A program made the position numbers and the translations under genes. A stretch of 56,043 bases of DNA from positions 1-56,043 of IMG/VR virus record IMGVR_UViG_3300046741_000008; one strand, given 5' to 3'. This document shows positions 1 to 56,043 of this stretch, piece after piece; position 1 is the first letter of the stretch; every line of letters begins with the position of its first letter. The notes beneath the pieces were generated by a model. The model was not told the origin of the DNA and did not search any database. It saw only the letters and a list, made by a program, of their open reading frames with translations. This DNA is from a virus.

Positions 1-85
1 CGGCGCTGTAAAGGCCCGTCCGGCTCCACGAGTGGTTGCACACGGTCAGCTTGCCGGCCGCACCTTGGATGTTGGTACTGCTCAT
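1..85 (-). CDS. Duplicated 5' end of the early gene at 55525-56001
   Basis: Within the left copy of the terminal repeat, the minus strand carries the start codon (83-85) and first codons of the early protein read in full at 55525-56001. It is the same gene seen twice because of the linear cut, not a truncated paralogue. Confidence 0.85.
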   Translation of the reverse strand, partial: MSSTNIQGAAGKLTVCNHSWSRTGLYSA

Positions 86-127
86 CTGGTCACCTCGTCG
101 AGTCGGGTTGCTGGGCGGTGGCGCGGG
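1..127. repeat. Terminal direct repeat, left copy
   Basis: These 127 bases are identical to positions 55917-56043. The repeat lies inside early coding sequence and has no feature of a packaging end. The length equals a common assembler k-mer size (127), so it most likely marks a circular assembly graph rather than a biological terminal repeat. The genome is therefore about 55,916 bp and circular or circularly permuted. Confidence 0.95.
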
Positions 128-491
128 AGATGGCGTCCAAGGCGAACAGCACGTCGCCAGCCTCACCGCGGCCTGCCGCCTTCTCGCTGGTCCAGAACTC
201 GACTTGGGCGGCGTGCGTCGGGTTGCCGGTCATGGCCTGAGGGATGAGGCTTTGCAGCGCCTTCAGCAAGCACGGCGCGGCGGCGATCAGGCGGGCGTTG
301 GCCAGCAGTTCGTCGCCAACCTTCGAGTGACCGTAGTCATCCATGCGGACGTTGTCCGCGTAGACGCAGGCGTACGTGTCTTTGTGAACGCCACTGTTCG
401 AAGGGAAAGGCCCGATCTTGTGGCAGGTGCCGATGCTGGTTGTCACAGTTTCCAGCGACCACGGGCCCGGTGTGTGCCCGGCGGCGCTCAC
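90..491 (-). CDS. Early phage protein with HTPGPW motif (133 aa)
   Basis: The minus strand encodes a 133-residue protein. The GTG start at 491 overlaps the stop of the upstream gene (GTGA), and the next residues read VSAAGHTPGPW. The HTPGPW opening and a later stretch ANARLIAAAPCLLKAL are typical of a widespread family of small early phage proteins of unknown function. A longer reading frame extends to 713, but it runs over the neighbouring gene and has proline/arginine-rich shadow composition. The gene lies in the leftward early operon, and the next gene downstream is the one at 55525 across the junction. Function unknown. Confidence 0.8.
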   Translation of the reverse strand: MSAAGHTPGPWSLETVTTSIGTCHKIGPFPSNSGVHKDTYACVYADNVRMDDYGHSKVGDELLANARLIAAAPCLLKALQSLIPQAMTGNPTHAAQVEFWTSEKAAGRGEAGDVLFALDAISRATAQQPDSTR

Positions 492-862
492 AGGCCACCC
501 CGCAGTGCTTCGGCCGCGCCGGTGGATCTGTTGAACGCCGCGATGCGCTGGCTCAGCTCGTCGGCCTGCTGCTCGAAGTCGTCGTCGCCCTTGGCGGCAT
601 CGAACTGCAGCTGCTCGATCCGAGCGCCCTGGGCACGGCTGGCGGCGCGCAGGCGGGTGACTTCGTCGGTCAGGTTCGCGATCGAGCCCTTGGAGCGGTC
701 CAGCTCGGCGCACAGGCCGCGAACGATCTGCTCCAGCAGGCTGACTTGGTAGTCCGTGGCGACGTCTTCGCCGGCGTTCAGGTGCTTGGCGTGAGCCAGC
801 GAGCCGGCCTCTGCGCCTTCGATCAGGCGGTCGGCGCGGGATGCGGTGGCGGCGGCGCTCAT
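488..862 (-). CDS. Small coiled-coil early protein (124 aa)
   Basis: ATG at 862 gives a 124-residue protein beginning MSAAATASRADRLIEG. The middle and C-terminal parts (about residues 40-112) are heptad-rich, with many Glu, Gln, Arg and Leu residues, suggesting a coiled coil. It overlaps the upstream gene by four bases and the downstream gene by four (GTGA), so translation is probably coupled. No catalytic motif is visible. Longer in-frame extensions towards 1114 overlap the gene at 859 and are not favoured. Confidence 0.75.
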   Translation of the reverse strand: MSAAATASRADRLIEGAEAGSLAHAKHLNAGEDVATDYQVSLLEQIVRGLCAELDRSKGSIANLTDEVTRLRAASRAQGARIEQLQFDAAKGDDDFEQQADELSQRIAAFNRSTGAAEALRGGL

Positions 863-1041
863 GCGGCCACCTCGCGAACCATCGTCAGGCCAATGTGGCG
901 TCCGAGGGACGGGGAGAAAACGGTCGTCGCGTAGTCTTCGAAGTGGCGCAGGGCGCCGTCGGCGTCGCGCTCGGTCCATGCGTGCATCAGCTCGCCTGCG
1001 AAGGTTCCGATGACGCGGGACTCGGTAATGGTGGGGTGCAT
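859..1041 (-). CDS. Hypothetical early protein (60 aa)
   Basis: The chosen start is ATG at 1041 (MHPTITESRVIGTF), preceded by the purine-rich ribosome site GAGAGAG in the repeated leader motif. An in-frame ATG at 1098 would run through a likely promoter and is less good. The product is 60 residues with no recognised domain; the central segment has AWTERDADGALRHFEDYA. It is the second gene of the leftward early unit and overlaps the next gene by four bases. Confidence 0.7.
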   Translation of the reverse strand: MHPTITESRVIGTFAGELMHAWTERDADGALRHFEDYATTVFSPSLGRHIGLTMVREVAA

Positions 1042-1044
1042 TGG

Positions 1045-1058
1045 GCTCTCTCGTGTTG
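1045..1058 (-). promoter_or_regulatory. Repeated early leader motif, copy 1
   Basis: On the minus strand this reads CAACACGAGAGAGC just before the ATG at 1041. The same 13-14 bases occur before the genes starting at 48542 and 53269. It contains the ribosome-binding purines (GAGAGAG), so it is at least a shared translation leader. Confidence 0.7.
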
Positions 1059-1085
1059 GGCCGATCGTTTCGTCGGCATGGAGAG

Positions 1086-1114
1086 AGTATTCCAACATCA
1101 GAAAGCTTTGACAA
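1086..1114 (-). promoter_or_regulatory. Likely sigma70-type leftward promoter
   Basis: The minus strand has a -35 box TTGTCA (1114 to 1109; five of six matches to consensus), a 17-base spacer and a -10 box AATACT (1091 to 1086; four of six). Transcription would begin near 1079, about 38 bases before the ATG at 1041. This is the best consensus promoter seen in the window. Confidence 0.6.
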
Positions 1115-1123
1115 GCACTTTCT
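1100..1123. promoter_or_regulatory. Imperfect palindrome over the -35 box, candidate operator
   Basis: AGAAAG and CTTTCT arms flank a 12-base centre (AGAAAGctttgacaagcaCTTTCT), and pairing extends further if one bulged base is allowed. The dyad covers the -35 box of the leftward promoter, so a bound dimeric repressor would block it. The repressor encoded at 1431 is the obvious candidate, by inference only. Confidence 0.45.
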
Positions 1124-1144
1124 GAGGAATTTTGTAAAGCAGCT

Positions 1145-1354
1145 TCAGCCGCCGTTCTTGGGTGTGATGTCGTTCACGAACTTACGCTTGGCACGCCACA
1201 CCAGCCACTGGTCATGCGGAGGGCTGCGCCACGCTGCTTCCCCCTGGATGTCCTCTATGTCGCGCTGGAGGGCCGCAGCCGCCGACAGGAAGCACTCGTA
1301 CAGCGCGAGGCTGAGTGCCTCACGTGCCCAGTGATCCAGTGCGTGCTTGTCCAT
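1145..1354 (-). CDS. Hypothetical protein, first gene of leftward unit (69 aa)
   Basis: ATG at 1354 gives a 69-residue protein starting MDKHALDHWAREALSLAL. It has an amphipathic helical first half and a basic C-terminus ending RKFVNDITPKNGG. It is the first leftward gene from the divergent control region. There is no convincing Shine-Dalgarno sequence; the -10-like GACAAT ends six bases before the ATG, so the message may be leaderless. Function unknown. Its place opposite the repressor gene suggests an early regulator or host-directed protein, but no DNA-binding motif is evident. Confidence 0.65.
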   Translation of the reverse strand: MDKHALDHWAREALSLALYECFLSAAAALQRDIEDIQGEAAWRSPPHDQWLVWRAKRKFVNDITPKNGG

Positions 1355-1360
1355 CCGTCT

Positions 1361-1389
1361 ATTGTCGTCCTTGATGCTCGCGTGGACAA
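1361..1389 (-). promoter_or_regulatory. Candidate leftward promoter of the divergent control region
   Basis: On the minus strand TTGTCC (1389 to 1384) is followed after 17 bases by GACAAT (1366 to 1361); each box has four of six consensus matches. The predicted start is at or within a base or two of the ATG at 1354. Confidence 0.45.
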
Positions 1390-1409
1390 TCGCACGCTAA
1401 AACATCAAG
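1370..1409. promoter_or_regulatory. Nested inverted repeats, candidate operator
   Basis: CTTGATG (1370-1376) pairs with CATCAAG (1403-1409). Inside it, GCGTG (1380-1384) pairs with CACGC (1393-1397). The two dyads share nearly the same centre (about 1389) midway between the divergent genes, as expected for an operator bound by a dimeric regulator. Confidence 0.4.
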
Positions 1410-1414
1410 TAGTC

Positions 1415-1423
1415 TGATACGAT
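1415..1423 (+). promoter_or_regulatory. Extended -10 promoter of the repressor gene
   Basis: TGATACGAT fits an extended -10 (TGn then TACGAT, four of six matches). Exactly seven bases separate it from the ATG at 1431, and no Shine-Dalgarno is present, so the transcript probably starts at or next to the start codon. No good -35 box is seen. Confidence 0.4.
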
Positions 1424-1430
1424 TGCCCCC

Positions 1431-1661
1431 ATGGACACACTCATCAGCATTCGAGCGGCGATCGGCATGCGGCAGGTCGACCTCGCCAAGGAATTGGGAA
1501 TCAGCCAGGCCATGCTGTCGTACTACGAGAAGGCCGACGGCGACATGCAGCCGAAGGTGGCGCGGGCCATCATCAAGGTGGCAAACGACCGCGGATTCCA
1601 GATCGGGTGGGAGCACATCTACGACGATGTGCCGCTGCCGGAAGCAAAGGACGCGACATGA
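1431..1661 (+). CDS. Cro/CI-type helix-turn-helix transcriptional regulator (76 aa)
   Basis: The 76-residue protein is almost entirely an XRE-family helix-turn-helix domain. Residues about 14-47 (RQVDLAKELGISQAMLSYYE and following) show the Q-x-x-L-A-x-x-x-G-I-S-Q pattern of Cro/CI repressors. It has no C-terminal dimerisation or self-cleavage domain, so it is Cro-like in size. It is the first rightward gene and faces the leftward early unit across a region with dyads and promoters on both strands. Probable role: control of the divergent early promoters. No Shine-Dalgarno precedes the ATG, so leaderless translation as for lambda cI from PRM is likely. Without an integrase, a role in lysogeny is uncertain. 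Confidence 0.85.
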   Translation: MDTLISIRAAIGMRQVDLAKELGISQAMLSYYEKADGDMQPKVARAIIKVANDRGFQIGWEHIYDDVPLPEAKDAT

Positions 1662-2122
1662 AGGCCGCCGATGGGATCGGGATGTTCCCCATGGGAGACG
1701 GCGTCACCTGCTGGCTGTACGCGATAGGGTTTCACGGGGGCTTTACGAAGATGGGCCGAACCACGCGGCCTCGGCAAAGGCTGCGTGAGCTGCGGTACGC
1801 GTATGGCGAAGGAAAGATGGAATGGGCGCACCTGAGCGCGCCGGTTGACGCGTTGATGGCACGCCGGGCCGAATTCATTGCGCTCTGTCGTGGAGGCGAA
1901 GTTGCGACGAGAGTTCAGCGGACGGAGATGTTCAACGGGCTCCCTCGGAAAACGGCAATCGCATGCCTTCGTTATGGGATTTGGTACGCGCCTGTGCAGG
2001 TAGCCTTGTTGGAAAAATGGAAGACTGGACAAGAGGCTGATGCTTTGCTGGCCCCGCCCGATCCTGCCCCCAAGCCCGCCGCGCGCCGCCCTGGCCGGCC
2101 TGTCGTCTATTCGGGGAGCTGA
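1658..2122 (+). CDS. GIY-YIG-like (T5orf172/MUG113-type) protein (154 aa)
   Basis: ATG at 1658 overlaps the repressor stop (ATGA). The segment from about residue 20, LYAIGFHGGFTKMGRTTRP and on through RQRLRELRYAYG, resembles the core of GIY-YIG-superfamily proteins of the T5orf172/MUG113 type, where a tyrosine-glycine strand is followed by K(I/M)G-x-T and an arginine. A basic proline-rich tail (about 130-154) follows. Family members are nucleases or DNA-binding accessory domains of regulators. Co-translation with the repressor suggests a role in early control or in attack on host or competitor DNA. The call rests on motif resemblance only. Confidence 0.5.
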   Translation: MKAADGIGMFPMGDGVTCWLYAIGFHGGFTKMGRTTRPRQRLRELRYAYGEGKMEWAHLSAPVDALMARRAEFIALCRGGEVATRVQRTEMFNGLPRKTAIACLRYGIWYAPVQVALLEKWKTGQEADALLAPPDPAPKPAARRPGRPVVYSGS

Positions 2123-2124
2123 GC

Positions 2125-3015
2125 GTGCTTAGCTCATCGACGGAACAGCTTCTGTCCATGGTCAAGGCCAACCCGGCCATGGGCGATGACGAGATGCGGC
2201 GCTTGCTGGCCGTCCACAGCGGGCCGAACACCCGCGAGGAGGTCAGGAGCGAAATAAATCGCTTGAAGATGAGCGCGCACCGGAAATTCCTGGTCGTCGA
2301 TGCGCTCAAGGTGGTCGAAGGCTTCGAGTCCGACGAGGCATTGCTGCGGATCGACCGCAACGACTGCTCCAGGCTCCACAAGCTGGAAGAGGCGATGCGC
2401 GCCGGGGATCTTTTCAATGCCGAGGCGCATGATTTCGTAGGCGTTGAAGCGCTGCCGCTTGTGCAGGGCGCTGCCGTGTTCGTGCTCAGCGAGGATTGGG
2501 CAGCTGTCGTCCAGGATATCGGCGAGGTCTCTCTGCCGGCGCCGCACTGCGCCTTCGAGATGGTAATCGGCGGCGTGCCGGTGATCTTCGTCTCGTGCCA
2601 GATCGACACCATCACCGCCTGCCAGGGGTTCGTGCTGGCCGGCGACATGTGGATTGCAATGGGCACCCTTGGCGAGACCTCAAACCTGCTCCAGTACGCC
2701 CGGAATCAGGCTATAGCGGCGCTGATCGCCCTCGATGCAGAGGTAGCTACCCACGAGGTGATTAGGCAGCCAGCGGCGCTCAACGCCAAGCGCGCCAAGA
2801 GCGGAAAGACGCCGCTGTATGACTTCCACGTCGTGAACCTGGCCAAGCGCCATAGAGCCGTGGCAGGGCCAACCGCAGGGCACTCCGGCCGCCACGTGCG
2901 CCTGCACTTCCGCCGCGGGCACTGGCGCCACTTCGAGAGCCACAAGACGTGGATCAAGTGGATGCTTGTCGGTGACCCGGCGCTCGGGGTGGTCGGGAAG
3001 GAATACCGACTGTGA
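2125..3015 (+). CDS. Conserved phage protein with C-terminal RRGH motif (296 aa)
   Basis: A GTG start at 2125 directly follows the previous stop and gives 296 residues. The N-terminal half is helical (SSTEQLLSMVKANPAMGDDE). The middle reads as an alpha/beta fold with hydrophobic strands around 150-170. The C-terminus carries VRLHFRRGHWRHFESHKTW then IKWMLVGD, a signature seen in many uncharacterised phage proteins of this size. No enzymatic motif is recognised. It sits between regulatory and replication genes and is translationally close to both neighbours. Confidence 0.8.
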   Translation: MLSSSTEQLLSMVKANPAMGDDEMRRLLAVHSGPNTREEVRSEINRLKMSAHRKFLVVDALKVVEGFESDEALLRIDRNDCSRLHKLEEAMRAGDLFNAEAHDFVGVEALPLVQGAAVFVLSEDWAAVVQDIGEVSLPAPHCAFEMVIGGVPVIFVSCQIDTITACQGFVLAGDMWIAMGTLGETSNLLQYARNQAIAALIALDAEVATHEVIRQPAALNAKRAKSGKTPLYDFHVVNLAKRHRAVAGPTAGHSGRHVRLHFRRGHWRHFESHKTWIKWMLVGDPALGVVGKEYRL

Positions 3016-3170
3016 GCGTCACCATGCATCTGTTCCGCTGCGGCCAATGCCAGTCCCCGAGCCCGCAGAAGGGCGCCCGGGCGAAGTTCGTGCTCGGGCT
3101 GCGCGTGCGGGTTTGCGCGAAGTGCGCGGAGCGGATGAGAAAGCCGAAGACAGATGGAGATTCGACATGA
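3012..3170 (+). CDS. Small zinc-ribbon protein (52 aa)
   Basis: This short gene starts at GTG 3012, overlapping the preceding stop (GTGA), or at an internal ATG at 3024. It ends in an ATGA overlap with the next gene at 3167. The product has two CxxC knuckles (CGQC near the N-terminus and CAKC about 25 residues later) separated by a basic stretch, which fits a zinc ribbon. It may bind nucleic acid or act as an adaptor. The tight overlaps at both ends support it as a real gene despite its size. Confidence 0.65.
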   Translation: MSVTMHLFRCGQCQSPSPQKGARAKFVLGLRVRVCAKCAERMRKPKTDGDST

Positions 3171-3487
3171 ACACACTTCGCAAGCGGTTGGCGACCATGC
3201 TTGATCCGACTCCAGAAAGGATTGAGCGCGAGCTGTTCGAGCTGACGGTGAAGGCCGGTCGGCGTTGTGCACATGACTTCGAGCATTGCTCGGAGGACAT
3301 CGGCCGGGTCAGCCCTTACATGACTTCGAGCGAGTGGAACGCGCGGGCGCGCGAGTGGCTCCGGATCTTCTATCCAGGCGGCGGCCCAAAGGACTACCGC
3401 GCACGTCTCCACTACGAGATTGACCGCCTCACTGCTCTGCTGGAGCGCAATGGGATAGACCCGCGCGACAGCGACATCCCGTTCTAG
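3167..3487 (+). CDS. Hypothetical protein (106 aa)
   Basis: ATG at 3167 overlaps the preceding stop and gives a 106-residue, charged, helical protein starting MNTLRKRLATMLDPTPERIE. The sequence has many Arg, Glu and Asp residues (for example YEIDRLTALLERNGIDPRDS at the end) and no transmembrane segment or catalytic motif. An upstream in-frame ATG at 2966 would run across two genes and is rejected. After its stop come 110 bases with no clear gene before the DUF1376 gene. Confidence 0.7.
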   Translation: MNTLRKRLATMLDPTPERIERELFELTVKAGRRCAHDFEHCSEDIGRVSPYMTSSEWNARAREWLRIFYPGGGPKDYRARLHYEIDRLTALLERNGIDPRDSDIPF

Positions 3488-3597
3488 TTCTTGATGTTGC
3501 GCCTCATGCGAATGGCGGATAGCATGCGTACCTGGACCGGCCTAGGGGGCACCCGAAAAGGCGACTCACTCCCGCCCTGGCCTGCGTCTCTTCTGGA

Positions 3598-4374
3598 GTG
3601 CCTTTGAGTGAAGGCAGAGTGAACTACTTCGAGCACCACATCGGTGACTACGAGCAGGCAACGTCCCACCTGACAGCTTGCGAGGACGGCATCTACGGCC
3701 GCCTGATCCGCTGGTACATGGCCAGCGAGACACCGATCCCACCAGACCTGAAGGCCGTACAGCGCCGTGTCCGAGCCCGTTCGCGTGACGAGGTCAAGGC
3801 AGTCGAAACCGTGCTGGCCGAGTTCTTCGAGCTGCGCACGGACGGCTGGCATCAGCACCGCTGCGACGAGGAAATCGCACGCTTCAAGGACAAGCAAGCG
3901 AAGGCCAAGCGCAGTGCGGACGCACGTTGGAACGCACACCGTTCGGATAGCGACGGCAATGCGAACGCATCACAGGCAGCAGATGCGGTTGACATGCGAA
4001 CGCATAGCGAAGGCAATGCACCGCGCGCCCGTCCCCAGACACCAGACACCAAGCACCAATCTTCGGATGTAGAACATCCTCAGGTAAAACCCGCATCGAG
4101 ATCAAAAACGCTTGGAGTCGATGACCTCATCGCAGAAGGTGTCGATCCATCCCTCGCAAGGGACTGGGTAGCCGTCAGGAAGGCGAAGAAGGCCGTGCTC
4201 ACGCCCACAGCGTGGGAGGCCGTCAAGCGCGAGGCGGAGGTGGCTGGGCTGACGCCGGCAGAGGCGGTAAAGATCGCTGCTGAGAGTGGCTGGCAGGGGT
4301 TCAAAGCCTCTTGGCTCCAGCGCGACCAGGGCCGCAACGGCGGCCACGACGACATCTTTGCGGGGGCTCGGTGA
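3598..4374 (+). CDS. DUF1376 / YdaU-like replication protein (about 258 aa)
   Basis: Residues near the N-terminus (VNYFEHHIGDYEQATSHLT, then DGIYGRLIRWY) match the DUF1376 domain found in phage replication-initiation proteins such as YdaU. The C-terminal part (LGVDDLIAEGVDPSLARDWV then a lysine-rich helix) resembles the tails of these proteins. Start choices: GTG 3598; TTG 3604, with GGAG five bases upstream; or GTG 3619, which begins at the conserved NYFEHHIGDY block behind GAAGG. The middle (about 95-165) is low-complexity and probably a linker. The helicase gene lies just downstream, so the pair probably acts in origin melting and helicase loading. Confidence 0.8.
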   Translation: MPLSEGRVNYFEHHIGDYEQATSHLTACEDGIYGRLIRWYMASETPIPPDLKAVQRRVRARSRDEVKAVETVLAEFFELRTDGWHQHRCDEEIARFKDKQAKAKRSADARWNAHRSDSDGNANASQAADAVDMRTHSEGNAPRARPQTPDTKHQSSDVEHPQVKPASRSKTLGVDDLIAEGVDPSLARDWVAVRKAKKAVLTPTAWEAVKREAEVAGLTPAEAVKIAAESGWQGFKASWLQRDQGRNGGHDDIFAGAR

Positions 4375-4736
4375 TGCGCGGCTACACCCAACTCCACGCC
4401 ATGCGCAAGCGCGGCCAGCGCCCGAGCTTCGTGAGCATCGATGTCGGTGACAACCCGAAGTGGCTCTGCGACAACTGGCACACGCAGGGCTTGCAGGCTT
4501 ACCTGCTGGTCGAGCCCAGCGACCCAATCGACCGGCTGGACCTCCTGGCTGTCGTTGGCCTGCAGGTGCACGTCAGCGGCCACGTCGACGACCGGGAGCG
4601 CGTGCGCAAGGTCTATGACACCTGCGTCGCAGCTGGCGCCTCTCGCGTCTTCGGCGGCCTTCACACCGTCCGTGCCGGCGAACACACAACCGTCGAGCAC
4701 TTCGACACCGCCGGAGTACTCACATGGCAAGAATGA
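4374..4736 (+). CDS. Hypothetical protein between initiator and helicase (120 aa)
   Basis: ATG at 4374 overlaps the stop of the DUF1376 gene (TGATG) and gives a protein starting MRGYTQLHAMRKRGQRPSFV. A block VSIDVGDNPKWLCDNWH and an alpha/beta-looking middle (LDLLAVVGLQVHVSGHVDD) are visible. It overlaps the helicase gene by 13 bases. Its position suggests a replication accessory protein, but there is no recognised domain. Confidence 0.7.
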   Translation: MRGYTQLHAMRKRGQRPSFVSIDVGDNPKWLCDNWHTQGLQAYLLVEPSDPIDRLDLLAVVGLQVHVSGHVDDRERVRKVYDTCVAAGASRVFGGLHTVRAGEHTTVEHFDTAGVLTWQE

Positions 4737-5671
4737 TAGAAAAGGACGACATCGATTTCGCGTTCTACGAAGAATCGACCGAGCCGCGGACCAAGGTGCG
4801 CAAGGCGTCGGTGTTCCGGGAAGACCTGGAACAGACGTTCACGAAGCGTGGCTATGCCGATGCGCTGCCGCACATGAACTCGACGAAGCTCGGCCGCGGG
4901 CTGGAGTTCAGGCCCGGCGAGGTCACCGTCTGGGCCGGCTACAACAAGCACAAGAAGTCGATGTTCACCGGCCAGGTCGCGCTTGACCTGTGCGGGTTCG
5001 GCCGCCGGGTGCTGGTCATCAGCCTGGAAATGCTGGTCACGGCCACCCTGGCCCGCATGGCGCGCCAGGCCATCGCCAAGGAATGGCCGAGCCACGCCGA
5101 GCTGGCTGAGTTCACCGAGTGGACGGACGGGCACCTGTGGATGTTCGACCACGTCGGCAAGCTCACGCCCAGGCGCTGCATCGCCATCCTTCGCTACTTC
5201 GCCAGCGAGTTGAATGGCACCGACGTGTTCATCGACAACCTCATGCGCGTCTGCCAGTCCGAGGAAAGCCTCGACGAGCAGAAGGCGCTGATCTCCGACC
5301 TGATGGACGTGGCCAAGGAAACCGGCTTGCATGTGCACCTCATCGCGCACTGCAAGAAGCCTGCGGGCGGCGACGACAGCAAGCCGCCAACGCGCTACGA
5401 CGTGCGAGGCTCCAGCACCATCAGCGACCTGCCGCACAACGTGGTGCTGGTCTGGGCCAACCGCGGCAAGGCCGAGTCGCTGCGCAAGGACGCGAACAAC
5501 GTCAAGGCCGCGGACGAGCCCGATGCCCTGATCACAGTCGACGCCCAGCGCAGCGGCTCATTCGAGGGCAAGGTCGCGTTGTGGTTCGATCACACGTCCC
5601 TGCGCTTCGTCAACGATCGCATGTCGCGCGTCGAGCCGTACAACATGCAGCGAGAACTGCAGCCGGCATGA
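4724..5671 (+). CDS. DnaB/Twinkle-type replicative helicase (RecA-fold), 315 aa
   Basis: The 315-residue protein has the RecA-like ATPase layout of phage replicative helicases that lack a primase domain. The P-loop is at residues 71-79 (AGYNKHKKS): the Lys-Ser pair is present but the glycine before lysine is replaced by lysine. The Walker B strand is at about 163-170 (DVFIDNLMRV). A later block LHVHLIAHCKKP and RGSSTISDLPHNVVLVW matches the H-x-R/K and arginine-finger region of DnaB C-terminal domains. It would unwind DNA at the fork. It lies between the DUF1376 initiator and the resolvase gene. The altered P-loop may be a family variant. Confidence 0.85.
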   Translation: MARMIEKDDIDFAFYEESTEPRTKVRKASVFREDLEQTFTKRGYADALPHMNSTKLGRGLEFRPGEVTVWAGYNKHKKSMFTGQVALDLCGFGRRVLVISLEMLVTATLARMARQAIAKEWPSHAELAEFTEWTDGHLWMFDHVGKLTPRRCIAILRYFASELNGTDVFIDNLMRVCQSEESLDEQKALISDLMDVAKETGLHVHLIAHCKKPAGGDDSKPPTRYDVRGSSTISDLPHNVVLVWANRGKAESLRKDANNVKAADEPDALITVDAQRSGSFEGKVALWFDHTSLRFVNDRMSRVEPYNMQRELQPA

Positions 5672-5715
5672 CACCGCACACCTACACCGAGCAACGAGCA
5701 AAGGCATTCGAATGA
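5668..5715 (+). CDS. Possible 15-residue linking peptide
   Basis: An ATG overlapping the helicase stop (ATGA at 5668) opens a 15-codon frame that ends in an ATGA overlap with the next gene at 5712. The arrangement would keep ribosomes moving from the helicase to the next gene. It may only be a coupling device; no function is implied. Confidence 0.35.
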   Translation: MTPHTYTEQRAKAFE

Positions 5716-6032
5716 GCACGACAAACAACGACATCGAGCTGCTTGAGTTGGCGGCGAAGGCTGCAGGGATCAGGTGGGATCACGAAGAGTGCGGGACGCT
5801 CTATTTGCTTGACCCGTTACGGCCATGGGAACCGATCAACGACGACGGCGACGAGGCGCGGCTTGAGGCAAAGCTGCGCTTGCGGGTCATCTGGTACGGC
5901 AACTGTGTGAGCGTCGGCCATGACGGCTCTGGCGCCATCGAGTTCTTCCAAGACCACGGCGGCGACGAGCAGGCTGCCAGGCGCTATGCCGGCGTCCGCG
6001 CTGCTGCAGCCATCGGGAGCGCGATGCCATGA
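5712..6032 (+). CDS. Conserved small phage protein (106 aa)
   Basis: This 106-residue protein begins MSTTNNDIELLELAAKAAGI and continues with a block RPWEPINDDGDEARLEAKLR. That pattern (LAAKAAG..., W.P..DDGDA..L) belongs to a very common family of uncharacterised phage proteins. It overlaps the resolvase gene by four bases. No catalytic residues are evident. Confidence 0.75.
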   Translation: MSTTNNDIELLELAAKAAGIRWDHEECGTLYLLDPLRPWEPINDDGDEARLEAKLRLRVIWYGNCVSVGHDGSGAIEFFQDHGGDEQAARRYAGVRAAAAIGSAMP

Positions 6033-6496
6033 GGGTCCTCGCAATAGACCCCGGCAGTGAAGAAAGCGGCTGGATCCTGTACGAGCCTGGCCACGTCATC
6101 GACAGCGGGACCGGCGACAACCACGACGTTCTGCGCTGGGTAGCGGCCGGCCAGGGCGCTGACGTGCTGGCCATCGAGTTCGCCGAGAGCTTCGGCCAGA
6201 AGGTCTGGAGCCAGGTGTTCACCACCACGCGCTGGGTGGGTCGGTTCCAGCAGGCCTGGCGCGCTCCTGACGAAGTGGTGCTCGTCACGCGGTCGCAGAT
6301 CAAGCTGGAGCTGCTCGGGCGCCGCGCTGGGGCCGACAAGGACATCCGGCAGGCTCTGCTGGATCGCGTCGGCTTGCCTGGCAAGAAGTCGGCGCCGGGC
6401 CCGACCTACGGCGTCACGTCGCACGCCTGGGCCGCGCTGGCGGTCGCCGTGACATACGCGGCGAAGCACTGCCGCACCGACGAACCAGCTTTCTGA
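6029..6496 (+). CDS. ruvC-like: RuvC-like Holliday junction resolvase (155 aa)
   Basis: The N-terminus RVLAIDPGSEESGWIL has the RNase H-fold first strand, with catalytic Asp7 followed by G-S/T and G-W. A second acidic strand LAIEFAES has Glu50. The C-terminal helix SHAWAALAVAVTYAAKH corresponds to the region that usually supplies the last acidic residues, although the expected Asp there is not obvious. The length (155) fits phage RuvC-type enzymes, which cleave branched DNA during recombination, replication and packaging. Start is an ATGA overlap at 6029. Confidence 0.8.
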   Translation: MRVLAIDPGSEESGWILYEPGHVIDSGTGDNHDVLRWVAAGQGADVLAIEFAESFGQKVWSQVFTTTRWVGRFQQAWRAPDEVVLVTRSQIKLELLGRRAGADKDIRQALLDRVGLPGKKSAPGPTYGVTSHAWAALAVAVTYAAKHCRTDEPAF

Positions 6497-6507
6497 GGGA
6501 GAACCCT

Positions 6508-6909
6508 ATGCATGAGCCAACCCTTGGATTCCGCGCCGTGCTCTACACGCCCGCCCTGGAGCCGATCACCGTGCTGCAGCTGACCCCACAGGCAAGGCAC
6601 CACCTGCTCGAATGCGGCATGGTCGTGCTTGCTGTGTACGAGCCGCTAACGGTGGCCGACGTCATGACGTTTGCCGGCGCGCCACTTCAGTCGCTCGCTG
6701 AGCACGCAAAGTGCAGAAGGGTCGTTATTCGGGCCGAAGAGTTCCGTCGCGGCCGACACAGAAGCCTCATGCTGTTCACCGGCGACGAGGAAAACGCGCT
6801 GCTGCTCCAAGCCGCATTTCTCCCTGGGCAGACACGAGAGCTGAACTACCGTCGCGAAGACGACTTCGCCCGCGGCTTCCTGTCGGCAATCGGAGCGCTT
6901 GGACTATGA
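6508..6909 (+). CDS. Hypothetical protein (133 aa)
   Basis: ATG at 6508 follows a good ribosome site (GAGGGAGAA). The 133-residue protein reads as alpha/beta (FRAVLYTPALEPITVLQLTP; a basic strand CRRVVIRAEEFRRGRHRS) with no recognised motif. It lies in the early accessory block and overlaps the next gene by four bases. Function unknown. Confidence 0.7.
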   Translation: MHEPTLGFRAVLYTPALEPITVLQLTPQARHHLLECGMVVLAVYEPLTVADVMTFAGAPLQSLAEHAKCRRVVIRAEEFRRGRHRSLMLFTGDEENALLLQAAFLPGQTRELNYRREDDFARGFLSAIGALGL

Positions 6910-7091
6910 AGACCGCCGGAATCACCGTCTTCCTGATGATCGCGTGGCCACCGGTTGCGGCCATCATCCTGTGCCTGTCGGCGCTTGTGTGCGCTGCAGC
7001 ATGGGTTGCCATCCCGCTCTGCCGGTTCAAGCTCGGGGCTGAGCCGGAGATGAGGCCGTTTTGGATCGAGGCTACCGAGGACAGCGAATGA
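6906..7091 (+). CDS. Small membrane protein (61 aa)
   Basis: ATG at 6906 overlaps the previous stop. Residues about 5-38 are strongly hydrophobic (ITVFLMIAWPPVAAIILCLS and following), giving one long or two short membrane segments with a proline kink, then a charged C-terminus. It probably sits in the inner membrane. Upstream in-frame starts fall inside the preceding gene and are rejected. Confidence 0.65.
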   Translation: MKTAGITVFLMIAWPPVAAIILCLSALVCAAAWVAIPLCRFKLGAEPEMRPFWIEATEDSE

Positions 7092-7342
7092 GCAAAGACA
7101 CCATGGAATTGGCCATGCTTGCTTGGCAGCTCGAAGAGGCCAGCAAGATGCTCGACGCTCAGAAGGTGCCGCAGCGAGGCCGCATGGTCTGGGACGGCCA
7201 GCAGATGCACGGCGGCACGGAGAGGCCGGCCGAGGTTGACGCCTACGTCGAGTCTTTGATCGTCGACAACATCAACGCAAGGTTCCGCGGCACATTTCGG
7301 CTGAGTCGACTTGAGCTTGCACTGCGGGCGGCCTACCCATGA
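7088..7342 (+). CDS. Hypothetical protein (84 aa)
   Basis: ATG at 7088 overlaps the stop before it. The protein is helical and acidic at first (MSKDTMELAMLAWQLEEASK) and ends with a basic LSRLELALRAAYP. No domain is recognised. It is overlapped by the next gene (ATGA), as part of the long coupled series. Confidence 0.65.
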   Translation: MSKDTMELAMLAWQLEEASKMLDAQKVPQRGRMVWDGQQMHGGTERPAEVDAYVESLIVDNINARFRGTFRLSRLELALRAAYP

Positions 7343-7785
7343 GCCGCAAGCGCTGCAACCGCCGGCCTGTGACGCCGCTTCCGCCGCGAGGCCTGCGCGC
7401 TAAGCTGGACCAGAGCCAACTGCGCGACCTCGGGCTGTGCCACCTGGTGAACCTGGACGCCATCGCCACGGGCACGGCCGACGCTGGCCTGCTCTGGAGC
7501 TTCTGCGGTGGCGTGCTGACCTGGTCGCGTGTAGCCTCGCTGCTCAAGGTGGGTGAGGCCGAGTTGGCCATGCAGCTCGACTTGGCCCTGGCGGTGGTCG
7601 AGCGCTTCAAGCGCACCGGCCGCGTCGGCTTCAGCGGACCCGAGTACCAGCTCGCCAAGGAAGGCATCGGCTACATGGACGACCTCGCGGCCATCGTGGA
7701 CCGGCCGACTGCGATCGCGGCGGCGGAATGGAGCGAGCAGAGATGCAACGAACTGGCGCGAGCGAGCGAAAAGCAAGCGGCATGA
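7339..7785 (+). CDS. Conserved phage hypothetical protein (148 aa)
   Basis: The protein starts MSRKRCNRRPVTPLPPRGLR, and this arginine/proline-rich opening is followed by helices (RDLGLCHLVNLDAIATGTAD; VGEAELAMQLDLALAVVERF). The opening and general layout are common in uncharacterised proteins of phages of GC-rich Proteobacteria. No active site is visible. It is in the coupled accessory block. Confidence 0.7.
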   Translation: MSRKRCNRRPVTPLPPRGLRAKLDQSQLRDLGLCHLVNLDAIATGTADAGLLWSFCGGVLTWSRVASLLKVGEAELAMQLDLALAVVERFKRTGRVGFSGPEYQLAKEGIGYMDDLAAIVDRPTAIAAAEWSEQRCNELARASEKQAA

Positions 7786-8009
7786 CACTGAGCGAATTCG
7801 ACGAATGGATGCAGGCCCTCGAAGCGGCATCCGATGACCCAGAGGGCGTGCGGTACGACTCGCTGTGGCGGATCGTCAGTGCCAAGGTCGATGAGATGGA
7901 GGCAGGCGAGTACATCGTGTGCCCGGCCGAGCACTACGCCGACGCGATCAAGTGGGCGGCCTTCTGGCTGGCGCTTGGCGCTGTCCTGGTTGCGCTGGTG
8001 CTGCGATGA
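7782..8009 (+). CDS. Small protein with C-terminal membrane anchor (75 aa)
   Basis: ATG at 7782 overlaps the previous stop. The first 55 residues are acidic and soluble (MTLSEFDEWMQALEAASDDP). The last 20 form a single hydrophobic helix (WAAFWLALGAVLVALVLR), so the protein is probably tail-anchored in the inner membrane. Function unknown. Confidence 0.65.
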   Translation: MTLSEFDEWMQALEAASDDPEGVRYDSLWRIVSAKVDEMEAGEYIVCPAEHYADAIKWAAFWLALGAVLVALVLR

Positions 8010-8242
8010 GCTGCCCTGACTGCGAAGCCGCCAGCAAGGCGCTGCACCACGGTTTCCACGCATCGTGCCCAGGCTGCGCGGCCCGGGCAGTCAGTCGGGG
8101 GCCGAACTACCGCCGCTGCCTCGCCAACGGCACGCAGGACCGGCTCTACCGCGACGAGCTGGAGCTGCTGAAGGTCACACACCAGGCCGTGCGCGAAGCC
8201 GCGGCGGCCGATCGACTGAACCAATCCGAAAGGACGACATGA
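8006..8242 (+). CDS. Small zinc-finger-like protein (78 aa)
   Basis: ATG at 8006 overlaps the previous stop. Two paired-cysteine clusters, CPDCE at the N-terminus and CPGCAAR around residue 22, enclose a histidine-containing loop, consistent with a zinc-binding fold. A basic, then helical, C-terminal half follows. It resembles the small zinc proteins that phages place among early genes. Confidence 0.65.
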   Translation: MSCPDCEAASKALHHGFHASCPGCAARAVSRGPNYRRCLANGTQDRLYRDELELLKVTHQAVREAAAADRLNQSERTT

Positions 8243-8901
8243 GCACCGCAAACGACCTGACGCCCGAAGAACTCGCGGCCTACAGCGAAGCAAAGCGCCA
8301 AGAAGAGAACCGCCTCGACCAGCGCATCGCCGCCCGCCCGGCGCCCAAGGTCACGCCGGCGGACATCGAGGCGGAGATCGCCAGCGAGCACTACTTCACG
8401 GCAGAGGCTGGTGTCTACGGCATGGCTGCATTCGCGAGCGACAGCGAATTGGCCGTGTCGGAAGTGGAAGCCCACACCCCGTCCGAGCTGGCGCTGCTCA
8501 CCTTCGCCGTCTTGGTCCTGAAAAACGGCTTCACGGTCACCGGCGAGTCGGCCTGCGCCAGCCCGGAGAACTTCGACGCGCAGATCGGGCGCGAGGTGGC
8601 GCGCAAGGCGGCGGTGGCGAAGCTGTGGCCGCTACTTGGGTTCCGCCTTCGTGACCAATTGGCCAATGCGAAGCGGAAGCCGGCTGAAGATCCGATCGAG
8701 ATCGTCAGCACGACGACCATGCTTGATCCGAACGACTTCGGGCACATCGTCACCTACGAAGCAAAGAAGGGCGCCAAGACGGCAAGCGCCAGGCTGCGGA
8801 CCAGCAAGTTCACCTCAACGGCCGCAATGCAAAACGAGGCTTTCCGCCTGTTGCACGAGGAATTCGCGCGGCAAGACGACGACCGCCAGCAGGGCGCCTG
8901 A
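8239..8901 (+). CDS. Gp49/Sf6 gp66-like family protein (220 aa)
   Basis: ATG at 8239 overlaps the previous stop. After a helical N-terminus, the block SEHYFTAEAGVYG and the later LTFAVLVLKNGFTVTGESA, CASPENFDAQIGR and KLWPLLGFRLRDQL are the hallmark segments of the phage N4 Gp49 / Sf6 gene 66 family, widespread in phages and of unknown function. The C-terminal extension (about 155-220) is specific to this protein. It belongs to the accessory gene block. Confidence 0.85.
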   Translation: MSTANDLTPEELAAYSEAKRQEENRLDQRIAARPAPKVTPADIEAEIASEHYFTAEAGVYGMAAFASDSELAVSEVEAHTPSELALLTFAVLVLKNGFTVTGESACASPENFDAQIGREVARKAAVAKLWPLLGFRLRDQLANAKRKPAEDPIEIVSTTTMLDPNDFGHIVTYEAKKGAKTASARLRTSKFTSTAAMQNEAFRLLHEEFARQDDDRQQGA

Positions 8902-8931
8902 GCAACCATCCACCAACAGGAGAGCACCACC

Positions 8932-9444
8932 ATGGAAGAACAGAAGCCCGTCACCCACATCGTTCCAAGCGTCGGCCGCGTTGTCTGGTACTGGCCAGGC
9001 GGCGACGACGTTCATACCGACATGATGTGGTCGCCTAATTCTGGGCAGCCGCTGCGGGCCGATATTTGCTACGTGCACGATTGCGGCACGGTCAATCTCA
9101 GCATCAACGACTTGGCCGGGAAGCCGTTCGCGCGCCTTGACGTAACCCTGCACCAAGGCGACGCCGAGGGCTGCAGCCTGCCGCGGCCGTTCGCGACGTG
9201 GATGCCGTACCAGCTCGAAATGGCGCTGAAGCAGTGGATCTCGCAGGACGACGATCGACGGGCCAACGAGCGCCAGGAGCGCTTCACGAAGCCCGACAGT
9301 GAAAGCGACACCGCTGAATTGCAACGGCGCATGCTGGCCGAGCAGTTGCGCGAGCTTCGCCTGCGGAACGACGCGCAGGAGATGACCAACCAGCATCTGA
9401 GCAAACCCCTTCCGGGCATGCCGACGATGCACAAGGACGCCTGA
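8932..9444 (+). CDS. Hypothetical protein (170 aa)
   Basis: ATG at 8932 follows CAGGAG nine bases upstream. Residues about 8-60 read as beta strands (THIVPSVGRVVWYWPGGDD; then a block with ADICYVHDCGTVNLSI). The second half is a charged helix (DTAELQRRMLAEQLRELRLR). The first domain is of a type common in phage accessory proteins. Function unknown. Confidence 0.7.
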   Translation: MEEQKPVTHIVPSVGRVVWYWPGGDDVHTDMMWSPNSGQPLRADICYVHDCGTVNLSINDLAGKPFARLDVTLHQGDAEGCSLPRPFATWMPYQLEMALKQWISQDDDRRANERQERFTKPDSESDTAELQRRMLAEQLRELRLRNDAQEMTNQHLSKPLPGMPTMHKDA

Positions 9445-9446
9445 GC

Positions 9447-9689
9447 ATGGCTGAACTGCACGTCTTGCGTGAGACGAGCCTGCTCGACATCCCGGCCACG
9501 CTTCGCCGCTGGGCCGACGACATCGAAGCGGGCGAGCATGGGAATGTCAGCGGCTGCGTGATCGTCCTCGACGCCGACAAGCTGGCAGTCGGCTACATGG
9601 GCAGCGGCGAGGCGGCGCCGAATACCTGCCTGCTGATGAACGCGGCGATTGCCTTCATGATCGCGCCAGTGTTGGAGGCCAAAGGGTGA
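9447..9689 (+). CDS. Hypothetical small protein (80 aa)
   Basis: The 80-residue protein starts MAELHVLRETSLLDIPATLR, then has a strand-like region GCVIVLDADKLAVGYMGSGE and a hydrophobic helix near the C-terminus (LLMNAAIAFMIAPVLEAKG). No motif is recognised. It is overlapped by the next gene at GTG 9686. Confidence 0.65.
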   Translation: MAELHVLRETSLLDIPATLRRWADDIEAGEHGNVSGCVIVLDADKLAVGYMGSGEAAPNTCLLMNAAIAFMIAPVLEAKG

Positions 9690-9862
9690 TCGAAAACCCG
9701 AACTGGATCCACGTGATGCCGATCGGCGACCTGCGCGAGCACGAGTCGAACATCAGGTGCTTCTGCAAGCCGACCGAGGACGAAGACACGCCCGGAGTGT
9801 GGCTGCACCACGCGCTCGACGGCCGCGAGCAGTACGAAACCGGGGAGCTGAAGCCGCAATGA
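9686..9862 (+). CDS. Hypothetical small protein (58 aa)
   Basis: GTG at 9686 overlaps the previous stop and the frame ends in ATGA with the next gene. The product (starting MIENPNWIHVMPIGDLREHE) is acidic, with CFCKP in the middle and VWLHHALDGRE near the end. This layout is typical of very small conserved phage proteins. Overlaps at both ends support it. Confidence 0.6.
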   Translation: MIENPNWIHVMPIGDLREHESNIRCFCKPTEDEDTPGVWLHHALDGREQYETGELKPQ

Positions 9863-10095
9863 ACCGCCTTCTGTTCGCGACCGTGCTGCTGGCCGGCTGC
9901 TCCGAACCCCCGGAGCCGATGGCATGGGAGCGCGCCCAGGTTCTCGCCAAGCGCTGCGAGGCCATGGGCCTGAAGCCGGCCTATCAGCGCATGAACCCTC
10001 TTTCCCTCATCCCGGACAAGTCCGGCGGCGCCATCCGCTGGGTGCAATGCATCGACCCGGCGACAGGCGCCCTCTTCAACCAGAGCCAGGAATGA
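9859..10095 (+). CDS. Predicted small lipoprotein (78 aa)
   Basis: The N-terminus MNRLLFATVLLAGCSEPPEP has a short basic start, a hydrophobic stretch and a lipobox (LLAGC), so Cys14 is the likely lipidated residue after signal peptidase II cleavage. The mature part is about 65 residues with two further cysteines. Lipoproteins among phage genes may act in superinfection exclusion or as an outer spanin. Here it is far from the endolysin, so exclusion is more likely, as inference. Confidence 0.65.
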   Translation: MNRLLFATVLLAGCSEPPEPMAWERAQVLAKRCEAMGLKPAYQRMNPLSLIPDKSGGAIRWVQCIDPATGALFNQSQE

Positions 10096-10772
10096 CAGAC
10101 CGAGCCCCAAAAAAACGCCCAGGCTGGGAGACCGTCTGTTGCATCGCCAGCGGCCCCAGCCTCAACGCCGAGCAGCTGGAGCACGTGCGCAAGGCCCAGC
10201 AGGCCGGCCGCGTGAAGGTCATCGGAGTCAACACGACTTACCAGGCCGCCCCGTGGCTCGACGCGCTGTTCGCATGCGACAGCCAATGGTGGCGCGCATA
10301 CCAGCACGATGGCGCCCACGGCCAGGGCTGGCGCTCGTGGCGAAAGGAACACCCGAACGCCGAGACCGTCACGCAGGACGCCTCGACTTACAAGCAGTTC
10401 GGCCTCGACACGCGACAGCGCGGATCGGCTCGGGACGGGCTCGGAATCGGTGAGCTGCACACAGGGTCCAACGGCGGTCACGCTGCGGTCAACTTGGCAT
10501 TTCTGTGGGGCGCCCGGCGCATCATCCTGCTGGGCTACTGCATGAAGCTCGGGCCGAACGGCGAGAAGCACTTTCATGGCGACCATCCCAAGCCTTGTGT
10601 GCAAAGTCAGTTATTTTCGCAATGGGTTCGCAGATTCGAATCGACCGCAAAGGATTTGAAGAAACTAGGCATTGATGTGGTTAACTGCACTCCTGCGTCA
10701 GCACTTCCATGGTTCAGAAGCGGATTGATTGGCACTGAATTGGAGGCATCAAATGACACCACCGCCGAGTGA
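10092..10772 (+). CDS. MptE-like / DUF115-type putative glycosyltransferase-fold protein (226 aa)
   Basis: ATG at 10092 overlaps the previous stop. The opening block CCIASGPSLNAEQLEHV is the nucleotide-binding-like strand-loop of the DUF115/MptE-like group. Further typical blocks are VIGVNTTYQAAPWLD, FACDSQWWRAY and TGSNGGHAAVNLAFLWGARR with IILLGYCM. Phage members are often annotated as glycosyltransferases, but activity is rarely proven. It is the first gene of the sugar-transfer/methyltransfer cluster. The last 170 bases are clearly richer in A+T than the rest and lie against an HNH gene. Confidence 0.7.
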   Translation: MTDRAPKKRPGWETVCCIASGPSLNAEQLEHVRKAQQAGRVKVIGVNTTYQAAPWLDALFACDSQWWRAYQHDGAHGQGWRSWRKEHPNAETVTQDASTYKQFGLDTRQRGSARDGLGIGELHTGSNGGHAAVNLAFLWGARRIILLGYCMKLGPNGEKHFHGDHPKPCVQSQLFSQWVRRFESTAKDLKKLGIDVVNCTPASALPWFRSGLIGTELEASNDTTAE

Positions 10773-11265
10773 AGATGTAAGAGATATCGTCGAATATGAC
10801 AAGCAGACCGGAGAACTGCGTTGGAAAGTCGACATGCGCACAGGCAGTGTGCGCCAGGTTGTCTTAGGGAAGGCTGGTGAAGTTGCTGGGACAAAGAACA
10901 AGCACCACGGCTATGTGACGATCAGAATAAATGGAAGGCAATATATAGCCCATCGAGTCGCATGGTGGTTGGCCACTGGTGAATGGCCAATTGCAATTGA
11001 CCACAAAGATGGCGATAGGGCCAACAACAAATTCGAGAACCTTCGCGCGGCGGATTACAAGATAAATAACCAGAACAGGCGACGTGCAATACCAAATTCG
11101 ACAACTGGTTTTCTCGGCGTAACAAGGACCCCAGAAGGGAGATTCGTCGCCAGGATCGGGGTGAATGGAAAGAACCTCTATTTCGGGACGCACGAGACGC
11201 CAGAACAGGCTCACGAGGCCTACCTCGCCGCCAAACGCGAGTTTCACGAAGGCTGCACGATTTGA
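10753..11265 (+). CDS. HNH homing endonuclease with AP2-like domain (170 aa)
   Basis: The best start is ATG 10753 (MTPPPSEDVRDIVEYDKQTG). Residues 50-110 form the HNH core: HHGYVTIRINGRQYIAHRVA with W, then IAIDHKDGDRANNKFENLR, holding the H-D-H-x-D-x-x-N-N signature. The C-terminal 55 residues (TGFLGVTRTPEGRFVARIGV, NGKNLYFGTHETPEQAHEAY) match the AP2-like DNA-binding domain of phage homing endonucleases. It overlaps the upstream gene by 20 bases, breaking the four-base pattern, and its A+T content is higher than its neighbours'. It is probably a mobile gene. Confidence 0.85.
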   Translation: MTPPPSEDVRDIVEYDKQTGELRWKVDMRTGSVRQVVLGKAGEVAGTKNKHHGYVTIRINGRQYIAHRVAWWLATGEWPIAIDHKDGDRANNKFENLRAADYKINNQNRRRAIPNSTTGFLGVTRTPEGRFVARIGVNGKNLYFGTHETPEQAHEAYLAAKREFHEGCTI

Positions 11266-12053
11266 AGCGCGCCCTCGTCACTCTCAAGGCCCAGCCTCAT
11301 TACCGGCGCGAGTCGTTCGAGGCCGGTCTGCGCGCGATCGGCTTCGATGTCGTGAAGCGGCTGGACGACCCGCGGCCCGGGGATTGCCTCATCGTTTGGA
11401 ACCTGCAGGGAGCCACCGAGAAGCTGGCCGACACCTTCAAGGCGCGCGGCGCGCAGGTGCTGGTTTGCGAAAACGGCTACCTGACGCCGCCCGGCCAGCC
11501 CGGCATGTACGCGGTGAGCCTCGGGGCGCACAACGGCGCTGGCCGCATCCCCGCCGGCGACAGCAGCCGCTGGCGGGCGCTGGGCATAGAGCCGAAGCCC
11601 TGGCGCAAGGAGGGCGACCACATCCTGGTCTGCCAGCAGAGGTCGATCGGCTCCAGGCAGATGGCCAGCCCGCACATGTGGCACCAGAAGGCCGTGGAGC
11701 GGCTGAAGCGCTGGACGAAGCGCCCGATCCGTGTGCGGCCTCACCCTGGCAACCGCAGCGGCGGTGTGCCGCTGGAGCGCGACCTGAAAGGCGCATGGGC
11801 CTGCGTGATCTGGGGCTCGGCAGCTGGCGTGCGGTCGCTGGTAGAGGGGGTCCCGGTGTTTTACGAAGCACCCCGATGGATCTGCAGCGACGCCGCGCTG
11901 CCGCTGCGCGACTGGATCGAGCACCCGCTGTGCAACGATGCGTGGCGCGAGAAAGCCCTGCACCGCATGGCCTGGGGCCAGTGGCAATATGCCGAGATCG
12001 CAACCGGCGGCCCTCTCAAGGCCGTTCTTGACTGCAAGGAGTCCGCAGCATGA
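11262..12053 (+). CDS. GT-B-like glycosyltransferase-type protein (263 aa)
   Basis: A TTG start at 11262 overlaps the HNH stop. The protein opens with a strand MKRALVTLKAQPHYRRESFE and has a two-domain look. A C-terminal block with RPIRVRPHPGNR, then WACVIWGSAAGVRSLVEGVP, resembles the nucleotide-sugar-binding half of GT-B enzymes and capsule-export-type transferases (a RPHP strand followed by a small-residue loop and a conserved glutamate). The donor and acceptor cannot be read from sequence. It is part of the six-gene transferase cluster. Confidence 0.6.
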   Translation: MKRALVTLKAQPHYRRESFEAGLRAIGFDVVKRLDDPRPGDCLIVWNLQGATEKLADTFKARGAQVLVCENGYLTPPGQPGMYAVSLGAHNGAGRIPAGDSSRWRALGIEPKPWRKEGDHILVCQQRSIGSRQMASPHMWHQKAVERLKRWTKRPIRVRPHPGNRSGGVPLERDLKGAWACVIWGSAAGVRSLVEGVPVFYEAPRWICSDAALPLRDWIEHPLCNDAWREKALHRMAWGQWQYAEIATGGPLKAVLDCKESAA

Positions 12054-12586
12054 CGCCCACCGAGAAATTCCACCGCAAGTTCCGCAAGCCCAAGGAAGGG
12101 GCGACGCTGATCGTCGGCTCGCACATCTACCCCACGCGCGAGGACCGGCGCAAGCTGTACGCGGATGCGGTGGGCGTGGACATGCAGGAAGGGCCGGGGG
12201 TCGATGTCGTGGCCAACCTGGAAGAACCGCTCGACTGGATCCCCGAGGAGTTCCTGTTCGATCACATCGAGTGCCGCAGTGTGCTTGAGCACAGTCGCCG
12301 TCCCTGGCTGCTGGCGGCGAACCTGGAGCGCCTGTTGGTGCCGGGTGGGACGTTGGACATCAGCGTTCCTTTCGTCTGGCGCGTGCACAGCTACCCGTCG
12401 GACTACTGGCGCTTCAGCATCGAGGCCGTGCGCGAGCTCTTCCCCAGCATCCAGTGGCGCGCGCTGCGCTACGTGACACAAAAAAGAATTGAGAAGCCAG
12501 ATGCTCCGACGCAGGGGCTCGTGAACGACTCACAAACGTACTTCGCACGCTCTGAAGTACTCGGATTTGGGACCAAGAAATGCTGA
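12050..12586 (+). CDS. SAM-dependent methyltransferase-like protein, C-terminus probably altered (178 aa)
   Basis: ATG at 12050 overlaps the previous stop. The blocks GVDMQEGPGVDVVANLEEPL, FDHIECRSVLEHSRRPW and ANLERLLVPGGTLDISVPFV match class I methyltransferase motifs (acidic end of strand 2, the strand-4 region and the post-IV region with PGG). HSYPSDYWRFSIEAVRELF is typical of methyltransferases near glycan genes. After about residue 143 the sequence becomes A+T richer (12478-12586) and ends next to an HNH gene. The start of motif I is short (LIVGSHIYP), so cofactor binding is uncertain. Confidence 0.7.
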   Translation: MTPTEKFHRKFRKPKEGATLIVGSHIYPTREDRRKLYADAVGVDMQEGPGVDVVANLEEPLDWIPEEFLFDHIECRSVLEHSRRPWLLAANLERLLVPGGTLDISVPFVWRVHSYPSDYWRFSIEAVRELFPSIQWRALRYVTQKRIEKPDAPTQGLVNDSQTYFARSEVLGFGTKKC

Positions 12587-13059
12587 CACAAGCGAGGCTT
12601 CATGAGCTGTTCACGCTGGATGCGGGTAAGTTCAAACGGTTGGTGAGAACGAGCAACCGCATCCGCGTCGGCGACGTTGCTGGATACAAGCGCGATGGCT
12701 ACGTCTTCGTCACCGTAGACGGTAAGGGGTACAGAGCCCATCGGCTCGTCTGGCTGTACATCCACGGCGTCTTGCCGCCGCACGAAGTTGACCACATCAA
12801 CCACATCAAGGACGACAACCGCATTGAGAACCTCAGGCTCGCGACGAAGAGCGAGAACATGCAGAACAGGCGAGGGGCACAAAGCAACAGCAATTCCGGC
12901 GTTCTCGGGGTTTGCTGGTTCAAACCCACGCGACAGTGGGTTTCCCAACTCACTCTCAACGGCAAGCGCGTGCACCATAGTTACCACTACACGTTAGAAG
13001 ACGCCTGTGCCGCCCGGCGCGCCGCTGAGATACGCTTCCACCCATACAGAAGCGCATGA
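12580..13059 (+). CDS. HNH homing endonuclease with AP2-like domain, second copy (159 aa)
   Basis: ATG at 12580 overlaps the methyltransferase stop by seven bases. Residues about 38-90 hold the HNH core (DGYVFVTVDGKGYRAHRLVW, then PPHEVDHINHIKDDNRIENL). The C-terminal region SGVLGVCWFKPTRQWVSQLT with LNGKRVHHSYHYTLEDACAA is the AP2-like DNA-binding domain. It has the same two-domain plan as the gene at 10753, but the sequences are clearly different, so it is a separate acquisition or an old duplication. It is probably a free-standing homing endonuclease. Confidence 0.85.
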   Translation: MLTQARLHELFTLDAGKFKRLVRTSNRIRVGDVAGYKRDGYVFVTVDGKGYRAHRLVWLYIHGVLPPHEVDHINHIKDDNRIENLRLATKSENMQNRRGAQSNSNSGVLGVCWFKPTRQWVSQLTLNGKRVHHSYHYTLEDACAARRAAEIRFHPYRSA

Positions 13060-13910
13060 GAATCCTCGTTACCGGACGCGGCACCTCCGGCAGCTGGCAG
13101 GTGCGCGGGGTACAACTCGGCAAAGCCATCGGCGCCACGGTGAGCCCGAACGCCAGCGATCTCGAGATCCGTGCCCACGACCTGGTGATCCTGGTCAAGC
13201 GGCCGACACCGCAGCTGCTCGAGCGCATCCACCAGGCGCGCAAGCCGCTGGTGTGGGATCAGGTGGACTCGTGGCCGCAGCCTGAAGGCAACCGCTGGGC
13301 TCGAGGTGAGTGCATGGCGTGGCTCGAGCACCAGGTCAAGACCATCAAGCCGGCCGGCATCGTGGCTGCCACTCAGGAGATGGCCTTCGACTGCGGCTGG
13401 GGCGCGCCTGACCAGACGAAGCTGCTCTGGCTGCCACACCACTCGAGGTCCGGTCAGGACGCGAATCCGATCCGCGAGCAAGTGCAGACCGTTGGATACG
13501 AGGGCGGCTTGCAGTACCTCGAGGGCTGGCTTCCGCACATCGAGCGCCAATGTGCAACTCGAGGCTGGCGGTTCCACGTCGCGCCCAAGCGATTGGCTGA
13601 CCTCGACATCGTGCTGGCGCTGCGAACCGACACCGGGTACGCGCCGCGGAACTGGAAATCAGCGGTCAAGGCCGCAAACGCCATGGGCACCGGCACGCCC
13701 ATCATTGCCTGCCGTGAAGGCGGCTACCTCGAGGTGGACAATGGCGGCATGCGCTGGGCTGACACGCCGCTCGAGCTGTCTCGAGCTTTCGACGAGCTGA
13801 CGCCGAAGGATGCTCGAGCAGCTGCAGCGGCCCGGCTCAAGCTCCAGGCGCCGTTCGTTGCGCTCGATCGGCTGGCCAAGGAATACGCGCGCTGGCTCGA
13901 GACCATATGA
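13056..13910 (+). CDS. GT-B glycosyltransferase-like protein (284 aa)
   Basis: ATG at 13056 overlaps the HNH stop. The first strand and glycine-rich loop (MRILVTGRGTSGSWQVRGVQ) and the C-terminal block AVKAANAMGTGTPIIACREG, GGYLEVDNGGMRWADT, resemble the two halves of GT4-type enzymes. There the second half binds the nucleotide sugar through a conserved glycine-rich loop and an acidic residue. A middle segment LVWDQVDSWPQPEGNRW is seen in phage homologues. The target sugar is unknown. It lies in the transferase cluster upstream of the terminase genes. Confidence 0.65.
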   Translation: MRILVTGRGTSGSWQVRGVQLGKAIGATVSPNASDLEIRAHDLVILVKRPTPQLLERIHQARKPLVWDQVDSWPQPEGNRWARGECMAWLEHQVKTIKPAGIVAATQEMAFDCGWGAPDQTKLLWLPHHSRSGQDANPIREQVQTVGYEGGLQYLEGWLPHIERQCATRGWRFHVAPKRLADLDIVLALRTDTGYAPRNWKSAVKAANAMGTGTPIIACREGGYLEVDNGGMRWADTPLELSRAFDELTPKDARAAAAARLKLQAPFVALDRLAKEYARWLETI

Positions 13911-14686
13911 ACCGCGTCGAGTACCTGACCGACCCGGCCCTCGGGACCAAGGCCACAAATTTCATGCAGATCCTGGGCGAGTGCTGCCCGGTGCCGTTTT
14001 CTGCTGTGGAGGCACCAAGCAGTCCCGAGGTGACGCTGATGGTATGCGGCCCAGGCGCCCCCTCACGGCTGGCCATCGCGAACGCCCACCGCGCTAAGGG
14101 CGGCCGGGTGGTGATCTGGGACGGCGGCTACTTCCGGGCACCAGGCTACTGGCGCACCAGCGCCGACCACGAGCACCCACAGCACCTGCTGGACCGCGCG
14201 CCGGCGGACAAGTCGAGATTCGCCGCGCTGAAGATCCAGCTTCGCAACGACTTCAACCCGAAGGGCCACATCATCCTGGTCGGCCTGGGCCCGAAGACCC
14301 GCGACATCATGGACGTGAAGGACTGGGAGGCGCGCAAGCTGTGCGAGCTGCGCCAGCGCTTCCCCAAGGCGAGGATCATCTTCCGACCCAAGCCTAAGAG
14401 GCCGCATCCGGTGCTCAATATTCCGGTCTCCAAAGATGTGCCCATCGAGCAGGTGCTCAGGGGTGCGGCGCTGGTGGTGTGTAAGCATTCAAATTGTGGT
14501 GTCGACGCTGTGGTTGCCGGGATTCCATTCGAGACGGAAGATGGGGCCGCCAAGTGGCTGGATGGCAAGGCCTACACGCCGGCCAATCGCCTGGAGTTCC
14601 TGCAGCGCCTGGCCTGGTTCATGTGGCGTTCGGACGAAGCGCCTCAGGCGTGGACAATGGTGGCCAGAATGTTGGAGACGCCATGA
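13907..14686 (+). CDS. Putative glycan-transfer protein, GT-B-like (259 aa)
   Basis: ATG at 13907 overlaps the previous stop. Blocks GGRVVIWDGGYFRAPGYWR, HIILVGLGPKTRDIMDVKDW, KARIIFRPKPKRPHP and VVCKHSNCGVDAVVAGIPFE follow the order of a nucleotide-sugar-binding domain like those of capsule-type transferases. It shares general architecture with the gene at 11262 (RPHP/RPKP strand, then a small-residue loop). No secretion signal is seen, so it is probably cytoplasmic. The call is by fold-level resemblance only. Confidence 0.55.
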   Translation: MNRVEYLTDPALGTKATNFMQILGECCPVPFSAVEAPSSPEVTLMVCGPGAPSRLAIANAHRAKGGRVVIWDGGYFRAPGYWRTSADHEHPQHLLDRAPADKSRFAALKIQLRNDFNPKGHIILVGLGPKTRDIMDVKDWEARKLCELRQRFPKARIIFRPKPKRPHPVLNIPVSKDVPIEQVLRGAALVVCKHSNCGVDAVVAGIPFETEDGAAKWLDGKAYTPANRLEFLQRLAWFMWRSDEAPQAWTMVARMLETP

Positions 14687-15201
14687 AGGTTCACATTGGA
14701 TGCGGCCGGCACGTTCTCGACGGCTGGGTCAACGTCGACACCCAGCGATCGCCCAAGGCCGCCCGCGCTCCGGACGTGATTGGCGACGCGCTGAGTATCC
14801 CGCTTCCTGACGGGTGTGCATCCGAGGTGATGGCCATTCACCTCCTGGAGCACCTCGCGGCCTGGCAGGTACCAAAGGCCCTGGCCGAGTGGCACCGCCT
14901 GCTCAAGCCTGGCGGCCTGCTGGTATTGGAAATGCCGGATGTCGTGAAGTGCGCCAAAAACCTGGTCAAGCTGATCGAGAAGGGCGACGAGAAGACGCTC
15001 AACTCCCAGGCGATGCACGGCCTCTACGGCGATCCCAGCATGGAAGATCCGTGGATGCTTCACCGGTGGGGGTGGACTCCAAAGACCCTGATACCGGTCC
15101 TGAAGCGCGCCGGCTTCGGACTCTTCAAAGAGCGGCCGACGCAGTGGCATGGCATCGGCAAGGCGCACCGGGATTTCCGCATCGAGTCGAGGAAGGTATG
15201 A
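14683..15201 (+). CDS. SAM-dependent methyltransferase (172 aa)
   Basis: ATG at 14683 overlaps the previous stop. The opening MKVHIGCGRHVLDGWVNVD is a typical motif I plus motif II of small class I methyltransferases (GCG loop, then W-x-N-x-D). MAIHLLEHLAAWQVPKALAE and HRLLKPGGLLVLEMPDV match motifs IV and post-IV. The C-terminal MLHRWGWTPKTLIPVLKRAG is common in methyltransferases found with glycosyltransferases. Length is usual for the group. The substrate could be a sugar or a glycan-bearing acceptor; not determinable here. Confidence 0.8.
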   Translation: MKVHIGCGRHVLDGWVNVDTQRSPKAARAPDVIGDALSIPLPDGCASEVMAIHLLEHLAAWQVPKALAEWHRLLKPGGLLVLEMPDVVKCAKNLVKLIEKGDEKTLNSQAMHGLYGDPSMEDPWMLHRWGWTPKTLIPVLKRAGFGLFKERPTQWHGIGKAHRDFRIESRKV

Positions 15202-15884
15202 GCCTCCTGAACATCTTTACCGGGCACGAAGACCGCGTCGCAATCGGAACCCACGTCTTCGTGCAGTCGGTGCTGGACCACGCCAAGAGCCCGGTGTCGA
15301 TCGCGCCCATCACTCGCATCGCTACGCCTGGCCACTCCGAGGGCTCGAATGCCTTCACCGCACGCAGGTTCCTGGTGCCCCATGCCATGGGCCGCTGCGG
15401 CTTTGCGCTGTTCTGCGACGGCGCCGACATGCTCGCCCGGGCCGACATCAACGAGGTGCTGCAGTACGCCAGCCACCGGCACGCCGTGATGGTGGTCAAG
15501 CATCACTACAAGACCCGCAACGTCCGCAAGTACCGCGGCACGGCCATGGAATCCGACAACGAGGACTACGAGCGCAAGCAGTGGGCCGCCGTGATGTTGT
15601 TCAACTGCCGTCACCCGGTCTGGATCGACGTGACGCCCGAGTTCGTGAAGAAGACGCCAGTCATCGACCTGCTGCAGTTCCGGTTCCTGCCCGAGGAGCT
15701 GATCGGGGAACTGCCGATGGAGTGGAACTGGCTGGCCGACGAGCACGGCGAGAACCAGGCGGCGAAACTCCTGCACTTCACGGCCGGCGTCCCGGCCATC
15801 CCTGCGCATGCATCCGGGCCGATGGCCGACGAGTGGATCGCCACCCGGGCGCGCGCAATGTCAGCAACAGGAGGCGCATCATGA
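15198..15884 (+). CDS. GT-A (GT8-like) glycosyltransferase-type protein (228 aa)
   Basis: ATG at 15198 overlaps the previous stop. The block GRCGFALFCDGADMLARADI contains a D-x-x-D metal-site-like motif (CDGADM) of GT-A enzymes. Further on, WAAVMLFNCRHPVWIDVTPE and the C-terminal AKLLHFTAGVPAIPAHASGP fit GT8-like transferases, in which the late histidine/threonine region binds the donor. The lysine-rich segment KHHYKTRNVRKYRGTAM lies between them. It closes the six-gene cluster and probably acts on the same acceptor as the others, by inference. Confidence 0.65.
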   Translation: MSLLNIFTGHEDRVAIGTHVFVQSVLDHAKSPVSIAPITRIATPGHSEGSNAFTARRFLVPHAMGRCGFALFCDGADMLARADINEVLQYASHRHAVMVVKHHYKTRNVRKYRGTAMESDNEDYERKQWAAVMLFNCRHPVWIDVTPEFVKKTPVIDLLQFRFLPEELIGELPMEWNWLADEHGENQAAKLLHFTAGVPAIPAHASGPMADEWIATRARAMSATGGAS

Positions 15885-16312
15885 GCTCAACGCAAGAACA
15901 CCCCCGCCCGGCCTGGATCCACCCGGAGCACCCTGGAATCGGCTGCAGCACCAGCCTGAAGCGCCTGGAGGGCACCGAACCAGAGGTCGGCGGCGTGATC
16001 ATCTTCTTCCCCAGCGGCCTGTTCCATGACATCAGCTGGCGCGCCGTGCAGCACATTACCCCAACGAAGGAAGCGGCGGTTCGCTTCGTCGGCCAGATCG
16101 TCGAGGACCTGAACAAGAAGGCAGCTCGAGCAGAAGGCCCAGCCCGCGAAGCCATCGAGCAGGACTTGGCCCGCACGAACTGGGTCAGCGTCACCGCAGC
16201 GGTGCAGCGGGTGATCATGGACTGGAACGACAAGCTGTCCACCGCCATCAGTGCCAAAATGGCCCAGCAGTTCGGCGGCAACCCCTGGCCCCCGAAGCAC
16301 CGAACCCACTGA
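15881..16312 (+). CDS. Hypothetical protein before the terminase genes (143 aa)
   Basis: ATG at 15881 overlaps the previous stop. The protein starts MSSTQEHPRPAWIHPEHPGI and is mostly helical afterwards, ending with NDKLSTAISAKMAQQFGGNP. No domain is recognised. It is the last gene in the four-base-overlap series and is followed by a separate ribosome site for the terminase small subunit. Confidence 0.65.
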   Translation: MSSTQEHPRPAWIHPEHPGIGCSTSLKRLEGTEPEVGGVIIFFPSGLFHDISWRAVQHITPTKEAAVRFVGQIVEDLNKKAARAEGPAREAIEQDLARTNWVSVTAAVQRVIMDWNDKLSTAISAKMAQQFGGNPWPPKHRTH

Positions 16313-16330
16313 CCTGAGAGGAACCCGGCC

Positions 16331-16864
16331 ATGCCGATCCTGAAGAACGCCAAGCACGAGAGATTCGCCCGCGAGTACGTCACAGACCGCAACGGCACAC
16401 AGGCTGCCATCAGGGCCGGTTACTCGAAGCGGAGCGCAGCCGAGCAGGCTTACGATCTCCTCAGGAACCCTCAGATAGCCTCCAGGGTCGATGAACTGAG
16501 CCAGCGCACCCTGCGCCAAGCTGACATCACAGCCGAACGCGTCATGCTGGAACTGGCACGCCTGGCCTTCGCTGACGAGCGCAAGTTGTTCGACGAGAAG
16601 GGCGTGCTCAAGGCCCCTCACACCCTCGACGACGACACCGCAGCCGCTATCTCATCCATGGAGTTCGCTGAACCGGCGAAGGGTAAGAAGCAGGGCGCTG
16701 TGCGCCGCGTGCGCTTGGCGGGTAAGGAAGCCGCTCTACGCATGCTGGCCCAGCGCTTCAAGCTGATCGGCAGCGAGGCGGACGAGGCGCTGAACAACCT
16801 GGCGATGTCCTTCGCCGAGAAGGTTGCAGCGGCCCGCGCACGCCGCAAGGACGAAAGCAAGTAG
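16331..16864 (+). CDS. terS: Terminase small subunit (177 aa)
   Basis: Residues 5-60 (NAKHERFAREYVTDRNGTQA, AIRAGYSKRSAAEQAYDLLR, NPQIASRVDEL) match the N-terminal helix-turn-helix of the Terminase_2 family, which binds the packaging site in the phage genome. The rest is helical and would form the oligomerisation ring. The C-terminal tail is basic (KVAAARARRKDESK). It lies directly upstream of a small gene and TerL, the usual order. Ribosome site GAGGAA precedes the ATG. Confidence 0.9.
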   Translation: MPILKNAKHERFAREYVTDRNGTQAAIRAGYSKRSAAEQAYDLLRNPQIASRVDELSQRTLRQADITAERVMLELARLAFADERKLFDEKGVLKAPHTLDDDTAAAISSMEFAEPAKGKKQGAVRRVRLAGKEAALRMLAQRFKLIGSEADEALNNLAMSFAEKVAAARARRKDESK

Positions 16865-17039
16865 TCAGAAATCCCGGCCACCACCGACGGCGACGAAAAA
16901 TCACGCAAGTTCACGTGGCAGAAAACCGCGCAGACTCACTACGCGCCGCTGGGCCGAACTGAACAAAGCACCGTCTGAGGCCGAAAAGGCGCGATTGGCA
17001 GACAATCCGACCACCACCAACCGTTCACCCGGAGGCCTC

Positions 17040-17300
17040 ATGAAGCCCACCAAGCCAGGCAACCACCTGATCGACCCGCAGCGCATCCGCGCGCTGGGCA
17101 CCGGCATCGGCCAGAGCCAGCAGCGCAGCAAGACCACCGGCGGCATGCGAGCGCAGAAGGTCGCTGACATGATGACGCCGAAGGTTCGGAGCATCGCCGC
17201 CCCGGGCTACCCGCCCGTCGATCCGATGATGGCCGACATCCGGCAGGACTATCCCGGGCTGGACGCCGCGCTTCCGGTCAACGGCGACGTTCCCTGCTGA
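17040..17300 (+). CDS. Hypothetical protein between TerS and TerL (86 aa)
   Basis: ATG at 17040 is preceded by a strong GGAGG four bases upstream, which fixes the start. An in-frame extension to 16824 would run inside TerS. The 86-residue product (MKPTKPGNHLIDPQRIRALG) is basic at first and proline-rich later (VRSIAAPGYPPVDPMMADIR). It overlaps TerL (TGATG). The 175 bases before it (16865-17039) hold no convincing gene. Function unknown; packaging context. Confidence 0.7.
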   Translation: MKPTKPGNHLIDPQRIRALGTGIGQSQQRSKTTGGMRAQKVADMMTPKVRSIAAPGYPPVDPMMADIRQDYPGLDAALPVNGDVPC

Positions 17301-18838
17301 TGGGAACAGCTGGCGCCCAGGCCAGCGCGCCGATGAGCGAGCGCCAGCAGATTGAGGCCGCGCTCGCGGAGATAGCCGATCGGTTCGTCGAATACGAGTT
17401 CGACCCGCTCGGCTTTGTCATGTGGGCCTTCCCCTGGGGCGTGCCTGGTACTGACCTCGAGGGTGAGGATGGGCCGGAGCAGTGGCAGATCGACCAGCTC
17501 ACCCGCATTGGGGACAAGCTGCGCGCTGGCGCCGACCTCGGGGCGGTGCTCAAAGAGGACATCAGCGCCGGCCACGGCGTCGGCAAGAGCGCCGAGGTTG
17601 CGTGGCTGATCCTCTGGGCCATGTCCCGCGAGGACACCCGAGGCGTCGTGACGGCGACCACGGCCACGCAGCTCAAGACGAAGACCTGGGCCGAGCTGGC
17701 CAAGTGGTATCAGCTCTACGTGGCGAAAGAGCTATTCACGCTCACCACGGAGTCGCTTTACTCGGCTGACCCTGACCACGCCAAGACGTGGCGGATCGAC
17801 GCGGTGCCGTGGTCGGTGTCGAACACCGAGTCGTTCGCCGGCATGCACAACAAGGGCAAGCGCATCCTGCTGATCTTCGACGAGGCCTCAGGCATCGACG
17901 ACAAGATCTGGGAGGTCGCCGAGGGCGCGCTTACCGACGCGAAGACGCAGATCGTCTGGTGCCGCTACGGCAACCCGACGCAGACCACCGGCGAGTTCCA
18001 CAAGCGCTGCACGCGGCCGAAGCCTGGCATCAACGAGTACCACCGGGTCGACAGCCGCACGGTCAGGTTCACGAACAAGAAGCAGATCCAGGCGTGGGTC
18101 GACGAGTACGGCGAGGACAGCGACTTCGTGCGCGTGCGCGTCAAGGGCCAGTTCCCGCGGGCCGGCGCATCCAACTTCATCAGCCCGGAGCTGGTGGAGA
18201 ACGCGCGCCGCCGTCGCGTGCCGCGCATGGCTTGGCAGGCCTATCCCATCATCCTGAGCGTCGACCCGGCTCGCTTCGGCGACGACTGGAGCGTCATCAC
18301 GATACGCCAGGGCCTGAAGGTCCACTACCAGGTGTCGATGTGGGGGTTCGACGGGCCGGAGCTGGCTGGCCGCATCTGGGAGCTGCTCCAGAAGCTGGAG
18401 AACGTTTCGTGCATCGTCTACGACGCCAACGGAAACGGGGCCGACCTCGACAGCGCGCTGAGGCGCATGCCGGGCCTACCGCCGCTCGTGCCGGTGATGT
18501 GGGGCGTGCCGGCCAAGGACGACAAGCAGTATTTCAACCAGCGCAGCGAGTGCTGGGGAAAGATGCGCGACTGGATGAAGGACGGTGAGGTGCCCGACGT
18601 CGACGAGCTGGCCGATGAGCTGACGAGCATGGACTACGGCTACGACGCGCTGTTTCGCATCCAGTTGGTCAGCAAGCAGGACATGAAGCGCGAGGGGAAG
18701 AAGTCGCCCGATCACGCCGACAGCCTGGCGTTGAGCTTCATCCCGGAGCTGATGGATCGCAAGATCGTCTCGGCCAAGGCCAGGCCGGTGCGCAGCCGCA
18801 AAATCGTTTGGTCCGGCAACGGGCTCGGAGTAGGATGA
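17300..18838 (+). CDS. terL: Terminase large subunit (512 aa)
   Basis: This is the DNA-packaging motor. The ATPase domain has Walker A at residues 89-97 (SAGHGVGKS), Walker B at 189-195 (ILLIFDE with Asp194-Glu195), and a coupling region after it. The RNase H-fold nuclease domain shows the first acidic strand at 318-330 (ILSVDPARFGDDW, Asp322), a second at about 372-380 (IVYDANGNG, Asp375) and a late acidic site in PDHADSLALSF (about 475-485). Length is normal for the family. ATG overlaps the preceding stop. The packaging strategy (headful or cos) cannot be told from sequence alone. Confidence 0.95.
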   Translation: MGTAGAQASAPMSERQQIEAALAEIADRFVEYEFDPLGFVMWAFPWGVPGTDLEGEDGPEQWQIDQLTRIGDKLRAGADLGAVLKEDISAGHGVGKSAEVAWLILWAMSREDTRGVVTATTATQLKTKTWAELAKWYQLYVAKELFTLTTESLYSADPDHAKTWRIDAVPWSVSNTESFAGMHNKGKRILLIFDEASGIDDKIWEVAEGALTDAKTQIVWCRYGNPTQTTGEFHKRCTRPKPGINEYHRVDSRTVRFTNKKQIQAWVDEYGEDSDFVRVRVKGQFPRAGASNFISPELVENARRRRVPRMAWQAYPIILSVDPARFGDDWSVITIRQGLKVHYQVSMWGFDGPELAGRIWELLQKLENVSCIVYDANGNGADLDSALRRMPGLPPLVPVMWGVPAKDDKQYFNQRSECWGKMRDWMKDGEVPDVDELADELTSMDYGYDALFRIQLVSKQDMKREGKKSPDHADSLALSFIPELMDRKIVSAKARPVRSRKIVWSGNGLGVG

Positions 18839-18888
18839 CGGCGCAAGTTGCATGGGTGTTCCTCGCGAAGTTGGCCGCAAGGCCTTGG

Positions 18889-18913
18889 CCCCGCCCCGGC
18901 GGGGTTTCCTTTT
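18889..18913 (+). terminator. Rho-independent terminator after TerL
   Basis: CCCCGC pairs with GCGGGG across a four-base loop and is followed by TTTCCTTTT. It lies 51 bases after the TerL stop, in the only gap above 300 bases in the genome (18839-19191). Confidence 0.65.
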
Positions 18914-18957
18914 GGTACGATGGCCGCGCTGGTCATGCTGGGCCGATCGGCGGCGAG

Positions 18958-19048
18958 GATGGTCGAGTGGGTGCGCAACGCCCTGCTGTCCTCGCCGGGG
19001 CCTGGTTGGCTGGCGAAAGGTGACGCTGTCGCCTGGTGTTCGACCATC
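18958..19048 (+). ncRNA. Structured RNA-like element between two terminators
   Basis: GATGGTCGA (18958-18966) is perfectly complementary to TCGACCATC (19040-19048) and would close a 91-base domain, with three more wobble pairs inside. Within it are further short helices: GGGTG with CGCCC (loop CGCAA), and GGCGA with TCGCC. An alternative pairing, GGCGAGGA with TCCTCGCC, also exists. It sits between the TerL terminator and a second terminator at 19066. This could be a small RNA or a processing element. A short frame starting at 18922 crosses it but looks non-coding. Confidence 0.35.
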
Positions 19049-19065
19049 AAAACGGCAGCCCTGAG

Positions 19066-19102
19066 ACCCGCCACGGAGCAATCCAAGGCGGGTTTCTTGT
19101 TT
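19066..19102 (+). terminator. Second terminator upstream of the portal gene
   Basis: ACCCGCC (19066-19072) pairs with GGCGGGT (19087-19093), loop 14 bases, followed by TTCTTGTTT. A further perfect palindrome CCCCGCGCGGGG follows at 19106-19117. The two terminators would isolate the 91-base structured element as its own transcript. Confidence 0.55.
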
Positions 19103-19117
19103 CAGCCCCGCGCGGGG

Positions 19118-19123
19118 CACAAT
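19118..19123 (+). promoter_or_regulatory. Possible -10 element upstream of the portal gene
   Basis: CACAAT lies six bases before an ATG at 19130 that opens a 35-codon frame overlapping the portal start. Since two terminators precede it, some promoter for the portal transcript would be expected here. No good -35 is visible, so this is tentative. Confidence 0.25.
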
Positions 19124-19191
19124 TCACCCATGCAGCAAGTCCTGCGGGGTTCCGTCCAGATGCTGCCCGTTGACAACTCCGGGGCATCTCC

Positions 19192-21435
19192 ATGGCATCA
19201 CCTCTTGTTCGCCAACTTGGCCTTCAGGCCCTTCTGAAGCGCGACGCGGCCGAGCCGCCGGCACCACAGGACATCTCGCAGGACGTGTGGCCAGCCCTGG
19301 CCGGGCACGTGCGGGCAGCCTGGGGCCGCAACAAGCTGGCGAAGCAGCAGGTTGATCTGCACTTGCTCGATTGCCTGCGGGCGCGGCGCGCGGTGTACTC
19401 TCCGGCGCAGATCAGCGTGATCCAGCAGGCCGGCGGCGGGGCGAACATCGTCTTTACCAAGCTGACAGAGACGAAGTGCCGAGCCGGCTCCGCGTGGATC
19501 CGAGACATCGTGCTGCCGGTGGGCGAGCGGCCGTGGGGGCTGGAGCCGACGCCGATCTCTGAGCTGCCCAAAGAGCTGATGGACATGATCGCCAACAAGG
19601 CAGAGCAGCAGGCGCAAGAGGTCATGGTTGCTCAGTACCAGCAGGCCCAGCAGCAGACGCCTGACGGGCAGGTGGTGCCAACGCCGGTGATGAGCCCGCA
19701 GGACTTCAAACAGAAGGTTTTCGAGTTGAAGGACAAGCTGCGCACCGAATGCGAGGCCCGCGTCACGAAGCTGGCCGATATCCGCGCTAAGCGCATGGAG
19801 CGCCAGATCGACGACCGGCTGGCCGAGGGTGGCTGGGCTGAGGCTATGGACGCCTTCGTCGAGGACTTCGTGACCTACCCAGCGGCCATCATGAAGGGGC
19901 CGGTGTACCAGCGAGTGCAAACCCTGACGTGGGAATCCGGCTGGGTGCCTAAGGTCAGCAACGACCCGAAACAGTGCTGGGAGCAGGTCAGCCCGTTCGA
20001 TGTCTACCCGGCGCCGAGCGCCAAGGATGCGCAGAAGGGCGACTTCATCGAGCGCATGCGGCTGTGGCGAAACACGCTGTTCGACCTGAAGGGGCTGCCC
20101 GGCTTCCAGGACGATCAGATCGACAAGGCCCTGCGCGACTACAGCGGCGGCCACCTCGAAGGCTGGCTGTGGACCGAGGCCGAACGCCAGCGCTTGACGC
20201 AGGAATCCATGTACATGTGGCTGAGCCCCCCCGGGGTGATCGACGCCCTGAACTACTGGGGCGCGGTGCCGGGCTGGCAACTGATGTCCTGGGGCGTTGA
20301 GGGCATCGACGAGCCGACTCGGGACTACGAGTGCAATGTGATCCTGATCGGGCGATACGTGGTCTATGCCGCGCTGAACAGCGACCCGCTTAGCGCGCGC
20401 CCGTACCGCAAGGCCTGCTACGACGAGATCCCTGGTGCGTTCTGGGGCTGCTCAGTGCCCGACCTGGCCGGAGACTGCCAGAAGTTTTGCAACGCCATCG
20501 CCCGCGCCATGGCCGACAACCTATCGATGGCCAGCGGCCCACAGGTCTGGGTGCACGCCGACCGCTTCGCCGACGGCGAGAACAGCATCGAGCTGTACCC
20601 GTGGAAGGTCTGGCAGCTCAAGAGCGACCCCACGCAGGGCGTGAACCCCGGCATCGGCTTCTTCCAGCCGCCCGACAACAGCGCCAACCTGAACGCGGCC
20701 TATGAGAAATGGGAGATGCGCGCGGACGATGCGACCGGCATCCCTCGCTACACCTACGGCAACGAGCGCGTCGGGGGTGCTGGGGACACGGCCTCGGGCC
20801 TTGCCATGCTGCTCAACAGCGCCGCCAAGGGCCTGCGCCGGGCTATCAGCAACATCGACATGCACGTCATCGGGCCGAACATCTTCTCGACGTTCGTGAA
20901 CGAGATGCTCTACAACCCGGACGAGAGCATCAAGGGCGACTGCAAGGCTGTTCCACGTGGAGCAGCCGCGATCCTGATCAAGGACAGCGCGCAGCAGCGG
21001 CGCATCCAGTTCCTGGGCATGACGGCCAACCCGATCGACATGCAGATCATCGGCGTCAAGGGCCGGGCCGCGGTGCTGCGCGAGGTGGCCAACAGCATGG
21101 AGCTAGACACCGACGCCATCGTGCCGAGCGAGGAGCAGCTTGAGCAGCAGCAGGAGGCGGCGGCACAAGCTCAGGCCCAGCAGCAGCAGGCGATGATGCA
21201 GGCCGAGGGCGCCAAGATGCAGGCCGAGCAGCAGGGCCAGATGGCGATCGAGCAGCAGAAGATCCAGGGGCAGAAGGAAATCGCCCAGATGAAGGGTGGC
21301 GCTGCCCAGCAGGACGTGATGACGACCCTGATCGCCGACATCGTGAAAGCGAATCTCGCCAGCAAGAGCGGGGCGGAGCAGCCACAGGCGATCATGCCGA
21401 AGACCGGTCTTGAGGTCGCCCGCTCGGCGGTCTGA
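19192..21435 (+). CDS. Portal protein (747 aa)
   Basis: The length and position after TerL, together with the block FQPPDNSANLNAAYEKWEMR, then GIPRYTYGNERVGGAGDTAS and GLAMLLNSAAKGLRRAISNI, identify a podovirus-type portal. The last motif (TASGLxMLxxxA) is a common portal signature. The dodecameric portal forms the DNA channel at one capsid vertex and docks TerL. The C-terminal 110 residues are glutamine-rich coiled coil (runs of Q, A and E from about 643), probably the barrel/crown region. ATG at 19192 has only a weak ribosome site (GGGG eight bases upstream). Confidence 0.9.
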   Translation: MASPLVRQLGLQALLKRDAAEPPAPQDISQDVWPALAGHVRAAWGRNKLAKQQVDLHLLDCLRARRAVYSPAQISVIQQAGGGANIVFTKLTETKCRAGSAWIRDIVLPVGERPWGLEPTPISELPKELMDMIANKAEQQAQEVMVAQYQQAQQQTPDGQVVPTPVMSPQDFKQKVFELKDKLRTECEARVTKLADIRAKRMERQIDDRLAEGGWAEAMDAFVEDFVTYPAAIMKGPVYQRVQTLTWESGWVPKVSNDPKQCWEQVSPFDVYPAPSAKDAQKGDFIERMRLWRNTLFDLKGLPGFQDDQIDKALRDYSGGHLEGWLWTEAERQRLTQESMYMWLSPPGVIDALNYWGAVPGWQLMSWGVEGIDEPTRDYECNVILIGRYVVYAALNSDPLSARPYRKACYDEIPGAFWGCSVPDLAGDCQKFCNAIARAMADNLSMASGPQVWVHADRFADGENSIELYPWKVWQLKSDPTQGVNPGIGFFQPPDNSANLNAAYEKWEMRADDATGIPRYTYGNERVGGAGDTASGLAMLLNSAAKGLRRAISNIDMHVIGPNIFSTFVNEMLYNPDESIKGDCKAVPRGAAAILIKDSAQQRRIQFLGMTANPIDMQIIGVKGRAAVLREVANSMELDTDAIVPSEEQLEQQQEAAAQAQAQQQQAMMQAEGAKMQAEQQGQMAIEQQKIQGQKEIAQMKGGAAQQDVMTTLIADIVKANLASKSGAEQPQAIMPKTGLEVARSAV

Positions 21436-21438
21436 CGC

Positions 21439-24400
21439 ATGCCGCACTACGAAGAACTGTTCGCTCAGGTCTACGAACTTGGCGACCCACTGACGGCAGT
21501 CAACTGGGGCGATATCGGCGGCACGCTGTCTGACCAGACGGATCTGCAGGCGGCGCTGAACGCGAAGCTGGACGACAGCCAGGCCGCCGCGTTCGGGCTG
21601 GTGCTGCTGGCCACGGCCACAGCGGCCGACGCTCGCACGGCGCTCGCCTTGGTGCCTGGAACGGACGTGCAGCCGTGGGACGCTGAGCTGACGGCTATCG
21701 CTGGATTGGCCTCTGCCGCTGACACGCTGCCTTATTTCACTGGCTCGGCAACTGCAGCGCTCACCGGATTCACCGCCTTCGCGCGCACTCTGCTTGATGA
21801 CGCTGACGCGCTGACCATGCGCGCAACGCTCGGCCTGGTGATCGGCACCAACGTGCAGGCCTGGGATGCTGAACTGCAGGCCATTGCTGGGCTGGTCAGC
21901 GCCGCAGATCGGCTGCCTTACTTCACCGGCAGCGGGACGGCAGCGCTGGCCACGTTCACGGCAGGCGGGCGGGCCCTGGTCAACAGCGCCGGCACCGCCG
22001 ATACCTTCCCCTACTTCTCGGCGTCAAACACGGTAACGCTTGGCGCGATCACGGCGTTCGGGCGCAGCCTGATCGACGACGCCACGGCGGCCGACGCCCG
22101 CACGACCCTTGGCCTGGGCACTTCCGACTCGCCGACATTCGCGGCCTTGACGGTCACCGGGCTATCCGCGCTGGCTTCCGTGACGGCTTCCAGCACGCTT
22201 GGGGTCACCGGACTGTCGACGCTGGCTACGGCAGTCAATGCTGGCTCGCTGCAGGCCACAAAGACCGGCTCGACGGCGATCACCCCGCAGTGGCAGATGA
22301 ATGGGGCGGGCGTTGTCAATGGCGCGGCCGGGAGCGCCTATGGGCTTAACCGATGGTCAGCCGACACGGGCTCTGCTGGCCTGCTCCTGTCGAAGTCGCG
22401 TGGCGCTACCACCGGCACGCACACGGTGGTGGCCAACGGTGACACGCTGGGGCGCCTGGGGTTCATGGGCAGCGACGGGGCGGCCTTCTTTGAGGCGGCA
22501 CGAATCGACGCAGTCGTCTCTGGCGCTCCGGCTGCCGGCAGCGTGCCTGGCGCACTGGTCTTCTCGACCACCGCTGTTGCCGGCGGCTCCGCGACCACTG
22601 CGCTGACGCTCAACGCCGACCAGAGCGCAGCGTTCGCCGCGCACGTCAACGCGCCGACGACGATGGTGATCGGCAACACCGCGGCCATCCCGGCAAACAC
22701 GCGCGTTCTGATCGACAGGCAGGGGACTGGCACGCTGCCCACGCTCAGTGGCGGCACTGTCCTGACCCTGCAGGGCAACAACGCGGCAAGCAGCGGCGCA
22801 TTCCTGGCGATCATCGCGGGCACCACTGGTGTGGCTGCAGTTCGGTTCGGGGATAGCGGTTCGGCGGTGCAGGGGCGGATCGACTACGACAACTCCACCG
22901 ACATGATGTCGTTTTATGCCAGCAATACGGCATATCTGACGCTCAGCTCGGCCGGGGTCCTGTCGGCAGCTGGTGCGTTCAATGCATCGTCGGGCGCGTT
23001 CAATACCACGACCCTGCGCGCCTTCAACAGCGGTGGCGCTGTTACTCCGGTGCTGCAGGTAAACGGCAATGCTTCGGCCACATCGTCACTTGCGCTCGGG
23101 CGCTGGGGCAGCGCGATCGGCGGCCCGCCCGACATCGTGCTCGGGATCTCGGCGGGCGCAGTCGGCACCCATACCATCGTGGCCAATGCCGACGTGATCG
23201 GCCGGCTGTCGTTCAACGGCAGCGATGGGACCGCCTTCATCGAAGCAGCGCGCATTGAGGCGTTTGTGAACGGCACGCCGGGCACCAACGACATGCCCGG
23301 CGGCCTGCGGTTCTACACCACACCGGATGGCTCGGCTACGCCGGCCGTTGCGCTGACGATCGGGCAGGACAAGGCGGCTGCATTCGCTGGATCGCTCAGC
23401 GTCACCGGGCTGGCGTCTCTTCCGTCATTGACAAGCGGCCCGGCGCTTCAGACATATTTCACGACAGCCGGCGCGGTCCCTAACTGGCAAATGGTCGGGG
23501 CATCAGCCGCCGAGTCTTTCTTGGGCGTCAGCAGATTCGTTGCCGGCGTCGGTGGGCCTGCAATCTTCATGGGCCATTCGCGAGGAGCTGCGGCCGGCAC
23601 GCACACGGTCATTAACTCCGGCGACTCGATGGGAATCATCGGGTTTTTTGGCAGCGATGGGACGCAGTTCAGAGAGGGTGCGCGCATTGCCGCCGATGTC
23701 GACGGCACGCCAGGCACTGGAGATATGCCCGGGCGCCTGCTGCTTATGGTGTCTCCTGACGGCGCAGCGGCACCCGTTGAGGCCTTGCGGCTGTCTCAGG
23801 ACTTGGCGGCGCTATTCGCCGGCTCGGTAACGGCTACAGGGACGCTCGCTGCGTCTGCTGCTGCGACGGTTGGAACCACGCTTGGAGTAACTGGGGCGGC
23901 GACTCTGGCATCGACCCTCGTCGTTGGCGACAACGTCGCAATCCCGAACAATACAAAGGCTTTCATAGACCGCCTCACTGCCTCGCCTCTGCCGGCGCTT
24001 ACGGCTGGCACCGTGCTGACTCTTGCAGGCTCTGTCACGGCCGGCAGTTCGGCGCTCCTGCAGATCATCAGCGGCAACACAGCCACAACTGGGTTGCGAT
24101 TTGGGGATACGGACGACCCGAATCGGGGGCGTGTCGACTACAACCACAACACTGACGCGATGTCGCTAGCCACAGCTGGAACGGCTGCGATCACCATCGA
24201 TTCAACGCAGAACGTGACCGTCGCCGGCGGCATCACTGGCACCAACATTTACAACACCTATACGCCGACGCTGACGGCGATCACCAACGTGGCGGCCAGC
24301 AGCGCCAACGTCTCAGGGTGGATCCGCATCGGCAACGCAGTGCTGGTGTTCGCCCAGATCAGTGTGACGGCAACAGCAGCCGCGGCACTGACGGTGATCG

Positions 24401-24600
24401 ACCTCAGCCTGCCGGTCGCATCTGCGCTGTCCGCGGCCACCCAGTGCGTAGGAACCGGATCGATCCTCACGGCAGGCACTGAGGTCGCCGGGGTGGCTAT
24501 CAGCGCCAACGCAACCAACGACCGTGCCCGTGCGACCTTCGTCTCGACATCGAACGCGGCCCGCACCTACACCTTGGTTTTCGGCTACATCGTCATCTAA
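21439..24600 (+). CDS. Modular repeat fibre-like structural protein (1053 aa)
   Basis: This long Ala/Thr/Gly-rich, low-charge protein has the repeat architecture of tail fibres or spikes. Residues 50-235 hold two full and one partial copy of a repeat with [20 protein letters not shown] and LPYFTGS. A second module ([20 protein letters not shown]) begins at residues 326, 576 and 720. A third ([18 protein letters not shown]) begins at 410 and 828. The C-terminus ends in a beta-rich segment ([10 protein letters not shown]) without a recognised intramolecular chaperone. It is probably receptor-binding or a surface decoration. Its location between portal and scaffold is unusual. Confidence 0.7.
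22414..22650 (+). repeat. Fibre module B, copy 1
   Basis: Codes for the [13 protein letters not shown] / [15 protein letters not shown] / [13 protein letters not shown] module, from fibre residue 326. Confidence 0.65.
22666..22950 (+). repeat. Fibre module C, copy 1
   Basis: Codes for [18 protein letters not shown] through [20 protein letters not shown], from fibre residue 410; matched by a second copy from residue 828. Confidence 0.6.
23164..23400 (+). repeat. Fibre module B, copy 2
   Basis: Codes for [20 protein letters not shown] and [20 protein letters not shown], from fibre residue 576. It is diverged in sequence from copy 1 but has the same block order. Confidence 0.65.
23596..23830 (+). 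repeat. Fibre module B, copy 3
   Basis: Codes for [20 protein letters not shown] and [20 protein letters not shown], from fibre residue 720. It is closer to copy 2 than to copy 1 (shared GTPGT-DMPG). Confidence 0.65.
23920..24195 (+). repeat. Fibre module C, copy 2
   Basis: Codes for [18 protein letters not shown] through [20 protein letters not shown], from fibre residue 828; matches module C copy 1 in order and key residues. Confidence 0.6.
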
Positions 24601-24618
24601 GCCGGTTCGCCGCATAAT
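24590..24618 (+). promoter_or_regulatory. Candidate promoter for the scaffold-capsid operon
   Basis: TCGTCA (24590-24595, four of six) is spaced 17 bases from CATAAT (24613-24618, five of six to TATAAT). Seven bases, CGCGCCC, then lead straight to the ATG at 24626, with no ribosome site. Geometry matches the repressor promoter (-10, seven bases ending CCC, ATG). Confidence 0.45.
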
Positions 24619-24625
24619 CGCGCCC

Positions 24626-24925
24626 ATGGGGCAGCAATCATTGACGGAAACCGACCTCGAATTCCTGCGGCGCTTCTCGCGCTCAGGCGAGGGCAGGCTG
24701 TGGATGGAGCTGCTTCAACGCAACCTCGCCGACACGGACAAGCGCTTGCGCTCGACCGTCGGCGATGACCTGTTGAGGCAACAGGGTCGCGCACAGCTCT
24801 TGGCCGAGCTGATCGACCAGGTTGACAAGGCGGAAGAGCCTTTCAAGCGAAAGGACGTGGCGCGGCGCCCCGTTGCGGGGTTCGGCGTCACACCGGGCGA
24901 ACCCTCGTCGTCGTGGCAGGCGTGA
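24626..24925 (+). CDS. Small protein before the scaffold gene (99 aa)
   Basis: ATG at 24626 gives a 99-residue helical protein (MGQQSLTETDLEFLRRFSRS, then WMELLQRNLADTDKRLRS). There is no Shine-Dalgarno, and the start is seven bases from a -10-like box. The position between the fibre and scaffold genes suggests a head-assembly role. Comparable small proteins exist near portal or scaffold genes in other podoviruses, but it is not identified. Confidence 0.65.
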   Translation: MGQQSLTETDLEFLRRFSRSGEGRLWMELLQRNLADTDKRLRSTVGDDLLRQQGRAQLLAELIDQVDKAEEPFKRKDVARRPVAGFGVTPGEPSSSWQA

Positions 24926-24993
24926 GATCGACCGTTCCTACCGACCCGAACCCCAGTGGCATGGGCCTGATGCCTGGATCGTGGAGACACTGA
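24922..24993 (+). CDS. Possible 23-residue peptide
   Basis: GTG at 24922 overlaps the preceding stop (GTGA) and opens a 23-codon frame (MRSTVPTDPNPSGMGLMPGS), ending four bases before the scaffold ATG. It would bridge the two genes by translational coupling. Coding status is uncertain. Confidence 0.35.
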   Translation: MRSTVPTDPNPSGMGLMPGSWRH

Positions 24994-24997
24994 ACAA

Positions 24998-25993
24998 ATG
25001 ACAGCAGCAGCAGCTCTCGACAGAAGCAAGCTCCCCCGGTCGCTTGTGCGCAAGCTCGAAGACATCGAGCGGCGCCATACGGCCAACGCTGACGGCAGCA
25101 CCGAACCGATCGACCCCGCCAACGCCCCGCCAGGCGCCGCGACGGAGACGAACCCGGGCGAGGCCCAGCCGACCGACCCCACGAAGACCGAACCGCAGCT
25201 TGAGCTGCAGCGTCCGGCCGATCCCGGGCCCGACCCGACCGAAACCGCCGCCTACTGGAAGCAACGGTTCTCCGTTGTCCAAGGCATGCAGCGCGAAGAA
25301 CGTCGTAAGGCAGACGCCAGGGAATCCGAGCTGAACGACCGCATTTCGAGTTTGGAATCCGAGATCAAAGCCCTGAAGGCCAGCGCCAACCCGGCACCGG
25401 TCGACCTGAAAGCCGTGTTCACGCCCGAGCAGATCGAAGCGCTCGGAGAGGAGCAGGCCGCCGCCATCGCGCGGGCATCGACGGCAGCTGCACGCCAGCA
25501 TGTCGACGAGACCCTTGCGGAGCGGCAAGCCGCCGAGGAGACTCGCCGGCAGGCCCAGGCCCAGCGTGAGCAGGAGCGCCGCAAGGAAGCGTTTTACGAC
25601 GCCCTCGACGCGGAAGTGCCGGACTGGCGCACGGTCGACGCAAGGCAGGACTGGCGCCAATGGCTCGGCGAAGCCGATCCCCTGACCGGCCAGATGCGAC
25701 AAGGCAGCCTCACGGCGGCCGTCAACTCTGGCGACGTGGCAACGTGTGCCGCGATGTTCGAAGCGTTCCGAAAGACGCTCTCGCGCACCGCAGCGCCGGT
25801 ACCGCCGGTGGCCGCCCCGCGCGCCGCTGGTGCGCCGGCAGCACCGATGCCCGCGCAGGCCGGTGATCGTTCGCAGATGCCGCCGACGAAGGCCGAGATC
25901 GACGATTACTACAAGCGGATGTCGATCAATCGCGGGCGAAGTGTCAGCGCCGAGGAGCGTGCTGAGTTCGAGAAGCGGCTGCAGCTGTTGTGA
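24998..25993 (+). CDS. Scaffolding protein (331 aa)
   Basis: It lies directly upstream of the major capsid gene. Composition is typical of scaffolds: a charged, disordered Pro/Thr/Glu-rich N-terminus (about 25-80), a long coiled coil from 85 to 200 (ERRKADARESELNDRISSLE; RQAQAQREQERRKEAFYDAL), and a basic C-terminal helix (KRMSINRGRSVSAEERAEFE) likely to bind capsid protein. It would be lost or cleaved during DNA packaging. Confidence 0.8.
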   Translation: MTAAAALDRSKLPRSLVRKLEDIERRHTANADGSTEPIDPANAPPGAATETNPGEAQPTDPTKTEPQLELQRPADPGPDPTETAAYWKQRFSVVQGMQREERRKADARESELNDRISSLESEIKALKASANPAPVDLKAVFTPEQIEALGEEQAAAIARASTAAARQHVDETLAERQAAEETRRQAQAQREQERRKEAFYDALDAEVPDWRTVDARQDWRQWLGEADPLTGQMRQGSLTAAVNSGDVATCAAMFEAFRKTLSRTAAPVPPVAAPRAAGAPAAPMPAQAGDRSQMPPTKAEIDDYYKRMSINRGRSVSAEERAEFEKRLQLL

Positions 25994-26019
25994 GCCCCCG
26001 CTAACCCATTAGGGGGCTC
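25992..26019 (+). terminator. Stem-loop between scaffold and capsid genes
   Basis: GAGCCCCC pairs with GGGGGCTC (eight base pairs, loop of 12) immediately at the scaffold stop. No U-run follows, so it is more likely an RNA-processing or stability hairpin that sets the high capsid:scaffold ratio than a true terminator. Confidence 0.45.
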
Positions 26020-26037
26020 CGACACTTAGGAGCCATC

Positions 26038-26979
26038 ATGGGCGTTCCACGCGCATCAGGTATCCCGGACTATGGTCCCAGCGGTACCGTCAAATTCCTT
26101 CCCGAGGTCTGGTCGGGCAAGCTGGTCGAGAAGTTCTACAAGACCACGGTCTTCGGTGAAATCGCCAGCACCGACTACGAGGGCGAGATCGCCGGCTTCG
26201 GCGCGAACGTGATCATCCGGACCATTCCGGACATCACGGTCAGCGACTACGTGATCGGCGAGGGGCTGACGCCTCAATACCCGTCGCGAAACTCGGTGAC
26301 GCTGTCGATCGACAAGGCCAAGTCGTTCAACGTGGCGCTGAACACGGTGGATAGCCGTCAATCGGACCTGGACCTCGCGGACGTGTTCGCGAACGACGGT
26401 TCGATGCAGCTGCGCATCGCGGCCGACGCCGACATGCTGGAGACGATCCCGGCGGATGTCAGTGCGGACAACAGCGGCTCCACCGCTGGCGCTGACTCCA
26501 ACGACATCGACCTCGGCACTGCCGCGTCTCCGCGTGCCATCTCGGCCGCCAACGCCGTCGAACTGTTCACTGACATGGGTCAGGTGCTGGACGAGCAGAG
26601 CGTCAGCGACGAAGGCCGTTGGACGGTGATCCCGCCGTGGCTGACCAACCTGATCAAGAACAGCGAGCTGAAGATTGCCAGCCTGGCCGGCGACGGGGTT
26701 TCGATCCTGCGCAATGGCAAGGTTGGCGAGATCGACCGCTTCACGATCTACCAGTCGCGCAACATCCTGCGCCAGACGAGCCCGGCCGTGGCGTCCTACG
26801 TCATGTTCGGTCACTCGGCCGGCCTGACGTTCGCGGCGCAGATCGTCGAGTGCCAGATGATCGACAACCCGAGCGACTTCGGTTACCTCATCCGTGGCCT
26901 GATGGTCTACGGCTTCGAGGTGATCGAGCCGTCGTACGTCGGCACCGCTGTCGTCGCCAAGGCACCGGCCTCGCCGTAA
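26038..26979 (+). CDS. Major capsid protein (313 aa)
   Basis: It follows the scaffold gene and has a strong ribosome site (AGGAG). Features typical of HK97-fold capsid proteins of this group are a short N-arm, the block WSGKLVEKFYKTTVFGEIAS, beta-rich GANVIIRTIPDITVSDYVIG, and a C-terminal domain with YVMFGHSAGLTFAAQIVECQ and YLIRGLMVYGFEVIEP. Length is normal. No delta-domain protease is present nearby, fitting scaffold-dependent assembly. Confidence 0.85.
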   Translation: MGVPRASGIPDYGPSGTVKFLPEVWSGKLVEKFYKTTVFGEIASTDYEGEIAGFGANVIIRTIPDITVSDYVIGEGLTPQYPSRNSVTLSIDKAKSFNVALNTVDSRQSDLDLADVFANDGSMQLRIAADADMLETIPADVSADNSGSTAGADSNDIDLGTAASPRAISAANAVELFTDMGQVLDEQSVSDEGRWTVIPPWLTNLIKNSELKIASLAGDGVSILRNGKVGEIDRFTIYQSRNILRQTSPAVASYVMFGHSAGLTFAAQIVECQMIDNPSDFGYLIRGLMVYGFEVIEPSYVGTAVVAKAPASP

Positions 26980-27000
26980 GGCGCTGATCGGCGCACACTG

Positions 27001-27024
27001 AGGGCCTGGGGCAACCTGGGCCCT
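27001..27024 (+). terminator. GCAA-tetraloop hairpin after the capsid gene
   Basis: AGGGCCTGGG and CCTGGGCCCT form a ten-pair stem (two G-U wobbles) closed by a GCAA loop. It lies 22 bases after the capsid stop. It may be an attenuator or 3' stabiliser that raises capsid mRNA over downstream genes; only a weak U-run (TTCGTT) follows. Confidence 0.55.
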
Positions 27025-27053
27025 TCGTTCACCACACCGAAAGGAGATCCATC

Positions 27054-27260
27054 ATGGGTCTGAAAGTCTCCAACCCATACGGCGCCAACGACACCTACAA
27101 GTCGGGCAGCGCCATCGTCGACGACCAGAACCGCCGGGCATCCAGCAAGGCGAAGGCGCGGTTTCCCGATCCTCCGCTTTCGACCAGCCAAAAGAACGGC
27201 GAGCAAGGGAAAATGAAGCGTCCGGCCTACACGCCGGGCAGCTCACCCGCCGGTTCGTAA
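27054..27260 (+). CDS. Small hydrophilic protein after the capsid gene (68 aa)
   Basis: ATG at 27054 has a strong ribosome site (AAGGAG). The 68-residue, basic, low-complexity product (MGLKVSNPYGANDTYKSGSA; then many Lys, Pro, Ser) lacks a recognised fold. It lies between two similar tetraloop hairpins, right after the capsid gene. A minor head or decoration component is possible but unproven. Confidence 0.7.
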   Translation: MGLKVSNPYGANDTYKSGSAIVDDQNRRASSKAKARFPDPPLSTSQKNGEQGKMKRPAYTPGSSPAGS

Positions 27261-27285
27261 TCGACATCTGACGGACCGCGAACCC

Positions 27286-27313
27286 GCCGGCCTTGGGGAA
27301 ACCTGGGGCCGGC
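27286..27313 (+). terminator. GAAA-tetraloop hairpin, second of the pair
   Basis: GCCGGCCTTGGG and CCTGGGGCCGGC form a 12-pair stem (three G-U wobbles) with a GAAA loop, 25 bases after the previous stop and 21 before the next ATG. The core resembles the hairpin at 27001, suggesting a common ancestor or function. Confidence 0.55.
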
Positions 27314-27334
27314 GATCAACCTGAAGGAAGCCTG

Positions 27335-27814
27335 ATGAAGATCGACGACAACGCCGAAGAGAAGATCGCCAAAGCCCGCCGTCGCCAGAGCCGGGATTGC
27401 CCGCTTCTGATCAACGAGGAAGGCCGGCTGATCGCCAACATGCCACTGATCGCCAAAAAGCCGAACTGGCGCCCGTACCGCGGCGACCCGAAGGCTTCGC
27501 TGGCCGATCGCTTGCGCTACCTGCAGGGCCTTGGCCAACGCCGCGCCGTTGTCTTCGAGCAGCCGGAAGAGCCGTTCAACCTGGGCACGGCAACGGCCGA
27601 CGAGATTGTCTCGTTCGCCATGGAGCAATACGGCGCCGCGCTCGACGGTGACATTCCGATCGACCAGTTGCGCCAGCGCTGCTTCCAGCTCTCGCAATTG
27701 CCCGAGCAGGAACTGCAGCACGTCGAAGCAGGTCTTCCGCCTCCGTCCGGCATGGCCGAAGCCTCGGCGGGCCGCCCGCGCGGCCGGCGCCGCAGCAACG
27801 CCGAAGAGGCATAA
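27335..27814 (+). CDS. Head-region hypothetical protein (159 aa)
   Basis: ATG at 27335 follows AAGGAAG. The protein (MKIDDNAEEKIAKARRRQSR) is charged, with FNLGTATADEIVSFAMEQYG and a C-terminal basic tail (GRPRGRRRSNAEEA). No fold is recognised. The place between capsid and adaptor genes suggests a minor head protein or connector, by context only. Confidence 0.65.
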   Translation: MKIDDNAEEKIAKARRRQSRDCPLLINEEGRLIANMPLIAKKPNWRPYRGDPKASLADRLRYLQGLGQRRAVVFEQPEEPFNLGTATADEIVSFAMEQYGAALDGDIPIDQLRQRCFQLSQLPEQELQHVEAGLPPPSGMAEASAGRPRGRRRSNAEEA

Positions 27815-27817
27815 GCC

Positions 27818-28447
27818 GTGACCAGCGCGTCGACCATCCTCGGCCAGGCCCGGGAAACGCTCATCGATGCCGATGCGACCACCTGGTCGGAGGCTGAACT
27901 GCTGGGCTACCTGCGCATGGCCGTGCACAAGGCGTGCGCGCTGCTGCTGGACCTCTACGTGACGGTCGTCGATCACCCGCTCGATGCGGGCCTGCGCCAG
28001 TACCTTCCTGAGGGTGGGTTGGTGCTGATCGACGCCCCGACGAACGGCGATGGCGGCCCGGTCACCCAGCAGGCTCTGACCGAGCTGCAGCGCATTCAGC
28101 GCGAGTGGGGCGCGGCGACACCCGGGCAGCCGGCTTTCTTCGTGTACGACAAGCGGTCTCCGCTCACCTTTCAGGTCTTCCCGCCGGCCTCGTCCGGAGC
28201 GTCGCTTGAGCTGGTGATCGGCGCGCTGCCGCCCGAGTTCACGTCGAGCGAAGAGATCCCCATCTCGCCCTGGTTCGACACCGCCCTCTGGGCCTTCGTG
28301 GTTGGCATGGCGCTGGCCAAGAACACCACCCGGCAGGATCTGACCAAGACGGCGACCTTCATGGGTGTGTTTAATGCCGACATGGCTGCCTGGAAGGCGA
28401 CCAAGGACGCGACGGTCAGCCCGCCCGACAGACAAGGGGTGCACTGA
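27818..28447 (+). CDS. Head-tail adaptor-like protein 1 (209 aa)
   Basis: The helical N-terminus TILGQARETLIDADATTWSE, with AELLGYLRMAVHKACALLLD, and the block FFVYDKRSPLTFQVFPPASS resemble the SU10-type adaptor (DUF6682-like) family, in which an N-terminal helix pair binds the portal and a small beta domain faces the tail. It is followed by a related gene at 28447. The GTG start at 27818 sits just after the previous stop. Confidence 0.65.
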   Translation: MTSASTILGQARETLIDADATTWSEAELLGYLRMAVHKACALLLDLYVTVVDHPLDAGLRQYLPEGGLVLIDAPTNGDGGPVTQQALTELQRIQREWGAATPGQPAFFVYDKRSPLTFQVFPPASSGASLELVIGALPPEFTSSEEIPISPWFDTALWAFVVGMALAKNTTRQDLTKTATFMGVFNADMAAWKATKDATVSPPDRQGVH

Positions 28448-29085
28448 TGCTGGTTTCCGCCTACCTGACCACGCTGCGTGATCGGCTGTTCGACCCGGCG
28501 CCTGGCGCTGGCTGGAGCGATGCCGACCTCATCGGCAACCTGAACGAGGCCATTCGGGCGACGTGCTCGATCAAGCCTGACGCTTACACGCTGCAGGCCG
28601 ACATCGCGCTCGTTGCCGGGGTCGTGCAGGCGCTGCCCGCCGACGGCATCGCGCTGTTCGACATCACGCAGAACACGACCAGCGGGCGCATGGTGTCGCA
28701 GGTTGACCGCTCGATGCTCGACGCCGAGAACCGCTTCTGGCCCGGGGCCACGCAAGAGGTCGACGTTCAGCACTTCACGACCGACTCGCTGGCGCCGACG
28801 CGCTACTACGTCACGCCGCCGAACGCCGGCACCGGGTCTGTAAAGGCCCTCTACGGGGCGCTGCCGACGCCGGTGGCCGCCACAACCGACGACGTGCTGC
28901 TCAGCGACGTGTTCCAGCCCGCGCTGCTGGCCTACACACTGTCGCGCGCCTGGATGAAGCCGGGCCCGCGCAAGGATCCGGCGGCCAGTGCCGCGGCCTT
29001 CAGCGAGTGGGGCACCTTGGTCGGTGCCAAGACTAAGGCCCAGATCGAAACTGCGCCGCGCGTGTCGGCACAAAAGGGGATGTGA
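28447..29085 (+). CDS. Head-tail adaptor-like protein 2 (212 aa)
   Basis: ATG at 28447 overlaps the previous stop. It shows the same plan as the preceding protein: helices with WSDADLIGNLNEAIRATCSI, a beta region (PADGIALFDITQNTTSGRM) and a late block YYVTPPNAGTGSVKALYGAL followed by PALLAYTLSRAWMKPGP. This is typical of phage adaptor proteins that ring the portal. The two are probably ancient duplicates. Confidence 0.7.
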   Translation: MLVSAYLTTLRDRLFDPAPGAGWSDADLIGNLNEAIRATCSIKPDAYTLQADIALVAGVVQALPADGIALFDITQNTTSGRMVSQVDRSMLDAENRFWPGATQEVDVQHFTTDSLAPTRYYVTPPNAGTGSVKALYGALPTPVAATTDDVLLSDVFQPALLAYTLSRAWMKPGPRKDPAASAAAFSEWGTLVGAKTKAQIETAPRVSAQKGM

Positions 29086-29720
29086 TGGCTCTTGTCCAAG
29101 TGCTCGACATCTCGGCCCGTGTGCTGCAGGTCGCGCGCAAGTGTCCGAACGGCACGGCTCAGCGGGCCATCATCGACGCCGCGCGCAAGTTGCTCAGGGA
29201 ATCCCGCTGGTACCGATCGACGCTTCCAGGTGCGACGGCGGCCGGGACGGTGGCCTACAACATGGGGAGCGACCCCTACGAGGAAATCATCGGCATCCGT
29301 GCGATGAGCTACACGCAGCCCAACGGCCAGATCCAGCCGATCTACGTGAGCGACCCCACGCAGTGGCTTCCGAACATCGGCCAGGGGGCACCGCGGCTCT
29401 ACGCCTACAACCCGGAAGGCCAGTTCGTGCTCTATCCGACGCCGGATGCGGTCTACCCGCTGACGGTCACGATCGTGCTGATTCCGAAGTCGGGGCAGAA
29501 CAAGGTCGAGGAACGCGTGCTGGCCAAGTGGGACCAGACCATCCAGTCCGGCGCGCTGGCGTACCTGCTCAAGCTCAAGGGCGAGCCCTGGTACGACCCC
29601 AACGAGGCCATGGTGCAGGAGAAGTTCTTTCGCTCCGGCATCAGCAACGCCAAGGCTGACGAACAACGGGCCTACCAGCGCGGCAGCCAGAGCGTGACGC
29701 CGCGCGCCATCCTCGTTTGA
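29085..29720 (+). CDS. Connector / tail-adaptor-like protein (211 aa)
   Basis: Adjacent GTG (29082) and ATG (29085) codons could start this gene; the ATG overlaps the preceding stop base. Blocks SRWYRSTLPGATAAGTVAYN, DPYEEIIGIRAMSYTQPNGQ, PRLYAYNPEGQFVLYPTPDA and KWDQTIQSGALAYLLKLKGE (a last helix with EPWYDPNEAM) are of the kind found in podovirus tail-connector proteins. The sequence is more beta-rich than the two adaptors before it. Call from context and composition. Confidence 0.6.
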   Translation: MALVQVLDISARVLQVARKCPNGTAQRAIIDAARKLLRESRWYRSTLPGATAAGTVAYNMGSDPYEEIIGIRAMSYTQPNGQIQPIYVSDPTQWLPNIGQGAPRLYAYNPEGQFVLYPTPDAVYPLTVTIVLIPKSGQNKVEERVLAKWDQTIQSGALAYLLKLKGEPWYDPNEAMVQEKFFRSGISNAKADEQRAYQRGSQSVTPRAILV

Positions 29721-29732
29721 CAGGGAGATTAG

Positions 29733-30401
29733 ATGTCGGCCTTCAGCATCACCCCCGCGACCGACGTGCCGCCGCCGGCCGCCGACGCGTTTCCTAACTT
29801 TCTGACCTTCCAGAACCAGGGAACAGACCTCGGCCTCCCGGACGCCGACACGCTGAACTTCTCGACGGGCCTGACCGCCACGCGCGGCGTCGGCGAGAAC
29901 AGCAACGTCGTGACGGTCACTGGCGCGGGCGCTGCGGCGGCGACATCAGGCGTGATTGCCCTGACGAGCGATGTCGAGGGCGATGGCGCTTTCGATGACA
30001 CGCCGTTCCCATCGGTGTGGACGGCCACGGTTCTGGTGGCCAACGACTCGTGGACATTCGACGGCGACACCACCACGCTGACGTTCGCCGAGACCGGCGT
30101 GTACCGGGTGATCGCGACATGCTCGGCAACGGCCCAGATAGAGGGTTTCGCGTGGCCGGATGGTGAAACGCACTACGGCTCGACGATCGATGGTGTCGAG
30201 AGCCAGCACTACCGAACCAAGGTCGCAGACACCGCGCACACACCGAGATGGACTGACCAAGTCGTGATCCAGGTCGATACCGCCCCCCAGGATGCCGTCA
30301 CTCAGTTGTACGCCCTATCGGTCGATGACACGGGGACCATCATCGGCCGCTGCTCCATGACGCTTACCATCGAACGCCTGGGCGACGCCCCGGCCCCCTG
30401 A
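29733..30401 (+). CDS. Beta-rich virion-type protein (222 aa)
   Basis: The Thr/Val/Asp-rich sequence, FPNFLTFQNQGTDLGLPDAD and then TLTFAETGVYRVIATCSATA, reads as a jelly-roll-type beta domain (C1q/TNF-like pattern). The short N-terminal LNFSTGLTATRGVGENSNVV block is common in phage structural proteins. It has its own ribosome site (GGGAG). It is probably a minor structural or decoration protein; exact position in the virion is unknown. Confidence 0.6.
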   Translation: MSAFSITPATDVPPPAADAFPNFLTFQNQGTDLGLPDADTLNFSTGLTATRGVGENSNVVTVTGAGAAAATSGVIALTSDVEGDGAFDDTPFPSVWTATVLVANDSWTFDGDTTTLTFAETGVYRVIATCSATAQIEGFAWPDGETHYGSTIDGVESQHYRTKVADTAHTPRWTDQVVIQVDTAPQDAVTQLYALSVDDTGTIIGRCSMTLTIERLGDAPAP

Positions 30402-30403
30402 GC

Positions 30404-33199
30404 ATGCGAGTAGCCCACGAGAGTTTCCGCGGCATGGTGCCGCTGCTTAGCCCCCGGGCGCTGCCTGACAACGGCGCGCAGGTGGCGCTGAACGCGAACA
30501 TGAAGTCGGGCGATCTCGAAGCCTGGATGCGCCCGCTGCTGTCGAAGCAACTGGCCACTCTGGGGTCAGGCCCCGTCGAGACGATCTTCAAGCTGGGCGC
30601 CGACTGGCTGAGTTTCGAGCAGCGTGTCGAGGTGGCCCGTGGGGCGATCCTGGGCGACACCACGAAGCGGACCTACATCACCGGCCTGGAGGGTCTGGGT
30701 CCACGCTGGACGAACGTCGAGCTCGCCACCACAGGTTCGGAGCCATTCCCCGTCGAGACGCGCCCGCTGGGTGTGCCTGCGCCGGAAGTGGCGCCCGAGG
30801 TCGAGGTGAACCCACCTGCGGTCGTCACAGGCGATGTGCCGGTCCAGAACCCTGGCGCCGAGGATGGCGCGCTCGACTGGACATCGCCGACCGGGCTCAC
30901 GCTCGAAGACCACGACAACAGCTCGATCCCTGGCTTCCTGGCCTACGCCGGCACGCACTACTGGTTCGGCGGTGATAACCCGAGCCTGGAGGCCTACCAG
31001 GACATCGACCTGTCGTCGAACGACATCACCGCCGGGCAGACGCTGGCGCTGTTCTGGCAGCAGGCCGCGAACGCTGACGGCGGCAAGGCCGGCCTGGCGC
31101 TGCAGTTCCTGGACGCCGACGACGTCGAGATCCCGGGCACCGAGGTCGCATCCGAGGTCATGACGATCACGCCCATCCTCACCTGGACCGAGCGCAGCAT
31201 CGTGGCCACCGTGCCGGCGGACGCGGTCAGCGTGCGGATCATGCAGACCTACGTGCGCGACGGTGGTGTAGAGCTCGACGCCTTCGTTGACGCGATCCGT
31301 CTGGACCTGCAGAAATACTCACTGAGCTGGGACGGCTCGAGTCTCACCGGATGGACGGTCAGCAGCAACGGGGGGCCGAGCGAGAACCGCTCCAAGTTCC
31401 TGACGATCGATGACACCTTCGGGCAGCCGCCGCCGTCCTTCAAGTTCGACATGGACAGCCGCGTGCCGTTCATGTACCAGAACCTGAAGACCGATGAGGC
31501 GCCCGCGGTGACCGTGGTCTACGACGTCTACTTCAAGCAGCGCAGCGAGGTCTCGCTGTTCGCCTCCAGCACCGGGGCCCGTATCGCCTTCGCCATGTCC
31601 ATCGAAGAGGGGACGGCGATCGAGTACTTCTCGACGTGGGAATCGGCCGGCGACGGCATCACCAAGGAAACGCTGGACGGCGACCTGAAGCCTTCGAGCA
31701 CGTGGCTGACGGTCACCCTGTCGGCGCAGATCAAGTCCCCCACGCTGGCGCGCGTGACCTGCACGGTGGTCGAGAAGGCGACGGGCCTGATCCTGCTGCC
31801 GGCGACGACGGTCGACTGGACGATCGATGGCGGGAACCTAGCGTTCGCCGCCTACGCGACCAGCCGCTCGCGGACCTGCCACTACGACAACATCCGGGTC
31901 CAGATCAGCCCGCCGGTGAGCGACACCGACAACGTCATCGTCTACACGACCTACGTCTACACGTTCGTCAACGACATCGACGAGGAGAGCGCGCCAAGCG
32001 ACCCCAGCGAGACGGTGCAGCGCAACATCAACAGCTCGGTGGTGGTCACCATGCCAACCTCGGTTCCGACCGGGCTGGACGACTACCACATCGAGAAAAA
32101 GCGGCTCTACCGGGCCGTCACCGGCTCGACGGGCACGGTCTTCCGCTTCGTGGCTGAGCTGGACCTCGCGACCGAGGAGTTCGTCGACAACCTGCCCGAC
32201 GAGGAGCTGGGTGAGGTGCTGGAGACAGAAGGGTGGGATCTGCCGCCGTTCGACCTGCGCAATATCCTGGCGCTGCCGAACGGCATCATGGTCGGGTCCG
32301 CCGGCAATCAGCTCTGCTTCAGCGTCAGCGGTCACCCGCACGCGTGGCCGATCACCTACCGGCTGCCGACCGACACCGATATCGTGGCCTTGGGCAACGT
32401 AGACACCACCGTTTTCCTTGGCACCCAGAGTTTCGTCTACACCGCGAGCGGCAACAGCCCGGACGCCTACTCGATGAGCAAGCCGGGCTCGCCGCACTCC
32501 TGCACGTCCAGGCGTTCCCTGGGCTACCTGACCGGCATCGGCGTCGTGTTCGCCGGTCCGGACGGCCTCATGGTGTCCGCCGGCGCGACGCGGGTCGAGA
32601 ACATGACGGCCAACATCTTCACGCGCGAGCAGTGGCAGGCCCTGGATCCGACATCGATCCTCGGCGTCGCCCACGATGAGACCTACTACTTCTTCTACGA
32701 CGACGGCGTCACGAAGGGCGGCTATGCCCTGGAGCCGGGACCGACAGGCTTCGGCCTGATCTCGCTTGGCATGCACGCCTGCGCTGTCTACGCCGACCCG
32801 ATCGAGGACAAGCTGTATCTGGTGCTCGACGAGTACGAGGAGCCCACCGACGAGTTGCTGCCCGAGCAGACCGGGGTAACGCCGATCGAGCCGGACGGGA
32901 CGGCCATTTACATCTGGAACGGCGACAGCGTGGCGATGAACTACCGCTGGCTCGGCAAGCTGTGGCTGTTACCGCTCGAAGCTGCGTTCCAGCAAGCCAA
33001 GGTGAAGGCGGCCGACTACGATGCGTTGGTGCTGCGCCTGTACCGAGATGGCACGTTGCTGATGGAAAAGCGTATCACCAGCAAGGATGGGTTCACGCTG
33101 CCGATGGTTGAGGCCTACGATGCCTTCGAGATGGAGCTGATCGGCACCAGCCGGGTCCGCACCGTCCAGGCGGTCGAGCAGGTCGAGGAGATCCGCTGA
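30404..33199 (+). CDS. Large tail protein, nozzle/hub-like (931 aa)
   Basis: The N-terminus (MRVAHESFRGMVPLLSPRAL with WMRPLLSKQLATLG), the block GLGPRWTNVELATTGSEPFP and the C-terminal YNYR/W-type region (GDSVAMNYRWLGKLWLLPLE, AAFQQAKVKAADYDALVLRL) match the large nozzle-like proteins of short-tailed phages. Residues about 145-500 contain inserted beta domains (GAEDGALDWTSPTGLTLEDH; LSWDGSSLTGWTVSSNGG) that may bind carbohydrate. It probably forms the tail tip through which DNA passes. Names such as gp10-like are by analogy. Confidence 0.65.
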   Translation: MRVAHESFRGMVPLLSPRALPDNGAQVALNANMKSGDLEAWMRPLLSKQLATLGSGPVETIFKLGADWLSFEQRVEVARGAILGDTTKRTYITGLEGLGPRWTNVELATTGSEPFPVETRPLGVPAPEVAPEVEVNPPAVVTGDVPVQNPGAEDGALDWTSPTGLTLEDHDNSSIPGFLAYAGTHYWFGGDNPSLEAYQDIDLSSNDITAGQTLALFWQQAANADGGKAGLALQFLDADDVEIPGTEVASEVMTITPILTWTERSIVATVPADAVSVRIMQTYVRDGGVELDAFVDAIRLDLQKYSLSWDGSSLTGWTVSSNGGPSENRSKFLTIDDTFGQPPPSFKFDMDSRVPFMYQNLKTDEAPAVTVVYDVYFKQRSEVSLFASSTGARIAFAMSIEEGTAIEYFSTWESAGDGITKETLDGDLKPSSTWLTVTLSAQIKSPTLARVTCTVVEKATGLILLPATTVDWTIDGGNLAFAAYATSRSRTCHYDNIRVQISPPVSDTDNVIVYTTYVYTFVNDIDEESAPSDPSETVQRNINSSVVVTMPTSVPTGLDDYHIEKKRLYRAVTGSTGTVFRFVAELDLATEEFVDNLPDEELGEVLETEGWDLPPFDLRNILALPNGIMVGSAGNQLCFSVSGHPHAWPITYRLPTDTDIVALGNVDTTVFLGTQSFVYTASGNSPDAYSMSKPGSPHSCTSRRSLGYLTGIGVVFAGPDGLMVSAGATRVENMTANIFTREQWQALDPTSILGVAHDETYYFFYDDGVTKGGYALEPGPTGFGLISLGMHACAVYADPIEDKLYLVLDEYEEPTDELLPEQTGVTPIEPDGTAIYIWNGDSVAMNYRWLGKLWLLPLEAAFQQAKVKAADYDALVLRLYRDGTLLMEKRITSKDGFTLPMVEAYDAFEMELIGTSRVRTVQAVEQVEEIR

Positions 33200-33624
33200 T
33201 GGCAACCGGCGCGCAGCTCGGCAAGCCAGCGGTCAACGACCCACGCGAGTTCACGCTGCGCGAGGTGCAGCAGGTCGTTGCCAATATCAGGGAGCGCCTT
33301 CGCATCCTTGATTCCACGCTGTCGACGGTGCAGACCCTCCAGCAGGTGGGCGCCCAGACCGCAGCCGTCGACCTGGCATCGCTGCAGCGGCAGATCACCA
33401 ACCTGTCCCAGGCGCTGGCCGCGCTCACGGCGATCGTGGACGGCCTTGAGCTCGGCGGCTTCACCGACCCGCGCACCGAGCAACTGGCCGGCGAGTTGAT
33501 GGCGCTGCAACTGGAGGTGGACAATCTCGGCAGTCCCGACCCTGGCCGGCTGCCGCAGCTTGAAGCCCAGGTTGGCCAGATTCAGCAGCAGGTCGACAGC
33601 AATAACTGCACGTACCTGATCTAA
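33199..33624 (+). CDS. Coiled-coil structural protein (141 aa)
   Basis: ATG at 33199 overlaps the preceding stop. Residues 20-130 are an almost continuous heptad pattern (LREVQQVVANIRERLRILDS; LQRQITNLSQALAALTAIVD), so a trimeric or dimeric coiled coil is likely. The last residues are NNCTYLI. It may be a tail fibre connector or a trimerising adaptor. No further identification. Confidence 0.65.
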   Translation: MATGAQLGKPAVNDPREFTLREVQQVVANIRERLRILDSTLSTVQTLQQVGAQTAAVDLASLQRQITNLSQALAALTAIVDGLELGGFTDPRTEQLAGELMALQLEVDNLGSPDPGRLPQLEAQVGQIQQQVDSNNCTYLI

Positions 33625-33632
33625 GGACCGCC

Positions 33633-33980
33633 ATGACGACCGCCACGCCTGTAGTTCTGTTCGACACGCAATTCGCCTCGGACACGGACACCGAGATGTT
33701 CGTGAGCCCGGAAGAGGGCGCCGGCACGACGGTCGACAAGTTCACGGCGACCAACACCGACAGCGTGACGCGCACGATCACTGTGCGGCTGGTGCCGCCG
33801 GACGAGACGCCGACCGGGACGGACTTTCTGATCGTCGATGCACAGACGCTCACCACCGGTCAGCGGTACCTCTTCCCAGAGGTGGTGGGCCAGATGCTCG
33901 CGGCGGGCGGCTCGATACGCGTCCAGGCCAGCGCAGCGAACGTGGTCATCATCCGGGCCAACGGTCGCAACTGGACCTGA
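33633..33980 (+). CDS. Small beta-rich structural protein (115 aa)
   Basis: The protein (MTTATPVVLFDTQFASDTDT, VDKFTATNTDSVTRTITVRL) is built of strands with few helices and is rich in Thr and Val. The pattern is like small immunoglobulin-like or decoration proteins in tail gene clusters. No cysteine, no signal. Function unknown. Confidence 0.65.
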   Translation: MTTATPVVLFDTQFASDTDTEMFVSPEEGAGTTVDKFTATNTDSVTRTITVRLVPPDETPTGTDFLIVDAQTLTTGQRYLFPEVVGQMLAAGGSIRVQASAANVVIIRANGRNWT

Positions 33981-33984
33981 CGCC

Positions 33985-34428
33985 ATGGGGGTCTGCGGCA
34001 CGCCCTGGGAAGTCGTGGAGGTCGAGACCGTTTGGGAAGCCGTCTCCTGGCGCATCCCTGCCGATACCCCAGACCCGGAAGAGATCCGGCGCGCTTGCGA
34101 GAGCGGCGAGGCCGTCTGCCTTGAATCCCCGGACGGCGTGCTGATCCTCACCATCACCGAGGACGAGCGAAGCCTAGAATCGGAACTGTTCATCCTGCTG
34201 GCGATCGGGTATCGACCCGGCGCCTTCAAGCGACGAGAACCCGACCTCGACAACATCGCGGCCGATCTTGGCGCCTCAGTGATCATCATGTGCCCTCGCC
34301 GCCGCGGCTGGGCCAGGTTGCTGGGGCAGAACTGGGTCAGGCAGGGTGATGTTTTTGCACGAGAGGTCGACTATGGCAGGCAAGAAGGGGTCGGTTGGTC
34401 AAACGCCGCAGCAGCGGGCGCAAGCTGA
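33985..34428 (+). CDS. Hypothetical protein, weakly acetyltransferase-like (147 aa)
   Basis: ATG at 33985 gives MGVCGTPWEVVEVETVWEAV. The sequence alternates strands and helices (DGVLILTITEDERSLESELF; LGASVIIMCPRRRGWARLLG) and ends with FAREV. This last layout (PRRGW...LG..W...FAREV) occurs in small GNAT-like phage proteins near tail genes, but the acetyl-CoA loop is not clear. It overlaps the next gene by 56 bases. Confidence 0.5.
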   Translation: MGVCGTPWEVVEVETVWEAVSWRIPADTPDPEEIRRACESGEAVCLESPDGVLILTITEDERSLESELFILLAIGYRPGAFKRREPDLDNIAADLGASVIIMCPRRRGWARLLGQNWVRQGDVFAREVDYGRQEGVGWSNAAAAGAS

Positions 34429-35062
34429 AGTAGCGATCCAGCAGCTGCAGGACTTCAAGCAGCGTTGGCGGCCGGTTCAGCAGCAGCTGGCCGAAACCAT
34501 CGTCAAGGCCGGTGGGCGCGAGAGCTTCGAGCGCAAGCAGGCGCAGGGCATGGCCACCACCGACACCGCAGCCCAGTTCGGCGACGCTCAAGAGAAGCTG
34601 CGCGCCGGCTCCGAGGCACAGGGCCTGGGCGGCTCCACCAAGCAGAAGCTGGCCATTGCCGGGCTCGGCGACGACGCCGCGGCCTCCAGTGGCCTGGGTG
34701 TAGCTGGGGCTGACCAACGCATCGACGATGCCTACGTGCAGGGCCTGGGCCAGATCATGGCGCTGGGCCGCGGCGAAAAGGCCACGGCCGTGCAGGGCAT
34801 GGGGCAGATGGCCAGGATGAGCGGGCAGCAGGCGGCCAGCGACGCCGCAATGTCGCTGCAACGGCGCGCCGGCGAGGCTCAGGTCGCCGGCCAGGCGCTC
34901 GGCATGGGCCTGTCAGGCGCCTTCGGTGCGCCGCCGGCGCCGAACTTCAACGCCCCGAACGCTGCGGGCGCCTATCCGAACCCGGCCGGTAGTACCTACG
35001 GCTATCAGGGCGCTGAAATGCCCAATTCGCTGCGCGGCGGCGGCATGGGAATGGGGGGCTGA
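34373..35062 (+). CDS. Putative internal virion protein, Gln/Gly/Ala-rich (229 aa)
   Basis: The best start is ATG 34373 (MAGKKGSVGQTPQQRAQAEV) behind GAGAGG; an upstream ATG at 34346 is also in frame. The protein is helical and Gln/Ala/Gly-rich (QDFKQRWRPVQQQLAETIVK; GMGQMARMSGQQAASDAAMS), ending in a Gly/Pro/Asn tail. This composition and the place before other ejection-type genes resemble the small internal core proteins of short-tailed phages, which are delivered into the cell during DNA entry. Confidence 0.6.
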   Translation: MAGKKGSVGQTPQQRAQAEVAIQQLQDFKQRWRPVQQQLAETIVKAGGRESFERKQAQGMATTDTAAQFGDAQEKLRAGSEAQGLGGSTKQKLAIAGLGDDAAASSGLGVAGADQRIDDAYVQGLGQIMALGRGEKATAVQGMGQMARMSGQQAASDAAMSLQRRAGEAQVAGQALGMGLSGAFGAPPAPNFNAPNAAGAYPNPAGSTYGYQGAEMPNSLRGGGMGMGG

Positions 35063-35065
35063 TCG

Positions 35066-35581
35066 ATGGCACAAGCAGGCACCACAGGCGCATGGTCGGG
35101 CTGGCTGTTCAACGACTCCAACTCGGTCAGCGCGCCGATCGCGGAAGGCGCCATCGGCTTCAACGCCAACCCGGGCGCGGCCTCGATGGGGCTGAACCCG
35201 AACAGCAAGAACTTCGCGCAGAACGCCTTCGCGGCGATCACCCGGCAGCAGTGGGATGACTACCTGACGAACTACGTCCCCATGGAAAACCGAATGATCG
35301 ACTACGCCACGGACGAGACGAAGCCCCAGGACATGTCCTACCTCGCCGGGCGCGGCGTCGGCGCGGCGTTCGACCAGCAGCGGCAATCTACCGATCGGCG
35401 CTTGGCCGGGATGGGCCTGCAGCTCACCGACGAGGAGCGTGGCGCCGTCGACAAGCAAAGCCGGCTCAGCGAGAGCCTGGCCACGGTCGGGGCGATGAAC
35501 AACGCGCGGGATGCCACGATGCAGCGGCAGCAGTCGATCATGGGCGCTCCGGCGCCGACTCTTCCGAAAGGGGTGCTTTGA
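35066..35581 (+). CDS. Putative internal or tail protein (171 aa)
   Basis: The protein (MAQAGTTGAWSGWLFNDSNS) has an aromatic N-terminus, a block QQWDDYLTNYVPMENRMIDY and a helical C-terminal half (QQRQSTDRRLAGMGLQLTDE). This order, followed by a small glycine-rich protein and two very large ejection-type proteins, is conserved in many podoviruses. No enzymatic motif. Confidence 0.6.
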   Translation: MAQAGTTGAWSGWLFNDSNSVSAPIAEGAIGFNANPGAASMGLNPNSKNFAQNAFAAITRQQWDDYLTNYVPMENRMIDYATDETKPQDMSYLAGRGVGAAFDQQRQSTDRRLAGMGLQLTDEERGAVDKQSRLSESLATVGAMNNARDATMQRQQSIMGAPAPTLPKGVL

Positions 35582-35862
35582 TGGCCTCAGGTTATGGCAT
35601 TGGTGGCGGCCTGGCCGGCATGGGCCAGCAGCAGCAGCAGCAGGCAACCGGGATGCTCGGCGACGCCGCGCAGCAGGAAGCCCAGCGCAACGACCAGAAC
35701 GCGCAGATCGAGGCGCAGCGCAAGGCCGGCAACCAGCAGCTCGGCGCCACGCTGGGCACGATGGGTGGCATGGCCGCTGGCGCGCAGATGGGCGCTGCAG
35801 GCGGACCCTGGGGCGCATTAATTGGCGGCTTGGTCGGAGCAGTCGCGGGTTCACTTTTTTAG
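35581..35862 (+). CDS. Glycine-zipper membrane-active small protein (93 aa)
   Basis: ATG at 35581 overlaps the preceding stop base (TTG 35578 is also in frame). After a Gln-rich helix (QQQQQQATGMLGDAAQQEAQ), the C-terminal 35 residues are a glycine zipper (GGMAAGAQMGAAGGPWGALI, then GGLVGAVAGSLF). These segments insert in membranes, and comparable small proteins accompany ejection proteins. It could help form the DNA channel across the cell envelope. Confidence 0.6.
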   Translation: MASGYGIGGGLAGMGQQQQQQATGMLGDAAQQEAQRNDQNAQIEAQRKAGNQQLGATLGTMGGMAAGAQMGAAGGPWGALIGGLVGAVAGSLF

Positions 35863-35889
35863 CCCATCGGCGAGGTCATCGGAGGAAAC

Positions 35890-37782
35890 ATGGCAAGCAT
35901 CGGAGAAGGCGCGGCGCGAGGTCTTGAGGCCGGCTTCCGCATGGGCCAGGGTTTCATCGACCAGCGCGACCGCGAGGAACAACGCAGGTTGCAGAACGAG
36001 ATGGCGGCGGCCGATCGGCAGGAGCGCAGCGCAGACCGCGATTTCCAGCGCGAGCGTGCGCTGAACCAGGAAGCCCGACTCGGGCGCCAGGACTACCGAC
36101 AGACCCTGCTCGACGAACGCACGCAGAACATGGACGCCGAGCAAGCGCTCGACGCCGAGTTCAAAGACCTGCAGGCTGAGGGGAAAGGGCTGTACGAGCA
36201 GTACGGCGACCAGTCGAAGATCCCGAAGGACTTGGCCGACAGCTACACCCTGAGGGTGAAAGACACGCGCGGCCGACTCACCGAAGCTCGAGCAAAGCGC
36301 TACGCGCCGCTGGTCGAGAAGCAGCGCCAGGAAGCGTCCCAACTGTGGTCGCGCATCCAGACCGGCGAGATTCCGATCGAGCAAGTCCCCGACGATCAGC
36401 TCGTCACCAGCCTGACCGCTCTCACCCGGCGCGACATCCGCGACCTCATGCCCATGGCTGGCGGCGAGAACGGCGGAAAGTCGATGGTCCAGCAGGCTGG
36501 CATGGACTTCATGACCGGCGCCCAGTCCGGCAACGACGAGATGATGCTCGGCGCGGCCAACGTGCTGTTCAAGCCCGAGCTCATGATCGGCGTCGGTGGC
36601 CCCGGGCGCGACGGCAGCGAAATCCTGTCGAAGAAGATCGTGCAACTGATCCCGCACCCGAACGATCCGACGCACTTCACGCCGCTGCTGGAGGTCAAGG
36701 TCCGCCGGGAAGACGGCAAGGTGGGCACCTACCGCGCGCCGGTGACCGAGAACCGCAGCAGCGACCCGAACGACAACATCAAGACCATCTCGATGCAGGA
36801 CGGCCTGGACCGGGTTGGCCAGCTGACGGCTCTGTCCGAGGCGCTGAACCAGCGCGGCATCATCGAGAAGATCGCCAAGGGCATGAACGACGCCGGCGAC
36901 GGCCCGCAGAATTTCCTGGAGGCGTTCTACGCCACAGGGGGCCAGAAGCCGAAGGCCGAGAAGGTCGATATCGGCCACTTCGAAGACTTCGGCGGCTACA
37001 AGATGCACTACCTGCCTGACGGCCGCGAGGTGCGCATCAACAAGACGGCCACGCCGACCAGCGGTGGCGGCGAAGACCCACACGCCAAGAAGCTGCGCGG
37101 CATCGAGGCTGCCCTCAAGAGCGGCGACATCTCTCCAGATGAGGCCAAGGAAGCACGCCGCGGGCTGGTGCTGGCCGGCGGCAAGGGTTCCATGGACACG
37201 CCGAAGGCCCAATTCGACGCCGAGAACAAGCTGCGTGACGAGCATCAGGCGCAGAGCAAGACGTTCGTCAAGGTGCGAGATGCATTCGGCAAGACCCAGG
37301 CAGCGGCTCAGGATCCAACGTCAATGGGTGACATCGCCCTGATCTTCGGCTACATGAAGATGCTGGACCCCGACAGCGTGGTTCGCGAAGGCGAGTTCGC
37401 CACAGCCCAGAACGCCGGCAGCATCCCCGACCGTATCCGCAACGCCTACAACAAGGCAATGGAGGGGACTCGCCTCAACGAGGGTCAGCGCAAGGACATG
37501 ATTTCCCAGGCGCGCAAGGTCTACAACGAGCAGAAGAAGGGGCAGGACAAGCTCGACGGCAAGTATCGCGAGTTATCCAAGAGCTATGGCCTAAACGCAT
37601 CGAACGTCGTCACGGCTTACGACACGGATGGTGAAGGGGTACCAGGGCAGCCAGCGGCAGCCGGCGGCGTTGGCGCACAGAAGCCAGCGGCTCCGCGGCA
37701 GATCACCGATGGCGCGATCATCGTCAACCGCCAAACCGGTCAGCGCATGCAAATGAGGGGTGGCCAATGGCAGCCAATCTGA
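35890..37782 (+). CDS. Ejection-type internal virion protein (630 aa)
   Basis: This long soluble helical protein starts MASIGEGAARGLEAGFRMGQ, then has a charged coiled coil (about 30-165). Its most recognisable segment is at about 455-560: DEHQAQSKTFVKVRDAFGKT, DIALIFGYMKMLDPDSVVRE and GEFATAQNAGSIPDRIRNAY, a block found in internal or ejection proteins of many phages. The C-terminus is Pro/Ala/Gly-rich. It likely enters the cell with the DNA together with the 1229-residue neighbour, which it overlaps by 16 bases. Confidence 0.7.
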   Translation: MASIGEGAARGLEAGFRMGQGFIDQRDREEQRRLQNEMAAADRQERSADRDFQRERALNQEARLGRQDYRQTLLDERTQNMDAEQALDAEFKDLQAEGKGLYEQYGDQSKIPKDLADSYTLRVKDTRGRLTEARAKRYAPLVEKQRQEASQLWSRIQTGEIPIEQVPDDQLVTSLTALTRRDIRDLMPMAGGENGGKSMVQQAGMDFMTGAQSGNDEMMLGAANVLFKPELMIGVGGPGRDGSEILSKKIVQLIPHPNDPTHFTPLLEVKVRREDGKVGTYRAPVTENRSSDPNDNIKTISMQDGLDRVGQLTALSEALNQRGIIEKIAKGMNDAGDGPQNFLEAFYATGGQKPKAEKVDIGHFEDFGGYKMHYLPDGREVRINKTATPTSGGGEDPHAKKLRGIEAALKSGDISPDEAKEARRGLVLAGGKGSMDTPKAQFDAENKLRDEHQAQSKTFVKVRDAFGKTQAAAQDPTSMGDIALIFGYMKMLDPDSVVREGEFATAQNAGSIPDRIRNAYNKAMEGTRLNEGQRKDMISQARKVYNEQKKGQDKLDGKYRELSKSYGLNASNVVTAYDTDGEGVPGQPAAAGGVGAQKPAAPRQITDGAIIVNRQTGQRMQMRGGQWQPI

Positions 37783-40700
37783 GTGCCCCGGCACTTCCGC
37801 CGGGGTTCGAGCTGGAGCCGCAGGGCGTAAGCGCCGGCACGATGCCTGGTGAGGGTGCCGGGCCTGGCCGGGAGGTCGCTGGAAGCCGCGTAGACCCGCG
37901 CCAGGCCATGCGCCAAGCGCCGGCGGTGCCGCAGAACACGCCGCGCATGCCGGCGCAGCAGCAGCCCCAGGCGCCCGCCGCCGCCGCACCTGGTGGCACA
38001 CCAACCCTGCCGCCCGGCTTCGAACTTGAGCAAGCGCCGGCCGCGCCGCCGCCGCGCCAGGTCGGCGTGCTGGAGACTATGGGCCGCACTGCCGCCTCGG
38101 CCGCCATCCCCATCGTGCGATCGATCGACATGGCGGCCGCTGGCCTGGCCGGCATGCTGGCCCCGCTGCTGGGCATGAACGCCGAGCAGGAGCAGGCCAA
38201 GGTCTTCCGCGACTCCGAAGCCCGCAGCGCCCGCATGCGCCAGCAGTACGAGCCACAGGCCGGCGAGCAGATGAGCGGCCCCGGCCAACTGCTGGGCGGC
38301 GTGGCCTCGATGCCGCTGGAGATGGTGGGCGGCATGGGCGCGCAGCGCGGCATCGAGCGTTCAGCCGATGTCCTGCAACGCGGCGGCACCGGAGGAGAGG
38401 CGGCGCTTGCCGGCGCTGTCACTGGCGGCGCGAACGTGGTTGCGAACCTGCTGCCGGTCAAAGCTGGTGGTGTGGTTGGCCGGGCCGTCGAGAGCACCCT
38501 CGCCCGCGGTATCGGCCAGCGCGCGGCGCAGGTTGGCGCTGGCGCGTTGACGGGCGGCGCGATCGGTGCGGCGTCCGATGCTGCTGTGACCGGCGCCTCA
38601 AATGCGGCTCTTCCCGAGGGCGAGGAGTTCGCCGGCCTGCGTCAGGAGTCCGACCCGCTGACCTCGTTTGGCCTCGGTGCGGCGTTCGGTGGCGCTGCGG
38701 GCCGCGCACAGAACCGCGGCGGCCGGAAGGCGGCGCAGGCGGCCGGTGAGCCGATGTCGGCGGCCGAAGCTGCGATCGCGCCGGCCGAGAAGGCGCCGAG
38801 CATCGACCCGGAAACGGTGCGCCTGGCGCAGAAGGCCAGGGCCTACGGCATCCCGCTGCGGCCGGACATGCTCAGCGACAGCAAGATCGCCAAGTACGTC
38901 GGGGACGTGCTGGAGAAGGTACCGCTCGGTGGCTCAAAAGCGCCAGAACGGCAGAAGGCGTTCAACCGGGCGGTGATGGACCAGCTCGGCGCTGACGCCA
39001 AGGCAGAAGCGCTGACGCCCGAGGTCTTCGACGAGGCCATCAGCCGCGCCGGGAAGGAAATCGGCGCCCTCTACGAGAAAACGCCCATCCCGGCCGAATC
39101 GTTCGGCGACCTGAACACCGTAGCGCGCCGCGAGCTGGGCGAAGTGCAGCAGGTGGTGAAGGGGTACGCCGACGACCTGGCCGGCATGGCCGGCGCGGAC
39201 GGCATGGTGCCCGGCGACAAGCTGCGCAAGCTGCGCACCGAGGCCGCGACGCAGGCCAAGAGCACGGCAAACGGGGATCTCCGGAACACGCTCGGCAAGT
39301 TGGTCGATCGCCTGGACGACGCGCTGGAGAAGCACGCCGAAGCCGGCGACATGGAATCCCTGCGCGACGCGCGCCGCCGCTACGCCGTCGCCAAGACGCT
39401 GGAACCGCTGGTCGCGAAGTCGGCAACCGGCGACATCAGCCCGGCTGCGCTCATGAGGATGGTCACGAACAACCGCGCTGGTAAGTCACGCATGGCGCGC
39501 GGGCGCGGCGGTGAGCTTGGAGACCTGGCGCGCATCGGTCAGAAGTTCCTGAAGGAACCGCCCTCGTCAGGCACAGCTGAACGGCTGGCGGCCGGCGGCG
39601 CGGTCGCTGGCGTGGGCACTGGTGCCCTGCTGGCCCCGGGCGCTGCCGCCACCGCCGCCGGCGCGATCGGCGCAGCCAACCTCTACAACCGGCTTGGGCC
39701 CGGCATGGTCGATCGCAAGCTGGCAAAGCTGGCGCCACAGGAGCTCGTCGAGCCTGGTGCGCTGCCAGAAGCGGCTGCAGAACCTGCCGCACCGGTCGAG
39801 GCCGTGGCGCCCAAGGATGCTCGCCTGACCGAGATCGACCGCCTGCGCGCCGGCGCATCGCCGGAGACGCTGAAGGTGCTGGACGAGCACGCGAAGGTGG
39901 TTCAGCAGGACATCAAGGCGCAGGAGGTCAAGGCCCAGCGTGACGCCGAAGCCCTGAAGCTGGAGGCGACGGCGGCCAAGACGACGGACCCCGGCATCAA
40001 GGCGGCGCTGATCGAGCGCGCCAACAAGCTGCGCAGCGAGAAGATCCCTGTGGCCGAAGCTCAAGAGCTGACCTCGATCCCGATCGAGACGACGAAGCAA
40101 GGGCGCATCCCTGCCGGCAAGGCAACCGAGCTGGCCGAGGTTCCAGGCCCATCCGTCCGCGAGCCAAGCAAGCCGCTACCGGTTGGCGCCGCCCGCGAGG
40201 TCACGGTGATCGACCAGCAGCCGGCCGCGCCGATCGAGCCGACACAGATCCCCACCGGCGAAGCCACCGAGCTGACGCCTGAGCAGGTTGAGCCCGCGCC
40301 GCGGCCCACCGAAGCGCCACGCAGCGCCGCCGGCAGCGACACCGAGGCCGAACTGACCATGCTGCAGGAAGGCGCGCCGGCCAAGGGAGCGAAGAAGCAA
40401 GGCAGCATGTTCAAGCTGGTGGGAACCACGCCCGGCCCAAAGAAGAGCATCAGCGACCTTCCGCGAGACATGCGGGAAGAGCTATTCAACTTGCATGCCT
40501 CGTATGTCAACCCAAATGCAACGGAATCACGCTTCTATGCGAAGCGCGTGCCATCAGGCGTCATAAAGCTGGACGGAATCAAGGTGGAACAGATCCCTGA
40601 CGCCCAGTTGAGCCGGTATCAGAAAGTGGAGGCAATGCCGCCAATCGTGATTGCCGATGGGCGTCTGATCGATGGGCAGCACCGCATTGCAGCGGCGCGC

Positions 40701-41456
40701 CGCGACGGCGTCAAAGAGTTGCCATACATCGACCTGACCGGGCTCCTCGACACCAAGGAAGGCGGCTATATCAGCGATCTTCCAAACGCCGATGACCTCA
40801 AAAGAGCAGGCGCGAAAAATGGCATGCCGGCCAAGCCGTTCAAGCAGCGCGCCGAGCTGGAGAACGCACTGCGCGCCAAGCTCGGGCACAAGCTGGTCGA
40901 CGGCCTGCAGAAGCGCAACGTCATCACCATGGGCGACGCGCCGGCGGACGTGCCACGCGACGCGCAGGGGCGGTTCACCGGCAGCACGGTCGAGCTGTTC
41001 CACGACCGCCTGGACGCCGCTACCGCGCCCGGCGTGCTGATGCACGAGGTGGGAATGCACTACGGCATGGAGAAGATGCTCGGGGAGCAGCGCTACGCCG
41101 AACTGCTGAAGGACATCGCCAAGATGCGCCAGCGGCCCGAGGTGGCCAAGGCCTGGCAGGCGGTGAAGGACAACTACGACCTCAAGGAAGGCTCGCCCGA
41201 GTTCGTCAGCGAGGTGGCTGCCCACCTGGTCGAGACGGCGCCAGACCGGCCGATCGTGCGTCGCATGCTGGACGGGCCCCGGGCCTACCTCTACAGCAAC
41301 TTCGGCGTCAACGTCGGTCGCATGGATCCGGGTTTGGTGCAGGCGCTTGCGGTCGGAGCGCTGCGAAAATCAGCCGGCGTCGAAGCTGTCTCCCCGAACC
41401 CGACCGCGCTGGCCACCGCCGGCGCTCGGGAGCAGGAGAAGGCCGAAGCGCAGTGA
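37767..41456 (+). CDS. Large ejection-type protein with ParB-like and peptidase-like segments (1229 aa)
   Basis: The N-terminal part has two LPPGFELE repeats (near residues 10 and 76). A Gly/Ala-rich hydrophobic region (about 95-320) likely inserts in membranes. A long helical zone follows, then four degenerate IPxGxAxEL repeats (about 755-840). Around 920-985 a ParB/Srx-like core reads GVIKLDGIKVEQIP, MPPIVIADGRLIDGQHRIAA and ARRDGVKELPY. Near 1092 the motif HEVGMHYGME resembles a metal-peptidase HExxH-type site, though with H-x4-H spacing. It probably crosses the envelope and acts on cell components. Confidence 0.65.
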   Translation: MAANLSAPALPPGFELEPQGVSAGTMPGEGAGPGREVAGSRVDPRQAMRQAPAVPQNTPRMPAQQQPQAPAAAAPGGTPTLPPGFELEQAPAAPPPRQVGVLETMGRTAASAAIPIVRSIDMAAAGLAGMLAPLLGMNAEQEQAKVFRDSEARSARMRQQYEPQAGEQMSGPGQLLGGVASMPLEMVGGMGAQRGIERSADVLQRGGTGGEAALAGAVTGGANVVANLLPVKAGGVVGRAVESTLARGIGQRAAQVGAGALTGGAIGAASDAAVTGASNAALPEGEEFAGLRQESDPLTSFGLGAAFGGAAGRAQNRGGRKAAQAAGEPMSAAEAAIAPAEKAPSIDPETVRLAQKARAYGIPLRPDMLSDSKIAKYVGDVLEKVPLGGSKAPERQKAFNRAVMDQLGADAKAEALTPEVFDEAISRAGKEIGALYEKTPIPAESFGDLNTVARRELGEVQQVVKGYADDLAGMAGADGMVPGDKLRKLRTEAATQAKSTANGDLRNTLGKLVDRLDDALEKHAEAGDMESLRDARRRYAVAKTLEPLVAKSATGDISPAALMRMVTNNRAGKSRMARGRGGELGDLARIGQKFLKEPPSSGTAERLAAGGAVAGVGTGALLAPGAAATAAGAIGAANLYNRLGPGMVDRKLAKLAPQELVEPGALPEAAAEPAAPVEAVAPKDARLTEIDRLRAGASPETLKVLDEHAKVVQQDIKAQEVKAQRDAEALKLEATAAKTTDPGIKAALIERANKLRSEKIPVAEAQELTSIPIETTKQGRIPAGKATELAEVPGPSVREPSKPLPVGAAREVTVIDQQPAAPIEPTQIPTGEATELTPEQVEPAPRPTEAPRSAAGSDTEAELTMLQEGAPAKGAKKQGSMFKLVGTTPGPKKSISDLPRDMREELFNLHASYVNPNATESRFYAKRVPSGVIKLDGIKVEQIPDAQLSRYQKVEAMPPIVIADGRLIDGQHRIAAARRDGVKELPYIDLTGLLDTKEGGYISDLPNADDLKRAGAKNGMPAKPFKQRAELENALRAKLGHKLVDGLQKRNVITMGDAPADVPRDAQGRFTGSTVELFHDRLDAATAPGVLMHEVGMHYGMEKMLGEQRYAELLKDIAKMRQRPEVAKAWQAVKDNYDLKEGSPEFVSEVAAHLVETAPDRPIVRRMLDGPRAYLYSNFGVNVGRMDPGLVQALAVGALRKSAGVEAVSPNPTALATAGAREQEKAEAQ

Positions 41457-41659
41457 TCAACCAACCGGAGAAGCAGTTGAAGAGTTACAACATCCCTGAT
41501 GGCCTTCTGGCCGCTGTCGTGAACCTGCTGGAGCGCCTACCCGCGCAAAAGGACGTGCGGGCTGTGCTGAACGGCCTGGAAGCCGTCGTGACGCAGCAAA
41601 ATGAGCAGGACGCCCGACCGCTCGGTGGCGGGGGCCCAGGCGACGATAAGAAGGCATGA
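41453..41659 (+). CDS. Small protein after the ejection genes (68 aa)
   Basis: GTG at 41453 overlaps the preceding stop. The product (MINQPEKQLKSYNIPDGLLA) has one helical stretch (LLAAVVNLLERLPAQKDVRA) and a Gly-rich, acidic tail (PLGGGGPGDDKKA). It is overlapped by the next gene at 41656. Function unknown; it begins the lysis-region block. Confidence 0.65.
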   Translation: MINQPEKQLKSYNIPDGLLAAVVNLLERLPAQKDVRAVLNGLEAVVTQQNEQDARPLGGGGPGDDKKA

Positions 41660-42135
41660 AATCACTCGCCGCGCTGCTGCTGGCCCTGATCGCGGTCGTG
41701 CACTATGGCTGCGACCTGCTGGCAGGCCACTACCCTGACCCGGATGTGGCCCGGCGCGGCCTTTACTACACAGCCCGCTCCATAGAGGGCGCGGCCCAAT
41801 ACGCTGTCATCACGCTACTGGCAATTGCCCTGTGGCGTGCGAAGTTTCCGGGGATGAAGGCCAAAGAGCCAGGCTGCCTGAAGGGTGCGGCCGTCCTCAT
41901 GGCGTCGGCCACTGGGCTGACCGTTGTGGTGTGCTGTTGGGGCGCCGTCGAGCATCTGCAGGCAGCAGCCTGTCGAATCAGCATCGGGATCTCCAATAGG
42001 GTGCCACCGGTCCAGCAGTTGGCCGGCATCTGTGACGACCTGGCCGGCGTGCCGCTGTACGCGCTTGGGCTCGGGGTCGTGGCCTTCATCGCCGCTGTCA
42101 TCGCGGCGCACCCTTGGGGAGAAAAACATGCCTGA
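41656..42135 (+). CDS. Multi-pass membrane protein (159 aa)
   Basis: Hydrophobic segments occur at about residues 1-22 (MKSLAALLLALIAVVHYGCD), 45-62, 76-95 (AAVLMASATGLTVVVCCWGA) and 130-150 (LYALGLGVVAFIAAVIAAHP), giving four likely transmembrane helices. It is the first of three membrane proteins before the lysis enzymes. A holin-related or envelope role is possible. No family recognised. Confidence 0.65.
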   Translation: MKSLAALLLALIAVVHYGCDLLAGHYPDPDVARRGLYYTARSIEGAAQYAVITLLAIALWRAKFPGMKAKEPGCLKGAAVLMASATGLTVVVCCWGAVEHLQAAACRISIGISNRVPPVQQLAGICDDLAGVPLYALGLGVVAFIAAVIAAHPWGEKHA

Positions 42136-42547
42136 AGCCGTGTCGTTTGGGACGGTAGCAACCGTCGTTGTCGCCGCCGGAGCTGGGACCGCTGTCGTTG
42201 CTGTGCCGGCGCTGGCAGCGCTGGGCATCGACGGCTACCGGGTCGGCGCCGGCCTGCTGGGCTGCATCGTGGTGCAGCTGTTCGTGCCCCCGGAGGAGCC
42301 CACGCCGTGGCGCATCACGGCGACTGCACTTGGTAGCGTCTTGGTGGCCTCTTTCGGGGCACCATACATCAGCCCCTTGTTCGCGATCAAAGACGTGGTG
42401 CCGGCAGAGCATGCGACTGCCGTGGCATCCGCTTTGCTCGGAGGCTCAGCCAAGCCGATCGTGCTGCTGGGCAAGGCCAGGTTTGAAAAGTGGTTCGCAG
42501 CGTGGCTGCCTGGGGCCGGAAGCAAGAAAGGGCCTGAAGATGCTTGA
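42128..42547 (+). CDS. Membrane protein, holin-like (139 aa)
   Basis: ATG at 42128 follows GGGGAGAA and overlaps the previous gene. Helices lie at about 8-32 (TVATVVVAAGAGTAVVAVPA), 38-54 (VGAGLLGCIVVQLFV) and 65-85 (TATALGSVLVASFGAPYISP), with a basic C-terminus. Three helices in a short protein next to an endolysin fit a holin, but another 3-TM holin candidate lies at 44153. Confidence 0.55.
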   Translation: MPEAVSFGTVATVVVAAGAGTAVVAVPALAALGIDGYRVGAGLLGCIVVQLFVPPEEPTPWRITATALGSVLVASFGAPYISPLFAIKDVVPAEHATAVASALLGGSAKPIVLLGKARFEKWFAAWLPGAGSKKGPEDA

Positions 42548-42872
42548 TCTTCTGAACTGCATTGCGTGCCTGGTGCTGATGGGCTTCAGCCTGCCGGTGG
42601 CCATGGTGATGGGCAACCGCGGTATGTGGGCGGCCAGGCTGTCCATGATGGCGGTCGTGCTCGGGCTGTTCCTGCAGCTGACCAATCCATGGGTGTCGTG
42701 GGTGCCAGCCGTGTCCTGGACCGGGGTGTACCTGAACACCGCGGCTGCCGTCATGGCCATCATCTGGCGTCGCCGGGGCTGGCTTTTTGTGCGAAGCTAC
42801 CTGACACCAGTCGAAGAGGAAGACTTCCACCTGAAGCGCCGCCGCGGCGACTGGCCTGAACCTCACCTCTGA
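42540..42872 (+). CDS. Small three-helix membrane protein (110 aa)
   Basis: ATG at 42540 overlaps the previous gene by eight bases. Hydrophobic stretches: MLDLLNCIACLVLMGFSLPV, MMAVVLGLFLQLTNPWVSWV and TGVYLNTAAAVMAIIW, then a basic cytoplasmic tail (RRRGWLFVRSYL; KRRRGDWPEPHL). The topology resembles class II/III holins or antiholins. It is one of several membrane candidates in this block; which one times lysis cannot be decided here. Confidence 0.6.
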   Translation: MLDLLNCIACLVLMGFSLPVAMVMGNRGMWAARLSMMAVVLGLFLQLTNPWVSWVPAVSWTGVYLNTAAAVMAIIWRRRGWLFVRSYLTPVEEEDFHLKRRRGDWPEPHL

Positions 42873-42882
42873 AAGGCCTGCC

Positions 42883-43137
42883 ATGAAACCCTGGAAATCG
42901 CTGCTGCTGGTCGTTGTCGCCCTATCGGGTATCGCCTGGGCCGCGCCATCGGATACCAGCTCGATCGCCGCCGCGGAGGCCGCTGAAGACCGCGGCAAGG
43001 CTCACAAGCCGCCCGTGTTCACACCCGACCGCCGCAATCCCGAGCTCGAGTCCCTGCGCGCCGAGGTGAACAAGCTGCGCGCCGAGGCCGAGATGTGCAA
43101 GGCGCAGGTGGCAAAGGTTCCCGTACCGCCCAAATAG
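42883..43137 (+). CDS. Small exported protein with coiled coil (84 aa)
   Basis: The N-terminus MKPWKSLLLVVVALSGIAWA is a signal peptide with a likely AWA-A cleavage. The mature part has a short coiled coil (ELESLRAEVNKLRAEAEMCK) with one cysteine. Placed just before the lysis genes, it could serve as a spanin-like periplasmic protein, although it is shorter than Rz and has no clear outer-membrane anchor. Confidence 0.6.
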   Translation: MKPWKSLLLVVVALSGIAWAAPSDTSSIAAAEAAEDRGKAHKPPVFTPDRRNPELESLRAEVNKLRAEAEMCKAQVAKVPVPPK

Positions 43138-43146
43138 GGTGGCGTC

Positions 43147-43668
43147 ATGGACGACCTGTTGCTGGAGCTGCTGCCGGCCATCAAGCGCAAGGCCCGCGCG
43201 TTCCACGGCGAAATCTACGCGCTGATTCCAGGCGGCGACTTGACGCAGGCGGCGGCCTTGGCGGCCCTCGAAGGCATCCGAAAAGCCGGCGACCGCGACC
43301 GCGAGACCGTAGCCGGCTACTGCATGGTCAAGGCCGGCTGGTCGATGATTGATTCCCTCAGGCGAGAGCTTGTGCAGGTCGATGGCCGGGTCAACGCCAG
43401 GAGCGTCGACGTCGGCCCAACGTCATGGTGTGGCCGCTACCACGACACGGCCGAATCTGCCGAGGCGCACCACGCCAGGTGGCAACTTGTGGCCAAGGCC
43501 TGCCAAGTGGCTGACAAGCTGCCGCAAGACCAGCGCGAGGTGCTACGCCGGCTCTACGTCGACGATCAGGGCCAGGCCGAAGCCGGCGAGGCCATGGGCG
43601 TGACCCAGTCGCGCATCAGCCAGATCCACAGCAAGGCCATTCGGGCGCTTCGCAGCGCACTGGCCTAA
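43147..43668 (+). CDS. Phage sigma-70-family factor (173 aa)
   Basis: The C-terminal part, LPQDQREVLRRLYVDDQGQA then EAGEAMGVTQSRISQIHSKA with IRALRSAL, is a sigma region 4 helix-turn-helix (residues about 125-172). An N-terminal helical domain (DLTQAAALAALEGIRKAGDR, then VAGYCMVKAGWSMIDSLRRE) resembles sigma region 2 (DLxQ...GL...; W.xIDxxR). The linker between is short, as in FliA/WhiG-like factors without region 1. It could direct RNA polymerase to late phage promoters. It sits between the exported protein and the endolysin. Confidence 0.75.
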   Translation: MDDLLLELLPAIKRKARAFHGEIYALIPGGDLTQAAALAALEGIRKAGDRDRETVAGYCMVKAGWSMIDSLRRELVQVDGRVNARSVDVGPTSWCGRYHDTAESAEAHHARWQLVAKACQVADKLPQDQREVLRRLYVDDQGQAEAGEAMGVTQSRISQIHSKAIRALRSALA

Positions 43669-43682
43669 CCAAGGGAGCCGTC

Positions 43683-44150
43683 ATGAACTTCGACGAGGCA
43701 TTCGAGCGCGTCATCGGCCACGAGGGTGGCTACGTGAACGATCCGCGCGATCCAGGCGGCCAAACCCACTACGGCATCAGCAAGCGCTCATATCCTGCTG
43801 AGGACATTCCCGGCATGACGCTGGAGCGGGCCAAGACCCTATACAGGCGTGACTTCTGGGGGCCGGCGGGCTGCGATGCAGTGCCTGAAGGCATCCGCTA
43901 CGCCCTGTTCGACACAGCGGTCAATTCGGGCGTCAAACCGGCGATCAAGATGTTGCAGCGGGCCGTCAGCGAGGTTGATGACGGTCTGATTGGCCCGCGC
44001 ACGCTCACGGCGGCTGGTTCGATGCCTTCGCCACGGCTGGTGGCTCGCATGTGCGCCCAGCGGCTGAAGCTATTGACGGACCTGCCGAACTTCGACACCT
44101 ACGGCCGCGGCTGGACTCGCCGCGTGCTCAGCATCTTGCAGGAGGCTTGA
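43683..44150 (+). CDS. Endolysin, glycoside hydrolase 108 type (155 aa)
   Basis: Residues 1-40 (FDEAFERVIGHEGGYVNDPR, then DPGGQTHYGIS) carry the GH108 signature with catalytic Glu14 in the H-E-G-G-Y motif. The block LYRRDFWGPAGCDAVPEGIR and ALFDTAVNSGVKPAIKMLQR complete the domain. The C-terminal part (VDDGLIGPRTLTA) is the associated peptidoglycan-binding region. It cuts the glycan strand of the cell wall after holin release. No signal peptide, so it depends on a holin. Ribosome site GGGAG. Confidence 0.9.
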   Translation: MNFDEAFERVIGHEGGYVNDPRDPGGQTHYGISKRSYPAEDIPGMTLERAKTLYRRDFWGPAGCDAVPEGIRYALFDTAVNSGVKPAIKMLQRAVSEVDDGLIGPRTLTAAGSMPSPRLVARMCAQRLKLLTDLPNFDTYGRGWTRRVLSILQEA

Positions 44151-44152
44151 CC

Positions 44153-44566
44153 ATGTGGCCCGCACTACTACCGATGATCAGCGGCTTGCTAGACAAGCTA
44201 ATCCCTGACCCTCAGGCCGCGGCTGCCGCGAAACTGGAGGCGCTGAAGCTGGCGCAGTCGGGCGAGTTGGCTGAGCTGGATGCGCAGGTGAAACTGGCGC
44301 TGGCCCAGGTGGACGTGAACAAGGCAGACGCCAGCGGCGCGAGCCCGATGCAGCGCAACTGGCGCCCAGCGATCGGCTGGGTATGTGCCGCCGCGCTGGC
44401 TTGGGACACGATCGGCCGACCGGTTGTGACGTATGGGTTAGCCATCTCTGGGCACCAGGTGCCAGCGCTTCCCAGCTTGGCCTCGGAGCAGCTTTACTCG
44501 TTGCTGTTTGGGTTGCTCGGTCTCGGAGCACTCCGCACCGTTGAGAAGGTCAAGGGTGCTGCATAG
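44153..44566 (+). CDS. 3-TM holin family protein (137 aa)
   Basis: ATG at 44153 follows the endolysin stop. The first 30 residues (MWPALLPMISGLLDKLIPDP) and the amphipathic helix KLEALKLAQSGELAELDAQV then QVDVNKADASG, followed by MQRNWRPAIGWVCAAALAWD and a last hydrophobic segment (LYSLLFGLLGLGALRTV), match the Holin_3TMs pattern (DKLIPDP...VN..(E/D)A...WRP..GW). It probably forms the inner-membrane lesion that frees the endolysin. Order endolysin-then-holin is common in this group. Confidence 0.8.
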   Translation: MWPALLPMISGLLDKLIPDPQAAAAAKLEALKLAQSGELAELDAQVKLALAQVDVNKADASGASPMQRNWRPAIGWVCAAALAWDTIGRPVVTYGLAISGHQVPALPSLASEQLYSLLFGLLGLGALRTVEKVKGAA

Positions 44567-44580
44567 AGCGACTGCAGCGC

Positions 44581-44586
44581 CATAAT
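44581..44586 (+). promoter_or_regulatory. Possible -10 element before the terminal rightward gene
   Basis: CATAAT (five of six to TATAAT) would place a transcription start near 44593, exactly at the first base of a perfect inverted repeat. No -35 match is seen at 16-18 bases. Confidence 0.3.
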
Positions 44587-44591
44587 CCACG

Positions 44592-44657
44592 CGCCGGGCA
44601 GCTGGCGTACGCATCAAAGCTGGGTACGTGAAGGCGCTGTGTGCTGGTTGCCCGGCG
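44592..44657 (+). promoter_or_regulatory. Structured leader upstream of the DUF6496 gene
   Basis: CGCCGGGCA (44592-44600) is perfectly complementary to TGCCCGGCG (44649-44657). Inside, CGTAC pairs with GTACG. The domain ends seven bases before AGGAGG of the next gene, so it could influence its translation. Confidence 0.4.
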
Positions 44658-44673
44658 ATCACCAGGAGGCACC

Positions 44674-44856
44674 ATGGCACGAAAGTACGGCCCGCTTGCG
44701 GGTAAGAAGGTCGAGAAGGCTCTCAAGGAGGCCAAGGCTGGAACGCTTCACAGCGGCAGCAAGAAGGGGCCCGTCGTCACCGACAAGCGCCAGGCCATCG
44801 CCATCGGCCTGTCGGAGGCCAAGAAGGCCGGCGGCAAGGTACCGAAGAAGCGCTAG
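44674..44856 (+). CDS. DUF6496-like small basic protein (60 aa)
   Basis: The 60-residue protein (MARKYGPLAGKKVEKALKEA, then GTLHSGSKKGPVVTDKRQAI and IAIGLSEAKKAGGKVPKKR) matches the pattern of DUF6496-type proteins: short, highly basic, with GS-K-K-G-P-V-V-x-(D/N)-R-K-Q-A-I-A-I-x-L-S-E-A. Such proteins are found in phages and bacteria and may bind nucleic acid. AGGAGG ribosome site. It is the last rightward gene before the terminator. Confidence 0.8.
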   Translation: MARKYGPLAGKKVEKALKEAKAGTLHSGSKKGPVVTDKRQAIAIGLSEAKKAGGKVPKKR

Positions 44857-44884
44857 CCCCGCGCGCTGACAGCTCACGCGGGGC
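44856..44884. terminator. Bidirectional terminator between converging units
   Basis: GCCCCGCG pairs with CGCGGGGC (eight base pairs, loop CGCTGACAGCTCA). It lies directly after the stop of the last rightward gene and six bases after the stop of the last leftward gene. No long U-run on either side, but the location between converging units fits a shared terminator. Confidence 0.65.
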
Positions 44885-44890
44885 GGTTGG

Positions 44891-45046
44891 TCAAGGCTGC
44901 TTCGAGATCGGAATGACCTTGCTGCAGCGCTTCGGCGAGCGCGAGAACAGGTTTGTCACGCGGCACATGGTGGCGCGAATCCAACTACCTCGGCAGCTCT
45001 CGCAGTAGCGGTAGGTTCCTCCGCACATGGAGCAAAGAGTCGGCAT
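44891..45046 (-). CDS. Small zinc-finger-like protein (51 aa)
   Basis: ATG at 45046 follows AAAGGATG. The product (MPTLCSMCGGTYRYCESCRG) has CxxC and CxxC near the start, then two more cysteines in the basic C-terminal part (MCRVTNLFSRSPKRCSK). It is probably a zinc-stabilised mini-protein. A longer in-frame start at 45214 lies in the upstream gene and is rejected. It is the last gene of the leftward unit. Confidence 0.65.
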   Translation of the reverse strand: MPTLCSMCGGTYRYCESCRGSWIRATMCRVTNLFSRSPKRCSKVIPISKQP

Positions 45047-45050
45047 GTCT

Positions 45051-45371
45051 TCATCCTTTCGTTGATGGCCCTGGTGATTCGCCGGAGGTCGGGCCGGAGT
45101 GGCCTCCGGTGGAAATCTGCTCATCGAGCGCTGCATCGACGGTTTCGCGGGCGAACTTGACGCCCTTGAACGCCATGCCAACCGACAAGTAGAAGGCGCA
45201 AATGCCGGGTTCACTCACGTCGCGCAGCCACCGGTACCGCTCAGCATCCACGCGATCCCTCTCCGCGCCCTCTATGAACTGGCGCAGCGTGACAAACGGC
45301 GCAGCGGTTTTCGGAAGTATCCAGTACAGGTCTTCCAGCGCCTGTAGCGCGGCTTGCGCTGATGGGTTCAT
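45051..45371 (-). CDS. Early phage protein with ERDRVDAERYRWLRD motif (106 aa)
   Basis: ATG at 45371 gives MNPSAQAALQALEDLYWILP. The block EGAERDRVDAERYRWLRDVS is a well-known conserved patch of small early phage proteins. It is followed by strands with MAFKGVKFARETVDAALDEQ and a Gly/Pro/Ser tail. Function unknown. It lies after the homing endonuclease gene on the same strand. Confidence 0.75.
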   Translation of the reverse strand: MNPSAQAALQALEDLYWILPKTAAPFVTLRQFIEGAERDRVDAERYRWLRDVSEPGICAFYLSVGMAFKGVKFARETVDAALDEQISTGGHSGPTSGESPGPSTKG

Positions 45372-45373
45372 AC

Positions 45374-45883
45374 CTAATCTCCAACTTGCTCGATGAATGA
45401 GAAGAACCAGCCTTGGTGGCTTCTCTGGTGCCCGTTGCAGGCGAGGGAGATTGATCGCGGCTTGAAGCCATGATCCAGCCCGGCACTCATTGACGGCAGC
45501 ACTTTGCGTTCGCCGGTTGCCATGTTCACAGCAAGGATAGAACGCGAAGCCGGCGGCAGCTCGCGGTGAACTTGTAGGTGGTGCGGTCGACACAGCCAAG
45601 TAACCAGCAACGGCGACGAATAGGCTGGGTGATGCATCTCAGCCTCGGCGCCGCACATGAAACACGGCTCACGGACCAGCAGCCCTTTAGCTAGAGCATC
45701 GCGCGCCATTATTCTGGCCTTATCACGAGCCTGATCTACTGGTGGCCGGCGCTTGTAGCCGTTCTCGGCCCGGCGTTTTGTGGCGCATGTCTTGCACTGA
45801 TGGTGCAGCCCATCTTTCTTGCTGAAGTCACGGTAAAACATGCCACCAGGAAATGATTGCTTGCAGGAAGAACAGATTTTCAT
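45374..45883 (-). CDS. HNH endonuclease with NUMOD1-like domain (169 aa)
   Basis: The N-terminal zinc ribbon has CSSC and CKTC (residues 4-7 and 30-33). A central block EPCFMCGAEAEMHHPAYSSP and LLVTWLCRPHHLQVHREL shows an HNH-type metal site (C-x-x-C...HH...HHxxxH). The last 50 residues (LAVNMATGERKVLPSMSAGL; SISLACNGHQRSHQGWFFSF) match a NUMOD1-like DNA-binding repeat found in homing endonucleases. Probable mobile endonuclease in the early operon. It overlaps the winged-helix gene by four bases. Confidence 0.75.
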   Translation of the reverse strand: MKICSSCKQSFPGGMFYRDFSKKDGLHHQCKTCATKRRAENGYKRRPPVDQARDKARIMARDALAKGLLVREPCFMCGAEAEMHHPAYSSPLLVTWLCRPHHLQVHRELPPASRSILAVNMATGERKVLPSMSAGLDHGFKPRSISLACNGHQRSHQGWFFSFIEQVGD

Positions 45884-46173
45884 TGGCCACCCTCGCCGCT
45901 GCCGCGCTGCTGGGCGATGGCTGCGCGACCGGAGTCTGTGATTCGAACGAAGGTGTCCTTTTCGATGGTGATGAACCCCCTCGACTCAAGGTTTTGCAGC
46001 CATCTCGTAGCCGCGCCTTCGGAGAGGAATCCCCAGGAGTAGGCGAAATCGTTCCCGACGTAGTGCGGCAGGCTTCGCTTTTCCTCCATCACCTCGATAA
46101 TCGTGACAGGCCTGTTCGCTACCTCGACCAATTCAAGGAAACGTTGTTGCTTGGCGCTCACGCGGTCACTCAC
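45880..46173 (-). CDS. Winged-helix-like DNA-binding protein (97 aa)
   Basis: GTG at 46173 overlaps the preceding stop (GTGA). The sequence (SAKQQRFLELVEVANRPVTI, then SEGAATRWLQNLESRGFITI, EKDTFVRITDSGRAAI) has the helix, turn, helix and wing-strand order of MarR/PadR-like winged helices. It could be a regulator of late-early genes or an anti-host factor. No cysteine or effector domain. Confidence 0.6.
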   Translation of the reverse strand: MSDRVSAKQQRFLELVEVANRPVTIIEVMEEKRSLPHYVGNDFAYSWGFLSEGAATRWLQNLESRGFITIEKDTFVRITDSGRAAIAQQRGSGEGGQ

Positions 46174-47186
46174 GTCTTCTGCTCCTTCGCCTGCTCGGTG
46201 GTGCCAGCCGTTGGCAGCCGCTGGTCCCATGTTTCCGGCGGCAGCTCGCCAACAGCCATCCAGGCGATCACGTCGCTTTCGAAGTTGTCGCGCCAGCCGT
46301 ATCCCGTCTCCATCGTTGGACCGCCCATGCCGGTCGGGTCTTCACTCTGCATCTCCCAGCGGTCGGTGGCGATGAAGGGTGGCCGGTCGAGCGAGTAGCG
46401 CAGGTAGACCACGCAGTCGGTGTCTGGTGCTGGCGCGCGCTCGTGCATCGGTATCCACTGGCTCGCCACCGGCACCGCTTGCTCAGCCTTCGCCATCTCG
46501 GCCGGACGCAGCGCAAGCACCGCGCTGGCCACCTGGAGCACGAACTTCTCCTGGATGTCCTCGCGCCAACGTGGGAACAGCTTCGTCACCGCGTCGAGTA
46601 TTGCGGCCTTGCTCGGTGTCGTCGGCTCAGCCGTCAGCCGAGCCCAGTCAATCGGGCAGTCGTCGCAGCGCTTGGTGCATGGGGCGCAACGGTCGCCAGT
46701 GGTTTCGGTCTTCGCCATCTCCCAGAGGGCATTGGCCTGATCCATGCCTTGCTGGCGGCCGGCTTCGTGGAAGTGTTGCGCAGACAGCAAGGCAACCTCC
46801 TTTGTGAATAGTCCGTCCGGCCGTTCCGCATACCACGCCTCAAACTGCTCTCGCACATCCCCTTGCGCCGCTGCTGGAGCGGCTGCCAGGGCGGCGCGGT
46901 TGGCAGTCCAACCTCCGTTGAACGCCCCCGCAACGTCCGGCACGATGGCGCAGTCATCGCAGTCTTTCAGGTATGCCGCGAACGCTTTGCTGCCAAACGG
47001 GTCGGCCCCCCCCGTCCCGCCGGCCTGCGCTTCGGTGTGCTGGCGTTTGGCCTTTAGGTACTCGGCAAGGGCTTCAAAGGCCGCGGTCCAAAGATGTGGC
47101 TTCTCACGCAACGGAAGGCGCTGGTTGTAGGCGTCGGTCAGATCGGTCAGCGCCTCGACCAGCTTGGCGGTGATGTCGTCAGCCAT
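46170..47186 (-). CDS. Mosaic early protein with C-terminal DUF551 domain (338 aa)
   Basis: ATG at 47186 sits behind GGAGG; a TTG two codons upstream is in frame but less suited. The C-terminal part, SQWIPMHERAPAPDTDCVVY then GYGWRDNFESDVIAWMAVGE, matches the DUF551 domain of phage proteins. The N-terminal and middle parts contain patches common in early phage proteins (FEAWYAERPDGLFTKE; RCAPCTKRCDDCPIDW with paired cysteines). The protein looks like a chain of small modules joined by recombination. Function unknown. Confidence 0.75.
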   Translation of the reverse strand: MADDITAKLVEALTDLTDAYNQRLPLREKPHLWTAAFEALAEYLKAKRQHTEAQAGGTGGADPFGSKAFAAYLKDCDDCAIVPDVAGAFNGGWTANRAALAAAPAAAQGDVREQFEAWYAERPDGLFTKEVALLSAQHFHEAGRQQGMDQANALWEMAKTETTGDRCAPCTKRCDDCPIDWARLTAEPTTPSKAAILDAVTKLFPRWREDIQEKFVLQVASAVLALRPAEMAKAEQAVPVASQWIPMHERAPAPDTDCVVYLRYSLDRPPFIATDRWEMQSEDPTGMGGPTMETGYGWRDNFESDVIAWMAVGELPPETWDQRLPTAGTTEQAKEQKT

Positions 47187-47188
47187 GG

Positions 47189-47413
47189 TCAATCCTCCAA
47201 CTCTTGCGCGACCAGCATCGCAGCGAACTCACCCTTGCAGAATTCAGCGTGCTCGACCGGCTGTCTTTCCTTGTCGAACGGACAGGCCTTGAGCCAAGCG
47301 CCTGCTCCGGGCCATTCGCCGTACATGTAGCAGGCATAGCCCTTCATCTCGGACGAAAGCGCGTTGTATTCAGCCTCAGTCATGAGGTGGGTGCCTGCGG
47401 TGGTGTCAGCCAT
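47189..47413 (-). CDS. Hypothetical early protein (74 aa)
   Basis: ATG at 47413 gives MADTTAGTHLMTEAEYNALS. It is acidic, with YACYMYGEWPGAGAWLKACP and several cysteines. It overlaps the upstream gene and is closely followed by the DUF551 gene. A longer start (47485) runs inside the upstream gene. No domain recognised. Confidence 0.6.
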   Translation of the reverse strand: MADTTAGTHLMTEAEYNALSSEMKGYACYMYGEWPGAGAWLKACPFDKERQPVEHAEFCKGEFAAMLVAQELED

Positions 47414-48542
47414 TGGCGCCTCCCGTCTTGGGAGCGGCGGCGAGAAGAGATTGAATGGCGTCGATTGCAGCCAGCCGTCGACCAACGTCGCCAGGCTTGA
47501 ACCACATGCTGCCAGCGTCTTCCAAGGCCACGAGGGCTTGCCGCAACGCCGTCATCATCGTGCCTTCCGCAGGCTCCACCGGCACCAGCACAGGCCCCAC
47601 TGGCGCGGCCGGCTGGGTGGACACGGGGTTCTCAGCGCCGCACCCGAACTCGACCTTGACGCCGAGGTGCTTGGCGAGACTGTTGACCCACGTCTGCACC
47701 TCTTCGGCGTACCAGCCGCCGAAGCCTGACGCCTTTTCGTAGGCGTTCACCGCGCCCATTAGGCCTCGCATGCACCGCAAGGCCTTGTCGTTTGGCGCCT
47801 CCCCTTGCTCCGCCGATGGCGCGGCAGGCGGTGCTTGTGGGGGCTGGGCGGCGAGCGCCTCTTCATGCCGACGAACAGCATCGCCACGCTTCCACCATTG
47901 TTCGAGCCAGTGACCGGCAGGCGCGGGCGCGACGCCCTGGTAGCCCGATGTCAATGCCCCGTCGATCGTGCTGGTGAAAAGCTCTTGCAGACGCGGGTCA
48001 TCAAGGGCCTTGGCGGCCTGAACCGCGAGTGCTGATTTGGCCTTGAGCAACAGCGCACGGCCGGCGTCGGAGAACTGTAGCCGGTCCTGCAACTTGTGGC
48101 CCTTCACATCCATGTTCAGGATCGCCTGCAGCGCTTCCTGGGCTTCCGCCTCCCCCGCCCGAGTGGCGGCCGGCGCATGGTCTCGGCGTTCAGCTTCGTG
48201 GCTGGCCTTGATGGCACCCTTCGCCGTCAGGTGGACGTGAACTGCGGCGCCTTGCTGGTCTTCCAGCAGCATCCACCAGTGGCCGCTGTCCATCTGTTCG
48301 ATGTGGAAGCGGCCGGCGCCAACGATCTCGTCCAGCGCGCCGGAGTCGTTGAGTCGCACTTCCAGCGTCTCCCCACCCTGCTGGCGCTCGGATGCTGAGG
48401 TGCCAAGAGCCTCGGTAACGGCAGTCAGCGCCTCGTGGAAGTCATCGCCATCAAAGCACACATGGCCCTTGTGGGCGTTGTGCATGCAGTTCTCAAGTTC
48501 GCGCTTCGCAAGGTTCAGCGCCGTCTCGGTCTTCAGGTCCAT
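47406..48542 (-). CDS. Large mosaic early protein (378 aa)
   Basis: The start ATG at 48542 has the repeated leader motif upstream. The protein has an N-terminal helix (DLKTETALNLAKRELENCMH), a strand-rich patch (RFHIEQMDSGHWWMLLED), a central Ala/Gln-rich linker and a C-terminal helical patch (TALRQALVALEDAGSMWFKP). The patches are like those in other early phage proteins, so it is a module chain like its neighbour at 46170. No enzyme motif seen. Confidence 0.7.
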   Translation of the reverse strand: MDLKTETALNLAKRELENCMHNAHKGHVCFDGDDFHEALTAVTEALGTSASERQQGGETLEVRLNDSGALDEIVGAGRFHIEQMDSGHWWMLLEDQQGAAVHVHLTAKGAIKASHEAERRDHAPAATRAGEAEAQEALQAILNMDVKGHKLQDRLQFSDAGRALLLKAKSALAVQAAKALDDPRLQELFTSTIDGALTSGYQGVAPAPAGHWLEQWWKRGDAVRRHEEALAAQPPQAPPAAPSAEQGEAPNDKALRCMRGLMGAVNAYEKASGFGGWYAEEVQTWVNSLAKHLGVKVEFGCGAENPVSTQPAAPVGPVLVPVEPAEGTMMTALRQALVALEDAGSMWFKPGDVGRRLAAIDAIQSLLAAAPKTGGANG

Positions 48543-48548
48543 GGTTGG

Positions 48549-48562
48549 GCTCTCTCGTGTTG
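48549..48562 (-). promoter_or_regulatory. Repeated early leader motif, copy 2
   Basis: CAACACGAGAGAGC on the minus strand, eight bases before the ATG at 48542; identical to copy 1 at 1045. Confidence 0.7.
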
Positions 48563-48590
48563 CTGGCCTCTTCGTGCCTCGGGTTGGTGA

Positions 48591-49154
48591 TCAGTCCCAA
48601 TAGGCGGCAACGGAGCGCCATTCGGGCTTGTTGGCGTCGAGCCATTCGGTGGCCTTGGCGCCAAGCTCCGACTCCAAGTCAAAGTTCTTGCGGTGCCATT
48701 CGCCAAACTCAGCGACGACTTGGTCGCCGTCCTTGACGACAGCGCGGTAATGGTCCGGCTGCGTTCCTTCCTCGAAGGTAGACGGGTTGAAGCGTCGATT
48801 CATGCGCATGTCGGCGCGGCGATCGTAGAACGCGGCCTTGTAGAAGATGCCGGCGCGCACGCGGCCTTTGTCGTCGACCAGGTCGGAATGCATGCTGTGG
48901 TTAGAGGCGCGCTTGCTCCAGCCGGCCGGCAGCTTGCAGGCGACGAAGAGTTCATCGACATCGGCGCCGAACTCGAAGCCCAGTGCGGTGAGTTGCTCGC
49001 GCGTTGCGCCGATGATTTCCTTCGGGATCTGCTCGCTGGCAACCAGTTGGCGCTGGCCTTGCGCTTCCTGGGCCTCAATGCCACCCGGTGTGCTGGCGGT
49101 CACGAAGTTGTCGATGTCGCCCTTTACGAGGGCCGAGAGTGCTGCGGGGTTCAT
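48591..49154 (-). CDS. Conserved early protein (187 aa)
   Basis: ATG at 49154 is preceded by AAAAGGAA. The protein (MNPAALSALVKGDIDNFVTA) has a block LVASEQIPKEIIGATREQLT, then GADVDELFVACKLPAGWSKR and RFNPSTFEEGTQPDHYRAVV, GEWHRKNFDLESELG. Such proteins recur in phage early operons near recombination genes. No motif known to us; probably DNA metabolism by context. Confidence 0.7.
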   Translation of the reverse strand: MNPAALSALVKGDIDNFVTASTPGGIEAQEAQGQRQLVASEQIPKEIIGATREQLTALGFEFGADVDELFVACKLPAGWSKRASNHSMHSDLVDDKGRVRAGIFYKAAFYDRRADMRMNRRFNPSTFEEGTQPDHYRAVVKDGDQVVAEFGEWHRKNFDLESELGAKATEWLDANKPEWRSVAAYWD

Positions 49155-49225
49155 GGTGTGCGTTCCTTTTGGTGTTTAGCCGGTTACGCTTCCGGCGCCA
49201 CTCAAGGTGGCCGACCTCTCCACAA

Positions 49226-49238
49226 CCGCCTGAGGCGG
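49226..49238 (-). terminator. Short hairpin at an early gene boundary
   Basis: CCGCC and GGCGG with a three-base loop sit right at the end of the gene at 49240 and are followed on the minus strand by TTGTGG. Two more small hairpins (GCCAC/GTGGC; GCCGG/CCGGC) follow in the same 85-base gap, so it may be a partial terminator or RNA-stability region. Confidence 0.3.
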
Positions 49239-49239
49239 A

Positions 49240-49872
49240 TCAGCGCTTGCCGTCGAGGGTGACGACCTTGCCCTTGGCGGACTTCACAAACGCCGTGGTG
49301 GCGTCTTCCGGGGGCACGGCGGGGGCTTTGTTGGGGTCTGTGCCGGCTGTGCCCGGGATCTGCTGTTGGCTCTCGTCGACAACCGGCAACAGCAGCAGCA
49401 TCTCGATCTCGGTGGCCTTGAGCCCGGTCAGCTTGCCGCGGATGTCGTCGGAAAGGGCCGGCGCGTCGATCTTCCACTGCGTCTTTACGCTGCCGGCCTG
49501 CTGGGGCATGAGGACCACACCATGCATGCGGCAGTCATCGAGCGTCAGGTTGCGCTTGCCGCCGAGGCCGCGGTCGACTTCGATTTCGATTCCCGTCTGC
49601 TCGTAGGCCCACGGGATGCGCTTCACGTGCTCGCCGATGGAGGTCAGCTCCGACCCTTCCAGGCCGTCCAGGGCGCTCTGGGCGCTACCGCCGGCCCTGC
49701 GGTACAGCATGCCGGGCAAGAAGCCGTCGAACATCGTCAGCGAGTCCACAGGCAGCGTGGCCTGAAGCAGCAGCTGTGCGCCGGGCGGCTCATCCGGCTT
49801 GCGGTCTTTCGCGGCCAGGGTTCTCACGTCGAGGACGCGGACCTTGGTTTTATTGGGCAGTTCGAATGGCAC
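49240..49872 (-). CDS. Conserved early protein near recombination genes (210 aa)
   Basis: GTG at 49872 follows AGGAG eight bases upstream and gives VPFELPNKTKVRVLDVRTLA. Strands and helices alternate (PGAQLLLQATLPVDSLTMFD; GIEIEVDRGLGGKRNLTLDD; VKTQWKIDAPALSDDIRGKL). It is a type of protein often seen near ERF or RecT-like genes in phages, but the function is not established. An in-frame upstream ATG at 49962 gives an implausible arginine/proline-rich start. Confidence 0.7.
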   Translation of the reverse strand: MPFELPNKTKVRVLDVRTLAAKDRKPDEPPGAQLLLQATLPVDSLTMFDGFLPGMLYRRAGGSAQSALDGLEGSELTSIGEHVKRIPWAYEQTGIEIEVDRGLGGKRNLTLDDCRMHGVVLMPQQAGSVKTQWKIDAPALSDDIRGKLTGLKATEIEMLLLLPVVDESQQQIPGTAGTDPNKAPAVPPEDATTAFVKSAKGKVVTLDGKR

Positions 49873-49963
49873 TTCATGGCTCCTTTGGGTTGTCGACGCC
49901 TTCAGGCGCCAGGGTGGGAAGAAAGAGGCCGGCAGGGCGTGATGCCTGCGTCCGTGCGGCAAA

Positions 49964-49985
49964 CCCTGGCCGGAGCGGCCCAGGG
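49964..49985 (-). terminator. Hairpin in the leader between early genes
   Basis: CCCTGGG/CCAGGG with inner GCC/GGC pairing forms a stem followed on the minus strand by TTTG, in a 162-base gap (49873-50034). It may attenuate transcription into the genes downstream. Confidence 0.4.
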
Positions 49986-50034
49986 CTGGGAGGGTGATGA
50001 GAGAGCAGCCGCACGGTTCGCGACCTGAAACTGT

Positions 50035-50250
50035 TCAGCCGCCGAGCGGCAACTGGTCGGGCTGGGCGTTGATGTCTTCCGGCAGGATCCCGGCCTTGGC
50101 GCACTCGATCAGCTCGTCCTGCGTGGGGATGCTGACCTTGATGAGGCTGCGCGAGACGAAGCTCACGACTGGCCCGGGGTGGCTGGCGCGGACGAGACGC
50201 TTCTTGTCGCCGACGCGTGCAAGGTAAATTCTTGTCGTGGTGGTGGTCAT
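50035..50250 (-). CDS. Hypothetical early protein (71 aa)
   Basis: ATG at 50250 is preceded by GAAAGAG. The product (MTTTTTRIYLARVGDKKRLV) is strand-rich and basic at first (RASHPGPVVSFVSRSLIKVS) and then helical and acidic. A longer in-frame start at 50532 lies within the upstream gene. No recognised domain. Confidence 0.65.
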   Translation of the reverse strand: MTTTTTRIYLARVGDKKRLVRASHPGPVVSFVSRSLIKVSIPTQDELIECAKAGILPEDINAQPDQLPLGG

Positions 50251-50270
50251 GGTGCTCTTTCGGTTGGTGG

Positions 50271-50747
50271 TCAGGTGGGGTCGACCGGGGCATCGCGGCC
50301 CAGGCTGGTGACACTCCATTGCACGCCGCGAGCATCGCCAACGGAATGAATGAAGCTGATGAATGCTCCGTAGAGCCGTTTCGTGAAGCGCTTGGACTCG
50401 ACCGGCGTCAGCACGTAGCCATCGCCGTCGACGAGCGGGACCTGCGTCGGCGCCCGGCCGCGCCAGTCGTTGACGAAGTCGGGGTCGTTTCCGGTCGCCA
50501 GCCAGAAGCTGTATTTGAGCGATTCCTTCCATTCGGCCGCCGTGGCTTGCCTGCCGCCTAGCAGTGCATCACGCGACAGATCGCGGTAGCAGCTGTGACA
50601 CAGGCGCTCTTGCTCGCGCGTCTTGCCGTCGCTGCACTCGCAGTGCATCCGGCTGCCTTCTTCGAGCAGCTGGCGCAGCTTCTTCCAGTAGGCGCGCCAG
50701 GTGATGATGCCGCTGATCGCGTCGCGGAGTTCGAAGCGGAAGATCAT
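50271..50747 (-). CDS. Hypothetical early protein (158 aa)
   Basis: ATG at 50747 overlaps the previous stop (ATGA). The N-terminal half (MIFRFELRDAISGIITWRAY) includes cysteines in CECSDGK and LCHSCYRDL, possibly a zinc site, then FWLATGNDPDFVNDWRGRAP and a helical C-terminus. It directly follows the HNH/YbcO-like nuclease gene. Function unknown; perhaps part of DNA recombination or repair. Confidence 0.65.
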   Translation of the reverse strand: MIFRFELRDAISGIITWRAYWKKLRQLLEEGSRMHCECSDGKTREQERLCHSCYRDLSRDALLGGRQATAAEWKESLKYSFWLATGNDPDFVNDWRGRAPTQVPLVDGDGYVLTPVESKRFTKRLYGAFISFIHSVGDARGVQWSVTSLGRDAPVDPT

Positions 50748-51133
50748 GCCGGCCTCACCAGCCCACGCCTGGCCAGCGCGCGGAGCGTCATCAGGATGGC
50801 CACGTCCAGCGCTTCGCGGCGCTCCTGGCGGGTCATGCCTGCGCCCTGGTCGATCTCCGCGTGGCAGGGCTGGCAAAGGGCCGCGGTGAGGCTGTCATCG
50901 GTCTTGGTGCCCATGCCCTTGCCTTCGTTGCGGTGGGCCGCCTGGCTCTGGCCTTCGATGAAGCAGCGCATGCATGGCAGCGACCGAACCGCCTTCAGCC
51001 ACGCCTCGGAGCGGAACGGCGCATCCTTCACAATCGGCGCCGCGGTGTCGCTGATCACCGCCTCGCGCACGCGCCGGCCCAGGGGCTTCGGCAATGCGGC
51101 CGGCTTGCGCTCGTAGGGTTTGCGCTTGATCAC
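50744..51133 (-). CDS. HNH/YbcO-Ref-like nuclease (129 aa)
   Basis: GTG at 51133 overlaps the previous stop. After a basic N-terminus (KRKPYERKPAALPKPLGRRV), the block LPCMRCFIEGQSQAAHRNEG, then TKTDDSLTAALCQPCHAEID, shows a C-x-x-C...H...C-x-x-C-H metal-binding layout, like the DUF1364/YbcO and Ref-type HNH nucleases linked to recombination. It sits next to the exonuclease and annealing genes, so a role in processing recombination intermediates is likely. Confidence 0.7.
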   Translation of the reverse strand: MIKRKPYERKPAALPKPLGRRVREAVISDTAAPIVKDAPFRSEAWLKAVRSLPCMRCFIEGQSQAAHRNEGKGMGTKTDDSLTAALCQPCHAEIDQGAGMTRQERREALDVAILMTLRALARRGLVRPA

Positions 51134-51630
51134 GCGTCGCTCCAGTCGATTGCGTGGCCTGTTTTCCAGTGACGCTGCCGCGGTGCGCCGTCCCATGGGT
51201 TCATGCCGAACAGCTCGCAGAGCTTGCGATAGTCGGCGAAGGTCAGGCCCTCTTCGCCATTGGTCTTCACGAAGCGCGGGAGTTGCTCGGCCAACATGTC
51301 TCTGTCGTCGTCGACTATCGCGTATTGCTCGACTTCAGGGTGCGCGTCCAGCCACTGTTTGATTTCGCTGCCGCGCGGCCCCATGGATGATGGCGTGCGA
51401 TCGATGATCGGTAAGCCAAGCCCCGGCCCGTATGTCTCCCAGTCCTTGTCATTGCGCCACGACGATGAGAGGACTACCTGAACACCTTGATCGCACAGGC
51501 GCTGAATAAGCCGTATAGCTGCTTGGTCGAATGCGCCGATGTGATCCATGGTGAATGGGTAGCCACCAAACGCGCAGCACGTCTTCGCACTATTGAGCAC
51601 GCCGTCGATGTCGAGGAACAGCACCTTCAT
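51130..51630 (-). CDS. HAD-superfamily phosphatase (166 aa)
   Basis: The N-terminal MKVLFLDIDGVLNSAKTC has the HAD catalytic loop DxDGV (nucleophile Asp7, Asp9). LSSSWRNDKDWETYG contains the motif II Ser; YAIVDDDRDM gives the acidic motif IV. The length matches the small HAD proteins known as Swiss-army-knife RNA repair-associated phosphatases. It could remove 3'-phosphates or pterin/nucleotide phosphates. It lies between recombination genes. It overlaps the HNH gene by four bases. Confidence 0.8.
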   Translation of the reverse strand: MKVLFLDIDGVLNSAKTCCAFGGYPFTMDHIGAFDQAAIRLIQRLCDQGVQVVLSSSWRNDKDWETYGPGLGLPIIDRTPSSMGPRGSEIKQWLDAHPEVEQYAIVDDDRDMLAEQLPRFVKTNGEEGLTFADYRKLCELFGMNPWDGAPRQRHWKTGHAIDWSDA

Positions 51631-51633
51631 GGC

Positions 51634-52401
51634 TCAGGCCCCCTTCGTCTCTTCCGCGCGCTTGGCGTGCGTGCGGTCGAACTCGGCAACGACCTGGCGG
51701 TAGTAGCGCCGGGCTGCGGCCACCTTGTCGGCGATCAGCGCCTCGGCCGCCGGATCGCGCTGGATAGCCCAGGTGGTGACCCGCAGGTGCTCGGGAATGT
51801 GGTCGACGAAGTGCAGGTCGGTCGGTTCGAAGCCGATCAGGTCGTCGGGGGTGCTGACGAGCACGTAGTCGACGCACCAGGTGGTCGCATCCCACAGCCA
51901 TAGATAGCCGCGCATCTGCCATTCGTAGCCGCTGTCGTAGCAGTCGGCCAGCGCGATCGGCATCGTCTCCATGGAGTAGGGCGCCTTCACGTCGCGCCCG
52001 CGGCTCATCTCGGCGTCGAACACGTCGCACTCGCCGCTGATGAGGCCATTGGTGCGGCGCTCGGTGTTCTTCACCAGCGGGCGGTCGGTGAGCCGGGCCA
52101 GCATCTCGATGCACTGGGCCTCGACGGCGATGCCCTTCAGCACCGGCCGCGTCTGGATCTCCGACGGCGTGTAGCCGTAGATTTCCTCTCGCAGCAGCTC
52201 GCGCACGTGGGTCTTGCCGCCGGCGGACAGGCTGTTGCGCCGGGCATGGTCGAGCAGCGCCTTCTCGGCGTCGGTGCGCTTCGTCTTGGCGATGATGGCC
52301 TGCAGCTCGGGCGTGACGTAGCCTGGGTCCAAGTCGTCATTCAGCGGCGTAGCCATCAGGCGTCCGATCGACGAGCAGCGGATGACGAGATCACCGGGCA
52401 T
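51634..52401 (-). CDS. PD-(D/E)XK exonuclease, recombination (255 aa)
   Basis: The fold shows an early Glu (GIAVEAQCIEM, Glu94), a core strand ISGECDVFD (Asp126), and RDVKAPYSMETMP (Asp137-x-Lys139), followed by YEWQMRGYLWLWDATTW, the helix with conserved Gln as in YqaJ/lambda Exo-like enzymes. It digests one DNA strand so that the annealing protein (ERF, next gene) can bind. The start at 52401 overlaps the ERF gene by 11 bases; an earlier start would lie inside it. Confidence 0.85.
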   Translation of the reverse strand: MPGDLVIRCSSIGRLMATPLNDDLDPGYVTPELQAIIAKTKRTDAEKALLDHARRNSLSAGGKTHVRELLREEIYGYTPSEIQTRPVLKGIAVEAQCIEMLARLTDRPLVKNTERRTNGLISGECDVFDAEMSRGRDVKAPYSMETMPIALADCYDSGYEWQMRGYLWLWDATTWCVDYVLVSTPDDLIGFEPTDLHFVDHIPEHLRVTTWAIQRDPAAEALIADKVAAARRYYRQVVAEFDRTHAKRAEETKGA

Positions 52402-53269
52402 TGCGCGCCTCCTGGCTGTGGTCGATCGGAGCATCGTTGGCCGCGGCCGCGCGCTTGAGGGCTCCGAATTCCTTGTTCATCAGGTTGCGCTGCTTGCCGT
52501 CGAGCGTGGCCCACCAGGCGGTGAGGGCCTTGGTGCCGTCGATCGCCGCCGTTTGGCCGGCCGTCAGCAGGTCGTCGAACTCGCCGCGGTCGGCATCCAG
52601 GTTCCCGCGCGCAGCCTTCGACTCGTCGTCTTCGCCGCTGGTCGAGGTGCCGGTGATCGCCAGCAGAGACTGCCGCTTGAGGTAGCTGGCCGTCGACTGC
52701 ATGTTCTGCACCGGGCTGTTGACGCTCTGGTCGTCGGGCGGCCCTTCGAGCTCCAGCTTCTTCGAGAAGCCCTCGCGATGCTCCAGGAAGCAGGTCACCC
52801 ACACCCAGCCGCAGATGGCGTTCGGGTTCTCCGGCGTCGGCCATTCCTTCGTGCTGAACCGCATGTCGTGGCGGAAGCCGAAACCATGCTTGGCCAGGGC
52901 CGGCGCCAGCATGCGGCACACGGTTTCGAACTCGGCCTGCATGAACGAGCCGCCGCGGCCGCGGTTCACGGCCTTCGTGCGCGGGATGATGATGTTCTCG
53001 CCCTTGAAGGCAGCGAAGTCGCGGGCAAAGGCCAACTCGGCCTGCCGCATGCGCTCGCGCTCCTGGCTTTCGAGGTAGCGCTCCTGCATCGCCATCAGGC
53101 GTTCCAGGCGGTCAAGGTCGCCGTCGCCGCGCTCCATAGCGACGCGCAGCAGGTCGGACGGCGTCACAGCCATGGAATGCTGCTGCTGGACCGCTGGCAG
53201 GGCCGCCTCGGGCTTCGGCTGCAGTTCGAGGATGTCGAGTTGCTCGACGGGTTTGGTCGTGGTGGTCAT
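52391..53269 (-). CDS. erf: ERF-family single-strand annealing protein (292 aa)
   Basis: The block AELAFARDFAAFKGENIIIP, RTKAVNRGRGGSFMQAEFET and VCRMLAPALAKHGFGFRHDM is a typical ERF core, followed by ICGWVWVTCFLEHREGFSKK and the region SPVQNMQSTASYLKRQSLLA which carries the conserved S-Y-x-K-R motif. The C-terminus is charged and variable. With the exonuclease just downstream it forms a Red-like pair for phage recombination. The start ATG at 53269 lies behind the repeated leader motif; upstream frames are rejected as low-complexity. Confidence 0.9.
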   Translation of the reverse strand: MTTTTKPVEQLDILELQPKPEAALPAVQQQHSMAVTPSDLLRVAMERGDGDLDRLERLMAMQERYLESQERERMRQAELAFARDFAAFKGENIIIPRTKAVNRGRGGSFMQAEFETVCRMLAPALAKHGFGFRHDMRFSTKEWPTPENPNAICGWVWVTCFLEHREGFSKKLELEGPPDDQSVNSPVQNMQSTASYLKRQSLLAITGTSTSGEDDESKAARGNLDADRGEFDDLLTAGQTAAIDGTKALTAWWATLDGKQRNLMNKEFGALKRAAAANDAPIDHSQEARNAR

Positions 53270-53275
53270 TTCGCT

Positions 53276-53288
53276 CTCTCTCGTGTTG
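53276..53288 (-). promoter_or_regulatory. Repeated early leader motif, copy 3
   Basis: CAACACGAGAGAG on the minus strand before the ERF gene. It matches copies 1 and 2 over 13 bases; the next base differs and one extra AG is present. Confidence 0.7.
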
Positions 53289-53413
53289 CTCGGTGTTGTT
53301 GTTGCCTCTCCCCGGATTTCCTTGAGAGGCTCCCCGCAGAGTTGAGGGGCTCGGGCGGCTGTTGCGAAAGGCCTAAAGCCTGAAGAAACAGCCATGTTTG
53401 TGAGTCTGCCGTG

Positions 53414-53602
53414 TCAAGGCCTGCGATAGTGGGTTGACCTCTCTAATTCGCGCTCGATGACATCGCAAGTCATTGTCAGACCAAGCTTTTTGCTGATGCG
53501 CAACGCCTGTTCACGGAATGATGGTGTGCGCTGTGTGGTCATCGCGTGTTCAAGCACCTTCGCCATGAAGGCGCGGAACCGCGGGTCGTTGCTTGTGCGC
53601 AT
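53414..53602 (-). CDS. Small early protein (62 aa)
   Basis: ATG at 53602 gives MRTSNDPRFRAFMAKVLEHA, a basic helical protein ending ERELERSTHYRRP. The upstream reading frame is open to 53881 but arginine-rich and shadow-like. It lies in the early operon upstream of the ERF gene. Function unknown. Confidence 0.65.
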   Translation of the reverse strand: MRTSNDPRFRAFMAKVLEHAMTTQRTPSFREQALRISKKLGLTMTCDVIERELERSTHYRRP

Positions 53603-53619
53603 GCCGTCGTGGCGGGTGG

Positions 53620-53841
53620 TCAGCGGTCGAGCAAGACAATGATGCCGGAGACCACCAGGCCGATAGCGACGATGGCCAGGACCACGGCCAAGCCGCCCCA
53701 GAACGGCGCCGTGACCCACCACCACGACCACGTGGCCACTTCGGTGAGGCCGAACAGCTTCAGCAGCACGAAGACGACGCCGAGCAGGCCGATTGCGCTG
53801 ATGCCGCTGCTGCTCGCCGAGCTTGAAGATTTCGATTCCAT
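53620..53841 (-). CDS. Two-helix membrane protein (73 aa)
   Basis: ATG at 53841 with GAAGGA upstream. After a Ser-rich start (MESKSSSSASSSGISA), two hydrophobic helices: IGLLGVVFVLLKLFGL and GGLAVVLAIVAIGLVVSGII, with a tryptophan-rich stretch between (TWSWWWVTAPFW). A small early inner-membrane protein, possibly for exclusion or host control; not identified. Confidence 0.7.
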   Translation of the reverse strand: MESKSSSSASSSGISAIGLLGVVFVLLKLFGLTEVATWSWWWVTAPFWGGLAVVLAIVAIGLVVSGIIVLLDR

Positions 53842-53865
53842 TGGTGTTCCTTCGTTGGTTGGTGA

Positions 53866-53991
53866 TCAGTCTTCGTCCCACCAGCTGCGGTGGTCGTTGT
53901 GCAGCTTGGCGTCGATGTCGTCAAAGATGTCGCTGACGAACTCGCGGAGCCAGCGCCAGGCTTGCGCGCAAATACCGGCGGCCGTGTCCAT
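53866..53991 (-). CDS. Small acidic protein (41 aa)
   Basis: ATG at 53991 overlaps the preceding stop (ATGA) and encodes 41 residues (MDTAAGICAQAWRWLREFVS), ending in a strongly acidic, tryptophan-containing tail (SWWDED). The overlap and consistent spacing in the operon support a real gene. Function unknown. Confidence 0.55.
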   Translation of the reverse strand: MDTAAGICAQAWRWLREFVSDIFDDIDAKLHNDHRSWWDED

Positions 53992-54380
53992 CAGGCTGGC
54001 TCCGGAGGTGGCGGCAACACTTCCGGCTGCCAATGCGTTGGATCGCAGCGGTCGCCGGTTTCGTTGTTCATCCAGAAGGATTCGGCGTCCACTTGGCCTA
54101 CATAGTGCCCATCACCGTCGCGGTATTCCTTGAACGGGATTTCGATCCAGTAGCCTCGGAAGACTTGGCCATCCTCATGCAGGTAAATCGCCGTTCCATC
54201 TGTCGGCGCTGTATCGATCGGGCGCCACTGCTGAGCCTTCCCGATGATGTCAGCAGCCATTCGCATGGTTTGCCCCGCCAGCGTTTGTTCTCCGACGCCG
54301 GAAATCACCGGATTCCCCATGGCCGTGCGGAGCTGGCTGCACGCCTCGCGGATGTCTTTGTCACGTGCCAGTTCGATCAT
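53991..54380 (-). CDS. Early protein with WRPI-D-TAP-DGT motif (129 aa)
   Basis: ATG at 54380 overlaps the preceding stop (ATGA) and follows GGGG. The C-terminal domain (QQWRPIDTAPTDGTAIYLHE, then a strand with VFRGYWIEI, CDPTHWQPEVLPPPP) is a very common small phage domain of unknown function, related in layout to DUF551. The N-terminal 45 residues are helical. A longer in-frame start lies within the upstream gene. Confidence 0.75.
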   Translation of the reverse strand: MIELARDKDIREACSQLRTAMGNPVISGVGEQTLAGQTMRMAADIIGKAQQWRPIDTAPTDGTAIYLHEDGQVFRGYWIEIPFKEYRDGDGHYVGQVDAESFWMNNETGDRCDPTHWQPEVLPPPPEPA

Positions 54381-54715
54381 TTTCCCCACCCGGCGCTGAA
54401 GCTCGTCAACCACAGCTTGATCCGCAGCCACAGGCTCGGGCCCGGCTGAGCGATCCGGCGCGGCTGCCGCGGCCCACCGTAGGCGTGGGAGCAGTCGCAC
54501 TCGCCCTGATCCGCGCAGGCCGAAGAACAGCCCACGTGCCGGGCCGGCTGGTTGTTCATGGCCCACTCGGCGAGGCTGTCTTGCCAGGCGTGGCGCTCGT
54601 CGAGCACGGCCTTGGAGCAGCTGTTGTGGACCAGCTCCAGCGGCCGGCGCGAGGTGACGCTTAGCAGGATCTCGCGCTCGTCGTCGAGGGCTCCGCGGGG
54701 TGTCAGGCGGGACAT
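54377..54715 (-). CDS. Cysteine-containing early protein (112 aa)
   Basis: ATG at 54715 gives MSRLTPRGALDDEREILLSV. The middle has a cysteine-rich patch (HVGCSSACADQGECDCSHAY) that could bind a metal. The C-terminal part is basic and hydrophobic (WLRIKLWLTSFSAGWGK), perhaps membrane-associated. Function unknown. Confidence 0.6.
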   Translation of the reverse strand: MSRLTPRGALDDEREILLSVTSRRPLELVHNSCSKAVLDERHAWQDSLAEWAMNNQPARHVGCSSACADQGECDCSHAYGGPRQPRRIAQPGPSLWLRIKLWLTSFSAGWGK

Positions 54716-54717
54716 GG

Positions 54718-54912
54718 CTACTGCTCCTTTGCGCTGACCGCGCGTTCCAGGGCCGTCAGCATCTCGCCGAACCCGAAGACCCGCCACAGAGTGCGTACCA
54801 TCGAGCTTCGGCGCTTGTAGCCCTCGCCACAGTCGGCCACGATGCGGCCATTGCTGGCCTTCAGGTTCCAGCGCCATTCGCCGGCCTTGTCCTTGTAGAG
54901 GGTGAACTTCAT
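54718..54912 (-). CDS. DUF1508 (YegP-like) domain protein (64 aa)
   Basis: ATG at 54912 gives MKFTLYKDKAGEWRWNLKAS, followed by NGRIVADCGEGYKRR, the two-strand-turn pattern of the DUF1508 family (F-x-L-Y-K-D-x-x-x-x-W-R-W...N-G-x-I-(I/V)-A...G-E-x-Y). Such domains occur singly in phages and paired in bacterial YegP. Role unknown, perhaps DNA or stress related. Confidence 0.75.
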   Translation of the reverse strand: MKFTLYKDKAGEWRWNLKASNGRIVADCGEGYKRRSSMVRTLWRVFGFGEMLTALERAVSAKEQ

Positions 54913-54913
54913 G

Positions 54914-55021
54914 TCAGGCTCCAATCAGCGTGCCGAAGCACGCCACTGCGAACAGGTAGAGGATCAGCACGATCAGCCAGCCCTCGCCGGCCTTGAACTC
55001 GTCGCTCTTGCGCTTGTCCAT
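54914..55021 (-). CDS. Single-pass membrane peptide (35 aa)
   Basis: ATG at 55021 encodes 35 residues (MDKRKSDEFKAGEGWLIVLI) with one hydrophobic helix (WLIVLILYLFAVACFGTLIG). Placed between coupled genes in the early operon, it is probably a small inner-membrane peptide. Confidence 0.5.
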   Translation of the reverse strand: MDKRKSDEFKAGEGWLIVLILYLFAVACFGTLIGA

Positions 55022-55023
55022 GT

Positions 55024-55122
55024 TCAAAACCCCCCAGCAGCCAAGCTGCCAATTGCGATGGCGATCAGGATCGAGACGACCCAGCAGCCGATGCCGGCGG
55101 CGATGCGCTCGAAGCGGGTCAC
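55024..55122 (-). CDS. Single-pass membrane peptide (32 aa)
   Basis: GTG at 55122 overlaps the previous stop (GTGA). The 32 residues (MTRFERIAAGIGCWVVSILI) end in a helix IAIAIGSLAAGGF. It is directly followed by the 35-residue membrane peptide, so the two may act together. Confidence 0.5.
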   Translation of the reverse strand: MTRFERIAAGIGCWVVSILIAIAIGSLAAGGF

Positions 55123-55514
55123 AGCGCACCGCCCTTCACCCGCGCGCCGGGTTTGTGCTCGACCAGCAGGCCGGCATTCGGCAACTCGGGCCGTGCCATG
55201 TCAACGCCGATCCAGCGCGGGAACATCAAAGGGTGCGCGTAGTTCAGGTACGCGACCAGCTCAGCGTTTGACCAGCGCTTGAATCCGGCTTCGTCGCGGT
55301 CCAGCATGCGCATGTTCGCGGCCTGGGCGACCTCTTGCGTCAGCTGCTCGTCTACTTGGGAAAGCAGCTCAAGAGTCCACACCCTACTGGCCTCGTTGTC
55401 GATCATGTTGGCCGCATCCGCAACTTGGCGCGGGCCCCATTTGGCAGCCATCGAATTCATTGCGATAGCCAGTTGGTCGACCGGCAGCGTCGCGGAAATC
55501 ACGTCGTGTCTCAT
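55119..55514 (-). CDS. Hypothetical early protein (131 aa)
   Basis: The best start is ATG 55514, with AGGAG six to seven bases upstream; an ATG two codons earlier (55520) is too close to that site. The protein (MRHDVISATLPVDQLAIAMN) is helical with VADAANMIDNEASRVWTLEL and RWSNAELVAYLNYAHPLMFP. No recognised domain. Confidence 0.65.
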   Translation of the reverse strand: MRHDVISATLPVDQLAIAMNSMAAKWGPRQVADAANMIDNEASRVWTLELLSQVDEQLTQEVAQAANMRMLDRDEAGFKRWSNAELVAYLNYAHPLMFPRWIGVDMARPELPNAGLLVEHKPGARVKGGAL

Positions 55515-55524
55515 GGTCATCTCC

Positions 55525-56001
55525 TCAGGTTGCGGGGAAATCGCTCCAGCCAGAAGGCGTTGGCGCCACGCCCGCGCCCTCGATCGCCCGGCGGATCAGC
55601 GGCAGGATCACGGTCGCGCCGGTGCTGCCTGGGTTGCTGCTCAGGCGTTCGAGCAGGTATGTCTCGGTCTTCGCCAGAGCGTCGACCAGGTCTTGCACGC
55701 GCTTGGCTACAGCGTGGATCGCTTCGTCGCGGCCGATCTCTTTCGCCTGCATCAGTGACTCGGCCAAGCCTTGCTCGATGATTTCTGTGGGGAGCGTCAG
55801 GCAGGCGTTCCAGCAGGCGACCAGCCGGCGGGCGTCAGCAGCCATCGCGGCTTCCCACTGGCCCTGCGTTTCCTCGGTGGCATCGCCCTCGATGTCGAGC
55901 ATGGCGACCTGTCGAACGGCGCTGTAAAGGCCCGTCCGGCTCCACGAGTGGTTGCACACGGTCAGCTTGCCGGCCGCACCTTGGATGTTGGTACTGCTCA
56001 T
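55525..56001 (-). CDS. Early protein with RRLVACWNAC motif (158 aa)
   Basis: ATG at 56001 follows GAGGTG. The block ADARRLVACWNACLTLPTEI is a hallmark patch of many small early phage proteins (ARR-xVACWNA). The C-terminal part (DLVDALAKTETYLLERLSSN, then PLIRRAIEGAGVAPTPSGWS) is helical. Its 5' end is duplicated at 1-85 because of the linear cut. In the circle it follows the gene at 90-491. Confidence 0.8.
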   Translation of the reverse strand: MSSTNIQGAAGKLTVCNHSWSRTGLYSAVRQVAMLDIEGDATEETQGQWEAAMAADARRLVACWNACLTLPTEIIEQGLAESLMQAKEIGRDEAIHAVAKRVQDLVDALAKTETYLLERLSSNPGSTGATVILPLIRRAIEGAGVAPTPSGWSDFPAT

Positions 56002-56043
56002 CTGGTCACCTCGTCGAGTCGGGTTGCTGGGCGGTGGCGCGGG
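55917..56043. repeat. Terminal direct repeat, right copy
   Basis: Exact copy of positions 1-127. See the left copy. Confidence 0.95.
56006..56043 (-). CDS. Duplicated 3' end of the early gene at 90-491
   Basis: The stop (56006-56008) and last codons of the HTPGPW protein appear again here in the right copy of the terminal repeat. It is the same gene, not a second copy. Confidence 0.85.
   Translation of the reverse strand, partial: RATAQQPDSTR

Follow-up and report, generated by a model that had tools for sequence, protein, structure and literature searches.

Phage-encoded glycosylation of the virion has already been described, as a general idea, in mycobacteriophages, Che8 among them (Freeman et al. 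2023, as referred to in PMC12619734 and PMC11256854). According to these sources, subunits of the capsid and the tail tube of tailed phages have been proposed or shown to be decorated by glycosyltransferases that the phage encodes. The systems are those of actinobacterial phages, and in cluster F1 (Maravista) the genes lie close to the genome's 3' end. The locus considered here bears a likeness to these systems and differs from them, as they are described, in a conserved seven-gene order, in or near virion operons, that is predicted to build a glycan.

The window, i.e., the whole stretch of DNA that was analyzed, comprises 56,043 nucleotides of the IMG/VR virus record IMGVR_UViG_3300046741_000008. 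The record has a 127-bp end repeat, and the window is probably a complete genome. Seven enzyme genes at 10092-15884 encode, in this order, a DUF115/sialyltransferase-like protein, GT-B1, methyltransferase 1, GT-B2, GT-B3, methyltransferase 2, and the GT8-like GT-A protein. All of them, like the other genes located below, lie on the plus strand. Every enzyme named in an earlier note on this DNA (one MptE/DUF115-like protein, GT-B proteins, one GT8-like GT-A protein, and two SAM methyltransferases) was recovered, and where that note counted two or three GT-B-like proteins, there are three.

Homologues of the first cassette gene are orf7 of phage D3 and hdmB of P7 (phrog_4603; 34% and 31%). The former is located between the capsid and head-tail adaptor genes of the head operon, and the latter in an operon annotated as "head morphogenesis" (hdm), along with a glycosyltransferase-annotated gene. 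D3 and P7 differ from the window in having one to three such genes only, with no relatives of GT-B1, GT-B2, or GT-B3 found in them. Cassette-related enzymes are also present in the head operon of the podophage ctDrO704. In the giant Caulobacter phage CcrColossus, gp126-gp131 lie between tail-protein and lysis genes and include relatives of the DUF115, GT-B1 (37-39%), and GT-A proteins, plus a methyltransferase and a GT9 enzyme; this phage differs in that no GT-B2 was found. The main text of its genome paper does not discuss gp126-gp131 as glycosylation genes (PMC3556154). No account of this particular gene set was found in the open-licence literature searched.

Gene content and predicted enzymes of the cassette

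The first gene (10092-10772, 226 aa) encodes the DUF115/MptE-like, GT42-sialyltransferase-like protein, which matches phrog_4603 ("alpha-2,3-sialyltransferase") at 5e-39 over 193 residues. Its match to PF01973 (2.9e-5) reaches 24.3 bits, under the cut-off of 34.6. GT-B1 (11262-12053, 263 aa, TTG start) is predicted to have the fold of the retaining Kdo transferases of the KpsC/WbbB type. In a Foldseek search of the PDB with its AlphaFold model (pLDDT 94.6), ranks 1-27 were occupied without exception by retaining Kdo transferases (TM about 0.5-0.58, best E 4e-7). A weak profile match to KpsC (E 0.002) contains HP and S-x-G regions, and GT-B1 relatives match PF05159 and DUF6716. The protein is shorter than KpsC and WbbB and shares 12-15% identity with them. 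The alignment with KpsC covers 34-73 and 166-266 of the chain and ends short of the catalytic Asp (KpsC D160), and a search for this residue in GT-B1 yielded no conserved Asp in the matching region of alignment A5. The name Kdo transferase was rejected for GT-B1, because the evidence reaches the fold alone. GT-B3 (13907-14686, 259 aa) appears to be a distant GT-B1 paralogue, as it also matches GT-B1 proteins encoded by relatives (E to 1e-10 at an identity of about 30%).

For GT-B2 (13056-13910, 284 aa), a GT4-type GT-B fold is predicted from an AlphaFold model with a pLDDT of 97.2, which in Foldseek matched Gtf3/GtfC, SenB, BshA, and PimB' (best E 2e-8, TM to 0.74). Glyco_trans_1_2 was matched in 6 of 33 GT-B2 relatives. 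Gtf3/GtfC, which elongate the glycans of serine-rich repeat proteins, are among the best structural matches, at 11-13% identity and with many other GT4-type enzymes matching equally well. GT-A (15198-15884, 228 aa; phrog_28018, 1.4e-25) is related to annotated nucleotide-diphospho-sugar transferases, and its profile matches WbbM (E 2e-5) with the DxD motif aligned. Both Asp residues are invariant across ten relatives; the window, which has DGAD instead of DxD, and four of these relatives carry one extra intervening residue (DGAD or DACD).

Both methyltransferases are predicted to have a class I SAM fold. Methyltransferase 1 (12050-12586, 178 aa) matches Methyltransf_23, Methyltransf_12, and Methyltransf_11 at 0.001-0.006, below the cut-off, and is 67% identical to the gene in the same place in G002, a close cassette relative. 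Methyltransferase 2 (14683-15201, 172 aa) matches Methyltransf_11 above the cut-off (2.3e-9), and its closest named NCBIfam model is MftM, a mycofactocin oligosaccharide methyltransferase (3.8e-7, below the cut-off). A tRNA-Gly predicted within this gene (14875-14963, minus strand) was dropped, since five loci with the same gene yield no such prediction.

The possibility raised in the earlier note that structure prediction might place these proteins outside glycosyltransferase folds was not borne out: the GT-B1 and GT-B2 models match solved glycosyltransferases and the GT-A profile matches WbbM. No membrane span was predicted in any block enzyme, and the cassette is thus predicted to encode soluble glycosyltransferases. 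The conserved order of five transferases and two methyltransferases suggests that an oligosaccharide is built, not that one sugar is transferred. The best structural matches of GT-B2 also include the small-molecule transferases BshA, SenB, and tetrahydrobiopterin glucosyltransferase, a point in favor of late-operon cargo with another function, e.g., acting on a small molecule, on a phage protein outside the virion, or on a host defence protein. Such a role is quite improbable and would leave the linkage to virion genes, described below, unexplained.

The coupling of the block had been recognized previously and is supported by overlaps of 4 nt between adjacent genes; what had been overlooked are two AP2-type HNH endonuclease genes inside it (HNH_3, phrog_99). 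They are located at 10753-11265 (PF13392 2.9e-12, phrog_99 1.8e-56) and 12580-13059 (PF13392 4.3e-18, phrog_99 3.5e-62), and their starts, with overlaps of 20 and 7 nt, are the exceptions. Their G+C contents (52% and 58%, respectively) are below the 63% of the block, so they are likely immigrants; they are probably homing-type passengers. The first of them is missing from its site in most other cassettes.

The gene chain extends past GT-A into a small conserved gene (15881-16312), which overlaps GT-A by 4 nt and heads the packaging operon. The terminase small subunit gene, TerS (16331-16864; PF03592 4.2e-30), begins 18 nt later, followed by genes for an epsilon15/AF-like terminase large subunit (17300-18838; tblastn 42-45% to Pseudomonas phage AF and Salmonella phage epsilon15) and the major capsid protein (26038-26979; phrog_267 1e-46; 66-88% to relatives). 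Orthologues of the small gene sit immediately upstream of TerS in the relatives G001, G002, and G041, and this gene ties the cassette to the late genes.

Recurrence among phages and exchange of versions

A search for the same gene set in other phages, proposed in the earlier note, revealed the same gene order in about 35 IMG/VR contigs carrying GT-B2. The block is therefore not due to chance. The earlier note's reading of the locus as not a described system is not supported in that form, as the cassette is widespread and thus no isolated novelty of this phage. GT-B2 was searched for in cultured phage genomes and none was found. In the contigs, the cassette mostly lies within head-tail operons of unrelated siphophages, with a head-tail gene at most three genes away in 27 of the 35; gene counts are approximate, because the in-house gene caller produced some shadow ORFs (e.g., in L002 and L008). 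When 132 flanking proteins were scanned independently against PHROG, the top categories were Ad1 head-tail adaptor (18), Hc1 head closure (17), neck (17), and head-tail adaptor (14), with portal, tail terminator, and major tail proteins also among them. The insertion points vary (capsid/adaptor, closure/gp10, and tail tube/tape measure) in an otherwise unchanged operon, a pattern suggestive of several separate acquisitions and not of plain inheritance.

The window shares with its nearest cassette relatives, G001 and G002, 22-24 of its 34 late genes and 6-7 of the 7 genes of the cassette, but 1 of the 47 remaining genes. Both relatives were retrieved by way of GT-B2 and are thus biased as evidence of linkage; a capsid-first search was therefore run, in which relatives were fetched by the major capsid protein of the window alone, without selection for the cassette, among records of at least 38 kb. 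A related cassette (GT-A plus two GT-B1-type genes) was present in 12 of the 13 records. The contig of the remaining one, G031, breaks precisely at the cassette site of its relatives, and for this reason it was not counted as a cassette-free member. Most of the fetched records hold a version B, composed of GT-B1, GT-B1', methyltransferases, GT9-like and FkbM enzymes, and GT-A. In G041, a version-B cassette occupies the exact position of that of the window, before TerS. The cassette is thus genetically linked to virion genes, both in siphophage head-tail operons and within a capsid lineage, and its versions are exchanged among phages.

Candidate targets of the putative glycan

Phage glycosyltransferases acting on DNA are well known (reference list of PMC12619734), and a DNA C5-methylase occurs in some of the phages with the cassette; both are points in favor of glycosylation of the phage DNA on a hypermodified base. 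This reading is highly improbable. A thymidylate-synthase-fold hydroxymethylase was found in none of 27 cassette records, with positive controls detected, and Tet_JBP likewise in none of the 27, in a search without a positive control. No C5-methylase was found in the window or G002, and no base-modifying Pfam family was among the 25 listed, out of 28, for the window's remaining proteins. Furthermore, phages sharing the cassette differ completely in their replication modules. The earlier argument against DNA hypermodification, based on the lack of base-modifying enzymes, is thereby supported.

That note had left the target as a virion protein or a host surface glycan; the genomic context favors the virion, and the host glycan has become the less favored target. 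The main alternative is that the cassette alters a glycan of the host surface (LPS core, capsule, or a glycoprotein) at a late stage of infection, by which, e.g., released progeny might escape trapping on debris or superinfection might be blocked; it is unlikely and has several points on its side. Enzymes of these families typically serve in LPS and capsule synthesis (Kdo-transferase fold, GT8-like protein with its WbbM match, sialyltransferase-like DUF115), and version B adds GT9-like and FkbM enzymes; that GT42-, Kdo-transferase-, GT8-, and GT9-like families also build LPS core counts against a virion target. Several cassette enzymes are basic (pI 8.9-9.7), as is common among core transferases associated with the membrane. 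Most podophages that share the window's capsid lineage (G001, G002, and the majority of version-B records) have the cassette outside the virion operon, last on the early strand and convergent with lysis genes, which again speaks against the virion. On the other hand, the block contains no membrane protein, flippase, polymerase, or bactoprenol enzyme according to Pfam, PHROG, and span prediction. Repeated insertion into head-tail operons and near-universal linkage to a capsid lineage would be unexpected for a host target, though compatible with it. No integrase was found in the window, G001, or G002, and it is missing from 20 of the 27 cassette records, which makes classical lysogenic conversion unlikely; conversion of the O-antigen was rejected on these grounds and because the block lacks membrane spans and membrane transferase or flippase families (Pfam, PHROG).

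The linkage to virion genes argues for a cassette that is, probably, an exchangeable module making a methylated glycan on a virion protein. Host nucleotide sugars would presumably serve as donors, and no nucleotide-sugar synthesis genes were found in the window. The DUF115/GT42-like enzyme, the three GT-B enzymes, and GT-A would transfer sugars stepwise in the cytoplasm to a particle protein of the head, neck, or tail, the major capsid protein being a possible acceptor. The two small methyltransferases might add O-methyl groups to sugars in the chain, perhaps capping it; the similarity of methyltransferase 2 to an oligosaccharide methyltransferase is consistent with this role. A search for a common Ser/Thr sequence motif in cassette-flanking proteins gave nothing above chance. 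A Ser/Ala/Pro-rich tail in the small gene after the capsid gene (D3 and some contigs) resembled a possible glycosylation site and was rejected, as a motif search across all loci showed no clear excess over shuffled sequences.

The cassette would move between phages as a unit, and related capsids could therefore bear different glycans. The benefit may be, e.g., shielding of the particle or tuning of adsorption. More tentatively, a horizontally exchanged, virion-linked cassette with at least two interchangeable versions could provide unrelated Gram-negative tailed phages with a methylated sugar coat, a glycan "serotype" differing within one capsid lineage.

Implications for tailed phages

Few phages have well-documented virion glycosylation. 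The cassette provides concrete genes, a cultured phage (CcrColossus) with the core genes, and two versions for comparison. The recurrence of the cassette beside or within the virion genes of unrelated phages suggests that many phages may sugar-coat their own particles, and if it travels with the head-tail genes of numerous uncultured podophages and siphophages, phages with a sugar coat may be common. Adsorption, immune recognition, phage therapy, and structural work would then be affected.

Gene block and the phage genome that carries it

The 56,043 bases of the window carry a 127-base end repeat and therefore probably represent a complete genome. With a terminase large subunit that shares 42-45% identity with those of epsilon15 and AF, the phage is an epsilon15/AF-like podophage. 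Portal-type, capsid and internal virion proteins are encoded. Genes for replication (a primosomal protein, a DnaB-like helicase and a Holliday junction resolvase) lie to the left; those for recombination, coding for Erf, an exonuclease and NinB, occupy the minus strand on the right. An Rfam match to int-alpA RNA lies just upstream of a replication gene (3535-3600, +; 37.4 bits, gathering threshold 35.8); no integrase is detectable in this genome.

The enzyme cassette at 10092-15884 consists of DUF115 (GT42-like), GT-B1, the methyltransferase MT1, GT-B2, GT-B3, a second methyltransferase (MT2) and a GT8-like GT-A, in that order. Neighbouring genes overlap by 4 nt, and by 20 and 7 nt at the starts of the HNH genes, while GT-A overlaps the small gene opening the packaging operon (15881-16312). 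Two AP2-type HNH endonuclease genes inside the block (10753-11265 and 12580-13059) are marked as passengers, because their G+C is lower and most other cassettes lack them. HNH genes related to the second of these occur in the near relative G001, both in its cassette (L175:16890-17279) and among late genes. A tRNA-Gly predicted by ARAGORN within MT2 (14875-14963, -) is probably spurious, as no such call arises in five loci that carry this gene.

Pfam and PHROG searches gave no significant family match for GT-B1, GT-B2 or GT-B3 individually, and structure prediction was therefore needed. AlphaFold models built from alignments of 46 relatives for GT-B1 and 33 for GT-B2 reached pLDDT values of 94.6 and 97.2. 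For the GT-B1 model, ranks 1-27 of the matches are taken up by the retaining Kdo transferases KpsC, WbbB and KrkA (E to 4e-7); in sequence, too, GT-B1 weakly matches KpsC (E 0.002). The GT-B2 model resembles the GT4-type enzymes Gtf3, SenB, BshA and PimB' (E to 2e-8). Some relatives of these two proteins carry the Pfam domains Glyco_trans_1_2, Capsule_synth and DUF6716. GT-B3 is a distant paralogue of GT-B1, and the GT-A profile matches WbbM and GT8 structures. These predicted folds agree with the glycosyltransferase assignments of the earlier note. Donor sugars are not assignable, since no position in GT-B1 could be matched to the catalytic Asp of KpsC and the DxD motif of GT-A takes the variant form DGAD.

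Two versions of a widespread cassette

Iterated IMG/VR searches returned 24 loci for GT-B2, 57 stretches for GT-B1 and more than 579 for GT-A. When profile HMMs were used to label the genes at 171 loci, the order DUF115 - GT-B1 - (MT1) - GT-B2 - GT-B3 - MT2 - GT-A (version A) kept recurring, and the cassette is thus widespread. Of 35 contigs with this arrangement, 27 have a head or tail gene at most three genes away. Insertions are found at different points: some separate the capsid gene from the head-tail adaptor gene, others lie between head closure and gp10 or between tail tube and tape measure. When the 132 flanking proteins were scanned independently against PHROG, the top ranks went to head-tail adaptor, head closure and neck proteins.

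G001 and G002, the two nearest relatives that GT-B2 had retrieved, have 22-24 of 34 late genes and 6-7 of 7 cassette genes in common with the window, compared with only 1 of 47 other genes. Both were thereby preselected for the cassette, so relatives were refetched using the capsid protein as the sole query. Of the 13 records of 38 kb or more, 12 carry GT-A together with two genes of the GT-B1 type, and none of these 12 has GT-B2. The thirteenth, G031, was rejected as a cassette-free member: both ends of this linear contig fall at the cassette site of its relatives, which makes the absence uninformative. Annotation of 14 regions, from the 12 records and two shorter ones, defined version B: DUF115 - GT-B1 - GT-B1' - methyltransferase, usually a second methyltransferase followed by GT9-like, FkbM or other GT-A-type genes, and GT-A last. 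In G041, version B stands directly before the terminase small subunit gene, the exact position of version A in the window, and it also occurs in siphophage head operons (e.g., L007, L125, L131). Within one capsid lineage either version is therefore found, and unrelated capsids share the same versions.

An early protein shared by G001 and G002 (L178 in the early region of G002) matches the Acb2/Tad1 hairpin domain, an anti-defence sponge family (PF24729, 1.9e-15).

Related loci

Among known phages, a DUF115 relative lies between the capsid and adaptor genes of D3 and within an operon annotated 'head morphogenesis' in P7, and in podophage ctDrO704 the capsid gene is followed by GT-A and an FkbM methyltransferase. 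Cultured CcrColossus has DUF115, GT-B1, GT-A, a methyltransferase and a GT9 enzyme between tail and lysis genes; glycosyltransferases go unmentioned in the main text of its genome paper (PMC3556154). Directly before DUF115, D3 (orf6.5; L016:4852-5139) encodes a small protein with a Ser/Ala/Pro-rich tail, as does the post-capsid gene of five other loci (L009, L044, L059, L131, L146). These proteins are possible glycan acceptors; a motif search across all loci found no clear excess relative to shuffled sequences.

Some head-operon cassettes contain a large protein that by eye resembles cobalamin-dependent radical SAM enzymes (L010:12974-14956, L012:10937-12898, L137), together with a protein resembling NAD-dependent sugar epimerases. 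A different, larger glycan locus is present in T4-like and other large phage contigs (L005, L013, L152, L153, L167), where GT-B1 paralogues are arrayed with GT-A, FkbM and epimerase genes; it lies away from virion genes and, in L005 and L013, close to replication genes. In Inquilinus limosus and in a record with the title Mycobacterium sp., which matches Inquilinus and may be misnamed, a bacterial-chromosome locus beside housekeeping genes (L019-L023) combines DUF115 and GT-A-type genes with three paralogues of GT-B1. Such a locus was perhaps a source of the phage enzymes.

Probable target of the cassette

Modification of phage DNA is unlikely from the enzyme family searches; the earlier note, too, had not taken it as the simplest reading. 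The chief rival explanation, that the cassette modifies a host surface glycan, draws on the resemblance of the enzyme families to those of LPS synthesis. The main argument for a virion protein as target is linkage to virion genes. For G001, G002 and most podophages with version B, the cassette lies outside the virion operon, at the end of the early strand and pointing towards the lysis genes, so in the window's lineage this argument is one of co-occurrence with the capsid lineage, not of operon position. No membrane span was predicted in the block enzymes, which therefore look cytoplasmic, and the nearest match of MT2 is an oligosaccharide methyltransferase; both also fit the stepwise building of such a glycan on the phage particle. 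The suggestion that this is not a described system stands for the cassette itself, of which no description was found in the open-licence literature, where most subscription papers are missing, but not for virion glycosylation, already known in mycobacteriophages (cited in PMC12619734 and PMC11256854). The best-supported reading is a putative module building a methylated oligosaccharide on a virion protein.

Follow-up and report, generated by a model that had tools for sequence, protein, structure and literature searches.

A putative self-contained non-coding RNA unit between the terminase and portal genes of a podovirus-like phage

The late genes of phage lambda are preceded by the promoter pR', a structured leader of less than 200 nt (the 6S RNA) and the terminator tR', and in phage T7 the polycistronic late transcript is processed at RNase III sites. 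Phage moron sites are also already known to harbour small RNAs: in lambdoid prophages these lie at a moron insertion site below PR', combine conserved 3' with variable 5' parts, and are Hfq-bound, Northern-proven RNAs of 51-60 nt that act as anti-sRNAs (PMC4104026). The locus described here resembles the lambdoid units in being a short, apparently non-coding unit with conserved and variable parts, placed in a cargo-accepting slot near the late operon, but it differs from them in its predicted length of about 170 nt, its rod-like form, its position between terL and portal, and in being known from sequence alone.

The window, by which we mean the whole 56,043-base stretch of virus DNA that was analysed, represents a podovirus-like phage; portal comparison, at 34% identity or less, places it nearest, among named phages, to Rhizobium phages of about 61 kb and to Roseobacter, Pelagibacter and HMO-2011-type phages. 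Comparison with PHROGs places TerS at 16331-16864, the major head protein at 26038-26979 and an internal virion protein at 30404-33199. The gap at 18839-19191 to which the first-pass annotation had drawn attention is real, and sits exactly between the genes for TerL (17300-18838, + strand; phrog_2, E 9e-36) and portal (19192-21435, + strand; phrog_332 head-tail adaptor, E 3e-48, and phrog_1216 portal, E 1e-11). Its description as the only large gap of the genome holds roughly for the late region, where a gap at 24601-24997 is occupied by a 99-aa ORF (24626-24925, + strand) behind its own GCATAAT box, but not for the early part of the record, where other stretches, too, lack a well-scoring ORF.

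The terL side of the gap is closed by a terminator (T1, 18888-18913, + strand) consisting of a stem at 18888-18905, GCCCCGCCCCGGCGGGGT, and a T-rich tail. Directly after this tail lies P1 (18913-18921, + strand), a promoter-like box, TGGTACGAT, that forms a perfect extended -10 with no -35. It is followed by a rod-like hairpin (18927-19015, + strand) made up of a 17-bp basal stem with a 1-nt bulge, an asymmetric internal loop, a 13-bp stem and an apical 5-bp hairpin, and then by a 3' hairpin (19025-19059, + strand; GCTGTCG...CGGCAGC) with an inner TGGTG/CATCA stem and the loop TTCGAC. The second terminator (T2, 19063-19102, + strand), with a stem at 19063-19096, GAGACCCGCC...GGCGGGTTTC, and then TTGTTT, would provide the 3' end of the predicted RNA; terminators on both sides of the element, as previously annotated, are thus present. 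Upstream of portal lies P2 (19117-19123, + strand), a -10-like box, GCACAAT, that is conserved in relatives.

An ATG at 19130, just past P2, opens a 35-codon ORF (19130-19237, + strand) that is out of frame with portal, and in some relatives, such as L028, the ATG that follows P2 shares the reading frame of portal and lengthens the portal N-terminus. On the + strand of the window GCAYAAT is found only at 19117-19123 and at 24612, where GCATAAT just precedes the ATG (24626) of the 99-aa ORF in the layout of a near-leaderless promoter, as upstream of portal in relatives. The motif TGNTANNNT has only three copies on the + strand of the record.

The element can be compared with its counterpart in IMGVR_UViG_3300004463_000049 (L022), whose TerL and portal match those of the window at 81% and 71% by protein. 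In L022, too, a terminator precedes the unit, TGTTAGGAT stands at the place of P1, and both P1 and T2 are kept, such that by sequence the unit has its own promoter and its own terminator. Aligned identity over the element is 76%, the same as in the flanking genes (76-79% by DNA, with 21-24% of bases differing), and is distributed in blocks that correspond to the rod's basal stem, to the 3' hairpin and to the ends of T2, with identical runs of 32, 21, 17 and 15 nt. The basal stem is nearly invariant, and the 3' hairpin nearly identical. Over the rod, 3' hairpin and T2 of the two sequences, 96% of cells are paired (RNAalifold and explicit pair count), and seven pairs are changed on both sides: four in T2, where no pair is broken, two in the 13-bp stem of the rod, and one at the apex, which is doubtful, the alignment being poor there; the apical hairpins themselves differ (CTGC-GATC-GCAG in L022 versus GGGTG-CGCAA-CGCCC in the window). 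A count as high as seven was reached by 4 of 500 shuffles, and slid versions gave 0-1. This covariation rests on two sequences because L022 holds the single homologous element found in the collections searched, and it does not test the basal stem or the 3' hairpin, in which there is hardly any variation; within those bounds the fold of rod, 3' hairpin and T2 appears to be conserved, with good but limited support.

The 9-base inverted repeat on which the first-pass annotation had built its structured domain (18958-19048, + strand; GATGGTCGA/TCGACCATC) fares less well. A perfect copy does pair 18958-18966 with 19040-19048, but the 91-base domain that it would close is not the preferred fold, and the minimum-energy structure pairs the 5' arm elsewhere, CGGCGAGGA (18951-18959) with TCCTCGCCG (18989-18997), inside the stronger rod. 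Taken alone, the frequency of the repeat lies within chance expectation: the record has 65 such inverted 9-mer pairs within 140 nt, equivalent to 0.41 per 353 nt, the number expected in 353 bases is 0.36-0.41, and 23% of shuffled gaps contain at least one. The presence of three 9-mer matches in the gap is mildly high (P 0.024), with competing helices among them. In L022 the 5' arm carries four changes, against none in the 3' arm; seven of the nine pairs are kept (two of them as G-U), two are broken and none is changed on both sides, and the domain is not conserved as a helix. Although the closing helix therefore fails as a basis for it, the suggestion that a small RNA or regulatory element lies between the terminators gains support from the promoter-like box ahead, the conserved terminator behind, the two-sided changes of both rod and T2, and the recurrence of comparable units at the same slot in relatives.

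The element appears to be non-coding in the two sequences compared. None of its ORFs was seen to have a plausible ribosome site, and a conserved protein is disfavoured because the rod and terminator covary while a 2-nt gap shifts the reading frames of the window and L022 elements. We considered and rejected a protein-coding reading of the ORFs at 18848-19237 and 18852-19064, the frames of which are not kept in L022. We likewise rejected an HDV-like nested pseudoknot, composed of CGGCGAGGA/TCCTCGCCG and GATGGTCGA/TCGACCATC in an HDV-like order, the second helix of which is unconserved; at E up to 5 Rfam gave a single match, to anti-hemB around T1, which is attributable to chance.

Portal and TerL searches provided 66 distinct terL-portal gaps. 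The slot is hypervariable among about 60 relatives, with gaps between 41 bases and 2 kb in length, for the most part unalignable. It contains HNH endonucleases, tRNA-Pro and tRNA-Met, the usual cargo of phage accessory sites, together with promoter/short-RNA/terminator units (in L004, L028/L140, L029, L034/L127/L048, L049/L118 and L050/L053) that differ in sequence and fold and show a few two-sided changes in related pairs; unlike accessory slots with tRNA genes or HNH endonucleases, the window carries a cargo that is neither a tRNA nor, apparently, protein-coding. L002, whose distance from the window is similar to that of L022 (TerL 82%, portal 79%), has only some tens of bases and a GCACAAT box between the point where TerL homology stops and portal, and the whole RNA element is absent. 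It is an empty site (terL - GCACAAT - portal); at this fixed position the element is present in the window and L022 and absent from L002.

Box counts in the gaps of 58 relatives are descriptive, the patterns having been chosen after the gaps were inspected and some relatives being close kin: GCAYAAT occurs 39 times versus 2.3 +- 1.6 in shuffles, frequently with an ATG about 10 nt downstream, and TGNTANNNT occurs 19 times versus 5.6 +- 2.3. An extended -10 is followed by a terminator 50-220 nt further on in 9 of the 58 gaps, whereas 100 shuffled sets averaged 0.09 and never exceeded 1, an expectation that overstates the promoter-terminator linkage because the patterns were picked post hoc and the shuffles remove both signals together.

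Among the relatives' units, the short predicted gap RNAs of L034 (from 3711), L127 (from 811) and L048 (from 6250) have a covarying 5' hairpin. A segment conserved in L034 and L127, TTCCATGGTTTGNCTCCTTG, of which L048 has the variant TTCATGGTGAGTCTCCTTG, complements a ribosome-binding site and start codon, and no target for it was found in those phages' own genomes. The gaps of L049 and L118 contain, on the minus strand, short ORFs (18-19 codons) that have a strong ribosome site and end in similar C-termini, ATALVLPV and ATALALPV; these face the putative small RNA, with which they could be an antisense pair.

We consider it reasonably probable that the gap holds an 'RNA moron', a non-coding transcription unit that is accessory and self-contained, acts in trans and is insulated between terL and portal. 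T1 would stop transcription arriving from terL, and P1 would start an RNA at about 18928 that folds as the long rod and the 3' hairpin and ends at T2, after which P2 would restart transcription for portal and the structural genes. Such an RNA would be dispensable for the phage lineage and would most likely act on host or phage RNA or protein; its working part may be the invariant basal stem and the 3' domain, with the apex as a tolerated structural extension. The anatomy, the fold backed by two-sided changes, the recurrent units in relatives and the empty site are what the sequences themselves show. The element is likely to be transcribed; trans action and the existence of a target are what we infer, because of the accessory nature of the unit and the lambdoid precedent (PMC4104026). 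Its absence from a close relative suggests that the unit is optional RNA cargo, open to gain, loss or exchange by the phage. A broader version, in which the terL-portal junction would be a dedicated RNA bay whose conserved promoter/terminator frame receives unrelated small RNAs swapped between lineages and each tuned to a different host, is conceivable but doubtful; host tuning is suggested by the anti-RBS-like segments in the L034, L127 and L048 units.

The same arrangement could serve as transcription punctuation without a functional RNA, a leader from P1 halting at T2 and continuing into portal once read-through or a late antiterminator allowed it, although we think this unlikely. The order of promoter, structured leader of less than 200 nt, terminator and late structural genes is that of the lambda pR'-tR' region, and the sequence of the body varies by lineage while promoter and terminator recur. 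Unlike the lambda region, however, the window has a second, conserved promoter box past T2, and portal expression therefore needs no read-through. Moreover, the Q-type antiterminator family (PF06530) is absent in 11 of these phages, including the window, in a search for which control genomes were positive, and the two-sided changes of the rod go beyond the needs of a mere leader. A search for the single-subunit phage RNA polymerase (PF00940) gave no match, and says little, as the positive control was also silent.

A decayed or neutral insertion, in which remnants of former cargo, leftover terminators and a chance fold in GC-rich DNA make up the gap, is improbable. It would accord with the hypervariability of the slot and with folding energies that are just modestly low (z of -2.6 for 18927-19060 and -3.0 for the 91-nt domain in the window, and -1.7 for the element body in L022); among 1645 windows across the record, ranked after composition regression, those starting at 19007 and 19041 are second and fourth, largely owing to T2. 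It accords poorly with long identical runs in non-coding DNA set against the divergence of the flanking genes, and with the two-sided changes. Processing of a polycistronic late transcript by RNase III at the rod, after the example of T7, we hold to be very improbable: there are two long intergenic stems split by an asymmetric internal loop, but a terminator follows within about 50 nt, such that a long transcript must read through T2, and L002 lives without the rod, as other relatives do without a comparable one. A packaging site or a packaging RNA, the latter also offered by the first-pass annotation, is scarcely credible, because phi29-type pRNA is a required, motor-conserved partner, whereas close relatives such as L002 lack the whole element and most others hold unrelated cargo despite homologous TerL and portal, Rfam gives no match, and placement between terminase and portal is all that speaks for it.

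Exact-block scans of viral contigs returned L022's contig and chance matches only, and a covariance search of 71 loci placed just the two training sequences above noise. Short chance matches only were obtained from 300 genomes belonging to the same order as one host-side relative, a Burkholderiales MAG; annotated phage records share gap DNA over 28 nt at most, and plasmids gave none. No Rfam covariance model reached its gathering score in the gap or in the loci of 17 relatives. Antisense comparison with the phage's own genome gave a longest match of 13 nt and no convincing target, and none was clear at the gene starts of relatives. The start of the structural gene at 27818 (27818-27842, + strand) is complementary to two parts of the element, over adjacent stretches of 11 and 13 nt; we judge these matches to be chance, because their order is wrong for one continuous duplex, and have rejected this gene as an antisense target.

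We found no description of the element sequence or of the terL-portal slot in the literature searched, and the interest of the element, which we rate as moderate, lies mainly in the recurrent slot. If transcribed, it would be an undescribed phage RNA, and the fixed address between terL and portal would allow small RNAs to be gathered by synteny from uncultivated podovirus-like phages, even though these RNAs have no sequence in common. The address would thus give a route to phage regulatory RNAs that similarity searches miss.

Three further features of the record lie outside the gap. An ARAGORN tRNA-Gly call at 14875-14963 (minus strand) is probably false, because it is antisense to a + strand frame, reading HLLEHLAAWQVPKALAEWHRLLKPGGLLVLEMPD, that resembles a methyltransferase. 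The ORF at 9924-10772 (+ strand) matches a PHROG alpha-2,3-sialyltransferase (E 1e-38), an unusual cargo in a podovirus-like phage. Positions 3535-3600 (+ strand) match the Rfam int-alpA RNA (RF02996) at 37.4 bits (gathering score 35.8) and would be a second non-coding RNA of the record, of known type.
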